From Desulfovibrio sp. (GTDB lineage: Bacteria > Bacillota > Dethiobacteria > DTU022): a stretch of 43,719 nt of DNA. This document shows positions 1 to 43,719 of the stretch, in pieces. The stretch's first letter is position 1, and every line of letters begins with the position of its first letter. The translations under genes and the position numbers were made by a program. A model generated the notes under the pieces. The model saw nothing but the letters and a program-made list of their open reading frames with translations, had not been told where the DNA came from and did no database searches. The stretch lies in NCBI GenBank assembly GCA_020060545.1, contig JAGUZX010000049.1, forward strand, positions 1-43,719, read 5' to 3'.

Positions 1-1940
1 ATGGCGCGGCACCACCTGCTGGGGTTAGGATGAAACATATCGCTTATAGTTCGTCCCGGAATATCGGATAGCTCAACTCCCCAGGCTTTAGAAAACTTGG
101 CCCGTATTTCATCGCTGACTTTATCAGCCGGCACTGCTTGAGGGCTCTTGCCATAAAAATCAAACTCGAGAGCGGTGACAAGGTTCACCTCTCCTTTTGC
201 TTCTTGACCCCGGAGGCGCTGCCAGTAAGTAGTTCCGTCGCTGTGCAACGGCTGATAACCGGGCAGGACATGGGGCAAACATCCCATATCACAAGCTCCC
301 TGGACGTTGTTTTGACCGCGCAGGGGGTTTATACCGGCATGCGGTTTGCCAAGATTGCCGGTGGCCAAAGCCAGATTGGTTAACGCAAGGACATTTTCTG
401 TGCCGCAGGTGTGCTGCGTCACCCCCATACAGTAAAAAATGGCGGCACTGGGGGCGGTGGCATAAAGACGGGCAGCACGAACGATATCTGCTGCCGGCAC
501 CCCGGTTACCTCAGAAACATATGCCGGCGTATATTTTGCCATGATGAATGCTTTCATATTTTCAAAGCCATTTGTCCGCCTGGCAATATAGTCTTTATTC
601 TCGAGCCCTTCCTGCAAAATAACATACATTAACCCGTTCAGTAAGGCAACATCTGTCCCCGGTTTAATCTGCAAATGAACGTCAGCTATTCCGGCAAGCG
701 GGATCCGGCGCGGATCAACAACAATTAATCTGGCGCCCTTTTTTACCGCTCGCCGGATCCGGTAACCAACGATGGGATGGTTTTCGGTGGGATTGGAGCC
801 GATCAGCAAAATGGCGCCACAACCTTCTATATCGCCGATGGGATTTGTCATCGCCCCGCTGCCTGTGGTAGTGGCCAAACCGACCACGGTCGGGGCGTGT
901 CAAAGGCGGGCGCAATGGTCAATGCTGTTAGTCCCTAAGGAGCGTAGCAGCTTTTGGAAAAGGTAATTCGATTCGTTTGTGGCTCGCGCCGAGCTTAAAC
1001 CACCCAGGGCTTCCGGCCCATATTTTTCCTGTAGCTCCCAAAACTTGCTTGCCACCAGGTCAAGGGCCTCCTCCCAGGAAGCCTCTTCAAAGCGGCCTTC
1101 GCGCTTAATCAGTGGCGTTGTCAAGCGGTCAGCATGATTGATAAACTGATAGCCAAAACGCCCTTTGACACAGAGATTGCCCTGATTGACCGGGCTCGAT
1201 GAGTCTCCCCTCACTCCAACGATAATCCCTCCACGAACTCCGAGATAAATGCCACAGCCGCAGCCGCAATAACCACAAATGGTCTTGACCTCATAAGCCG
1301 GCTTAGCCCCGTTTTTGGGAAGCAATGCCCCTACCGGACATCGCGCCACGCATTCCCCGCAGGACTCGCATACCGACTCCAGCAGCGGCTTATCGCCAAA
1401 GGTGCTAATTTTAGTGGCGTACCCTCTGTAAGCGTAATCGATGGCGCATGCGCCCTGGATCTCTTCACATGTGCGTACGCAAATGCCGCAAAGCACACAT
1501 TTGTTATGGTCCCTGACGATAAAAGGGTGCGCGCGGTCGACAGGCCTGCGCCCCGGGGCTTTCAGGCCTTCGAGGCGGTCCCTATCGATGCCTACAAAAG
1601 AGGCTATTTCCTGCAGCTTGCAGCTGTTATTTTTACCGCACGAAAGGCATGCGGCATCATGGTCGGCGATCAGCAGCTCCGCGGCTACCCGGCGCACTTT
1701 TGCTACCTCCGGGGTGTTGGTTCGAACCGTCATTCCCTCGGCAACGGCGACGTGACAGGAAACCAGCATCCGGCCGTCCGCCTCCACCAAGCAAAGGCGG
1801 CAAACGCCGGCCGGCTTTAAATCAGGATGGTAGCAGAGGTGGGGAATATAAATGCCGTTTTGCAGGGCCGCCTTCAAAACAGTCGTCCCTTCCGGAACAA
1901 CAATTTGCACATCGTCGATTACGAGATTGACCTCACGCAT
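1..1940 (-). CDS. fdhA: Selenocysteine formate dehydrogenase alpha subunit, copy 1 (3' end beyond window)
   Basis: Catalytic molybdopterin/tungstopterin subunit of a cytoplasmic formate dehydrogenase. About 646 codons are present and the frame is open to the window edge. The N-terminus is of the long NuoG/HydA-like type: a [2Fe-2S] site (Cys36, 47, 50, 62), a His-Cys3 [4Fe-4S] site (His94, Cys98, 101, 107), two ferredoxin-type clusters (CVLCGIC and CESCGEC) and a CGYCGCGCG cluster before the pterin domain. The codon after HCARL is TGA (900-902). The frame continues as [10 protein letters not shown], the usual context of selenocysteine, which would be residue 347. The ATG at 1940 has AAGGAGG upstream. 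It lies 179 bp downstream of the 2-oxoacid oxidoreductase delta gene and could be co-transcribed. Compared with the second FdhA in this window, about 45 extra residues follow the GYQ near 110-260. Family identity is secure. The electron partner of this copy is unknown. Confidence 0.93.
868..902 (-). promoter_or_regulatory. Selenocysteine UGA and SECIS-like hairpin of fdhA copy 1
   Basis: In mRNA sense, the UGA at 902-900 is followed within about 12 nt by GUGGUC, loop GGUUU, then GGCCAC. This is a short stem with a G/U-rich apical loop, the form and spacing expected of a bacterial SECIS recognised by SelB. The UGA is flanked by conserved FdhA residues on both sides. The hairpin was paired by eye. 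Confidence 0.75.
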
Positions 1941-2119
1941 CGTGCAAATCCTCCTTATACAAAATAGGTATTTGCTCGTTATTCGTGCCGTTGAAAGAGG
2001 AGAGCAACTCCTTCAATGCACGGCGGATTTGGCTCACACCTTGTTGGCAGCAAAGTTTTTCTCTGCCGCTTTTTTATTGCTGCAAATCGCCTTGAGGCCT
2101 TTCTCCCGGCGCATGTCCT

Positions 2120-2311
2120 CTAAACCGCATCGATCTCCAGGGCTCCTCTCTTGCAAGCCGCCGCGCAGAGGCCGCACCCTTTGCAGCGGCTCTGGTTCAC
2201 CGCTATTTTTTTGGTGGGCTTGTATAAAATTACATTTGGGTCCGGACAGGCCCAGATACACAGCTTGCAGCCGTTGCATTTTTCTTCATCGACTTTGGCG
2301 GCAACATACAT
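2120..2311 (-). CDS. 2-oxoacid:ferredoxin oxidoreductase, delta (ferredoxin-like) subunit
   Basis: This 63-residue subunit has two [4Fe-4S] binding motifs, CNGCKLCIWACP and CKGCGLCAAAC. It would carry electrons from the thiamine-diphosphate catalytic subunits to free ferredoxin. A longer reading frame exists upstream, but the ATG at 2311 has GGGAGGAG eight bases before it and begins MYVAAKVDEEKC, as delta subunits do. It follows the gamma subunit by 22 bp and closes the five-gene cluster. The next gene downstream is the first formate dehydrogenase, 179 bp away. No terminator was seen between them. Confidence 0.88.
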   Translation of the reverse strand: MYVAAKVDEEKCNGCKLCIWACPDPNVILYKPTKKIAVNQSRCKGCGLCAAACKRGALEIDAV

Positions 2312-2333
2312 GGTTATTGTTCTCCTCCCTGTC

Positions 2334-2999
2334 TTAAATCGGGTATACCTGGGTGGAGCGCCTGGCCTTTTCCACCACGGCCATGTTCTTTTCAATAAGC
2401 TGGGCCAGCTTGGCATACTTGCTCTTCAAGACATCGTCCAGGGCGGCGGTGGTGCCGGAAGCGACAAACTTGCCGCCGCCGAAACGCTCCGCCAGGGCTT
2501 CCTGCAGCGCGGTATCGCCAACCAAGGCGCTGATACCCAGAAGCGCGCCCAGCATGGCGATGTTGGTGGAGAGGTCCGTGCCCCCCACTTCCATGGCCAC
2601 CTGGGTCGCCGGGATATAGTAGAGTGCCGCTTCCAGGCGCCGCAGCCGCTCCAGGTCATCTTCGCCCAAAGCCAGGGGATTATCGGCGTTGACGATAATT
2701 TTCCCCTGCCGCTGCAGGCCGTCGAAGAAGGGCATGGTGTAGCATTTGCCCAGGGTGATCACGTGGGGGTGAAAGATCATGATGATGTTGGGGAAAAGGA
2801 CTTCACCCCTCTCGAAGATCGGTTCAGAGGAGATGCGCACATAGCTTTCCGCCGGGGCAAGCCTTTTTTCCGCTCCAAAGAAAGGGTTGACGGTGCTGAC
2901 CAGCCCGGAGCGGGTGGCGGCATCCCCCAGGATATGGGCGGCGGTAACTACGCCCTGGCCGCCCAATCCCGACATACGAATAAAGGTTTTCTGCTGCAT
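2334..2999 (-). CDS. 2-oxoacid:ferredoxin oxidoreductase, gamma subunit
   Basis: A 221-residue gamma subunit of the pyruvate/2-oxoglutarate:ferredoxin oxidoreductase superfamily. The N-terminal MSGLGGQGVVTAAHILG is the family signature, a glycine-rich loop near residues 9-25. It is followed by the usual FFGAEKRLAPAESYVRIS segment. It pairs with the alpha and beta chains to make the CoA-dependent oxidative decarboxylase. Its ATG directly abuts the TAA of the beta gene. The substrate cannot be read from this chain. Confidence 0.92.
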   Translation of the reverse strand: MQQKTFIRMSGLGGQGVVTAAHILGDAATRSGLVSTVNPFFGAEKRLAPAESYVRISSEPIFERGEVLFPNIIMIFHPHVITLGKCYTMPFFDGLQRQGKIIVNADNPLALGEDDLERLRRLEAALYYIPATQVAMEVGGTDLSTNIAMLGALLGISALVGDTALQEALAERFGGGKFVASGTTAALDDVLKSKYAKLAQLIEKNMAVVEKARRSTQVYPI

Positions 3000-3860
3000 T
3001 TACCCTTTCGCCTCCTCCAGTTGCCTGATAAACGCTTCGGCCTCCGGCGTATAGTACTCCCGGGGGCGAAAGTGGCCCTGTTTCTCCTGATCCCTGATCC
3101 GGTCCAGGGTTTCGTTTGGCTTGAACTTGTAATTAGTGGGGCAGGGGCAAAGAAGCTGGACATAGGTGGGGCCGAGGTCCCTGGCCAACAAAACGGCCCG
3201 CCGCACGGCTTTTTCCATGTTTTTGGGCTTGGCGGGCGAGGTTACCGCCACGTAGACACACCCTGATTCCCGGGCAATCTCGGGCACCGCCACTTTGCCG
3301 AATTTCTTCCCCTTGGGAGCCATGTTTAAGACCGTTCCGCGCTGGGTCATGCCGCTTTCCTGGCCGCCGGTGTTGGCGTAGGCTTCGTTGTCCAGCATGA
3401 TCGTGGTGATCTTTTCTCCCCTGAACCATGAGTGCAGCACCGAGTCCAGGCCGATATCGCAGGTGGCGCCGTCTCCGGCGATCACGACCACGTCTTTGAC
3501 CCGGCCGGGGAAGCGAAGGGCCAGCGCCCGCTTTAAACCGGAGGCGACGGCGTTCTGATTGCCGAAGAGGGAATGAATATTGTGCAGGGCTACCTGGGGA
3601 AAGGCCAGGGCGCTGCAGCCGGTGGAACCGACGACGACGGTGTCTTCGGGGCTGGGCAAAGAAACCAGGATCAAGCGCATGGACAGCGCCAGGCCGCAAC
3701 CGGCGCAAAGGGGATGCTCTTCGATCAGCTCTTTAAACGAGCCCATCTCGGCTACCCCCCATCCTTTACCGTAGGGGCCCCGCTCCACCAGGTCCCGGTA
3801 TTCGGCGGGCATGATTTCTTCAAAGCCGGGGGATATTTGACATAGGTTGCGCTTGCTCAT
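3000..3860 (-). CDS. 2-oxoacid:ferredoxin oxidoreductase, beta (TPP-binding) subunit
   Basis: A 286-residue thiamine-diphosphate subunit. It has the CAGCG segment near residue 45, a GDGATCDIG motif that binds Mg-TPP, and DNEAYANTGGQ, typical of PorB/KorB/VorB proteins. The start is the ATG at 3860, which overlaps the alpha-subunit stop as ATGA. An upstream in-frame extension has no family similarity and lies inside the alpha gene. Only Cys near the N-terminus and CPCP near residue 255 are available for a cluster, so the delta subunit probably does the electron exit. Pyruvate, another 2-oxoacid or an aryl-glyoxylate are all possible substrates. Confidence 0.9.
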   Translation of the reverse strand: MSKRNLCQISPGFEEIMPAEYRDLVERGPYGKGWGVAEMGSFKELIEEHPLCAGCGLALSMRLILVSLPSPEDTVVVGSTGCSALAFPQVALHNIHSLFGNQNAVASGLKRALALRFPGRVKDVVVIAGDGATCDIGLDSVLHSWFRGEKITTIMLDNEAYANTGGQESGMTQRGTVLNMAPKGKKFGKVAVPEIARESGCVYVAVTSPAKPKNMEKAVRRAVLLARDLGPTYVQLLCPCPTNYKFKPNETLDRIRDQEKQGHFRPREYYTPEAEAFIRQLEEAKG

Positions 3861-4999
3861 GCCTTGCACCTCCTGATTTGATCCAAGATTAGCTCGGGCG
3901 GCATGGTCATACCGCCGAATACCCGGGGGGCCCCGATCACCTTGCCGTTGTTTTCCACCACCGCTTTGATCTCGCGGCACAGCCAGCCGACCCGGTTGAA
4001 TTCCGGGACGATGACCGCTTTGCAATTACGGGTGATCTGTTGAATCTCCGCCGCGGGGAAGGGACGCAAGCACTTAATCTTGACCAGCCCTACTTCGGTC
4101 CCTTCAGCCGCGGCCATGGCCCGGGCTTCCCGGCTCTGGGAAACGGCGGTGCCCGAGGCGACGATCAAGATGTCGGCGCCCGGGGTTTCCACCTCCAGCA
4201 ATCCGTCCAGGTAGCGGTGAATATAGGGGCGCGCTCTTTCAGCCGCTGCCATGACCTCCTGCTGCCAGGAGGCGTGGGTGGCGTAGCTGACAAAGTTACT
4301 TTTCATGACGAAGGGATCGCGCATCTGCCGGATCGGCACATTTTCCATGTCCATAACCGGCACCGGCGCGCTGTAGGGGTTGTAGGGAGGAAGTTTGAAC
4401 TCCGCGGCAGCCACTTCCACGTAATCCCGGGTATGGGTGACAAAGAAACCGTCGGCAAATACCCCGACGGGGATGTGCACCTCGGTTTTTTCGGCGACAA
4501 CAAAGGCTTTTAGAAGCATATCGTAAAGATCCTGGGCGTTTTCGGCGTGCAGCATGATCATCCCGGTATCCAGCAGGTAGGCCATCTCAATGGTGTCGGG
4601 CTGGATGGTCAGAGGCGAGTTGACCCCCCGGGTCAAAAAGGCGCAGACGATGGGCAGCCGGGATCCGGCCCAGGTGGAAAACATCTCAAAGGCGCGCAGC
4701 GTCCCCGGTCCGCCCGTGGCGGTAAATACGCGCACGCCGCCCATGGAGGCGCCGGCCACCGCCGACATCACCGCAAATTCATTCTCGCCGCGAAAGTAGT
4801 CTTTGAGGTAACCCTCGGCGTAAATGTCCCCTACCAGGTGCATGCTCTCCGACTGAGGCGTGATGGGATAGGCGATGGCCATATCCACGTTGGCCCGCTT
4901 GATGGCTTCACGGACCGCTTCGCTGCCGGTGATAAACAGTTTGCTCCTGCCTTCCCGGGAAAAGATGCTCGCGGGGTCGGTAATTTTCTGCTCAATCAC
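3857..4999 (-). CDS. 2-oxoacid:ferredoxin oxidoreductase, alpha subunit
   Basis: A 380-residue alpha chain. The pyrimidine-binding TPP domain contains AYPITPQSE near residue 42 and the conserved ATGGPGTLRAFEM segment near 115. A transketolase C-terminal-like domain occupies roughly residues 255-375. It is translationally coupled at both ends: its ATG overlaps the upstream CdhB-like stop by 4 bp, and its stop overlaps the beta start by 4 bp. The alpha-beta-gamma-delta split set is the archaeal/clostridial arrangement, not the single-chain PFOR. The nearby biotin carboxylase pair would fit pyruvate or 2-oxoglutarate, but the sequence alone does not settle the substrate. Confidence 0.9.
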   Translation of the reverse strand: MIEQKITDPASIFSREGRSKLFITGSEAVREAIKRANVDMAIAYPITPQSESMHLVGDIYAEGYLKDYFRGENEFAVMSAVAGASMGGVRVFTATGGPGTLRAFEMFSTWAGSRLPIVCAFLTRGVNSPLTIQPDTIEMAYLLDTGMIMLHAENAQDLYDMLLKAFVVAEKTEVHIPVGVFADGFFVTHTRDYVEVAAAEFKLPPYNPYSAPVPVMDMENVPIRQMRDPFVMKSNFVSYATHASWQQEVMAAAERARPYIHRYLDGLLEVETPGADILIVASGTAVSQSREARAMAAAEGTEVGLVKIKCLRPFPAAEIQQITRNCKAVIVPEFNRVGWLCREIKAVVENNGKVIGAPRVFGGMTMPPELILDQIRRCKA

Positions 5000-5580
5000 T
5001 GCTGCAGCTCCCCTTTCTTGCGGATAAGCACTTCCGTCATCTGCTTCAGCTCGGCCAGCCCCATGTCCCGGAAGGTGATCATGGCGTCTTCGTGACCCGC
5101 CTCAGCGCAGAGGGCGATCGTGTAACAGCCGGTGCCGCCCCGGATGATTTTCAGGGCTACGTTGGCGTAGTGGCAGTGGACGCCCACAAAAACGCAAACG
5201 TCGATCTTGTTGTGCCAGATGGTCAGATTGGGATGGTTGGGGTTAATTTCGACGGCGGGGTTGATCATCGGATACTTGGGCCGGTAGTCGGGCATGGGAA
5301 TGATCCCGGCTCCCGCTGCCCTGGCCATTTCGCCTACCGCCCGCGCCTTCTCCGCCACCCCCTCCTTCCAGTCCCAGAGAATGAGGGGGCCGGGGAAAAA
5401 GTAAGGGTTTTGAGCGGACAGCAGCTTCTCCGCCGCTTTCTCCATCGCTTCAGCCCGGGCAACCGGGCTCCCCTCCACCAGCGCCTCTCCCCTGGCGGGA
5501 AGCACTATCCCCATCAGGGCGGCGGCGGGAGGCAAGTAGCCTTCGGGGCCGGATAAAACCTGGTACTTTTCCGTTGACAT
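4996..5580 (-). CDS. CdhB-like (CO dehydrogenase epsilon-type) subunit linked to the 2-oxoacid oxidoreductase
   Basis: A 194-residue protein heading the oxidoreductase cluster and coupled to the alpha gene by an ATGA overlap. It resembles the CO dehydrogenase/acetyl-CoA synthase epsilon (CdhB) fold: a GPLILWD strand near residue 67, a central KIDVCVFVGVHCHYAN strand-loop near 125, and a C-terminal segment on the pattern AEAGHEDAMITFRDM. No cluster-binding Cys pattern is visible, so a structural or flavin/nucleotide-binding role is more likely than electron transfer. The start has GGAGGAG six bases upstream. Family assignment rests on pattern memory and is moderate. Gene linkage to the oxidoreductase is clear. 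Confidence 0.6.
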   Translation of the reverse strand: MSTEKYQVLSGPEGYLPPAAALMGIVLPARGEALVEGSPVARAEAMEKAAEKLLSAQNPYFFPGPLILWDWKEGVAEKARAVGEMARAAGAGIIPMPDYRPKYPMINPAVEINPNHPNLTIWHNKIDVCVFVGVHCHYANVALKIIRGGTGCYTIALCAEAGHEDAMITFRDMGLAELKQMTEVLIRKKGELQQ

Positions 5581-5689
5581 CTGCTCTCCTCCGATTGATC
5601 AGAATTTCCGTATCTTGCAACTGCCGGGGCGGCAATAATCCCTTTCACCAACCTTGCTCCTGCTTCATCCGGTTGTCCCCTTTGATCAA

Positions 5690-5737
5690 AATTAAAAATC
5701 CAACACCAAAGATATGCGAATCTTGGGTGTTGGATTT
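5690..5737 (-). terminator. Rho-independent terminator after the DUF2294 gene
   Basis: An 18-bp near-perfect stem (5696-5713 with 5720-5737, one G-U pair) encloses a 6-nt loop. Read on the minus strand it is followed by TTTTTAATTTT. It lies between the end of the DUF2294 gene and the start of the oxidoreductase cluster, so that cluster probably has its own promoter in 5581-5690. No convincing promoter boxes were found there. Confidence 0.82.
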
Positions 5738-5794
5738 CAAATTAACCGGCTAAAATATCCCTTTAATTGACTTCCAACTGCACCGCCAGCCAGC

Positions 5795-6145
5795 TCAACA
5801 AAGATCTTTATCGGTTATAAAAACAAAAATTCGTTCTCCCATCTTGGTGCTTACATCGGTATGCAAAGTGATTACCTTGGCGGAGGTGATACGATAAATT
5901 ATCTCATCCAGCTCAGAACGTCTCTGTTCAACTAATTGCGCGCGCAACTTTTTGATCAGAGTCATTCCTTCTTTGCTTTCAGCCAGGGTCTTTTCCGCCT
6001 GGGAGAGGATCCCTTTCAGAGTGACAATAATCATGTTCCGGATGATGTCCGTCCTGGCTTCAGTCGGCCCCCGGCCCATGTAATCCTTTTCCCACTGGAT
6101 CATGGCTTTGGTTATTTCATCTTCAATCTGCCCTTTGGAAAGCAC
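5795..6145 (-). CDS. DUF2294 family protein
   Basis: A 116-residue soluble protein of the DUF2294 family, recognised by MGRGPTEARTDIIRNM near residue 23 and TLHTDVSTKMGERIFVFI at the C-terminus. Its biochemical role is not established. The start is a GTG at 6145 with AGAGGT eight bases upstream; no ATG fits the conserved N-terminus. It follows the carboxylase pair by 122 bp and is closed by a strong terminator, so it may be the last gene of that unit. Confidence 0.8.
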   Translation of the reverse strand: MLSKGQIEDEITKAMIQWEKDYMGRGPTEARTDIIRNMIIVTLKGILSQAEKTLAESKEGMTLIKKLRAQLVEQRRSELDEIIYRITSAKVITLHTDVSTKMGERIFVFITDKDLC

Positions 6146-6267
6146 CGCGGTGTACCTCTTTTATTCAGGCGAACTGGTTCACGCCAACCGTAATACTGTA
6201 AATTCTAAAGCAAATCGCAATCAAAAGCAATATATTTTTTTCTTTCTGTTTTCTTGCAGCAATTCAT

Positions 6268-8304
6268 TCAATGCTCCCCCTGCTCTTCCGCCTTTTCGAG
6301 AACAAACAGCAGCTGCCCCTCCCGGACAACCTCGTTCAGCCTGATGCAAACTTCGGCTATCTGGCCGTCGAACGGAGCCAAAATGGCGTTTTCCATCTTC
6401 ATGGCTTCGATGTTGGCGATTTCCTCTCCCTTGTGCACGATGTCACCCGCCTTCAGGGAGCCTCTTTCCGGGTTGCCGATCCTCCAGAGGTTTCCGTTAA
6501 TGGGGGCGCCCACATCTTTTGGCCCTGCGGCCATTCTGATCTCCGTTTTCTTGGCCCTGGGGGTGCCAACCGCAAAAACCCTGGTGCTGTTGTTAACCTT
6601 CATCACCACATGGATAAAGCCCTCATGCTCGTCTCCCACGGATACCAACCCGATAGAGCAGGGTTTCCCCCAAAATGAAAATTCGACAGCACTGCCCGGT
6701 TTTTGCAACCCCTCTCTCCAGACATCACTGGGTAAAACCAGAGCCGCTTCACCATAAACCTCACGGAACGCCAAATAATCCAAGGCATCCTTGGGATGCA
6801 TCAAATAAAGGATCAGTTCATCTTCGCCCGGTTCCCGGTCAAGGGCCGCGGCCAGGTCGTTTTTTTGCTTGTTCAAATCTTCGTCTTTCAACGAATCAAG
6901 CGGTGATCTCTCGCTACGTTCGCCGATCTTCTTTTCCCATTCTTCGCCGAAAGCGCTCTGATAGACCCAGTCTGCGGGCCAGCCCAGAGGCAGTTTTCCA
7001 TATTTGCCTAACAGCAGGTTTTTGAAGTCTCCCGAAGCGGTCCTGAAAAGGGTGAGCAGTTCCTCCCGTTCATCCTGGCTTAAGGCTTCCATCTCCTGGC
7101 CCGCTTCTTCTACAAACCTGGTCAGCAGCCGGAGGATATGCCTGACCCCGGCAACTCCCCTCTCTTTCATATACCTGTTGACGATGCCGCTGCAGGTAAC
7201 CCAGGTAATTTGTGAGCCGGGGGTTACGTCAAAATAGTGGATAATCCTGTTATACAGGGACATCAGGGTCAAAATTTCCGGCATCAGATACAGAAATCCC
7301 CCTTTTTCCGCCTGTTCAAAGGAACTGGGAAAGGCGCCTCCCGGCATCCTGTGGCGCACTACCTGGTAGTCGAATCCGCGAAAGGGTGATTCGGCCCATT
7401 GGTAGTGCCCGATCCACTGCCGGATCTTCTGGGAAGCCGCCTCGGCTTCCTGCCGGTTCAAGTGAACCGCTACTCCCGCTTCCTCCAGGTAAGCCTGGAC
7501 TCCCAGGAGCGGAGGCTGGCCGTAAAAACGGGCCAGGGAGTCTTCCTGAACATCCAGAATCTTCGCCCCGGCCCGGGCCGCGGCCAAAAGGGCGGGCATG
7601 GCCAGCCCGTCGGTGGTGTGGCGGTGATACTGGATTACCAGCTCCGGATGCCGCTGCTTGATGGCGTCAACAAGGCCGCCTATACGCTGCGGGCTGCCTA
7701 CTCCGGCCATATCTTTGATGCAGAGAACGATCTCCTCCGTGCCGCCGCAAAGAGCGACGATCTCTTTGACCACCCCCAGGTAGTATGTGTTGGTAGCCCA
7801 GTCGGCCTGGGTAAAACAGAGGGCGGGAGAAAACAGCTTCCCCCGTTTCATGATCACTTCGGCCACTTTGCGCATGTTCCTGATATCGTTGAGAAAAGAG
7901 AAGCATCGCCACACATCGATATCGACCTTTGATACCACATACTCTATGATATTGGGGGGATAGGGGCGATAGCCCCAGAGATTTGTTTCCCGGATCAGCG
8001 TTTGCAAAAGCACCTGGGGCATAAGCTCCCTTAACACGCCAATTTCTTCAAAGGGGCTTTCCCTTCTGTTCATAATCCCCACATGCCACCGGGCGCCGCC
8101 GTGGCACTCTGCGCTGAACAGTCCCATGGCATTGTAATGGGGGGCCAGGGTTTGCAGATCATAAAGGCGCAGCCGGTTTTTATAGTCGGACTGGCCGGCA
8201 TCTCTCATGGAGGTGGAAGTGAGGCAAACCCCTTCCAGGGAGCGGACCCGCTCTACTATTTCCCGTGCGGTCATGCCCGGTTTAACGAAGATATAGCTGT
8301 TCAT
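6268..8304 (-). CDS. Pyruvate carboxylase subunit B-like carboxyltransferase with biotinyl domain
   Basis: A 678-residue protein. The order is a DRE-TIM carboxyltransferase barrel (about 20-300), a helical conserved carboxylase domain (to about 480), a variable linker, and a C-terminal biotinyl domain with the EAMKMEN lysine. It would transfer CO2 from carboxybiotin to a 2-oxoacid, normally pyruvate to oxaloacetate. RDAGQS, the candidate carbamylated lysine (IKDMAG) and the HxH metal ligands are present. Several usual residues differ: TSTSMRDAGQS replaces DTTxRDAHQS, CFSFLND replaces xFDALND, and the Thr/Ser after MPGG becomes Pro (MPGGAFPSS). The start at 8304 (MNSYIF) is chosen over an earlier in-frame ATG inside the upstream gene, with GAGGGT ahead of it. 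It is probably not a standard OadA or PycB. Confidence 0.8.
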   Translation of the reverse strand: MNSYIFVKPGMTAREIVERVRSLEGVCLTSTSMRDAGQSDYKNRLRLYDLQTLAPHYNAMGLFSAECHGGARWHVGIMNRRESPFEEIGVLRELMPQVLLQTLIRETNLWGYRPYPPNIIEYVVSKVDIDVWRCFSFLNDIRNMRKVAEVIMKRGKLFSPALCFTQADWATNTYYLGVVKEIVALCGGTEEIVLCIKDMAGVGSPQRIGGLVDAIKQRHPELVIQYHRHTTDGLAMPALLAAARAGAKILDVQEDSLARFYGQPPLLGVQAYLEEAGVAVHLNRQEAEAASQKIRQWIGHYQWAESPFRGFDYQVVRHRMPGGAFPSSFEQAEKGGFLYLMPEILTLMSLYNRIIHYFDVTPGSQITWVTCSGIVNRYMKERGVAGVRHILRLLTRFVEEAGQEMEALSQDEREELLTLFRTASGDFKNLLLGKYGKLPLGWPADWVYQSAFGEEWEKKIGERSERSPLDSLKDEDLNKQKNDLAAALDREPGEDELILYLMHPKDALDYLAFREVYGEAALVLPSDVWREGLQKPGSAVEFSFWGKPCSIGLVSVGDEHEGFIHVVMKVNNSTRVFAVGTPRAKKTEIRMAAGPKDVGAPINGNLWRIGNPERGSLKAGDIVHKGEEIANIEAMKMENAILAPFDGQIAEVCIRLNEVVREGQLLFVLEKAEEQGEH

Positions 8305-8314
8305 CGGACAACCC

Positions 8315-9772
8315 TCACATCCATTTGGGAATTCCCAAGGCTGAAACTTCAGCCACATACCTGGCCACTTTCAGCATTTCGTCTTCACTGTCTTTCTCAA
8401 TAAACTTGGAGACGAGCTCATCCATGCGCTCTTCAATAAAGCGGGTCGAAAATTCGCCGGCGATAAATTGGGGATGCCTGATAATACTTAACAGGAGCGG
8501 CGCCAGGGTTTTGACCCCTTCAACCCGCAGGTTCCTGCTGATGGCCCGGTCCATCACCCTGACGGCATCTTCCCGGTCGGCGCCGGTAGCCATAATCAGC
8601 ATGATCAGCGAATCGTAATAAGGCGGTATGTCCGCTCCTTCATAATAGCCCGGCGATATCCGCACCGCAGGGCCCTGAGGGGAATACAAGCGGGTAATAT
8701 TTCCAAAAGATGGGTTGAAGGTCCTGGGATCCTCGGCGTTGAGGCGCACTTCCAGGGCCCACCTATTCGGATGGATATCCGACTGCTTGAAAGGCAGCGG
8801 CTTGCCCATAGCCACATCCAGCATGATACCGACTATATCCAGACCCGTTACCAACTCGGTGATCCCGTGCTCAACCTGCAGCCGGGTGTTGACTTCCAGG
8901 AAATAGTATTTCCTGGAAGTGGAATCAAACAGAAATTCCACCGTTCCCGCCGAAACATACCCGATCTCCCGCATCAGGCGGACCGCAGCGAAACAGATCT
9001 CCTGGCGGAGATCGTCGTCCAAAGTCGGCGAAGGTGCCTCCTCGATGATTTTCTGGTTGCGCCGCTGGATGGTGCACTCCCGTTCAAAAAGATGCAGGAC
9101 GTGACCGTACTGATCGGCCACCACCTGAACTTCGATATGCCTGCCCCGCTCCACGTATTTCTCCACCAAAACCTTGTCGTCGCCGAAAGATTTCATGCCT
9201 TCCGACCGGACCCGGGCCAGGGCAGACGGCACCTGCCCCTCCCCCTCCACTTTGAGCATACCCTTGCCGCCGCCGCTCGCTGAAGCCTTAATCATGATCG
9301 GAAAGTCTATCTTTTCTCTTTCCATCCACTCTTTAATCTCGGCCGCACCGGCTACGTTACTGATACCGGGTATTACCGGGAGATTGGCGCGCACGGCAAT
9401 TTTCTTCGCCTCGATTTTATCGCCCATGGAGCGGATTACCCCGGGAGGAGGCCCGATCCAGGTCAGCCCGGCATCGATTACTTTCCGGGCGAAGGTATCG
9501 TTTTCCGCCAGGAAGCCCCAACCGGGATGAACGGCGTCGGACTTTGTCTCAAGAGCGGCGTTGATCATTTTCTCGATGTTAAGATATGAATCCCCGGGAG
9601 GGGCGTCACCAATATGCACGGCAATATTCGCCATGGCCACGTGCTGCGCCAGCCGGTCGGGGGTGCTGTAAACCGCCGTTGTCTTTATTTTGCGATCCCG
9701 GCAGGTATGCATAATCCGCACCGCAGGAACGCCGCGGTTGGCAACCAGTACTTTATTGATTTTTCTTTCCAT
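8315..9772 (-). CDS. Biotin carboxylase subunit (pyruvate carboxylase subunit A-like)
   Basis: A 485-residue ATP-grasp biotin carboxylase. It would use ATP and bicarbonate to carboxylate the biotin carried by the partner encoded 10 bp downstream. Visible are the ATP-binding glycine loop ASASGGGKGM near residue 160, RRNQKIIEEAPSP near 227 and the EVNTRLQVEH catalytic segment near 277. It departs from the usual ANRGEIA N-terminal motif (here ANRGVPAVRI) and from VEHPVTE (here VEHGITE), so it is a divergent member like its partner. The ATG at 9772 follows GGGGGAG by five bases. An upstream in-frame start is unsupported. Confidence 0.88.
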   Translation of the reverse strand: MERKINKVLVANRGVPAVRIMHTCRDRKIKTTAVYSTPDRLAQHVAMANIAVHIGDAPPGDSYLNIEKMINAALETKSDAVHPGWGFLAENDTFARKVIDAGLTWIGPPPGVIRSMGDKIEAKKIAVRANLPVIPGISNVAGAAEIKEWMEREKIDFPIMIKASASGGGKGMLKVEGEGQVPSALARVRSEGMKSFGDDKVLVEKYVERGRHIEVQVVADQYGHVLHLFERECTIQRRNQKIIEEAPSPTLDDDLRQEICFAAVRLMREIGYVSAGTVEFLFDSTSRKYYFLEVNTRLQVEHGITELVTGLDIVGIMLDVAMGKPLPFKQSDIHPNRWALEVRLNAEDPRTFNPSFGNITRLYSPQGPAVRISPGYYEGADIPPYYDSLIMLIMATGADREDAVRVMDRAISRNLRVEGVKTLAPLLLSIIRHPQFIAGEFSTRFIEERMDELVSKFIEKDSEDEMLKVARYVAEVSALGIPKWM

Positions 9773-9900
9773 AAAAACTCCCCCGCTGCCCCCCAAATGG
9801 AGATATTTAGCTTATACGGCGGCAGCGTTAAAAGGTTATTAGAAATATACTATAATTAAGTGCTCAGAATGTAAATAGAATCGCCTATAACGCCTATAAC

Positions 9901-9960
9901 TGTGACAGTGGGGACGGGGCAATTTTGTCACACCTTGGATGTGACAGTGGGGACGGTGCC
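9901..9960 (+). repeat. GGGGACGG hairpin element plus a half copy
   Basis: A full element at 9901-9932 has arms TGTGACA and TGTCACA around GTGGGGACGGGG. A second copy from 9940 has the same left arm and core but no right arm. The pair sits between two minus-strand genes, downstream of the GNAT gene and upstream of the biotin carboxylase gene. Of the 174 bp between genes, the remainder (9797-9900) shows nothing else recognisable. Confidence 0.8.
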
Positions 9961-9970
9961 GCGCAAAGAA

Positions 9971-10534
9971 TCAATGTTGATTTTCTTCTCTTGATGTTTC
10001 CCTGTATTCGCTGCGCAGGATACTCATAATTATGGTGTCGGCGTACCTGCCGTGGATATAGAAGCTCTCCCTTTTCCTCCCTTCTTCCCGGAAGCCGCAC
10101 TTACGGTAGCACCGAATCGCCTGCTCGTTATAGTCGTGCACCGAGAGCTGAAGCCGGTGCAGGTTAAGCCGGTTGAAAGCGAAATCCTGCAGCAGTCGGA
10201 TCGCCTTGGCGCCGATGCCCCTGCCCCGGTGCTCTGCCGCGCCGATAATGATACCCAGCTCCCCGGCCCGGTTTTTCCAGTCGACCTTCACAAGGTCGAT
10301 CTGACCGATATAGTCTTCCGTCTCCCGGTCGGCGATGACAAACCCCTTGAAGCCGGATTTTCCTTCAAGCATCGTGTTTAAAAAAGATTCCGTCTCATGC
10401 ACCGAATGAGGATAGAGGAAAATATCCGATAGATTGTCCACCACAACCGGATCGTTGACCCACTTGCGCATGGAGGGGAGATCTTCTTTGCGGTACTCCC
10501 GCAGCATGATCTTTTCCCCGTAAAGCCGGGGCAT
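9971..10534 (-). CDS. GNAT family N-acetyltransferase (RimJ/RimL-like)
   Basis: A 187-residue acetyltransferase. A typical acetyl-CoA binding stretch, EHRGRGIGAKAIRLL, lies near residue 105. The downstream LHRLQLSVHDYNEQAIRCYRK and CGFREEGRKRE segments are characteristic of RimJ/RimL-type and spermidine-type GNATs. The acceptor is unknown. The ATG at 10534 is preferred because GAGAGG lies nine bases upstream. The ATG at 10543 would have that same motif directly against it. It is a single-gene unit flanked on both sides by GGGGACGG repeats. Confidence 0.85.
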   Translation of the reverse strand: MPRLYGEKIMLREYRKEDLPSMRKWVNDPVVVDNLSDIFLYPHSVHETESFLNTMLEGKSGFKGFVIADRETEDYIGQIDLVKVDWKNRAGELGIIIGAAEHRGRGIGAKAIRLLQDFAFNRLNLHRLQLSVHDYNEQAIRCYRKCGFREEGRKRESFYIHGRYADTIIMSILRSEYRETSREENQH

Positions 10535-10689
10535 AGTCTCCATCCTCTCGTGAAAGAGTTTTCCTTTAATATAACATCATTCGTAATTACCTGTAAAGAA
10601 ACACGGAGCCGCCAGCCAGCAGCCCAACCGAGCCCCAACAATATGGTGTTGCGGGCGGCATATACGGCCCTTTAAGTGTTAGCGAGCGA

Positions 10690-10718
10690 TATATCAAGAG
10701 AACCGTCCCCTTGATATA
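10690..10718 (-). repeat. GGGGACGG hairpin element, TATATCA arms
   Basis: A 29-bp element in minus-strand sense, with arms TATATCA and TGATATA around AGGGGACGGTTCTCT. It lies 12 bp downstream of the fdhA stop, and arms and core are almost identical to the copy at 30811-30839. It may serve as a transcript-end hairpin. Confidence 0.85.
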
Positions 10719-10730
10719 CTCCTGTTTTGG

Positions 10731-13406
10731 TTAAAGTTTTTCGATGCGCACGGCGCAGACCTTGGTTTCGGGGGTTTTGGCCACCGGGTCCAGGGCCGGG
10801 CTGGTGAGCACGTTGGTGGGGCATTCGGCAAAGTGGAAGCTCATGGAGACGACGCCGGGCCGGCAGCGCCGCGTGAGCTTCGCTTTGACCTTCACCCGCC
10901 CGCGGCGGGAAACCACGTCCACCAGATCGCCGCCGGCGACACCCAGGTTTTTCGCGTCCGCCGGGTTGATGCAAACGAGCTCTTCGCCGTTCAGCCCGTC
11001 GAGTCCGGGGGCCCGCCGCGTCATGGTGCCGTGGTATTGGAAGAGGCTGCGGTCGGTGGTAAGCACCAGCGGGTATGCCGCGTCGGGCTGCTCCGCCGGC
11101 GGGCGGTACTGCAGTGCAACCAGCTTGCCTTTACCCGAAGGGGTGGCGAACTTCTCGGTGTGCAGGATCGCCGTCCCGGGATGCTCCGCGGTGGGGCAGG
11201 GCCACTGGATGCCGCCGCTTTGCTCCAGGCGCGCGTAGCTGATGCCGGCGTAGCTGGGGGTAAGGGAGGCGATCTCGTTAAAGATCTCCGCGGGGCTGTT
11301 GAAGTCGAACCCCTGCGCCCCCATCGCCCGGGCGACGGCACAGGTGATCCACCAGTCGGGTTTCGCCTGGCCCACGGGTTCAATCACCCGCCGCACCCGC
11401 TGCACCCGCCGCTCGGTGTTGGTGAAAGTCCCGTCTTTCTCGGCGAAAGTCGCCGCCGGCAGGACCACGTCGGCCAGACGGGCCGTCTCGGTGAGGAAAA
11501 TATCCTGGACCACGAAGAAGTCCAGCTTCTTGATCGCCTCGGCGGCGTGGGAGGCGTTGGCCTCGGTGAGGAGCGGGTTTTCGCCCACCAGGTAGAGCGC
11601 CTTGATCTTCCCGTTGTAGGCGGCGTCGAAGATCTCGGTATGGGTCAGCCCCGGGGCGCCGCTTAAAGAACAGCCCCAGGCTTTTTCGAATTTCGCGCGC
11701 GCCTCCGGGTTGTCGACCCGCTGGTAGCCGGTGAAGACGTTCGGCAGGAGGCCCATGTCGCAAGCGCCCTGGACGTTGTTCTGGCCGCGCAGGGGGTTGA
11801 CCCCGCCGGAAACTTTACCCAGGTTGCCCGTCAGTAGCGCCAGGTTGCTCACGGCCAGCACGTTGTCGGTGCCGTGGGAATGCTGGGTGATCCCCATGCA
11901 GTAGAGGATGCTCGCCGGCTTGCCCGCGGCGTAGAGGCGGGCCGCCAAGGCGATCTTCTCCCGGGGCACGCCGGTGACCTCTTCCACAAATGCGGGCGGG
12001 AAGGCGTCCAGCGCCTGCTTGAACTCGTCGAAGTTCTCGCAACGCTCCTCGATATATTTCTGATCCATTAAGCCTTCCTCGACGATGACGCGGGCCATGC
12101 CCATGAGCAGGGCCACGTCGCTGCCGGGGCGGATGGGCAGGTAGAGATCGGCGAAGCGGCAGAGGTCCACCGCTTTGGGGTTGGCCACGATCAGCCTGGC
12201 GCCCTTCCGCACCGCTTTCTTGATCCGGTAACCGGCGATGGGGTGGGCGTCAGTCGTGCTGGTGCCAATGGCCAGGATGCAAGAGGAGTCTTCGATTTCG
12301 GCGATGGTGTTGGTCATCGCGCCGCTGCCCAGAACGGTGGCCAGACCGGCCACGGTGGGAGCGTGTCAGAGACGGGCGCAGTGATCGATGTTGTTGGTGC
12401 CCATCACCGCCCGGGCAAATTTTTGGATGACATAGCTGTCTTCACTGGTGCACTTGGCCGACGCGATCGCCGCAAATTGGTCACCCTTATAGCTGTTTAA
12501 TTTCTCCGCCACCAGGGCCAAAGCCTCGTCCCAGGCGGCTTCGACCAGCTCGCCGTCCTTGCGGATCAGCAGGGCGGTAAGCCTGCCGGGATGGTTAACG
12601 TAACCGAGGCCGAAACGCCCCTTGACGCAAAGGCTGCCGCGGTTGACCTGGTTGCCGGGGACAGCCCGGCTGCTGACCACGCGCCCTCCCCTGGCCCCAA
12701 CGATGATGCCGCAGCCGCAGCCGCAGTAGGGGCAGACGGTCTCGACTTCGTAGGCCGGCTCCTCAAACTTAACGGGAACGAGGGCCCCCACGGGGCAGCG
12801 GGCGACGCACTCGCCGCACGAGACGCAGGCGGACTCAAGGATGGGTTTGTCGCCCAGCACGCTGATCTTGGTGCGGGTGCCGCGGAAGGCGAAGTCGATG
12901 CAGCCGTCGCCCTGGATCTCGTCGCAGGTGCGCACGCAGATGCCGCAGAGGACGCACTTATTCATATCCCGGGTAAAGAAGGGGTTGGAAGTGTCCAGGG
13001 GATGATCCAGTTCCGGCTTCCGCACGCGCCGCAGGCTCTTTTCGTCCACCCCCACATAACTGGTCACCTTTTGCAGCTGGCACTTGCTGTTCTTGACGCA
13101 GGACTGGCAGTTGTAATCGTGGTTGACGATGAGCAGCTCCAGGTTGACTTTCCGGATCAGATCCAGGTCGGCGCTGGAGGTGCGCACGACCAGCCCTTCC
13201 TCCACGGGGGTTTTGCAGGAGACCGTGGGCCGCCGCCCTTCGATCTCCACCAGGCAGAGGCGGCAGATACCCACCGGCTCCAGATCCGGGTGGTCGCAAA
13301 GGTGCGGAATATAGATGCCGCTGTCGAGCGCCGCCCGCAGGATCGATGTGCCCGGGGCGGCCTGCACCGGCCTGCCGTCGATGGTAAGGGTGATTAAGTC
13401 CGACAT
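10731..13406 (-). CDS. fdhA: Selenocysteine formate dehydrogenase alpha subunit, copy 2 (complete)
   Basis: A complete 891-residue catalytic subunit when the TGA at 12366-12368 is read as selenocysteine (residue 347, in HCARL-U-HAPTV). The N-terminus has a [2Fe-2S] domain, a His-Cys3 cluster, two ferredoxin-like [4Fe-4S] clusters and the CPYCGCGCG cluster. The molybdopterin oxidoreductase domain follows, and a C-terminal molydopterin dinucleotide-binding domain begins near residue 770. It overlaps the NuoF-like stop by 13 bp, with GGAGGG six bases before the ATG. With the upstream NuoF- and NuoE-like genes it makes an NAD(P)-linked formate dehydrogenase, possibly a flavin-based bifurcating one. 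Simple ORF callers would split it at 12366/12353. Confidence 0.95.
12334..12368 (-). promoter_or_regulatory. Selenocysteine UGA and SECIS-like hairpin of fdhA copy 2
   Basis: In mRNA sense the UGA is followed by a perfect six-base stem, GUGGCC and GGCCAC, with the loop GGUCU. A GGUCU loop at this distance matches the well-known fdhF SECIS of E. coli. The two fdhA genes share this arrangement, and copy 1 has one G-U pair and a GGUUU loop. Confidence 0.85.
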
Positions 13407-15238
13407 GTGCTGCCCTCCTTACTTTGGCTTAATGCGGCGCTCCCATCGGAGACACACTCCACCGCCTGCACCTTCTTCGGGCAGGCCTCCATGCAGGCGC
13501 CGCACCTGGTGCACCGGGCGGGGTCGATCACGTGGGGCTCTTTTTTCGCGCCGGTGATCGCATCCGCGGGGCAGGCCTTGACGCAGCGCTCGCAGCCGAT
13601 GCACTTTACCGCATCGATGCGGTATACGAGCAGTTCCCGGCAAACCAGGGCGGGGCAGCGCCTTTCGAGGACATGGGCCTCATACTCGTCCCGGAAGTAG
13701 CGCAGGGTGGTGAGCACCGGGTTCGGCGCCGTCTGGCCCAGGCCGCAGAGAGAGCCTTTTTTCACGCCTATGGCCAGCTCCTGCAGCAGCTCGATATCCT
13801 CGGGCTTCCCCTTGCCCTGGGTGATATCATCCAGGATGTTATACATCTGAGTAATGCCGAGGCGGCAGGGGACGCACTGGCCGCAGGATTCGTTCTTGGT
13901 AAAGTTGAGAAAGTAGCGGGCCAGGTCGACCATGCAGGTGTCCTCGTCCACCACCACCATCCCGCCCGAACCCATCATCGCCCCGGCGGCGGTGAGGGAG
14001 TCGAAGTCGATCGGCAGGTCGAGGTGGGCTTCGGGGATGCAGCCGCCGGAGGGGCCGCCGATCTGCACCGCCTTAAATTTCTTGCCGGCGCGGATCCCGC
14101 CCCCGATGTCGAAGACCACCCCGCGGATGGTGACCCCCATCGGCACCTCCACCAGGCCGGTGTTGTTCACCTTGCCGGTGAGGGCAAAGACCTTGGTGCC
14201 CTTGCTCCCCGCGGTGCCCAGGGAACTGAACCAGGCGGCGCCGCGGCGCAAGATCAGGGGCACATTGGCCAGGGTCTCCACGTTATTGATGCAGGTGGGT
14301 TTCCCCCACAGGCCCTCCACGGCGGGGAAAGGCGGCCGGTGGCGCGGCACGCCCCGCTTGCCTTCAATGGAAGCAAGCAGCGCCGTCTCTTCGCCGCAGA
14401 CGAAGGCGCCGGCGCCCTCTTTAATCTTGATCGTGAAATTGAACCCGGAGGCGAGGATGTTTTCGCCGATCATCCCGTACTCCCCGGCCTGGGCAATGGC
14501 CGTGCGCAGGCGTTTGACCGCCAGGGGGTACTCGGAACGCACGTAGATATACCCTTCGGCGGCGCCGGTGGCCCGGCCGGCGATGAGCATCCCCTCCAGG
14601 ACGGCGTGGGGGTCGCCCTCCAGGACGCTGCGGTCCATAAAGGCGCCGGGGTCGCCCTCGTCGGCGTTGCAGACAATGTATTTTTTATCGCCGGGACTGT
14701 TGTAGGCGAACTGCCACTTCGTCCCCGTGGGGAAGCCGGCGCCGCCCCGCCCCCGCAGGCCCGCGTTTTTCACTTCGTTAATTACGGCGGCGGGCTCCAT
14801 CTGCAGCGCCTTCTTCAAACCCAGGTATCCGCCGCGGATGATATACTCGTCGATATTCTCGGGGTCGATCACCCCGCAGTTGCGCAGCACCTGGCGGTAC
14901 TGCTTATGGTAAAACGCGATCTGGTCGTGTGAAACCACCGTCTGCCGGGAGACCGGGTCCTTGTAGAGCAGGCGCTCCACCAGGTTGCCCTTGACCAGGT
15001 ATTCTTCCACCAGCTCCGGGACGTCCTCCGGCTTTACCTCGCAGTAGAAAACGTCGTCGGGGTAGACGATAAAAATGGGCCCCTTTTCACAAAACCCGTG
15101 ACAGCCGGACATGATGATGCGCACCTTGTCCTGTAAATGATGCTTTTCCAGCTCCCCGGCCAGGGTGCTCTTTATATCCAGGGCGCCCGATGAAATACAG
15201 CCCGTTCCGGCGCAGATGAGGATCTGTTTTTCATACAC
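13394..15238 (-). CDS. NuoF/HydB-like NAD(P)H- and FMN-binding subunit of the formate dehydrogenase
   Basis: A 614-residue diaphorase subunit. An N-terminal thioredoxin-like [2Fe-2S] domain has CAGTGC at residues 9-14 and GCHGFCEKGP near 53. The NuoF core follows, with the FMN/NADH site GRGGAGFPTGTKW and NADEGDPGAFMDR, and the [4Fe-4S] ligands ESCGQCVPCRLG near 465. Two ferredoxin clusters close the chain (CIGCERCVKACP and CTRCGACMEACP). This is the HydB/HytB layout known from bifurcating hydrogenases. The start is probably the GTG at 15238, 11 bases after AAAGGAG. An earlier in-frame start at 15328 would overlap the small upstream gene. It couples formate oxidation to NAD(P) and perhaps ferredoxin. 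Confidence 0.92.
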   Translation of the reverse strand: MYEKQILICAGTGCISSGALDIKSTLAGELEKHHLQDKVRIIMSGCHGFCEKGPIFIVYPDDVFYCEVKPEDVPELVEEYLVKGNLVERLLYKDPVSRQTVVSHDQIAFYHKQYRQVLRNCGVIDPENIDEYIIRGGYLGLKKALQMEPAAVINEVKNAGLRGRGGAGFPTGTKWQFAYNSPGDKKYIVCNADEGDPGAFMDRSVLEGDPHAVLEGMLIAGRATGAAEGYIYVRSEYPLAVKRLRTAIAQAGEYGMIGENILASGFNFTIKIKEGAGAFVCGEETALLASIEGKRGVPRHRPPFPAVEGLWGKPTCINNVETLANVPLILRRGAAWFSSLGTAGSKGTKVFALTGKVNNTGLVEVPMGVTIRGVVFDIGGGIRAGKKFKAVQIGGPSGGCIPEAHLDLPIDFDSLTAAGAMMGSGGMVVVDEDTCMVDLARYFLNFTKNESCGQCVPCRLGITQMYNILDDITQGKGKPEDIELLQELAIGVKKGSLCGLGQTAPNPVLTTLRYFRDEYEAHVLERRCPALVCRELLVYRIDAVKCIGCERCVKACPADAITGAKKEPHVIDPARCTRCGACMEACPKKVQAVECVSDGSAALSQSKEGSTCRT

Positions 15239-15287
15239 CTTCGTCTTCGCTCCTTTCTCTACCGCTTTCTCTACCGCTGCTTCAAGT

Positions 15288-15467
15288 CTACTGCTCCCGG
15301 TAAGCGGGGCTGTGGGCCAGCCTGGCAATGATAGCCTCCCTGGCCGCCCGGCATGCGCCGTTCTCGTGGCAGAGAGGCCCGCTCAGGCTGCACTCGACAA
15401 ACTTGTCACAGGGGGTTTGCGGGCTGTGAAAGCACTCCGCACAGCAGTGATCGATAAACTTTTGCAT
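15288..15467 (-). CDS. Small Cys-rich protein in the formate dehydrogenase operon
   Basis: A 59-residue reading frame sits between the NuoE- and NuoF-like genes. It starts directly after the NuoE stop, with GGGAG in the end of that gene as ribosome site, and ends 49 bp before the NuoF start. It carries seven cysteines (8, 9, 12, 20, 27, 34, 39), beginning MQKFIDHCCAECF, and a helical C-terminus (AAREAIIARL). The cysteines suggest metal or Fe-S binding, for instance a small electron carrier or assembly factor. The family is not recognised. Good spacing and the lack of any other use of this stretch support a real gene. Confidence 0.75.
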   Translation of the reverse strand: MQKFIDHCCAECFHSPQTPCDKFVECSLSGPLCHENGACRAAREAIIARLAHSPAYREQ

Positions 15468-15941
15468 CTACTCCCGCCCTCCTTCCGCACCGTCCCCGTA
15501 GGACGTCAAGATCTCTTTCGCCCGGTCGGGGGTCAGCTTGCCGAAAGTCTTCTCATCGATGGTCATCACCGGGGCCAGGCCGCAGGCCCCGATGCAGGCC
15601 ACCTGTTCGAAAGTATATTTTCGGTCCCCGGTGGTCTGGCCCACCTCCACCGCCAGCACTTCCTTTACCCTGTCGGAAACCTTCCTCGCCCCCCGGACAT
15701 GGCAGGCCGTCCCGCAGCAGAGCCGGATGATATGCCTGCCCCGGGGCTGCAGGTGAAACCGGGCATAAAAGGTGGCCACGCCGAAAACCTTGCTTTCGGG
15801 CAATCGTAAAAAATGGGCCACCTGCCGCATCGCTTCATCGGGCAGGTAACCGAGCTCCTCCTGGACTTCCTGCAGAATCGGGATCAACTCGTTCTTTTCA
15901 CCCTTGAAGGAAGCGAAGATAGCATCCAGCCGCTCGTCCAT
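15468..15941 (-). CDS. NuoE/HydC-like [2Fe-2S] subunit of the formate dehydrogenase
   Basis: A 157-residue thioredoxin-like [2Fe-2S] protein. Residues 1-70 form the helical NuoE domain (LIPILQEVQEELGYLP). The cluster ligands lie in CCGTACHVRG and, about 35 residues on, CIGACGLAPV. It passes electrons to or from the NuoF-like FMN site. It is the first gene of the operon, with GGGGGAG seven bases ahead of the ATG. Confidence 0.93.
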   Translation of the reverse strand: MDERLDAIFASFKGEKNELIPILQEVQEELGYLPDEAMRQVAHFLRLPESKVFGVATFYARFHLQPRGRHIIRLCCGTACHVRGARKVSDRVKEVLAVEVGQTTGDRKYTFEQVACIGACGLAPVMTIDEKTFGKLTPDRAKEILTSYGDGAEGGRE

Positions 15942-16260
15942 CAGATCACTCCCCCTACTACTTTGTATTGTTTTTTGTTCGGTCCTTCCTGGTTGGACCT
16001 TCTCTTCGATACCTGGTACCGGCGGTTCTGCGTTTATGCGGTCCTGCCGATTCGAATTATATTAATCCTGCTATAAAGACCCGGCCTCCTTACTGTTTTC
16101 TAGAAAAGACAAACATTGTTTAATTCTCCTTTAAACAATTATACTCCTGCCGCTGATCACAATTAGCTGAGAAAACAATTCAAGAAGCAGGAGGCGGGAT
16201 ACAAGAGGCAGATAGGATAAAGAGGTAGGGAAGAAAGAGGTAAAAGCGAAAACACGGCGG
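15942..16260 (-). other. 319-bp intergenic region upstream of the formate dehydrogenase operon
   Basis: No gene is seen. On the minus strand a TATAAT box lies at 16061-16056 without a good -35 partner; it is a possible promoter for the fdh operon. At 16115-16139 an A/T-rich nine-base stem (ATTGTTTAA/TTAAACAAT) is followed by GTTTGTCTTTT and may terminate the M14 peptidase gene. From 16172 to 16245 runs an A/G-rich stretch of loose AGGCAG/AGAGGTA repeats of the degenerate heptamer kind. Confidence 0.4.
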
Positions 16261-17076
16261 CTACTCTGAATCGTTTTCGTAAACCTTAACTCCCAGGATG
16301 GGCATAAGCAGGCGGACGGCCTCCAGGTGCTGCCGAATGCGATCTTCCAGGGGCAGCTTGCGGGTGGTTTCCACAGTAAAGCTTTCCAGGCCCAGCAAGA
16401 GGGAGGCATAGATAGTCCCCCCGTAGACGCCGCCACGCTTTACCTGGAACCGGTGAAGCTCTTCCGGGATGGAAGAATTAAGACCTTGGATGATCTGTTC
16501 GACAATTTCCAGGGAGGGCGCATCTTCGGGATAGATAATTGTCTGCCCCAGCTGGTAGGGCTGCACGCGCTCGAATTCCCAAGCCTCGTGCAGGTCCACC
16601 ACCCACTGCGGCCGGTATTCTTCCATGACCCGGTAAATGGCCGCAGCCAGGCGCTCGGTGGGGTTGCCTGCGGCGTTGCCCGGGAAAGAGGCGTTTAAAT
16701 TGTCGGTCCCCGGGGGGTAACGCGTATTGGTTTGCACGGCGTGCGCATTGGCGCGGGGCAGTACCAGCAAAGTCCCCCGGTCAACCGACCACGCAGCGAT
16801 AATGTCGGCGGCCAGGTAGCCGGCGATTTCATCGCCGTGCACCCCTCCCATCACCATCACCACGGGGCCTTCTTTTTCCGCCGTAATGATAAAAAGAGTG
16901 GTTTCCTGGATGGTATCCGGCAGTAAAATCCGTGTCGCCCGTGCAACACTTGGCGGGGCCTGGCCGTCCCCGGCTGGGACAGGGGCGCCGCGGTCCTGTT
17001 GCTGCACTGCGCAAACCATAAACAAGACAAACAGGAAGAGCGCCAATAAGAATATGTACCCTTTTCGGCTTAGCAT
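16261..17076 (-). CDS. Membrane-anchored M14-type zinc carboxypeptidase/aspartoacylase homologue
   Basis: A 271-residue protein with an N-terminal hydrophobic segment (FLLALFLFVLFMVC, about residues 9-22) that should export or anchor it. The mature part carries GGVHGDE (zinc His and Glu, about residue 76) and VDLHEAWE near 160, matching the succinylglutamate desuccinylase/aspartoacylase branch of M14. It probably hydrolyses an amide or peptide bond outside the membrane; the substrate is unknown. The ATG at 17076 is preferred, with GGTGG eight bases upstream; a TTG at 17100 is the alternative. The Cys at the end of the hydrophobic stretch is not in a good lipobox. Confidence 0.75.
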   Translation of the reverse strand: MLSRKGYIFLLALFLFVLFMVCAVQQQDRGAPVPAGDGQAPPSVARATRILLPDTIQETTLFIITAEKEGPVVMVMGGVHGDEIAGYLAADIIAAWSVDRGTLLVLPRANAHAVQTNTRYPPGTDNLNASFPGNAAGNPTERLAAAIYRVMEEYRPQWVVDLHEAWEFERVQPYQLGQTIIYPEDAPSLEIVEQIIQGLNSSIPEELHRFQVKRGGVYGGTIYASLLLGLESFTVETTRKLPLEDRIRQHLEAVRLLMPILGVKVYENDSE

Positions 17077-17187
17077 CCGGTATACCACCCCATAAAGCAA
17101 CTTTCAACACCCAACCAATTTACCCTTCTTTCAATTTATAACAGCATTTTCACTGCCGCCGCGCATCTTTCATTTCAGGGGCTCCGG

Positions 17188-17246
17188 AAAGCCGGCGCCT
17201 GCAACAACAGGGTGCCCATTGCGGTCACCCGATATTTGCCGGCTTT
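17188..17246. other. Nested inverted repeat between divergent genes
   Basis: A nine-base perfect stem, AAAGCCGGC at 17188-17196 with GCCGGCTTT at 17238-17246, encloses a smaller GGGTG/CACCC stem (17210-17214, 17226-17230). It lies between the divergent M14 peptidase and lipoprotein genes, where a terminator is not expected, so a structured leader or operator is possible. Confidence 0.45.
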
Positions 17247-17320
17247 ATGTTGAAAGAAAGGAAAAGATAGCACCAGGAAAGAACATTACCGTAAAATAAT
17301 ACCCTGGGAGGAACCGGGAG

Positions 17321-17767
17321 ATGTTTAAAAAGTTATTGTTCCTATTTCTTGCTTTGTTGATATTGGTAGTGGTGCTTACCTCCTGTGCCGTTGATGCGGA
17401 AACCAGGGGGCGGCGAGCGGTGGACAATTTGATTGCGGCAGTTGCCGGAGGCAAGGTCGAAAACATTGAGATTACGGTTGGTGAGCTAAGCCTGACCTTA
17501 GGTGATTTGTCCGACGCAGAGAAAACGGAACTAGTGAATATAATCCAGGAAACACGGTATAAAAGAAGCTTGAAGAAAAACGTGGAGTCGCCCGGTACTT
17601 CCGATGGAGGGATCAGAATCACTCTGGTGGATAGGATTGAATCCATTGGTTGCTATGGATACTTTGTGTCCTGGCTTTACTCAGCGGAATACGGTTGGTA
17701 CATTGCCATAACCAACGAAAGCCTGAGCCGGTGGATGCAGGATTATGTGGAAAAAAAGCGCAACTAA
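17321..17767 (+). CDS. Putative lipoprotein of unknown function
   Basis: A 148-residue protein. The signal peptide has a Lys-rich start, a long hydrophobic core and the lipobox LTSC, so cleavage and lipidation at Cys22 are expected. The mature part (residues 23-148) is acidic to neutral, with no recognised domain; it contains ENIEITVGELSLTLGDLSD and a Trp/Tyr-rich C-terminus (SWLYSAEYGWYIAI). GGGAGGAACCGGGAG precedes the ATG. The rhomboid gene follows 58 bp downstream in the same direction, possibly co-transcribed. Confidence 0.75.
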   Translation: MFKKLLFLFLALLILVVVLTSCAVDAETRGRRAVDNLIAAVAGGKVENIEITVGELSLTLGDLSDAEKTELVNIIQETRYKRSLKKNVESPGTSDGGIRITLVDRIESIGCYGYFVSWLYSAEYGWYIAITNESLSRWMQDYVEKKRN

Positions 17768-17825
17768 AAGAGCCGTCCTTATAGCCATGAACAGGGCATA
17801 ATAGTTCCGGGAGGATATCGAAAAG

Positions 17826-18524
17826 ATGATTCCGATCCGTGATAGCGCGCCCCGCAAACGTTTCCCCCTGGTTAATATTATCCTGATTATACTCAATGTC
17901 CTGATCTTCTTTTTCCAGCAGGCCCTGGACCCGGCGGAGCTGCAGCAGTTTTTTCATACATACGGCACCGTCCCCCTGGAGCTGACGCAAGGGTTGGGCC
18001 GGTTTATCCGGTTGGAGCTGCCTTTCCCGGGGTTGCTCGGCACCGCGCTCCCCCTGGTGACGGCTAACTTTCTGCATGGCGGCTGGCTGCACCTGATCGG
18101 CAACATGGTTTACCTGTGGGTGTTCGGGGACAATGTCGAAGGCCGCCTTGGCCATCTGCAATACCTGATCATTTACCTTTTGATGGGGGCAGGCGGTCAA
18201 CTCTTCCATGTCTTATTTAATCCCCATTCGCCCGTTCCCCTGGTGGGCGCCAGCGCCGCCATCGCCGGCGTCCTCGGCGCTTACTTCATTCTTTTCCCCC
18301 GCTCGCGGGTTCTGACGCTGGTCCCGCTGGGGTTCTTTATTACTTTTATACACATCCCGGCGGTTATTTTCCTGGCGTTCTGGTTTATCCTGCAGCTGTT
18401 CAACGCCGCATTCCAGGGATTGGCCATCGATGTTCAACCGGTAGCCTGGTGGGCCCACGTCGGCGGATTTGCCCTCGGGATAATCGTGGGTATTATGGCC
18501 AAAAACAAAGCTTATATCAAATAG
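17826..18524 (+). CDS. Rhomboid family intramembrane serine protease
   Basis: A 232-residue polytopic membrane protein with about six to seven hydrophobic segments. The HxxxN of the second rhomboid helix (HLIGNM, about residue 91), the serine motif GASAAIAG (Ser near residue 139) and the histidine helix WWAHVGGFALG (about 208) supply the Ser-His dyad. The serine motif reads GASA where most rhomboids have GASG. It would cleave membrane proteins within the bilayer. GGGAGG lies 12 bases before the ATG. Two GGGGACGG hairpins follow the stop immediately. Confidence 0.88.
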   Translation: MIPIRDSAPRKRFPLVNIILIILNVLIFFFQQALDPAELQQFFHTYGTVPLELTQGLGRFIRLELPFPGLLGTALPLVTANFLHGGWLHLIGNMVYLWVFGDNVEGRLGHLQYLIIYLLMGAGGQLFHVLFNPHSPVPLVGASAAIAGVLGAYFILFPRSRVLTLVPLGFFITFIHIPAVIFLAFWFILQLFNAAFQGLAIDVQPVAWWAHVGGFALGIIVGIMAKNKAYIK

Positions 18525-18525
18525 G

Positions 18526-18625
18526 TGTGTCAGGGGGACGGAGTTGTTGACACATGCATGTCAATGAGCGGGCTTAATATTACAGCGAAAAGCGCTATGT
18601 GTCAGCAATCCGTCCCCCTGACACA
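18526..18625. repeat. Head-to-head pair of GGGGACGG hairpin elements
   Basis: Copy one (18526-18554, plus sense) and copy two (18598-18625, minus sense) have the same arms, TGTGTCA and TGACACA, with cores GGGGGACGGAGTTGT and GGGGGACGGATTGC. They face each other across 43 bp, the arrangement called REPIN for REP elements. Copy one starts one base after the rhomboid stop; copy two encodes the last residues of the phosphoesterase. Confidence 0.85.
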
Positions 18626-19314
18626 CTGATCGGGACCGGGGTGAAATCGACGCCGTCGGCGGCGGCGAAGCGGTAGGTTATCCCGCGGAGTTCGCCCTGA
18701 AGCGTTTTTTCCCGGCCGGGGTCGTGGATGTGCCCGTAAACGCAAATCTTGACCCCCGCCTGCTCCATCAGATCGGTAAACCCGCTGGGCTGGTTGGACC
18801 GGTTAAACGGCGGGAAATGGAACGCCGCAATAATACGCTCGAAGCCTGCGCGGCGGGCGCCGTCCAACGATAGCTTCAACCGCTGCAGTTCGCGCCGGTA
18901 AACTTTCCCGTCCTCTTCTTTATTGAAGCCTTCTTCCCCGGGGCAAAGCCAGCCCCTGGTCCCGCAGACGGCCCACCCGTCCCAGGGAAAATGGTCGTTT
19001 TGCAGCGCGTGCATGCCGGCGGGCAGCGCGCGGCGCACCTTGCCGATTGCCGACCACCAGTAATCATGGTTGCCGCGGATCAGGAGTTTATGCCCGGGCA
19101 GGGAAGCCACCCAGGCCAGGTCTGCCGCCGCTTCCTCCAGCCGCATGGCCCAGGAGATATCACCGGCCACGATGACCAGGTCACCCGCACCGACTACCCG
19201 GTTCCAGTTGGCCAGGATTTTGGGGGGATGATTGTCCCAATGCGGCCCAAAAATATCCATCGGTTTCGGCTCGTTGTGGGAAAGATGCAGGTCCGCAAGA
19301 GCATAAATAGCCAT
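18595..19314 (-). CDS. Calcineurin-like metallophosphoesterase
   Basis: A 239-residue cytoplasmic phosphoesterase. The dimetal motifs are in order: ADLHLS (residues 6-11), GDISWAM near 50, GNHDYWW near 80, HFPP near 160 and YGHIHD near 190. The substrate is unknown. The ATG at 19314 follows GGAG by seven bases and begins MAIYALADLHLS, the canonical N-terminus; a longer frame upstream is not supported. The final residues, about SVSGGRIADT, are encoded by a GGGGACGG repeat element, so the original C-terminus was probably altered by that insertion. Confidence 0.87.
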   Translation of the reverse strand: MAIYALADLHLSHNEPKPMDIFGPHWDNHPPKILANWNRVVGAGDLVIVAGDISWAMRLEEAAADLAWVASLPGHKLLIRGNHDYWWSAIGKVRRALPAGMHALQNDHFPWDGWAVCGTRGWLCPGEEGFNKEEDGKVYRRELQRLKLSLDGARRAGFERIIAAFHFPPFNRSNQPSGFTDLMEQAGVKICVYGHIHDPGREKTLQGELRGITYRFAAADGVDFTPVPISVSGGRIADT

Positions 19315-19505
19315 CCAATCACTCCAATATTTATTAATACGCCCGTCTCCGGCGGGAAAAGCCCGATAAACAAGGATCCACGGGCTTAAAGCGCCTACCC
19401 CCGGCTGAGCAAATGTCCGTCCCCCGTTGACCCGCTCTGCCGCTTTGACCAAACCTGCTTCAATGTTTTAAAATTACGTCGGCTACGGGAAAGGAGGTCA
19501 AATGC

Positions 19506-20066
19506 ATGATCCTGCTGGAATTACAGCGACAGTTGAAAAAAAAGCGCTTTACCATCCAACGGCTGGTCTTCCTCGCGGTTTCGGCTATGACCTTTTGCGC
19601 GGCCTTACTCTTAACCATTGAAGCCGCTGCTGTTAACCGGGGTGGCAGCGCCGGGCAGGCGTTCACCCTGGAGTTACAGGAGGCGGCTGAGGAAGACTTG
19701 CGTCTCCAGCCAAACGAGAAGGAAAAAGAGCTGCTCGCCCGGGCGGTTTACAGCGAAGCCCGGGGAGAACATTTTCAGGGACAGGTAGCCGTCGCGGCGG
19801 TTATTCTTAACCGGGTTGAAGATCCTGACTTTCCAGACGACGTAGCCGGAGTGATCTTTCAACCTCAGGCCTTTACCGCCGTAGCGGACGGGCAGTTCTG
19901 GCTGAATCCGGACCGGGAGGCGTACCGGGCGGTAGAGGAAGCCCTGAAGGGTGAAGATCCCAGCTTTGGCGCACTCTACTACTACAACCCGGCTACAGCC
20001 ACCAGCTACTGGATATTTGGCAGGACCACCATTACCCGTATCGGCCGGCACATCTTCGCCGGTTAA
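19506..20066 (+). CDS. SleB/CwlJ-type cell wall hydrolase
   Basis: A 186-residue exported or membrane-anchored hydrolase. A hydrophobic segment lies at about residues 20-38. The catalytic domain begins with LLARAVYSEARGE near residue 78 and includes VAAVILNRV, FQPQAFTAV and the C-terminal IGRHIFAG, all typical of the spore cortex-lytic SleB family. It acts on cortex or vegetative peptidoglycan, consistent with a spore former. There is no peptidoglycan-binding repeat, unlike full SleB. AAGGAGG lies eight bases before the ATG. Confidence 0.9.
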   Translation: MILLELQRQLKKKRFTIQRLVFLAVSAMTFCAALLLTIEAAAVNRGGSAGQAFTLELQEAAEEDLRLQPNEKEKELLARAVYSEARGEHFQGQVAVAAVILNRVEDPDFPDDVAGVIFQPQAFTAVADGQFWLNPDREAYRAVEEALKGEDPSFGALYYYNPATATSYWIFGRTTITRIGRHIFAG

Positions 20067-20130
20067 ACACGGGGGCGCCGCCTGCCGCCTAAGACAGAAT
20101 TGCCTGATGATAGCTATATTTTACCAAAAT

Positions 20131-20160
20131 AGCGCTCTTGATGCAAAGGGTGCTTTTTTT
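20131..20160 (+). terminator. Rho-independent terminator after the SleB-type gene
   Basis: AGCGCTC pairs with GGGTGCT across a ten-base loop (two to three G-U pairs) and is followed by seven T residues. It lies about 65 bp after the stop. Confidence 0.7.
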
Positions 20161-20199
20161 CTGTTCTTTTGTAAATATACAATCTTTCAAAAAAATACA

Positions 20200-20227
20200 T
20201 TGATATTTTACAATAAAATGATATAAT
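20200..20227 (+). promoter_or_regulatory. Promoter of the TetR-family gene
   Basis: TTGATA at 20200-20205 and TATAAT at 20222-20227 with a 16-base spacer, in an A/T-rich stretch 60 bp before the regulator's ATG. There is no clear palindrome over the boxes, so autoregulation cannot be asserted. Confidence 0.75.
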
Positions 20228-20287
20228 GTCAGCAGATTCTTATAAATTGCTGGATATCATGGTCCCCATGCCAGGGAGGCGCAATGC

Positions 20288-20917
20288 ATGAAAACTAAGG
20301 CAGATAAACGTCCCCGACGCTATCTGCGCAGCAGGATTACGCGCAAGCTGATCCTCGATACCGCTCTTAATGTATTTTTGAGTGAAGGTTACGCCAAGAC
20401 TACCATCGCCAAGATTAGCGAGCAGGCCAATGTCGGCTACGGAACAGTATACAGCCACTTCAAGGGGAAAGATGATATCCTGAACCATGTTGTAGACGGA
20501 GTCATGGATGAATTCTATAATTTCTTAGATCTCAATTTTACCCCTTCCAGCTACGAAGAGGCCCGCGAAATTTTTTTCCAGTTGATCCGCACCGCCTTTG
20601 TTCTATCGGACCGGCACCGCCCGATCATGAAAGTCTACCAGGAAGCCCTGGGGCAGTCGGAACAGGTCACCGGCCACTGGCAAAGCATCATCGATCAGTT
20701 TATTCGAAACGCAACCCAGTCGATTATCTATGCCCAGGAGGCGGGAATGGCCAGGCGGTTTGATCCGCAGATCGGAGCCAAGGCCTATATCCTGCTGATA
20801 GACCGCTTCATCTGGGAGGTCGTCCAGGGGAAAGAGGGGGATCTCGATCACCTGGCCGCCGTGCTCACCGATATGCTTTTTACCGGCTTCTTTAAAGCGC
20901 CTGCCCACCGGAAATAA
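20288..20917 (+). CDS. TetR/AcrR family transcriptional regulator
   Basis: A 209-residue regulator. The N-terminal helix-turn-helix spans about residues 20-66, with the typical TTIAKISEQANVGYGTVYSHF pattern (TTIAKISEQA then GTVYSHF). The C-terminal ligand domain is unassigned. The ATG at 20288 follows GGGAGG. The neighbouring gene is convergent with a 12-bp gap, so the regulated target is not evident; no efflux gene is nearby. Confidence 0.92.
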   Translation: MKTKADKRPRRYLRSRITRKLILDTALNVFLSEGYAKTTIAKISEQANVGYGTVYSHFKGKDDILNHVVDGVMDEFYNFLDLNFTPSSYEEAREIFFQLIRTAFVLSDRHRPIMKVYQEALGQSEQVTGHWQSIIDQFIRNATQSIIYAQEAGMARRFDPQIGAKAYILLIDRFIWEVVQGKEGDLDHLAAVLTDMLFTGFFKAPAHRK

Positions 20918-20929
20918 AGCGAACTCTTG

Positions 20930-21529
20930 TTATTGCCCGTGGAGCCCGGCAAACTTCCGCCCGGTAAAGATCACCCTCGCTTCAGTCACAATCCAATCTA
21001 CGGGACGATCCCATGCTTCGACCGGGACTGCCGGGAGCAGCTGCAGCTCGAAAGCCGGGGCTACCAGCAAGCATTCCGGCTTGAGCGTGCGGATGAACCG
21101 GTCGTAATAGCCGCCCCCGTATCCCAGGCGGTTGCCTTTCAGATCAAAGGCGACACCGGGAACAACCAGGAGATCGATCTCACCGGGCTGCGCCGGCCGG
21201 AGCGCCTCCGGGCGGGGTTCGGGGATGCCGTAAGCGCCGGGCGCCAGGTCGCGCTCCCAGTCCAGCAGGAGCGATGGGATCAGCTCCCGCGATGCGGGGA
21301 CCGCCCGGGGCACCAGCACCTGCATCCCCCGCGCCATGCTCTCTTCCACCATCCGCCTGGTATCGACCTCGCTGCGGAACGAAAGGAAAAACATGACCTT
21401 GCGCGCACGGCAGTACGCCGGGAGCAGGCGGAGCTTTTGCCCGATCAGTGCGCTTTTGCGGGTAATTTCGGCGGGACCAAGGCTGTCGCGTTGTTGGCAT
21501 ACCCGCCGCCTGATTTCGTGCTTGCCCAT
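20930..21529 (-). CDS. 5-formyltetrahydrofolate cyclo-ligase
   Basis: A 199-residue enzyme converting 5-formyl-THF to 5,10-methenyl-THF with ATP, feeding the one-carbon pool. Recognised by the N-terminal MGKHEIRRRV, the central SFRSEVDTRRMVEES, and the ATP/folate motifs DLLVVPGVAFDLKGNRLGYG and GGGYYDRFI. The start at 21529 fits the family's length. The preceding GTG at 21535 is an alternative, both weakly served by AAGGAA. It follows the DUF362 gene by 11 bp. Confidence 0.9.
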   Translation of the reverse strand: MGKHEIRRRVCQQRDSLGPAEITRKSALIGQKLRLLPAYCRARKVMFFLSFRSEVDTRRMVEESMARGMQVLVPRAVPASRELIPSLLLDWERDLAPGAYGIPEPRPEALRPAQPGEIDLLVVPGVAFDLKGNRLGYGGGYYDRFIRTLKPECLLVAPAFELQLLPAVPVEAWDRPVDWIVTEARVIFTGRKFAGLHGQ

Positions 21530-21540
21530 TTGCACTTTGA

Positions 21541-22680
21541 CTATCGTTCCTTCCCGGGCTCCTTGAAGGTGATTTTGATCAGTTCGTAGTCGCGCGTGCC
21601 GAGGCCGATCGCCGCGGCGTAGGCCAGCTTGGCCCGGTAATCGGTGGCCGGGTGGAGAGCGCCGAACTTGTCTTCGCCGGGCTCGAAGTTGGACTGCAAA
21701 GCCGAGCCCCTGATCCCGGCCTGCCCGTTGACCAGGTCGGCCGAAGCCTGGTCCACGGCCACCGGGTCGCGGGAAACCGCAATGCCGACATCGGGCACGA
21801 CCGGGGAGTCGCTCCAGCTGCAGCAGTCGCAATCCGGCGCAAGGTCCAGGATGAAATTAAAGAATACCGCCTTCTCTTCCTTCCCCTGCAGGGCGCCGGC
21901 GGCGTACTCGACGATCCGCTCCACCACGTCCTTCATTTCGGATTGCCACCGCACCTGGACGGCCCCGTAGGTGCAGGAGATGATGCACTCGCCGCAGCCG
22001 CTGCATTTTTGCAGGTTGATTTCGGCCCCTTTGCCCTTGCGCAGGGTCAACGCCCCGGCGGGGCACCATTGCACGCAGGTGCCGCATAAACGGCAGCGAT
22101 CTTCCTTGATCGCAGGCTTCAGGACGGAGTGCATCGACTGCTTCCCGGCCCGGTTGCCGCAGCCCATCCCCAAATTCTTGAGGGCGCCGCCGAAGCCGGT
22201 GAGCATGTGCCCCTTGACATGGGAAAGCACGATCAGGGCGTCGGCTTCAACGACGGCGGAGCCGATCCGGGCGCTCTGAAAATGCTTCCCCTTGATCGGA
22301 ACCTCGTGATAGCTGCGGCCGCGCAATCCGTCGGCGATCACCAGGGGGGCCCCGGCGGTGGCATAGGAGAAGCCGTGCCGCAGGGCGGTCTCCAGGTGAT
22401 CGACGGCATTGGAGCGCCCCCCCGCATAGAGGGTATTGGTGTCGCATAAAAAGGGCTTCCCCCCCGCCTCCTTGATCTTCTCCACAACCTGGCGCACCAG
22501 GACGGGATGAAGATAAGCGGTGCCGCCCCGCTCCCCGAAATGGGTCTTGACCGCCACCAGGGCGTTTTTCTCGATGGCAGCGGCCGCTCCCACCTCGTCG
22601 AACAGCTTCCCCACTTTTTGAACCAGGTTATCGCGGGCGGAAAAAGAACGCCGCTCCGCTAAGTAGACTTTGGCAGAAAT
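21541..22680 (-). CDS. DUF362 family protein with two [4Fe-4S] clusters
   Basis: A 379-residue iron-sulfur protein. The DUF362 domain covers about residues 1-190 and resumes after two ferredoxin-like clusters, CRLCGTCVQWCP and CSGCGECIISC (about 200-240). Proteins of this family are common in anaerobes, with no settled biochemical role. The family's usual N-terminus corresponds to SAKVYLAERRSF. The only start with a ribosome site is an ATT codon at 22680, nine bases after AAAGGAG. Upstream in-frame starts (GTG at 22728, and one at 22785) fall near or inside an intergenic repeat. The start remains uncertain; the protein does not. Confidence 0.85.
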   Translation of the reverse strand: MSAKVYLAERRSFSARDNLVQKVGKLFDEVGAAAAIEKNALVAVKTHFGERGGTAYLHPVLVRQVVEKIKEAGGKPFLCDTNTLYAGGRSNAVDHLETALRHGFSYATAGAPLVIADGLRGRSYHEVPIKGKHFQSARIGSAVVEADALIVLSHVKGHMLTGFGGALKNLGMGCGNRAGKQSMHSVLKPAIKEDRCRLCGTCVQWCPAGALTLRKGKGAEINLQKCSGCGECIISCTYGAVQVRWQSEMKDVVERIVEYAAGALQGKEEKAVFFNFILDLAPDCDCCSWSDSPVVPDVGIAVSRDPVAVDQASADLVNGQAGIRGSALQSNFEPGEDKFGALHPATDYRAKLAYAAAIGLGTRDYELIKITFKEPGKER

Positions 22681-22770
22681 ATCGATCCACTCCTTTCCCC
22701 GCTGCAATTTACGGCCCTTCCCCCTCACGTATTGGGGCGGTGGGGTGGAAACCCGTACGACTGTTTTTAT

Positions 22771-22820
22771 GTAGGGGCAACGCATGCGTCGCCCGCGGGC
22801 GTGGCATGCCGCGCCCTACA
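22771..22820. repeat. Palindromic GTAGGG...CCCTAC intergenic element
   Basis: About 49 bp with GTAGGG/CCCTAC ends and two internal CGCATGCG/GGCATGCC palindromes separated by GCCCGCGGGC. It belongs to the GC-rich palindrome type found dispersed between genes in many bacterial genomes. Only one copy is in this window. Confidence 0.6.
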
Positions 22821-22829
22821 CTATGAGTA

Positions 22830-22926
22830 GTGAGAAGTGAGATGTTAGATGTAAGAGAAGAATATCAGTTTCCTAAATTTTTCCTCCTCCATTTCTCACT
22901 TCTATCTTCTCACATCTCACATCTCA
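22830..22926. repeat. Heptamer-type inverted repeat downstream of proS
   Basis: Loose repeats of GTGAGAA/GTGAGAT on the left (about 22830-22857) face their complement, TCTCACTTC and CTCACATCTCACATCTCA, on the right (about 22894-22926). Together they can form a long imperfect hairpin immediately after the ProS stop and may end that transcript. Confidence 0.5.
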
Positions 22927-22928
22927 TA

Positions 22929-24401
22929 TTAGTAGGAGCGGGCCAAATAGGCGGCCTCCTTCGCTTTCCGGCCGCAGACCAGGCAGTTTGCGTGCGGCGC
23001 GCGCACGTCAAAGGGGATGCAGCGGATGGTGGCCCTGGTATCCTCTTTCACTTTTGCTTCGCACTCGTTCCGGCCGCACCATGACGCCAGGAAAAAGCCG
23101 CGCTCCCGCTCCATGATCTCAGCAAATTCCCGGTAATCGGATCCGCTGCGGGTATGCGCCTGGCGAAACTTTAAGGCCTGCTCGAAGAGGTTGCGCTGGA
23201 TGGCCTCCAGGAGGGCGGGCAGCCGCGCGGGCAGCCCGCCCCGCGGCACCGCCTCCCTCTCCCCGGTATCGCGGCGGACCAGGATGACCTGGTCTTTTTC
23301 GAGGTCGCGGGGGCCCATCTCGATCCGCACGGGGACTCCTCTCATCTCCCACTCGTTGTATTTCCAGCCGGGAGAATATTCTTCCCGGTCGTCCAGTTTC
23401 ACGCGCAGATCTCTGCGGAGGGTTTCCGCCAGGGCGCGGGCGGCGGCCAGGACCCCGTCCCTGGCCTTTTTGGAGAGGATGGGGACGATTACCGCCTGGA
23501 TCGGGGCCAACCGGGGCGGCATGACCAGGCCGCGGTCGTCGCCATGCACCATGATCAGGGCCCCGATCAGGCGGGTGGAAACCCCCCAGGAGGTCTGCCA
23601 GGCATGTTTAAGCTGGTCGTCCTGGTCCATGAAGGTGATGTCGAAAACCCTGGCGAAATGCTGGCCCAGGTTGTGCGAGGTGCCGGCCTGCAGGGCGCGG
23701 CCGTCGCTCATCAACCCCTCCACCGTGTAGGTGCGGAGCGCCCCGGCGAACTTTTCGCGCTCGGTTTTGCGGCCGGCGATGACGGGGATGGCCATCTCCG
23801 TCTCCAGGAATTCCTTGTAGACGCCCAGCATCTTCAGCGCCTCTTCTTCCGCCTCGGCTTCGGTGCGGTGGCAAGTGTGCCCTTCCTGCCAGAGGAATTC
23901 GGAGGTGCGCAGGAAGGGGCGCGTGGCCTTCTCCCAGCGCACCACGTTGCACCACTGGTTGATTAAAACCGGCAGATCCCGCCAGGACTGGATCCAGCGG
24001 GAGTAAAAGTCGCAGATAATCGCCTCGGAGGTTGGACGGACCACCAGGGGCTCGCTCAAGACCTCGCCGCCGCCCTTGGTCACCCAGGCCACCTCGGGGG
24101 CGAACCCCTCGACGTGCTCGGCCTCTTTCTGCAGCAGGCTTTGGGGGATGAAGAGAGGAAAATAGGCGTTCTGGTGGCCTGTTTCTTTGATCCGGCGGTC
24201 CAGCAGCTCCTGGATCTTTTCCCAGACGGCGAAGCCGAAGGGGCGGATGGCCATACACCCCTTGACCGGGGCGTAGTCCATCATTTCGGTTTTCAAGATC
24301 ACGTCGACATACCACTGGGAGTAATCGACCGCCCGGGGTGTAATTTCTTTGACGAATTCTTTTTTCTGAGCCTCGTTCTCCCGCCCGGCCTGCTGCTCCA
24401 T
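22929..24401 (-). CDS. proS: Prolyl-tRNA synthetase, archaeal/eukaryotic-type (short form)
   Basis: A 490-residue class II synthetase charging tRNA-Pro. It has motif 2 (VVRWEKATRPFLRTSEFLW pattern, about residue 150), the TXE-like EGHTCH, the HGDDRGLVMPPRLAP motif 3 region near 285, an anticodon-binding domain and the C-terminal zinc-like extension with CGRNEC and CLVCGRKAKEAAYLARSY. The absence of the large editing insertion and the C-terminal domain mark the ProS type 3 form. The ATG at 24401 has AAAGG nine bases upstream; a GTG at 24410 lies directly against that site. Confidence 0.93.
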   Translation of the reverse strand: MEQQAGRENEAQKKEFVKEITPRAVDYSQWYVDVILKTEMMDYAPVKGCMAIRPFGFAVWEKIQELLDRRIKETGHQNAYFPLFIPQSLLQKEAEHVEGFAPEVAWVTKGGGEVLSEPLVVRPTSEAIICDFYSRWIQSWRDLPVLINQWCNVVRWEKATRPFLRTSEFLWQEGHTCHRTEAEAEEEALKMLGVYKEFLETEMAIPVIAGRKTEREKFAGALRTYTVEGLMSDGRALQAGTSHNLGQHFARVFDITFMDQDDQLKHAWQTSWGVSTRLIGALIMVHGDDRGLVMPPRLAPIQAVIVPILSKKARDGVLAAARALAETLRRDLRVKLDDREEYSPGWKYNEWEMRGVPVRIEMGPRDLEKDQVILVRRDTGEREAVPRGGLPARLPALLEAIQRNLFEQALKFRQAHTRSGSDYREFAEIMERERGFFLASWCGRNECEAKVKEDTRATIRCIPFDVRAPHANCLVCGRKAKEAAYLARSY

Positions 24402-24426
24402 CGAGGTCACCCTTTCTTTGAAAATA

Positions 24427-24947
24427 CTACCTCATTCTAACATAGTTTATCTTTTCCCGCCAAGAAAACCTAGATGATTTAGATGATTTTGAGAAAGCAA
24501 GGGGACGGGATTGTTGCTTCCGCCGGTCAATTCGATGAAGCCACTCCAAATCGTTCCACCGGGCGGTATCAACATCAACCAGGAGTATCCCGGTGCCCAG
24601 AAAAGCCAGGAAGCGGCGGAAACACCGGATTAGGGCCTTGCGGCTCGCTTTGGTTTGCTTAAACCCGTTTTCCCACCACCAGTTTTTAATGATCAAGCCT
24701 CCGCTCTCCTGATCCCGTCCCGGCTCAAACCGGGCTGCAAATCGGTCGCCGTAGAGGACCGGCAGAACGTAATAACCGTATTGCCGCGCGGCGGCCGGTT
24801 TATAAACTTCCCAGCGGTAGGCGAACTTAAAGAGCTCTTGCACCCCATAACCCCCGCTTTGCCCGTTAAACCACCCGGCGGCAACAGCCCCTGGTGGGCG
24901 AGAAGAAAGCGGCGGGCCTGCTCTTTACTGATCGCCAGGTTTTTCAT
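24427..24947 (-). pseudogene. Internally deleted YcaQ-like winged-helix protein
   Basis: Two frames carry the two ends of one protein of the YcaQ/HTH_42 (DNA-glycosylase-like, winged-helix) family. From 24947 the frame reads ISKEQARRFLLAHQGLLPP, the family's N-terminus. Near 24848 it gives way, in another frame, to the C-terminal FAYRWEVYKPAAARQYGYY and LPVLYGDRFAARFEP segment. Some 200 middle residues are absent and the junction is frameshifted, so no functional product is expected. The last residues of the C-terminal frame run through a GGGGACGG repeat. Confidence 0.78.
24495..24519 (+). repeat. GGGGACGG hairpin element, AAGCAA arms
   Basis: Arms AAGCAA and TTGCTT (perfect complement) around GGGGACGGGATTG. 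It lies inside the 3' end of the YcaQ-like pseudogene, whose frame reads through it. Confidence 0.8.
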
Positions 24948-25169
24948 GTCTTGATTGTAACATGGTCTGCCTGAAAGAACAAATGTTTAGCGCTGAGCCG
25001 GGCTCGCACCGCGGCCCGCACGCATAAGGCTTGGCAAAACCGCGCTTTAATTAGTAAAATGTATGCTTCGAGCAGTTTATAAGCGCTGTTATACCGGCTC
25101 GTGAACTGCTGCTAGCGAGCGCGGGGCGGCAATCTTTTTCCTGTGCTGCCGGCAGATTCCACAGGTGAA
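24948..25169. other. Intergenic region between the YcaQ relic and the Smr gene
   Basis: No reading frame with a plausible start or family match was seen on either strand. The sequence includes GC-rich blocks (about 25000-25020 and 25110-25135) but no strong hairpin followed by T residues. Confidence 0.4.
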
Positions 25170-25198
25170 TTGATCTAACACTTTTTTTCAGGTACAAT
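25170..25198 (+). promoter_or_regulatory. Promoter directly before the Smr gene (leaderless candidate)
   Basis: TTGATC at 25170-25175, a 17-base spacer and TACAAT at 25193-25198. The expected transcription start seven bases on falls on the ATG at 25205, and no Shine-Dalgarno sequence precedes that ATG. Confidence 0.65.
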
Positions 25199-25204
25199 TT
25201 AACC

Positions 25205-25663
25205 ATGATGCTAAAAGTATGCTCTACCTGCGGCAATGAAATCGATGCATCTGCCATGCGCTGCGGTTACTGCGGTTCCCCGCAGCAGCGGAACAGGGCA
25301 GAGCCAACCGGGGTACGACGCCTGCCCTGTTATACCGTCAACATCGAGGCCGGCCGGCCCTCGGTTGAGGAAGGCATTCAAAGATTGAAGGAAGGGTTGT
25401 TGCGTGCCAGGCACTCCGGGATAAAGATCATCCGTGTTATTCACGGCTACGGCTCAAGCGGAACGGGAGGCAAGCTGCGGGATGCCTGCCGTTTATTCTT
25501 GAGGCAGGAGAAGTCTGCCAGGCGGATCAAAAGCTTTCTGCCGGGTGAAGATTACACCAGGGGTAGCGGCGCTGGAAAGGATCTCTTTAACCGTCACCCC
25601 GGGCTGCAGCAGAGTGAAGGCTCCGACAGCCGTAACCCGGGCATCACCCTGGTGGAGCTGTAA
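25205..25663 (+). CDS. Zinc-ribbon protein with Smr domain
   Basis: A 152-residue protein. A zinc ribbon (CSTCGNEIDASAMRCGYCG, two CxxC pairs, residues 6-24) precedes an Smr (small MutS-related) domain (about 42-105), whose catalytic/structural HGYGSSGTGGKL lies near residue 80. Smr domains nick or bind nucleic acid; zinc-ribbon-Smr proteins of this size have no settled role. The C-terminal 45 residues are low in similarity to anything recognised. The ATG at 25205 (followed by a second ATG) has no ribosome site. Confidence 0.82.
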   Translation: MMLKVCSTCGNEIDASAMRCGYCGSPQQRNRAEPTGVRRLPCYTVNIEAGRPSVEEGIQRLKEGLLRARHSGIKIIRVIHGYGSSGTGGKLRDACRLFLRQEKSARRIKSFLPGEDYTRGSGAGKDLFNRHPGLQQSEGSDSRNPGITLVEL

Positions 25664-25707
25664 AAAATGCAGGCTTCCTGGCAGGCTGTGTTTGGGAAGC
25701 AATAACC

Positions 25708-25738
25708 CAGGCACCCCCTGCTTTCCCGGTGGTGCCTG
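25708..25738. repeat. CAGGCACC/GGTGCCTG hairpin after the Smr gene
   Basis: An eight-base perfect stem with a 15-base loop 45 bp after the Smr stop. There is no T tract, so it is a weak terminator at best. The stem sequence recurs in the palindrome at 27529-27545. Confidence 0.5.
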
Positions 25739-25740
25739 AA

Positions 25741-25829
25741 GGAACAACCCCGTCGCCTTGCTCTTCGTGAAGCAACATCCCCGTCCCCTCGCTCTCGCTG
25801 TCTAAAGCAACAACCCCGTCCCCTTGTTT
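25741..25829 (-). repeat. Three tandem GGGGACGG hairpin elements
   Basis: Three copies in the same sense at about 25805-25829, 25770-25795 and 25741-25766. Cores read GGGGACGGGGTTG, GGGGACGGGGATG and GGCGACGGGGTTG, with TTGCTT-like right arms. Only the first retains nearly paired arms (AAACAA/TTGCTT with one mismatch); the other two are decayed. The array starts one base after the stop of the cupin gene. Confidence 0.8.
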
Positions 25830-25830
25830 T

Positions 25831-26157
25831 TTAGTTTTTGATCATGATTAAGAGCATCTTGAACCTGGCGCTACCCTTAAGGGCATGCGGCTCCCCGGCG
25901 GGCATGATCACAGCCTCTCCCTCTTTCAGCCGGAACTCCCGGCCGGAGATAGTGACAGCCGCTTCTCCGTCCAGAATGTAGACCAGCGCGTCGAAAGGGG
26001 CGGTGTGCTCGCTCAAGCCCTGCCCCCGGTCAAAAGCAAAAAGGGTGACCGTACCGGTTTTTTGCTGGACGATCGTTCTGCTGACCACGGAACCCGCCTG
26101 GTAACCCACCAGTTCTCGCAGCGCGAAAACTTCCGCTCCTGAAAGGCTTTCTTCCAC
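25831..26157 (-). CDS. Cupin domain protein
   Basis: A 108-residue single-domain cupin. GQGLSEHTAPFDALVYILDGE is the first cupin motif (His, Asp-rich variant) and GEAVIMPAGEPHAL the second, so a metal may be bound. The function is unknown; similar proteins are small-molecule or redox-sensing cupins. The start is chosen as the GTG at 26157 because AAAGGAGG lies seven bases upstream. Longer in-frame starts (26178, 26259) would place that site inside the coding region. It is followed at once by a repeat array. Confidence 0.8.
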   Translation of the reverse strand: MEESLSGAEVFALRELVGYQAGSVVSRTIVQQKTGTVTLFAFDRGQGLSEHTAPFDALVYILDGEAAVTISGREFRLKEGEAVIMPAGEPHALKGSARFKMLLIMIKN

Positions 26158-26264
26158 TCTTCTTCCTCCTTTGATCATTTTTATCTTCTCTTTTGACTTT
26201 CTCTGTGCCGCAAGGCATCGAATCCTCTCCCGGAGTTTGCAGAGCCCAAGGAGCGGCAAAATGC

Positions 26265-26837
26265 TTAGCGCACCGGCATGGCCATGTAGATGTCGGGTTT
26301 TCCCGGGCCGTTGGCATCGGGCATCACCCCGATTATTTCGAATCCCACCTTTAAGTAAAACTCGAACGGGTGGCGGCGCAAGTTTCTCAGGTCCCGCAGG
26401 TGATCCAGCACACCGGGGAACAGCTCCACCCCGCCCAGGTTGGTCATGTTGGTCTCGTCGTCGGTGCCTACCCAGAGCGTCAGGCCGCCGCGCTGCTTCA
26501 CCTGTGCGGCCAGGTCCCGCACCAAGGCGCTGCCGATCCCTTTATTCCGGAACCCTTCCCGGACCACCAGCGGGTGCAGCTCCCAGACATGGCCGTTGTA
26601 GTGCCTGATCCCGCCGGTCCAGCCAATGGCCGCTCCTGTTTCATCCACCGCCACCCGGCAGATCCGGTCCGGCTTAAAGAACTCCCGGACCTCCTGCAGG
26701 GCGCCGTCCAGGTCGGGGTATGCCTGCGGCCAGCCGGCAGCGAAACCCTGCACCAGCATCTCCGCCGCTTCCCTGATCCGCTTTTCGTTCTCCTGGACCA
26801 GGTTGACGATCGTAACCTTTGCTGTTTCAGTGACCAT
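26265..26837 (-). CDS. GNAT acetyltransferase resembling aminoglycoside 6'-N-acetyltransferase
   Basis: A 190-residue acetyltransferase. WELHPLVVREGFRNKGIGSA (about 85) is the acetyl-CoA site; the following GGLTLWVGTDDE, LRRHPFEFYLKVGFEIIGV and PDANGPGKPDIYMAM match the pattern of enterococcal AAC(6')-Ii. Chromosomal enzymes of this branch acetylate aminoglycosides but may have other natural substrates; resistance is not shown by sequence. The ATG at 26837 has GGAGGAA four bases upstream and overlaps the preceding gene's stop by 11 bp, so the two are co-translated. Confidence 0.85.
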   Translation of the reverse strand: MVTETAKVTIVNLVQENEKRIREAAEMLVQGFAAGWPQAYPDLDGALQEVREFFKPDRICRVAVDETGAAIGWTGGIRHYNGHVWELHPLVVREGFRNKGIGSALVRDLAAQVKQRGGLTLWVGTDDETNMTNLGGVELFPGVLDHLRDLRNLRRHPFEFYLKVGFEIIGVMPDANGPGKPDIYMAMPVR

Positions 26838-27426
26838 AACGTTCCTCCTTCCACGGATCGCCGTGGTTGTGATATCCCGCAGTTTCCCAGAACCCCGGCC
26901 GGTCGTGTTCCAGGAACTCGACCCCGGTGACCCACTTGGCGCTTTTCCAGAAGTAGAGCCGGGGCACCACCAGCCGGACCGGCCAGCCGTGATCCGGGGT
27001 GAGCGGCTTACCGTTGTGCTTCAGGGCGAAGAGAACATCCGGCTGGAAGAAGTCTTCCAGGGTAAGGTTCGTGGTGAAGCCGCGCGCGGCATGGATCAGC
27101 ACGAACTTCGCCGCCGGGCGGAGCCGCGCCAGTTCCTTTACCTGCCCGGCGGAAACCCCTTCCCAGGTGTTGTCCAGCCGGGACCAGCCGGTAACGCAGT
27201 GGATGTCTGAAAACACCTTCACCCGGGGCAGGGAGCTGAATTCCGGCCAGCCGAGGCTGACTTCCTGTTCGACCAGGCCGAATAGATCAAACCGCCACTG
27301 GTCGAGATCCATCCGGGGTACCGCGCCGTAGTGCAGCACCGGAAACCCGCCGGTCTGCTTCTGGCCGGGCGGGATCCGCTGCTCCCGGCGGGTATCGGAA
27401 CTGACCACTGTTTCTTGATCGCCCAT
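26827..27426 (-). CDS. Sulfite oxidase-fold molybdopterin oxidoreductase
   Basis: A 199-residue cytoplasmic protein of the sulfite oxidase/YedY molybdopterin-binding fold. The molybdenum-ligand cysteine lies in SDIHCVTGWSR near residue 78, and the pterin-binding tail includes HGWPVRLVVPRLYFWKSAKW near 145. There is no Tat signal and no dimerisation domain, unlike MsrP or sulfite oxidase. The substrate is unknown. The start has GGAGG seven bases upstream. It leads a two-gene unit with the AAC(6')-like gene. Confidence 0.85.
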   Translation of the reverse strand: MGDQETVVSSDTRREQRIPPGQKQTGGFPVLHYGAVPRMDLDQWRFDLFGLVEQEVSLGWPEFSSLPRVKVFSDIHCVTGWSRLDNTWEGVSAGQVKELARLRPAAKFVLIHAARGFTTNLTLEDFFQPDVLFALKHNGKPLTPDHGWPVRLVVPRLYFWKSAKWVTGVEFLEHDRPGFWETAGYHNHGDPWKEERYGH

Positions 27427-27520
27427 GGTTTTCCTCCAAAAGCAGTCCGATCTGCTTACTCCATATCTTTATTATGCACCGATTTTTCTGCCGGCAGTCG
27501 CTTCGGGAAGCCCACGGCAT

Positions 27521-27557
27521 ATTAAGTTATGGTGCCTGGCACCATTTATTAAGTTAT
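27521..27557. repeat. GGTGCC palindrome inside a 10-bp direct repeat
   Basis: ATGGTGCC-T-GGCACCAT (27529-27545) is a perfect 17-base palindrome. It lies between two copies of ATTAAGTTAT (27521-27530 and 27548-27557), as if a small mobile element had duplicated a target. It is downstream of the glycyl radical enzyme gene. Confidence 0.55.
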
Positions 27558-27600
27558 TGCCCCTCCATTACATCAAACCAGTTGCCGTGAGAATCAAGGC

Positions 27601-30591
27601 TTACTTGTATTGCGCCCCCAGGTTGAATTCGGTGCGTTCAATCAGCTCCTGCTGCATCTCCTTGTTCAGCTCGACGAAGTAGGCGTTGTAGCCGGAGATG
27701 CGCACCAGCAGCCAGCGGAAGTCCTCGGGGTGGGCCACGGCTTCCTTGAGCATGGCCGTGGTAACGATGTTGAACTGCATCTGCATGCCGCCCAGATCGA
27801 AGTAGGTTTTAGCGTAGGCGGCCACCCGCTCGACAAAAGCCTGGTGGGTGTCCTGCGGCCCCGGCGCCACTTTCACGTTGAAGGCGATATTGTTCGGCAT
27901 CTTGAGCGGGTCCAGGCCGGCAATGGTGTGGATGGAGGGCAGGAGCTGGTCCGTTACCCCGGGGGACGGGGTGATGCCGGGCGTAAAAGGTTTTCCCTTG
28001 AACCGGCCGCTCGGCAGCGCCCCGGAAAGGGTGCCGAAAGCGACGTGGTTGGACATGCTCCAGAAACCGCTGGTGTATTTCCCGCCGCGATAGTTGGTAT
28101 GGGCCTGGTAGCGATCGTAGATAAAATCGATCAGCTCCTGGCCCAGGCGGCGCGGCGCCAATGCGCCAGTGCCGAACTTCGGGACCCTGGCCATGATCCG
28201 GGCGTGGAGCGCCTCGTAGCCTTCAAAATTGCGCCGCAGGGCTTCCAGCAGCGACCGCCAGTCTACAGCTTTTTGCTCGTAAATCAACTCCCTGATGGCA
28301 GTCAGGCTGTCGATGACATCGGTAATGGAGACCAGGGCCGCCCCCGAGGTATTGTAACGGGCCCCGCCGTCGATCACATCTTTGGCCCGCTCCATCGGCC
28401 CGTCGAAGAAAGACGAAAGCAGCGGTGTCGGGTGCTGCTCCTGGTGGGAACGGCCCAGCAGGTTGTTGTACTCGATCGACCGGTCGATCAGGTAGCCGAG
28501 CTGTGCTTTGTAAGCGTCCATGAAATCTTCAAAAGCGGGAAAGGTCCCCTCCGCCGCCGGATCGCCGGTTTGCGGGCCGACCTGCTCCCCGAGCAGCGGG
28601 TGCACCCCGTTATGGAGCGCCATCTCCAGGGGCGCGACGGTGTTGAGGAGCATGCAGTTGGTGTGCCCCATGTGGCGGCCGCAGCTGGTCGGCTCCACGC
28701 AGCCGGTGGCCCCCCAGTCGCGGGCGTCCGCGAGGGCAAACCCCTGGTTGACCAGGGCGGGGACGATAACCGCGTCGTTGTGCAGCGACGGCGTCGCCGC
28801 GGTGATTGTGTTCACCTCGATCAGGCGCTTCAGGTATTCCGGCGAGTTTGCCGCCGGGTGGTAGCGGGCGTTAACGTTGGGCTCGCGCAAGCCCAACATC
28901 TCGGTCACCTTGAGGAAGATATAGGTCATGTCGTAGACGGCGCTATTGCCCTCCCGGTCCACCCCGCCCAGGGTGAGCGCCTGGTCGGAGGAACTGCCGC
29001 CGAAGAGCCGGTTCCCCAGGTCCGGCACATTGGGCAGGTGGTCGGCGCACTTCAGGTAAAAGCAGCCGGTCAGCTCGATCGCTTTCCTGACGAGCGCATC
29101 GCGCTCCGCCGCCGTGGCGGCGCCCGCCAGATCCTGTAAAAAATAGGGCTGCAGCACCTGGTCCAACCGGCCCAGGGAGAGCCCGGCGTTCATGTTTTCC
29201 ATGTGCAGGGCCACCCAGCAGATCCAAATGCTGTTGAGCGCTTCCTGCAGGGTGCGGGCCGGGTAGGCGGGCACGCGCGCGCAGACCGCGGCCATGGCTT
29301 CGAGTTCGCGCCGGCGGCGCCGGCCGGACTCGCTGTTTTGATCCAGAGCCGCCGCCAATTCGAGCGCTTTCCGGCTTAAGTTCCGGGCATAGGCCAGGAC
29401 TCCCTCCTGGGCGATCTGCATGGCCCGGTAGAAATTGCGCTCTTTTTCCGTAGAGACGGCTTTTTCTTTTGCGGCGGCTTCACGGATTAGATCCAGCAGG
29501 CCGCGCTGCAGGATCATCGGGAAGTCAGGGATGGTGTGCGAAACGGCGTGCGCCTTCCAGCAGAAGTAAAGGACCCAGCGCCCTTCGAGCTGCTGGCAGC
29601 GGGGGTTTTCGTATTTGCGGCGGGTATATTCCATGATGTTGCGGTCAGTCCAGAAGGGAAAAACCGTGAAGTTCAAGATATCGATGTCCTCTGCCGAAAT
29701 CCGGTAGGGGTTTAACTCCCTTTCATCCACCGTCAGCAGTTCCGGCCAGAGGGCGACCGCGCCAAACTCGGGGAAAAGGAGCACTCCCACCTCGCGGGTG
29801 GTGGTGGTGCCGGCGAGCAGATCCCAATCCCGGATCACGGGGCGGCGATGGGCCAGGATATGGCGCAGCGCTTCGGCCTGGCGCACTCCCGGGTCCCAAT
29901 CACGGCCGCTTGAGTCCTGCTCGAAGCCGTGCTCCAGGAAGTATTCTGTCAGCAGGCGCGGCCTCTCCGTGCAAATTGCAGCGGGAGTAGTAAAAAGGCT
30001 TTCCCGCACCGCCTGCAGCCGGGGGAAATCGAAGAGGCTGAAACTGCTTAAAAAAGGTTCGGCCAGCACTTTGACCTGGTCGTGCGGCAAAGCCTTAAGA
30101 GAAGCCCTGTGGGTCAAAGGGTGAGACGACCTGGCGGCCGGGTTGTAATCTGGCGGGCGGGGGTTTTCCTTCCGCCGGGCGAGCAGTTTTCTCTTTTTCC
30201 GGCCCAGGGTCATCTCTTTCGAAAGGTGGCCGAACTTGGCCAGGTACATCAGGTTCCCTTCGATGAACAGATTGTTTTCCAGCAGCATGATCATCGGATC
30301 GGCGGGAGCGGTGACAGAGAAAAAGCTCTGCATCAAGCGGGGGCTTTTAAAATTAAACGTCAGATCGGGATTCGCGATTTTACCCCGCCCGACCTTCATC
30401 CGGCCGCGGTCAAACACGGCGTAGACACAAACCGAATCGTCCAAGGCCCGGAACTGCGCCCGAGCGTTGAATTCAAAGCGGGCCCGTCCATCCTTCCCGT
30501 CAAGAATGTTCCGCCGAAACGTGGGGCTCAAACGGAAATACGCGGCCATCAGCCGCAATACGCTGCTGGCGTAGAAACCGGCAGTATCCAT
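27601..30591 (-). CDS. Glycyl radical enzyme with an N-terminal SCP2-like domain
   Basis: A 996-residue protein. Residues about 160-996 are a pyruvate-formate-lyase-superfamily glycyl radical enzyme. The catalytic Cys631 and general-base Glu633 lie in GATGCVEPTSCGRH, and the radical Gly967 in RISGYNAYF. The Cys-x-Glu motif places it with the dehydratase/lyase branch (diol dehydratases, C-N and C-S lyases), not with PFL, which has Cys-Cys. Residues 1-130 resemble an SCP2 lipid-binding domain (RARFEFNARAQF, PDLTFNFKSPRLMQSFF). No activating radical-SAM gene is adjacent. AAGGAGG lies nine bases before the ATG. The substrate is unknown; the lipid-type domain hints at a hydrophobic one. Confidence 0.88.
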   Translation of the reverse strand: MDTAGFYASSVLRLMAAYFRLSPTFRRNILDGKDGRARFEFNARAQFRALDDSVCVYAVFDRGRMKVGRGKIANPDLTFNFKSPRLMQSFFSVTAPADPMIMLLENNLFIEGNLMYLAKFGHLSKEMTLGRKKRKLLARRKENPRPPDYNPAARSSHPLTHRASLKALPHDQVKVLAEPFLSSFSLFDFPRLQAVRESLFTTPAAICTERPRLLTEYFLEHGFEQDSSGRDWDPGVRQAEALRHILAHRRPVIRDWDLLAGTTTTREVGVLLFPEFGAVALWPELLTVDERELNPYRISAEDIDILNFTVFPFWTDRNIMEYTRRKYENPRCQQLEGRWVLYFCWKAHAVSHTIPDFPMILQRGLLDLIREAAAKEKAVSTEKERNFYRAMQIAQEGVLAYARNLSRKALELAAALDQNSESGRRRRRELEAMAAVCARVPAYPARTLQEALNSIWICWVALHMENMNAGLSLGRLDQVLQPYFLQDLAGAATAAERDALVRKAIELTGCFYLKCADHLPNVPDLGNRLFGGSSSDQALTLGGVDREGNSAVYDMTYIFLKVTEMLGLREPNVNARYHPAANSPEYLKRLIEVNTITAATPSLHNDAVIVPALVNQGFALADARDWGATGCVEPTSCGRHMGHTNCMLLNTVAPLEMALHNGVHPLLGEQVGPQTGDPAAEGTFPAFEDFMDAYKAQLGYLIDRSIEYNNLLGRSHQEQHPTPLLSSFFDGPMERAKDVIDGGARYNTSGAALVSITDVIDSLTAIRELIYEQKAVDWRSLLEALRRNFEGYEALHARIMARVPKFGTGALAPRRLGQELIDFIYDRYQAHTNYRGGKYTSGFWSMSNHVAFGTLSGALPSGRFKGKPFTPGITPSPGVTDQLLPSIHTIAGLDPLKMPNNIAFNVKVAPGPQDTHQAFVERVAAYAKTYFDLGGMQMQFNIVTTAMLKEAVAHPEDFRWLLVRISGYNAYFVELNKEMQQELIERTEFNLGAQYK

Positions 30592-30721
30592 ATCGTCCAG
30601 CCTCCTTGGAAGCAGATTTTCACTCCAGGCTGAAGCGGTAACTGGGCTCTGCGTAACGGCGATCGGCCTTTGGCGGGATTAGGCCAAGCCTCCGGGGTCG
30701 GGTCATGGGTAACTTTCACTC

Positions 30722-30736
30722 AATATTGTCAATATT
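30722..30736. promoter_or_regulatory. Candidate operator palindrome
   Basis: A seven-base perfect inverted repeat, AATATTG and CAATATT, around one central base in the promoter region of the glycyl radical enzyme gene. Its symmetry and position suit a dimeric regulator. The A/T richness makes chance occurrence plausible. Confidence 0.35.
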
Positions 30737-30810
30737 TAGTTTATTCTTCCAATCACAATCTTAACACCGCTCCCTCACCCGGTCAACAAAAATACCTCCG
30801 TTGCCGAAAA

Positions 30811-30839
30811 TATATCAAGGGGACGGTTCTTTTGATATA
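30811..30839 (+). repeat. GGGGACGG hairpin element, TATATCA arms
   Basis: Arms TATATCA and TGATATA around AGGGGACGGTTCTTT. It is nearly identical to the copy at 10690-10718, 20 kb away and in opposite sense. Confidence 0.85.
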
Positions 30840-30980
30840 TCTATTCTGTAACCCAGGCCAACCCGAAAAAATCGATCAATAAGGCCTGTTTTTATCCTTC
30901 TGATGATGTCCACATTAAGTGGGAACACGCGCGTCCATCTTGAAAATAACACCGCGTTATTTTCACCGAATAAACGAGTT

Positions 30981-31041
30981 ATCAACACTCCGTCCCCCCG
31001 ACATCTCTAACATGTGCCAACAACTCTGTCCCCCTGACACA
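30981..31041 (-). repeat. Two tandem GGGGACGG elements, one decayed
   Basis: 31013-31041 has arms TGTGTCA/TGGCACA (one G-U pair) and a mutated core GGGGACAG. 30981-31004 retains GGGGACGG but its arms no longer pair. Both lie past the 3' end of the GAF/HD-GYP relic. Confidence 0.7.
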
Positions 31042-31114
31042 TGAAGCAACGCTGCAGAAGATGTGGAGCAATAGAACTTTCCCCGCACCGGCAAGGTCTT
31101 TTTCAACCGGTTCA

Positions 31115-31513
31115 TTACACAAACTCCTGCAGGAAAATCTCCACCACCCGGGAGTCGAAATGCTTGCCGCTTTCCGGGCGGATATGATCGTAAACATCGG
31201 ACACGGCGAAGGCCATGTCGCCGATGGCGCTGAGCTAGCGCACTTCCTCCGCAGTAAAGGGCTGCGTTTCCGGGCCACGACGCCGAAAGACCGCCATTAC
31301 TCCGAGCAGGTCTTCTTCCGATTGTAAAGGAACTAAAACAGCCGGACCTGTCTCTGCCGCCTGATCCACAGACAGCTGTTTCGGCTCTTCGCTGTACATA
31401 GCGGAAACCAGCGTCTCGCGGGTGCGCAGAACGACGCCGCAAAGCCCTTCTTCAATACTGAAAGACATTCCGGTATTACTTAAAAACAACTGCAGCCAAC
31501 CAAAAAACGCAGT
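31115..31513 (-). pseudogene. GAF plus HD-GYP signalling protein relic
   Basis: Directly after the pheA stop, a frame encodes part of a GAF domain (MSFSIEEGLCGVVLRTRETL, then AVLVPLQSEEDLLGVMAVF). It meets an in-frame TAG at 31235-31237 and continues as LSAIGDMAFAVSDVYDHI and SGKHFDSRVVEIFLQEF, which resembles the end of an HD-GYP domain. It has no start codon, an internal stop and most of HD-GYP missing. It is the C-terminal scrap of a former sensor or phosphodiesterase. Confidence 0.65.
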
Positions 31514-32371
31514 TCAACCATGCAAGGAGCCTCCCCGGATCCTGTTGGCCCGGGGATAGCTTCCCAGAACTTTTACAAACAAGGAATTCTGTCTCAGTTT
31601 ATCCAGGGCGGATGAAACTTCTTCATCCTTACGGTGTCCTTGAATATCCATAAAAAATAGATACTTCCCAAGCTCCCCGCGAACCGGGCGGGATTCTATC
31701 CTGGTCAGATTCAGGTTGTGCCGGGCAAAAACGGCCAGGGCCGCGTAAAGGCTGCCCGGCCTGTCCTGCAGCCCGATTAGCAGCGATGTCTTATCATCAC
31801 CCGTGCGCGGGGCATCTTCCCGGCTGATAATTTGAAAACGGGTGATATTGTGATCGGGTTCATCCTGGATATCCCCCTGAAGCACTTCCAGGCCGTAAAG
31901 CGCGGCGGCGCGCCGGGAAGCGATCGCCGCCTTTCTTTTTCCGCGGAGGCTCACCAGCTCCGCCGCCCCGGCGGTGCTCGGCGTGTCAATCAGGACCGCT
32001 CCCGGAAGAGCTTCATTCAAAAAACGGCGGCATTGAGCGAGGGCCTGGGGATGTGAATAGACCTCCCCGATCGCCGGGAGCTTCTGCCCCGGAGAGGCCA
32101 ACAGGAACTGCCTGATCTTGTAAAGCAGTTCTCCTTTTATTTGAAGGGAGTTTGTCCTGGAATAACATTCCAGGGTCAGGTTTACGGTCCCCTCCAGGGA
32201 GTTTTCCACCGGGACAATCCCCTCATCAACCTCTTTTTTTTCGATGGCGTTCATCACATCGTGGATCGAGGGGTAAGGCCTCAGTATAAAATTTTCATCC
32301 TTACAATATTCCCCGGCCGCCTCTTCGGTAAAGGTGCCCGGCGGGCCCAGGTAGCCGAATAACCCTGTCAT
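31514..32371 (-). CDS. pheA: Prephenate dehydratase
   Basis: A 285-residue enzyme converting prephenate to phenylpyruvate, the Phe branch. The catalytic domain (about 1-185) has YLGPPGTFTEEAA at the N-terminus and the conserved NITRF at about residue 175. The ACT regulatory domain (about 190-275) holds DRPGSLYAAL and the ESRP Phe-binding motif, so Phe feedback is expected. The ATG at 32371 follows GGGGAGGA; an upstream extension is unsupported. It is the last gene of the operon, 61 bp after aroQ-aroH. Confidence 0.95.
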   Translation of the reverse strand: MTGLFGYLGPPGTFTEEAAGEYCKDENFILRPYPSIHDVMNAIEKKEVDEGIVPVENSLEGTVNLTLECYSRTNSLQIKGELLYKIRQFLLASPGQKLPAIGEVYSHPQALAQCRRFLNEALPGAVLIDTPSTAGAAELVSLRGKRKAAIASRRAAALYGLEVLQGDIQDEPDHNITRFQIISREDAPRTGDDKTSLLIGLQDRPGSLYAALAVFARHNLNLTRIESRPVRGELGKYLFFMDIQGHRKDEEVSSALDKLRQNSLFVKVLGSYPRANRIRGGSLHG

Positions 32372-32432
32372 TTTTAAATATCCTCCCCAAAACCGGTCGT
32401 GGCAACGTGCCGCGGAGCGGGCCGGCTCTTTT

Positions 32433-33323
32433 TCAAACCCCGGAAGGATCCGCCGCTGCGGCTTCAAGGTCCTCCCTTAAAACGGCGGCGCCTTTCAGGT
32501 AGACATGCTTGATCTCCCGGGGTTTCATGGAGGTGTTGACAAGCATTAAAACCCTGATACAGCGCGGGAGCGCGCCGGTTACACCAATCTCAACAGAGCA
32601 GAACAGCGGCACATCGGTCCACCCCATCCGGCGGGCGGCTTTTGCCGGGAAAGCGGCGTTCAGATCAGGGGTTAAGGAAAAAATAACAGCAGCGACGTTC
32701 TCTTTTGCCACAGCATTGTCGGTTACAATCTGCCGGAGCAGCTCGGCGGTTGCCGCCAGAATCTCTCCCTCATCGTTGGACGCTGCATCTATTGCTCCCC
32801 TGATGCCCCTGACATTCAATTCCGGACTCCTGGCGCCGGCCCGCTCAAAGCCATATCCGCCGCCTCCCGGCGGACAAAAAGAGGAATCTTCAGATGCCAG
32901 GGCGTACAGAGCCAGGAGATAGCTCCGGGGTCCCAGGCCGCTGATCTGCCCGCGTGCTACCGGAGCGATTACAGAGCGGCGGCGCAGTTCTTCCCGCGCA
33001 TAAATATTGGAGAGGTGGACCTCTACGGCAGGAACGCTGACGGCTGCGAGGGCATCGCGCAGGGCGATGCTGTAATGGGTAAAGGCCCCGGGATTGAAAA
33101 TGATGCCTTCGTATTTTCCCTCAGCCCCGTGGATGAGATCAATCAACGTTCCTTCATGATTGGATTGATGGCAATCCACCGTGATCCCTAATTTTTCGGC
33201 CTCCCGGCGGATCATCGCATCCAGGTCTTCCAGGGTATAGATTCCGTAAATCTCCTTCTCTCTTTTTCCCAGCAGGTTCAGGTTGGGACCGTGCAGGATC
33301 AATAATTTTTTCTTTCCGATCAT
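32433..33323 (-). CDS. Fused type II 3-dehydroquinate dehydratase and AroH chorismate mutase
   Basis: A single 296-residue frame carries two enzymes. Residues about 1-142 are an AroQ type II dehydroquinase: [15 protein letters not shown], the catalytic Tyr in [16 protein letters not shown] and VEVHLSN. A linker rich in Gly and Pro ([20 protein letters not shown]) leads into residues about 168-290, an AroH-type mutase: [24 protein letters not shown], the [17 protein letters not shown] active-site segment and KHVYL. No stop, start or ribosome site separates them. The ATG at 33323 overlaps the aroK stop as ATGA. It would catalyse dehydroquinate to dehydroshikimate and chorismate to prephenate, and no other mutase is in the operon. 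Confidence 0.9.
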
Positions 33324-33901
33324 CTCCACCCCCTGACGGCGGCAATAATTGCATTCACGGCTTCCTCTACTGTTGCACCGGTGGTTTCAACAGCCAGATC
33401 TGCTTTGCGGTAAAAGGGCCTGCGCTTTTCCATCAGGTATTCGATGGAAGCCCGGCGATTGACCCCATTCAAAAGGGGCCTGTCCCTTGTCCCGGAGAGC
33501 CTCTTGCAGGCCTCGTCGGCTGAAACGTCGAGGAAAACAACAACGCCGTTTTTGCGCATGGCAGCCATATTTTCTTCCCGCAGCACAGCTCCTCCACCGG
33601 TAGCAACAACACACGTACCCGGGAGTTTTCCGGCCAGCAACCCTAACAGCTCTGTTTCCGCGTCGCGGAAAAAAGTCTCACCAAAGCAGCTGAATATTTG
33701 GCCGATACTCATCTCCAGGGCTCTCGCGATAACCTCATCGGTGTCGTAAAAATCAACACCAAGCCTGGCGGCCAAAAGCCTTCCGGCGCTGGATTTTCCC
33801 GCACCCATAAATCCGGTTAAATAAATGTTCGCCGCCGGTTCAGATTTCGGGACTTTCATGTATTCGCGAACCGCCGGGTTTTTAAAATGCATCTGCTTCA
33901 T
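33320..33901 (-). CDS. aroK: Shikimate kinase
   Basis: A 193-residue P-loop kinase phosphorylating shikimate. The Walker [10 protein letters not shown] is at about residues 30-38, the DTDE substrate motif near 54 and [10 protein letters not shown] near 99. About 20 residues precede the usual N-terminus, but the ATG at 33901 overlaps the aroE stop as ATGA, which supports it. The later in-frame ATG at residue 15 (MKVPKSEP) is an alternative. Confidence 0.95.
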
Positions 33902-34770
33902 CTTTCCCGCTCCGGGCAGGCTTCCGCCAAAGCGTTCTTCATCGCTGCGAGCGGTGCTTTTCGGCCCGTGAAAAGTTCAAAGGATTTCATCCCCTGTCCC
34001 AAAAGCATAGCCATTCCGTTGACCGCGCTATGTCCATTGCGGGAAGCCCATTTTAATAACGGGGGATCCGCCGGACTGTAGCGCAGGTCAATGACCGCCT
34101 TTAAACTGCTAAACCGTACGCAGCCGGAAAACAACCCGCTTTCAAAGGGATCAACACTGAGACAGTTTATGATCAAGGCAAAGTCTGCGCCTATATGATG
34201 AAAAGCATTCTTTTCCAACCGGCGAACTTCCATCTCCTTGCGGTGGCAGAGCTTATGTTTACACAACCGCTCCCGCAGCGCCTCTCCTCTCTCAAGGGTA
34301 CGGTTGAAAATGGTCAGGTGGCCGGCCCCTGCTTTGGCCAAAGCCAGCGATACCGCTTTAGCCGCCCCTCCTGCACCGAAAAGGCAGACTTTTTCCCCCT
34401 TTACCGGCAATGGGGGAGTAATGTTATGCAGCAGGTAGAGAAACCCCTCGACATCGGTGTTAAACCCTTTCAGCCCGCCGTCTTGATCAACAACAGTATT
34501 CACGGCTCCCAGCAGTTCCGCCTCGGGGGAGAGCCGATCCAGGTAAGGAACGATCGCCTCTTTGTGCGGAGCGGTAACGTTGGCCCCCGCCATGCCCAGG
34601 GCCATAATTGCTTGAACCGCATGGGCCAGGTGCCCGCTGCGCACACGGAAAGGCAGGTAATGATAAGGCAGTCCTTCCGCCCGAAAGGCGGCGTTGTGCA
34701 TGCAAGGAGAAAGAGAGTGGGCCACAGGGTCCCCAAAGAGCCCGAATATTTTTGGATCACCGTCAAGCAT
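33898..34770 (-). CDS. aroE: Shikimate dehydrogenase
   Basis: A 290-residue NADP-dependent enzyme reducing dehydroshikimate. The substrate motif GDPVAHSLSPCMHNAAF is at residues 13-29, NVTAPHKE near 64 and NTDVEGF near 104. The nucleotide-binding GAGGAAKAVSLAL lies near 131. AAAGGA precedes the ATG by about ten bases, 58 bp after aroB. Confidence 0.95.
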   Translation of the reverse strand: MLDGDPKIFGLFGDPVAHSLSPCMHNAAFRAEGLPYHYLPFRVRSGHLAHAVQAIMALGMAGANVTAPHKEAIVPYLDRLSPEAELLGAVNTVVDQDGGLKGFNTDVEGFLYLLHNITPPLPVKGEKVCLFGAGGAAKAVSLALAKAGAGHLTIFNRTLERGEALRERLCKHKLCHRKEMEVRRLEKNAFHHIGADFALIINCLSVDPFESGLFSGCVRFSSLKAVIDLRYSPADPPLLKWASRNGHSAVNGMAMLLGQGMKSFELFTGRKAPLAAMKNALAEACPERER

Positions 34771-34828
34771 ATTGTCAATTTCCTTTCAAGGCCGCCTGCC
34801 GCCCCGCTTTGGCGCATCGGGGGGGCTG

Positions 34829-35929
34829 CTAATCCGTTTTTTGCTGCAGGCACCAGGTTACCGCTTCCCTGATCTCTGTCAGGGGAGGGGACTGGCAAAG
34901 CACTGCTTCTCCGATCGCGCAAGGGAGAACGAATACCGGCTCCCCTCCCCGCTTCTTTTTGTCGGAATGCAGCGCCTTCAGAACCGCCTCCGGGGTTAGG
35001 TCCACCGGCGGCGGTGGCGGCTTCAGGCGCCGTAAAAGGCTGATGATGCGCTGGGCATCTTTTTCCGCCAATATCTTCAGCCTGGCAGATAACCGGGTAG
35101 CCGCGATCATGCCCGCGGCCACCGCTTCACCGTGCCGGTAATATTCGTAAGCTGTGGCCGATTCCAGTGCATGACCAATAGTATGGCCGAAGTTGAGAAT
35201 ACTCCTCAAGCCTTTTTCCTTCTCATCCGCGTAAATCACCTTTCCTTTAATCATGATCGCCCGGGCGATGAATTTAAGCAGTGTTGAGCCGCCGATCCCC
35301 AGAACAGCATTCTCTTGCAGGTTTTCCAGCCGGCGGAAAAGCGCTTTATCGAGGATAACGCCATATTTGACGAGCTCGGCCAGGCCGGATTTAAACTCTC
35401 TCGGCGGGAGGGTCTTCAGGGTATCCGGGTCGGCCAGGACCAGGGAAGGTTGATGAAATAAACCGATCAGATTCTTCCCCCGGGGGTGATTGACGGCAAC
35501 TTTGCCCCCCACGCTGCTGTCTACCATGGCCAGCAAGGTCGTGGGAATGTGGATCAAAGAAACGCCTCTCATGTAGGAGGCGGCAACAAACCCGGCCAGG
35601 TCTCCAATTACCCCTCCGCCCAGGGCCACAACAATACCTTCCCTGTCCAACCCGGCCTCCAGGGCTAAACCGTAGATCCGGAAAGCCGTTTGCAGCGATT
35701 TGACCTGCTCCCCGCCGTTCAGCACAACTGTTGAAGGCCTGAAACCTGCTTCCACCAGGCTTTGGCGGCAGCACTCTCTGTAATGCACCGCTACATTTTG
35801 ATCTGCGATCAGCAGCACGGAACGGGGGATGTGGTGGCGCCTGATGATCGAACCGGCTGCCTTAAGAATGCCCTTCTGCAGGTAAACGGGATATTGATTT
35901 TCCTTCGTTTTTATTTGAATTTTAAGCAT
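34829..35929 (-). CDS. aroB: 3-dehydroquinate synthase
   Basis: A 366-residue NAD- and metal-dependent enzyme cyclising DAHP to dehydroquinate. Signature segments are NGGEQVKSL near residue 72, ALGGGVIGDLAGFVAA near 97, PTTLLAMVDSSVGGKVAVN near 122 and NFGHTIGHALE near 246. The true start is the ATG at 35929 (MLKIQIKT), eight bases inside the end of aroC. A longer in-frame extension lies wholly within aroC and is not conserved. Confidence 0.95.
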   Translation of the reverse strand: MLKIQIKTKENQYPVYLQKGILKAAGSIIRRHHIPRSVLLIADQNVAVHYRECCRQSLVEAGFRPSTVVLNGGEQVKSLQTAFRIYGLALEAGLDREGIVVALGGGVIGDLAGFVAASYMRGVSLIHIPTTLLAMVDSSVGGKVAVNHPRGKNLIGLFHQPSLVLADPDTLKTLPPREFKSGLAELVKYGVILDKALFRRLENLQENAVLGIGGSTLLKFIARAIMIKGKVIYADEKEKGLRSILNFGHTIGHALESATAYEYYRHGEAVAAGMIAATRLSARLKILAEKDAQRIISLLRRLKPPPPPVDLTPEAVLKALHSDKKKRGGEPVFVLPCAIGEAVLCQSPPLTEIREAVTWCLQQKTD

Positions 35930-37103
35930 CGCTTGCTCCCAGGTACTTCCCAACCATATCCTGATAGTTTTGATAGGCCTTCTCGACCTCAACCAGAGAG
36001 TCTCCGGAGAACTTCTCCAAAAAGGCCCTGGCCAGCTCCCAGGAGACAACGGCTTCGCCTACGACTGAAGCGGCGGGAACGGCACAGACATCGGCCCGCT
36101 CCACAGATGCCGGAGAGCGGGAACGGGCGGCGAGGTCCACGCTGGAAAGGGCTTTGCGCAAAGTTGGGATCGGTTTCATGGCGGCCCGCAGCACGATCGT
36201 TTCGCCGTTGGTAATCCCTCCTTCCAGCCCTCCGGCGCGATTGGTCGTCCGAAAGATCCTTTCATTTTCATCCAGAAACAGCTCGTCATGGGCTTCGGAA
36301 CCGTTTAGTGCCGCGGCGGCAAACCCCAGCCCGATCTCCACTCCCTTGATCCCGGGGATGCTGATCAGCGCACCGGCCAGCCGGGCATCCAGCCGCCTGT
36401 CCCAGTGCACGTGGCTGCCGAGGCCCACCGGGGCCCCTTGAACATGGATTTCAAACACTCCACCCAGAGTATCGCCTTCCTTTGCGGCTTGATCGATCCG
36501 CTCCACCATCAATTTTTCCGCCTCCCGGTCAAGGCAATATAGATTGGGGCTTCTGGCTTTGTTAATCCGCTCTAGGTCCCATGCCGCCGGGAGGGCGGGA
36601 TGCGCTTCGACCCCGCCGATGGCGGCAACAAAAGAGGCGATGCCGATCCCGAAATGCTGCAGGAAGAGGGCGGCGACCGCGCCTACGGCCACGCGCATGG
36701 CCGTTTCCCTCGCGCTGGCGCGCTCCAGCACGCTGCGCAGGTCGTCCTGGAGGTACTTGATCCCACCGGGAAGGTCGGCATGCCCCGGGCGCGGCGCGGT
36801 AACTTTTCCGGAGCCCGGCTCAGCGGGTAAAAACAGAGACATTGTCTTTTCCCAGTTGGGCCAGTCCCTGTTCTCAATGATCATTGACAAAGGGCTTCCG
36901 GTCGTTTTCCCAAAGCGGATCCCGGAGAGAAAGGCGACGCTGTCTTTTTCAATGGTCATGCGGTTTCCCCGCCCGTAACCTCCCTGCCGCCTGGCCAGCT
37001 GGCGGTTAATATACTTTTCGTCAATCAACAGCCCGGCCGGGAGCCCCTCGATAATCCCTGCCAGGGCCGGACCATGGGATTCACCTGCCGTAAGAAAGCG
37101 CAT
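35922..37103 (-). CDS. aroC: Chorismate synthase
   Basis: A 393-residue FMN-dependent enzyme converting EPSP to chorismate. It has the family N-terminus MRFLTAGESHGPALAGIIEG, the RQGGYGRGNRM segment near residue 38, HADLPG near 121 and SARETA near 140. The start at 37103 matches the conserved N-terminus but lacks a clear ribosome site. The ATG at 37139 would add 12 Arg-rich residues. It overlaps aroB by eight bases. Confidence 0.95.
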   Translation of the reverse strand: MRFLTAGESHGPALAGIIEGLPAGLLIDEKYINRQLARRQGGYGRGNRMTIEKDSVAFLSGIRFGKTTGSPLSMIIENRDWPNWEKTMSLFLPAEPGSGKVTAPRPGHADLPGGIKYLQDDLRSVLERASARETAMRVAVGAVAALFLQHFGIGIASFVAAIGGVEAHPALPAAWDLERINKARSPNLYCLDREAEKLMVERIDQAAKEGDTLGGVFEIHVQGAPVGLGSHVHWDRRLDARLAGALISIPGIKGVEIGLGFAAAALNGSEAHDELFLDENERIFRTTNRAGGLEGGITNGETIVLRAAMKPIPTLRKALSSVDLAARSRSPASVERADVCAVPAASVVGEAVVSWELARAFLEKFSGDSLVEVEKAYQNYQDMVGKYLGASDA

Positions 37104-37216
37104 CGCAAGTCGGCGGAACCTGCCCCGGCGCCTTTTCATCTAAAGCTGCCGGGACCCGTTCCGGCAAAACCTCCCCTCCTTCCAGAATAAAAGCCGCAAG
37201 CATTCGGTGCCAAAAT

Positions 37217-38506
37217 CTAAGAAGCAATCCCGTTCAAGACCGTAAAGAAGCCGGGGAATGAAGCCGCGACGGCTTCCGCTCCGCCGATCACCGACTCGCT
37301 GCCGGCAAATAGGGCTGCCGTGGCCAGGGCCATGGCGATGCGGTGATCGCCGCGGCTTTCGCAGCGGGCGCCGGAAAGCCTGGCGCCGCCGCTGATGGCC
37401 AGCCCATCCGGCAGTTCTTTGATCAACGCCCCCATTTTCTGCAGCTCATTCGAGATGGAGCTCAGGCGGTCGGATTCCTTGACCCGCAGTTCGGAGGCTC
37501 CTTTGATGACCGTTTCGCCCTGCGCAAAGAGGGCGGCCACCGCGAGGAGAGGGATTTCGTCGATGACCCGCGGGATCATCTCGCCGCTTATCTCGACGCC
37601 CTTTAACTTAAAGCCGCCCCGGACAAGCAGATCGGCAACCGGCTCGCAGTTGTCCTCCCTTTCGTTTAAAATGCTGATTCCGGCCCCCATTTGCGCCAGC
37701 ACATCGAGCATACCGGTCCGGGTGGGGTTGATGCCCACATTTTCGAGATAGAGCTCCCCGCGGGGCGCCAGTGTTGCCGCCACGATAAACGGGGCGGCGG
37801 CGGAGATGTCGCCGGGGATGCGAAATCTCTCGCCCTTCAGCTTGGCCGGGCTTTTCAAGATGATAAAGGATCGCCCCGCCTTTTTAATCTCGGCGCCCAG
37901 GTAGCGCAGCGCCCTTTCGGTATGATCCCTGGTGTTGTAAGGGTCTTTAATTTCGGATGTGCCACGGCTGTAAAGGGCGGCGATGAGCAGGGCGGACTTC
38001 ACCTGGGCGCTGGGAACGGGGAGGGTGTAGCTGATCGGGAGCAGATCGTATCCTCTGATGGACAAAGGCAAATGCTCGCTGTTATGCCTGCCGCTGATGG
38101 AGGCGCCCATCTGCCGCAGCGGTTCTGTGACCCTCTTCATGGGCCGCCTTCTAAGGGAGCCGTCTCCTGTCAGCGTCGAGTAAAAAGGCTGACCGGCCAG
38201 CAAGCCCGCCAGCAGGCGCGCCGTGGTCCCCGAGTTTCCCGCGTCAAGGACATTGTCCGGCTCCTCAAAACCGCGCAGGCCCCTCCCTTTTACGGTTAAT
38301 TTTTCTCCGTCAGCGGCAAACTCAACACCCAGTTCCTTTAAACAGTTCAATGTGGCCCTAGTGTCATCCGCCGCTAGAAGGCCTTCAATCTCGATCGTCC
38401 CTTCTATCAAAGCTGAAAAAAGCAGGGCCCGGTGCGAAATTGATTTGTCTCCCGGCACTTTCACCTGTCCCGCGATTTTCTCTACCGGCTTGATCGTGAT
38501 CTCCAT
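37217..38506 (-). CDS. aroA: EPSP synthase (3-phosphoshikimate 1-carboxyvinyltransferase)
   Basis: A 429-residue enzyme joining shikimate-3-phosphate and PEP. Signature segments: PGDKSISHRAL at 19-29, LDAGNSGTTARLLAGLLAG near 87, DGSLRRRPM near 114, RVKESDRLS near 343 and GDHRIAMALA near 384. The LDAGNSGTTAR form is the class II type (class I reads LGNAGT). AGGAGG lies 11 bases before the ATG. It follows tyrA by 120 bp and precedes aroC by 113 bp. Confidence 0.96.
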   Translation of the reverse strand: MEITIKPVEKIAGQVKVPGDKSISHRALLFSALIEGTIEIEGLLAADDTRATLNCLKELGVEFAADGEKLTVKGRGLRGFEEPDNVLDAGNSGTTARLLAGLLAGQPFYSTLTGDGSLRRRPMKRVTEPLRQMGASISGRHNSEHLPLSIRGYDLLPISYTLPVPSAQVKSALLIAALYSRGTSEIKDPYNTRDHTERALRYLGAEIKKAGRSFIILKSPAKLKGERFRIPGDISAAAPFIVAATLAPRGELYLENVGINPTRTGMLDVLAQMGAGISILNEREDNCEPVADLLVRGGFKLKGVEISGEMIPRVIDEIPLLAVAALFAQGETVIKGASELRVKESDRLSSISNELQKMGALIKELPDGLAISGGARLSGARCESRGDHRIAMALATAALFAGSESVIGGAEAVAASFPGFFTVLNGIAS

Positions 38507-38589
38507 TTTTTAAGCATCCTCCTGTTTTTTAAAAATTTTTCTATTGAGGCGACCGGAATTGCCCCGGGGAAATATCAGGTTCTCTTATT

Positions 38590-38625
38590 CCGACTCCTGA
38601 CTTCTGGCTCCTGACCCCTGACCCG
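38590..38625. repeat. CTCCTGA heptamer repeat between tyrA and aroA
   Basis: Four to five imperfect copies of GACTCCT/GACTTCT/GGCTCCT/GACCCCT in a row. This is a degenerate tandem heptamer of the type common in intergenic DNA of such genomes, here inside an operon. Confidence 0.6.
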
Positions 38626-38626
38626 A

Positions 38627-39505
38627 TTATTTCAGGGAGCGTCTCAAAGACGCCGCCGTGGTCAATGAATTGTATAAACCGTCCTTATTGCGCCGCTCCA
38701 GGTGCCCGCGCAAAATGTCAACTTCGCGGAGAAATAAATCAAGGGCTTCCCCCACGTGATCCGCATTGCTCAACAATATATCGCTCCAGAGAGCAGGATC
38801 TCCCGCAGCGATGCGGGTGGTATCTTTAAAGCCCCCTCCTGCCAAAGAAGAAAGACTGCCAACACCCCCGCTGCTGCCGCCCAGAACATTAACGAGCGCC
38901 GCCGCGATTAAATGCGGCAGGTGGCTGAGCGGGGCCATCACCCGGTCATGCTCCCGGGCGCTGATCCGCAGGGGGCGGGCGCCGAACAAAAGCGCAATTT
39001 TTTCCATCAGTTCCAGCGCATCTTGAGAAGCGGTCCTGCCCGGAGTGAGGAAATAAACGGTTTCCCGGAAAAGATGCGGGCTTGCCGAATCAATACCTGA
39101 AAGTTCTGAACCGGCCATGGGGTGCCCTCCGACACCGTCGCTGCCCGGGGGCAACCGTCTCTCCATCGCTTCGACAATTTCCCTTTTACTGCTTCCCACA
39201 TCGGTAACCAGGGTTTTTTTGCCGAGCAAAGGAGCGATCACCTCCAGCAGTTGCAGGTTCACGGCCACGGGCGCCGCCAGGATCACCAGTTCGGCACCGC
39301 GAAGAGCGTCGGCCAGGGAGGCTGTTTGATCTACGGCCCCTTTGTCCATTGCTTTTTCCATGGCCCGCGGCTCCAGATCGTTTCCCCAGCGCTCCCGGGC
39401 AATGCCGTATCGGCCCAGGGCCATGCCCAGGGAACCCCCGATCAATCCCAGCCCGATGATACAGCATTTTTCTACGATGCAACTGTTTTTAAAGGTTCCG
39501 ACCAA
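38627..39505 (-). CDS. tyrA: Prephenate dehydrogenase
   Basis: A 292-residue NAD(P)-dependent enzyme of the Tyr branch, oxidising prephenate (or arogenate). The dinucleotide fold GLGLIGGSLGMAL is at residues 18-30, DVGSSKREIVEA near 101 and HPMAGSELSGID near 127, with the C-terminal helical domain to residue 292. There is no C-terminal ACT domain. The start is probably the TTG at 39505, with GGAG four bases upstream, overlapping the end of aroF by 17 bp. Confidence 0.94.
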   Translation of the reverse strand: MVGTFKNSCIVEKCCIIGLGLIGGSLGMALGRYGIARERWGNDLEPRAMEKAMDKGAVDQTASLADALRGAELVILAAPVAVNLQLLEVIAPLLGKKTLVTDVGSSKREIVEAMERRLPPGSDGVGGHPMAGSELSGIDSASPHLFRETVYFLTPGRTASQDALELMEKIALLFGARPLRISAREHDRVMAPLSHLPHLIAAALVNVLGGSSGGVGSLSSLAGGGFKDTTRIAAGDPALWSDILLSNADHVGEALDLFLREVDILRGHLERRNKDGLYNSLTTAASLRRSLK

Positions 39506-40502
39506 TTATCTCCGCCACCTTCTTCAGGGAATCCATCATCTGTGAAAACTTGCCCGGAAGCAGCGATTGCGGCCCGTCACATAACGCTTCCTTGGGGGAA
39601 GAATGCACTTCAACGAGCAGTCCATCGGCACCGGCTGCAATTGCCGCCATGCACATCGGAGAAACGCATCTCCAGCGCCCGGTGCCGTGGCTGGGATCGA
39701 CAAACACCGGCAGGTGGCTCAACTCTCTGGCAATCGGAACAGCGCTGAGATCCAGTGTATTTCGAGTATACGTTTCAAATGTCCTGATGCCCCGTTCACA
39801 CAAAATTACTTTTTCGTTTCCTTCGCTTAAGATATATTCCGCCGCCATCAGCCATTCTTCGATCGTCGCCGAGAGGCCCCTTTTAATTAAAACCGGTTTT
39901 CCGACCTGCCCCAGCTCTTTCAACAGTACAAAATTTTGCATGTTGCGACTCCCGACCTGGAGGATATCGGCATAAGCGGCCACAATTTCGACCGAACGCC
40001 GGTCAAGAACCTCCGTGACCACGGGAAGCCCGGTCATGCTGCGGGCCTCGGCCAAAATTTTCAACCCTTCCTCCTGCAGGCCCTGAAAGCTGTAGGGGGA
40101 AGAACGCGGCTTGTATGCCCCGCCCCTTAAAACATCGGCCCCTCCTCTTTTTACGGCTTCTGCGGTCAGCAGATAAGAGCCTCTTCCTTCAACTGCACAC
40201 GGTCCTGCAATGACCACAACCTTCCGCCCGCCTATTTCCACCCCTCCAACCTCGAATACCGTCTTCTCCGGTTGATATGCCCTGCTGGCAAGTTCGAAAG
40301 GATGGGAGACATTGATCACCTTGTCGATGTATGGAATTGACCTTATGGCAGTACCCACGTCATCTCCGTATTCCCCGGAAACCCTTAAAATAAAGCTCTT
40401 TTCCCCCCTGGAGCGATGGACGCTCCAACCGAAGCCCTTCAGCTGCTTTTCCACCTCCTCGATCTCTTTTTCCGTAACACCCGGGCTCATAACCATGATC
40501 AT
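39489..40502 (-). CDS. aroF: 3-deoxy-7-phosphoheptulonate synthase, type I beta with N-terminal regulatory domain
   Basis: A 337-residue enzyme condensing PEP and erythrose-4-phosphate, the first committed step. Residues 1-70 form the ferredoxin-like regulatory domain (MVMSPGVTEKEIEEVEKQL), known in this family to bind Tyr or Phe. The barrel has IAGPCAVEG near 100, GGAYKPRSSPYSFQGL near 128, DILQVGSRNMQN and DPSHGTGRW. The ATG at 40502 follows GGAGGG; a frame opening at 40577 runs back into the terminator hairpin and is not a start. It leads the nine-gene operon. Confidence 0.96.
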   Translation of the reverse strand: MIMVMSPGVTEKEIEEVEKQLKGFGWSVHRSRGEKSFILRVSGEYGDDVGTAIRSIPYIDKVINVSHPFELASRAYQPEKTVFEVGGVEIGGRKVVVIAGPCAVEGRGSYLLTAEAVKRGGADVLRGGAYKPRSSPYSFQGLQEEGLKILAEARSMTGLPVVTEVLDRRSVEIVAAYADILQVGSRNMQNFVLLKELGQVGKPVLIKRGLSATIEEWLMAAEYILSEGNEKVILCERGIRTFETYTRNTLDLSAVPIARELSHLPVFVDPSHGTGRWRCVSPMCMAAIAAGADGLLVEVHSSPKEALCDGPQSLLPGKFSQMMDSLKKVAEIIGRNL

Positions 40503-40525
40503 TGCGGCACCCTCCTTACGATAAG

Positions 40526-40559
40526 CAAAAAGTCTTCCGTCCCTAGGGACGGAAGACTT
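40526..40559 (-). terminator. T-box-controlled terminator upstream of aroF
   Basis: A 14-base perfect stem (40530-40543 with 40546-40559) followed on the minus strand by TTTTTGC. It lies 7 bp downstream of the T-box and 24 bp before the aroF start, and is the off-state structure of the leader. Confidence 0.93.
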
Positions 40560-41072
40560 GGCTTCACGCGGTACCACCCTGGTTGGGCATTTCAGTGCCC
40601 CCCTTTTTTCAGGGTACGGGCTTGGTATTTCCCGCCCGGTGCCTGAAAAAAGTGCTTGATCAGCAGTGGTTTCAGGTACGGGCTGAAAGACGCCAGCCTT
40701 ATACCCCCTTCCTTTTAACGGTGGAAGTTTCCGTCAAAGCCTACTGACCGTGAAGGCGTAACCGGCTTTCGGTTTGCCGCTCAGGAGTGTATTTCAACAA
40801 CTTCCGGACGCCGGGTCGCAGCATCCTCCGGCTCTCTGCAGTCCATCCGCTGCCTACTTCTCTCCGTCATCGCTTTACCTATTTTTTCCGAACCGACGCC
40901 TACCTTACCGGCAATACCGGGTTGGTGCCTTTTAGCGGTTCTTCAGCCTGCAACTCCAGAGGGAACTTCGTCCGGTTGTTATACCGAGAGGCTTTCAGCC
41001 CCGGGCCTCTCATCTCTGTGGAAAGCAGATCCGGCTTACTTTCCTCTTTCATTGTTTTAGGTTTAATATTTA
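40526..41072 (-). promoter_or_regulatory. T-box leader with two specifier stems (Phe UUC, Tyr UAC) and one antiterminator
   Basis: A roughly 545-nt leader. The T-box AGGGTGGTACCGCG is at 40580-40567, just before the terminator. The proximal stem I (about 40890-40775) has AGAAGTA, AGAGAGCCGG, AGGATGCTGCGA and the specifier strand GAA-A-UAC-ACUC, codon at 40791-40789. A further stem I-like unit lies upstream (about 41045-40945), with GGAAAGTA, AGAGATGAGAGG and GAA-G-UUC-CCUC, codon at 40965-40963. No T-box or T-rich terminator lies between the two. The codons match the end products of the operon. Confidence 0.85.
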
Positions 41073-41078
41073 AATGAG

Positions 41079-41107
41079 ATTTTAACACAGCGGTTTTACT
41101 CTGTCAA
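41079..41107 (-). promoter_or_regulatory. Promoter of the aro operon
   Basis: On the minus strand, TTGACA (41107-41102), 17 bases, then TAAAAT (41084-41079). This is a near-consensus vegetative promoter just before the T-box leader. It lies 101 bp after the trpA stop, and no terminator was found in between, so trp read-through is possible. Confidence 0.88.
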
Positions 41108-41207
41108 CTATTTTTTAATTTCAGTGTGATCGGACTGTGATATTGTCACCCTGTAATATGAAAACAGCCGAATAAGAAACCTGTCGGTGTTGTCTCGATG
41201 CCTAGTT

Positions 41208-42011
41208 TCAAGACCGGAACGATTCGATAAACTTAAAATCGTTAAGGAATTTACCCACCCGGTTTATTATCTCTTCTGTGGTCCCTCCCGCTTCGACTAA
41301 CTTTACGATCGCGCTCCCGATGATTACCGCATCGCCGTCATCTCCCAACGCAATCAGCTGCTCCGGACTGGAGATGCCAAAACCCAGGGCAAGTGGCAGT
41401 TGTGTAAATCCGCCAACCCGATTCAATAATTTCCGGCCCAATTCAGAAATAGCCTCCCTTGCGCCGGTAACTCCGGTAACGGAGACGCAATAGATAAACC
41501 CGCGTGCCCGTTTAACTGTTTCCACTATCCGCTCGGCTGAACTGGTCGGAGAAAGAAAATAGATGAAGTGGATGCCGGCCGTTTCCATGGCCTGGCAAAG
41601 TTCTTCGCTTTCCTCCAGCGGCAGGTCCGGGACAACAACCCCATCGATGCCGCTTTTCAAGGCGGTTTTTACAAACTTAGGTATGCCGTAAGCAAAAATA
41701 GGGTTGTAGTAAGTCATCATGAGAAGCGGGATCCCGGTCCTGGCCCGCAGCGTTCCCGCCAGGGCCAGGACATCTTCAAGCGTTACCCCTTTCTTTAAAG
41801 CCCGCGCCGAAGCAGCCTGAATCACAGGCCCGTCGGCAACAGGATCTGAAAAGGGGACTCCAAGCTCTACCATATCAACGCCGCAGCGGGCCATTTCCAG
41901 GACAAGAGCCCCTGTAACTTCCAGGTCCGGGTCGCCGGCAGTGAGGTAACCGATGAGCCCCTTGCGCCCGGAAGCCCTTAATTGCGCAAATCTTTGATCG
42001 ATCCTGTTCAT
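41208..42011 (-). CDS. trpA: Tryptophan synthase alpha chain
   Basis: A 267-residue TIM-barrel enzyme splitting indole-glycerol phosphate. The catalytic Glu is in [19 protein letters not shown] (residues 48-66) and the catalytic Asp in [11 protein letters not shown] near 129. GFGISSPEQ lies near 210. The ATG overlaps the trpB stop as ATGA. Confidence 0.96.
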
Positions 42012-43201
42012 ATCCCAACCTCCTCCAGAGCTTTCGAGGCCACCTCCACGTCCTTATCACCGCGCCCGGAAAGGCAAACCACGACGCTCTCCGCCGCAGA
42101 CGTTCCGGGGAGGAGCTGCTCAAGATAAGCTGCCGCATGGGCGCTCTCAAGCGCGGGAATAATCCCTTCACACTCTGTAAGCAAAACAAAAGCGTTTAAA
42201 GCTTCCGCGTCGGCAACGGCTACGTAGGTAGCCCGTCCCGTATCTTTCAAGTAGGCATGCTCGGGCCCAACCCCGGGATAATCAAGACCCGCCGAAATAG
42301 AGTGGGCTACCTTGACCTGCCCGGCGGCATCCTGCAGAAGATAACTGAGGTTACCGTGCAACACCCCGGGGCTGCCGCCGGTTAAGCTTGCCGCATGGCT
42401 GCCGCTGGAAAGACCCTTTCCCGCCGCCTCCACCCCGATCAGCCTCACACCCTCATCCTCGAGGAAGGGGTGGAAGAAACCGATGGCGTTGCTCCCTCCT
42501 CCGACACAGGCAACCAGGTAATCGGGGAGCTTCCCTTCGCTTTCCAGAATCTGTTCTTTTGTCTCCCGGCCGATCACCGCCTGGAAATCCCGCACCATGG
42601 CCGGGTAGGGATGCGGCCCCACCACCGAACCGAGAATATAATGGGTGCTCTTCACATTGGAGACCCAATCGCGCAGGGCTTCGCTGGTGGCGTCCTTCAA
42701 GGTCTTGCTGCCCGCAGTAACCGGTATTACCCGGGCACCCAGGAGCCTCATGCGGAAGACATTCAGCTCCTGGCGCCTCATATCCTCTTCGCCCATGTAG
42801 ATAGCGCATTCCAGGCCGAACATGGTCGCCACGGTCGCCGTGGCCACGCCGTGCTGGCCGGCGCCGGTTTCCGCGATCACCCGGCTTTTGCCCATCCGCC
42901 TCGCCAGCAGCGCCTGGCCGAGGGTATTGTTGATTTTATGAGCGCCGGTATGGTTCAGGTCTTCCCGTTTAAGGTATACCTTGGCACCCCCCAGCCTTTT
43001 CGTCAGACGCCCGGCAAGATAGAGCGGGGTCGGCCTACCGCAGTAATATTTTAAGTAATAATCGAGTTCCTTCCGGAACTCCGGGTCGGACTTGCAAGCC
43101 TGATATCCCTCCTCCAACTCAATCAGGGCAGCCATTAGCGTTTCCGGGACGAAACGCCCGCCAAAACGCCCAAAATATCCTCTCCCGTCAGGTAAGCGCA
43201 C
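42008..43201 (-). CDS. trpB: Tryptophan synthase beta chain
   Basis: A 397-residue PLP enzyme making Trp from indole and Ser. The PLP lysine is in HTGAHKINN near residue 86, [10 protein letters not shown] near 109 and the phosphate-binding GGGSNAIG near 232. This is the TrpB1 type that complexes TrpA. The start is a GTG at 43201 with GGAGG ten bases upstream, 14 bp inside trpF. Confidence 0.96.
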
Positions 43202-43719
43202 TTTTTTCCCACCTCCGGACAGTCTCGATAAACTGCTTGATTAAAAAAAGATCTTTTTGGCCGCCGGTTTCAACGCCTGAACTGGTATCCACTCCATCCG
43301 GCTTGAGCGCCCGCAGCGCCGTAACCACATTTTGCGGGGTAAGCCCTCCCGCCAAGATCACCCGGATCCCGGAAAAGTCGGCGCATTGATCCGATTTAAA
43401 CAGCTTCCAGTCCCAGGGCTTACCCGTTCCGCCCCCCGCTCCGGGGAGATATGAATCGAGGAGGCAGGCCCAGATCTTTCCCCGGTAAGCTTCTACCGCC
43501 TGAAAATCCCGGGGAGAGGCTATCCTCAAGGCCTTGATCACTTTCACCGGGAATTGGCTGCAGTACTGCGGGCTTTCTCTACCATGGAACTGGAGCAGAT
43601 CAAGACCGAGGTATCGCTGTATTTCAGTCACCTCCCGCCGCGGCGCATCCACGAATACGCCGACCTTTTCCAGTTCACAAGGAAGCAGGTCAACGATACG
43701 TTTAGCCGCATCGACGGCG
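43188..43719 (-). CDS. trpF: Phosphoribosylanthranilate isomerase (5' end beyond window)
   Basis: The last 176 or so residues of a TIM-barrel isomerase acting in Trp synthesis. The frame is open to the window edge, with [13 protein letters not shown] in the edge portion. [30 protein letters not shown] (usual LLD motif), [11 protein letters not shown] and [10 protein letters not shown] are all typical of TrpF. An internal start at 43652 is inside the barrel and is not the true start. The rest of the trp operon should lie outside the window. Confidence 0.94.

Follow-up and report, generated by a model that had tools for sequence, protein, structure and literature searches.

The minus-strand open reading frame at 27601-30591 of the 43.7-kb stretch of DNA analysed here (the window) encodes a glycyl radical enzyme (GRE) of an apparently separate, uncharacterised class, in which a predicted SCP2-fold domain precedes a catalytic part of the Cys-x-Glu (CxE) type. 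The product is an oxygen-sensitive radical enzyme that probably takes water or another group off a hydroxylated molecule, and its class occurs in anaerobic bacteria. The reading frame is real, with an ATG start and a good ribosome site. Its dN/dS is approximately 0.15 against a 76%-identical orthologue (with dS near saturation), close to the 0.08-0.13 among orthologues that have their own activase, pointing to purifying selection on the gene. The features of the locus are as follows.

30601..30607, minus strand: Shine-Dalgarno sequence AAGGAGG, 9 nt ahead of the ATG start (from the sequence)
27601..30591, minus strand: SCP2-GRE coding sequence, intact, 996 aa (ORF, Pfam domains, dN/dS)
30172..30591, minus strand: predicted SCP2-fold N-terminal domain, residues ~1-140 (Pfam matches of relatives, PDB profile search, AlphaFold/Foldseek)
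28033..30021, minus strand: PFL-like barrel domain, residues 191-853 (Pfam 1.9e-162, AlphaFold, PDB matches)
29536..29538, minus strand: His352, aligned with glycerol dehydratase His164 and HypD His160 (26/27 members)
28693..28701, minus strand: Cys631-Val-Glu633, thiyl-radical Cys and Glu of the CxE motif (27/27 members)
28657..28665, minus strand: His643-Thr644-Asn645, family-specific pocket segment (26, 25 and 24 of 27 members)
27673..27987, minus strand: glycyl radical domain, residues 869-973 (Pfam Gly_radical, 9e-18)
27691..27693, minus strand: Gly967, radical-bearing glycine in RISGYNAYF (27/27 members)
27529..27546, minus strand: palindromic repeat AATGGTGCCAGGCACCAT (11 exact genome copies)

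The N-terminal domain has a predicted SCP2 fold

An SCP2-like N-terminus had been proposed in the first-pass annotation. The Pfam SCP2 model (PF02036) did not reach its gathering score of 21.3 on the query, giving 13.2 bits for the whole protein and 17.0 bits for the N-terminus alone, but relatives and structure bear the proposal out. SCP2 Pfam matches were obtained for 16 of 27 homologous N-termini (best 6e-5), and a PDB search with the family profile returned SCP2 domains as all nine top matches (E 0.02-0.18). When the modelled domain was searched against the PDB with Foldseek, the top 37 matches were all SCP2-like (best 3.5e-6), among them AF1534 of A. fulgidus, UbiJ and alkylsulfatase C-terminal domains. 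AlphaFold modelled residues 1-185 with a pLDDT of 79.9, which was lowest at a loop near residues 31-40 and at the linker. Moreover, the invariant pair Gly112-Asn113 falls in the stretch where rabbit and human SCP2 have their aligned Gly-Asn. Because the modelled structure and the homologous N-termini agree, a chance match is excluded, and the N-terminus is predicted to be an SCP2 fold.

Lipid binding is usual for SCP2 folds but not universal; the SCP2-like domain of Eis, for one, is not known as a lipid carrier. The fusion of such a domain to an enzyme has precedent in the type III alkylsulfatases SdsA1, Pisa1 and SdsAP, which act on alkyl chains (PMC5426288) and are among the top structural matches of the window N-terminus. 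Their catalytic domain, however, is an unrelated metallo-beta-lactamase domain and their SCP2-like domain is C-terminal. In ubiquinone synthesis, the SCP2 domains of UbiJ, a top structural match, and UbiT stand beside biosynthetic enzymes, which are hydroxylases and include no GREs.

The catalytic part forms a class of its own

The catalytic part scores 542.7 bits with the Pfam PFL-like model (cut-off 24.3) and 65.2 bits with Gly_radical (cut-off 22.2), placing the protein in the GRE superfamily. The full-length AlphaFold model (pLDDT 87, pTM 0.90) contains a ten-stranded barrel with Cys and Gly loops, and its PDB matches 2F3O, 1R8W, propanediol dehydratase, CutC and HypD have TM scores (target) of 0.91-0.94 at 26-31% identity. 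In an alignment of 27 full-length family members, Cys631, Glu633 and Gly967, which had been named earlier as the hallmarks of a Cys-x-Glu GRE, are invariant, so that the CxE motif of the eliminases is present in 27/27.

None of the NCBIfam isofunctional cut-offs was reached by the catalytic part: the CutC equivalog TIGR04394 gave 396.4 bits (cut-off 1050), and the HypD model NF043068 377.6 bits (cut-off 1100). Even the broad PFL2-3 subfamily model stayed at 528 bits (cut-off 678). Pyruvate formate-lyase is likewise excluded, with TIGR01255 at 102 bits (cut-off 994) and Gly630-Cys631 in place of the Cys-Cys pair. In a quick tree of catalytic domains, which carried long-branch warnings and does not fix the sister group, the 29 SCP2-GREs (the window enzyme and 28 others) form one clade with an SH-aLRT of 100, separate from CutC, HypD, glycerol dehydratase and N-methyl-hydroxyproline dehydratase. 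In a family-level genome search, the alignments of other GREs, most of which are 30-33% identical, begin no earlier than about residue 190. Together with a distinct pocket, these results agree with the first-pass view that the enzyme belongs to no characterised GRE class, and suggest that the catalytic part represents a separate, uncharacterised one.

Conserved in 25-27 of the 27 members are His352, Asn468, Ser533, His604, Cys631, Glu633, His643, Thr644, Asn709, Trp844 and His849, which probably line the pocket. The B12-independent glycerol and 1,2-propanediol dehydratases (1R8W, 5I2G, 9RCO) share the barrel, the CxE motif and the Gly loop (TM, target, 0.91-0.93; 26-29% identity) but have no SCP2 domain. 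Of their set of His164, His281, Ser282 and Asp447, the enzyme shares only the first, as His352; Ala469/Gly470 stand for His281/Ser282, Asn645 for Asp447, Ser533 for Tyr339 and Trp844 for Tyr640. The segment His643-Thr644-Asn645 aligns with Trp-His-Asp in glycerol dehydratase and Trp-Thr-Ser in CutC. Choline TMA-lyase CutC has the same fold, the CxE motif and a Thr (Thr502) aligned with Thr644, but His352 replaces its Asp216, and Leu648 leaves no equivalent of its Tyr506. Trans-4-hydroxy-L-proline dehydratase HypD shares the CxE motif and the His160 equivalent, but its Asp278 has no counterpart, the position being taken by Ala469. The best PDB match by both sequence (31%) and structure is Archaeoglobus fulgidus PFL2/PflD (2F3O), which shares Ser-His at 351-352 but lacks the SCP2 domain and has Gln, Phe and Ser for the family's Ser533, His604 and His643. 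SCP2-GREs thus appear to follow the CxE eliminase plan with an altered substrate pocket, whose signature is unlike those of the compared classes.

The window gene lacks the activase that accompanies most of its relatives

The absence of a radical-SAM activase, reported earlier for 9 kb on either side of the gene, extends to the whole window. Among the 26 loci whose flanks each span 1.2 kb or more, however, an activase lies beside the GRE in 24, mostly 0-60 bp away (exceptions, L012 and L039). The first-pass deduction of activation in trans is therefore supported for the window genome, while the absence is not a trait of the family. Orthologues in genus g8 of the same taxonomic family (75-77% identical) have an adjacent activase, and DNA similarity between the window locus and its relatives stops at the ORF borders; for these reasons the missing activase is a local loss in the window lineage. 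A hidden or decayed activase at the gene was also considered, but tblastn with the orthologous activases gave no convincing match nearby. The palindrome AATGGTGCCAGGCACCAT lies ~55 bp past the GRE stop, in the slot that the activase occupies in relatives. Upstream of the GRE, at 30808-30840, there is an inverted repeat of the form ATATATCAA...TTGATATAT with AGAACCGTCCCC.

The activases of SCP2-GREs carry the motif LDDGPGIR, those of other GREs LHDGPGIR or IHDGSGLR, with L020 as an exception, and the LDDGPGIR activases cluster together in a tree (SH-aLRT 94). Contig C36 of the host genome contains an intact paralogous SCP2-GRE with an adjacent LDDGPGIR activase. Because the radical loops of the two GREs are so alike (RISGYNAYF in the window, RISGYVAYF on C36), we infer that the C36 activase is most likely the trans-activator of the window GRE. 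Such trans-activation has a precedent in E. coli TdcE with PflA.

Two other accounts of the orphan gene have to be weighed. The host genome is a MAG of 2.5 Mb in 135 contigs with a completeness of 95.5%, so that a second cognate activase may lie in its unassembled part; the contigs contain no orthologue of the g8 activase, however, and the contig leaves no doubt that none adjoins the gene, making this account unlikely. The window copy may instead be a relic, a GRE beyond activation that is being lost in the lineage, as might be read from the similarity that ends at the ORF ends, the genome repeats on its flanks and the remains of decayed SCP2-GRE/activase and GRE/activase loci on two contigs of the same genome, C28 and C114. 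Nevertheless, the intact frame, the full set of catalytic residues, the ribosome site, a dN/dS near that of activase-bearing orthologues and the intact C36 activase, which is of the right subtype, all speak for a working gene, and we doubt that it is a relic.

The remnants lie at G000:C28 ~8563-9018 (L048) and G000:C114 ~26816-27217 (L005, L050), and suggest that GRE systems are being lost from the host genome. That on C28, the tail of a third SCP2-GRE with a truncated, frameshifted activase, was examined as the lost partner of the window gene and rejected: its activase piece is only 50% identical to the activase of the window gene's orthologues. It represents a third locus, since it is closer to the activases of C36 (59%) and L035 (66%).

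SCP2-GREs are rare, widespread and in one case split

A scan of genome contigs gave 40 loci, 37 of which are SCP2-GREs or their fragments. By their record labels, the hosts belong to Bacillota, Chloroflexota, delta-proteobacterial groups, Actinomycetota, Myxococcota and others. The family is nevertheless rare, with matches in 4 of 398 genomes of the phylum and 10 of 98 of the class, the latter count including G042, where the match is a separate SCP2-like protein of 119 aa that has no GRE next to it. At one locus (L110:4684-8557, G084:C24), the two parts are encoded separately. The order there is a GRE of 834 aa (43% identical) that lacks the N-terminal domain, an SCP2 ORF of 173 aa (profile E 5.6e-22) and an activase with the motif SIDDGPGIRT. 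The SCP2 part thus accompanies the GRE even when unfused. UbiJ/UbiT proteins offer a parallel, being separate in most genomes and fused in some (ubiT-ubiU, PMC6747719). No split form beyond that of G084 was found in further genome searches.

Several other arrangements were observed. Activase and GRE are joined in a single chain of 1100 aa at L041:14218-17541, L101:156-3557 (G022:C63) and L102:629-3925 (G023:C171), in two bacterial groups. The fused activase is ~265 aa long, with CxxxCxxC and without the ferredoxin insert, and is followed by a complete CxE GRE; TIGR02494 is above cut-off in the L041 fusion. These proteins are candidate self-activating GREs, and a literature search found no paper on such fusions. 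The frameshifts in the GREs of L033 and L041 were considered as programmed, but they lie at a G run and a TA run, in different codons, and are more likely assembly errors or mutations. At L120:5584-8907 (G042:C54), the 119-aa protein adjoins a 555-aa thiamine-diphosphate-enzyme-like ORF and a zinc alcohol dehydrogenase-like protein. The latter is 35% identical to one beside the SCP2-GRE of L039 (L039:6383-14028), a locus that also has transketolase-like genes; a pathway common to the two loci is possible. In two Chloroflexi MAGs, a divergent GRE with a GCLEN motif adjoins the SCP2-GRE (L022:4688-7201, L040:11994-14504); the host genome also has a 42% identical GRE on C131.

Operon partners and the proposed reaction

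In near relatives of the window gene, an aldehyde ferredoxin oxidoreductase (AFOR) gene follows the activase by 12 bp (L011), a piece of an AFOR gene is present (L009) and an aldehyde dehydrogenase gene fills the same slot (L033); identity to the window gene is 69-71% for the AFOR loci and 66% for L033. Because unrelated aldehyde oxidisers fill one operon slot in near relatives, an aldehyde product is suggested, in keeping with CxE eliminase chemistry, the link being limited to these three loci. No aldehyde oxidiser lies beside the window gene, and elsewhere in the family the partner varies (SDR, HGD-D, chaperone, sigma factor and others). A TetR regulator is directly upstream in seven loci and in L111. 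Heat-shock genes at L016-L019 were rejected as a functional link, not being seen again elsewhere.

On this basis we propose, with moderate confidence, that the enzyme is a CxE radical eliminase of the diol-dehydratase kind, whose hydroxylated, hydrophobic substrate is bound at the SCP2 module. An activase of the LDDGPGIR subtype, here in trans, would place the radical on Gly967, and the SCP2 module would hold or present the substrate. Following the model of glycerol dehydratase, propanediol dehydratase, CutC and HypD, the radical would pass from Gly967 to Cys631, which would abstract H from the carbinol carbon. Glu633 would deprotonate the OH at that carbon and the neighbouring group, in the simplest case the other hydroxyl of a 1,2-diol, would leave. 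In CxE eliminases, Glu accepts the proton of the hydroxyl destined to become the aldehyde, a role described together with those of the HypD residues (PMC7077986). His352 and the His643/Thr644 segment would replace the usual His281/Asp447 or Asp278. The aldehyde would then be oxidised, as gene order in the nearest relatives indicates, by the AFOR or aldehyde dehydrogenase of the same operon.

The eliminase model draws on the invariant CxE motif and Gly loop, the modelled dehydratase-like and SCP2 folds, the single clade and the split locus. Against it count the weak SCP2 sequence match of the query, the variable operon partner, the existence of Eis-like SCP2 domains and an acid/base set that, by known models, seems incomplete because Ala469 replaces His281/Asp278. 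If the catalytic part were instead a decarboxylase or C-C lyase, the product would be no aldehyde. This would fit the failure to reach any isofunctional cut-off and the lack of a known function for 2F3O, the closest solved structure; the absence of the PFL Cys-Cys pair, scores for arylacetate decarboxylase, BssA/MasD and PflB below those of most eliminases, and the aldehyde oxidisers in the three operons make it quite improbable.

The N-terminal domain may be structural, serving dimerisation or stability, with a small, polar substrate such as a diol, an amino alcohol or a hydroxyproline-like compound. GRE active sites are buried barrels, most conserved residues at aligned positions of the active site are polar (His352, Asn468, Ser533, His604, His643, Thr644), and the dimer interface of alkylsulfatases draws on all three domains, including the SCP2-like one (PMC5426288). 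A standalone SCP2 gene in G084 and the frequent TetR regulators fit somewhat better with a substrate-related role, however, and UbiJ, a binder of hydrophobic quinone intermediates, is among the closest structural matches, so that a structural role is possible but the less favoured reading. A hydrophobic substrate held by the SCP2 module is plausible by analogy, given the split GRE/SCP2/activase locus and the alkylsulfatase and UbiJ/UbiT precedents.

Characterised GREs, acting on choline, hydroxyproline, isethionate or toluene, have set much of what is known about anaerobic radical metabolism. Delivery of lipids by the SCP2 module would extend GRE chemistry to membrane substrates. We tentatively picture a GRE class in which the SCP2 module draws out a hydroxylated molecule that is fatty or comes from the membrane, such as a long-chain or isoprenoid diol, and passes it to a radical dehydratase barrel. 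Anaerobes would thereby deoxygenate or break down lipids independently of O2, with one activase serving several enzymes in trans. SCP2-GREs are monophyletic and occur in several phyla, with a constant extra domain, their own activase subtype and a pocket unlike those of the compared classes. No paper on a GRE joined with SCP2 in this sense was found in the literature searched, which left out most subscription papers. Since the parts are split at one locus and a single genome holds a pair of paralogues, both the carrier role and trans-activation are open to direct test.

Neighbours of the gene in the window

The window neighbours, comprising an aro operon and genes for NADH-/molybdopterin-type iron-sulfur, biotin carboxylase and carboxylase subunits, were considered as guides to function. 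Because relatives of the GRE lack these genes, no functional link to them is claimed. Three minus-strand features of the window are recorded in their own right. A putative broken GAF-domain protein with an in-frame TAG was seen by eye at 31100-31490. An acetyltransferase at 26268-26837 resembles the AAC(6')-Ia/Ii aminoglycoside acetyltransferases (149 bits, under a cut-off of 265). Inside the aro operon, 32436-33329 encodes an apparent fusion of a type II dehydroquinase with an AroH-type chorismate mutase.
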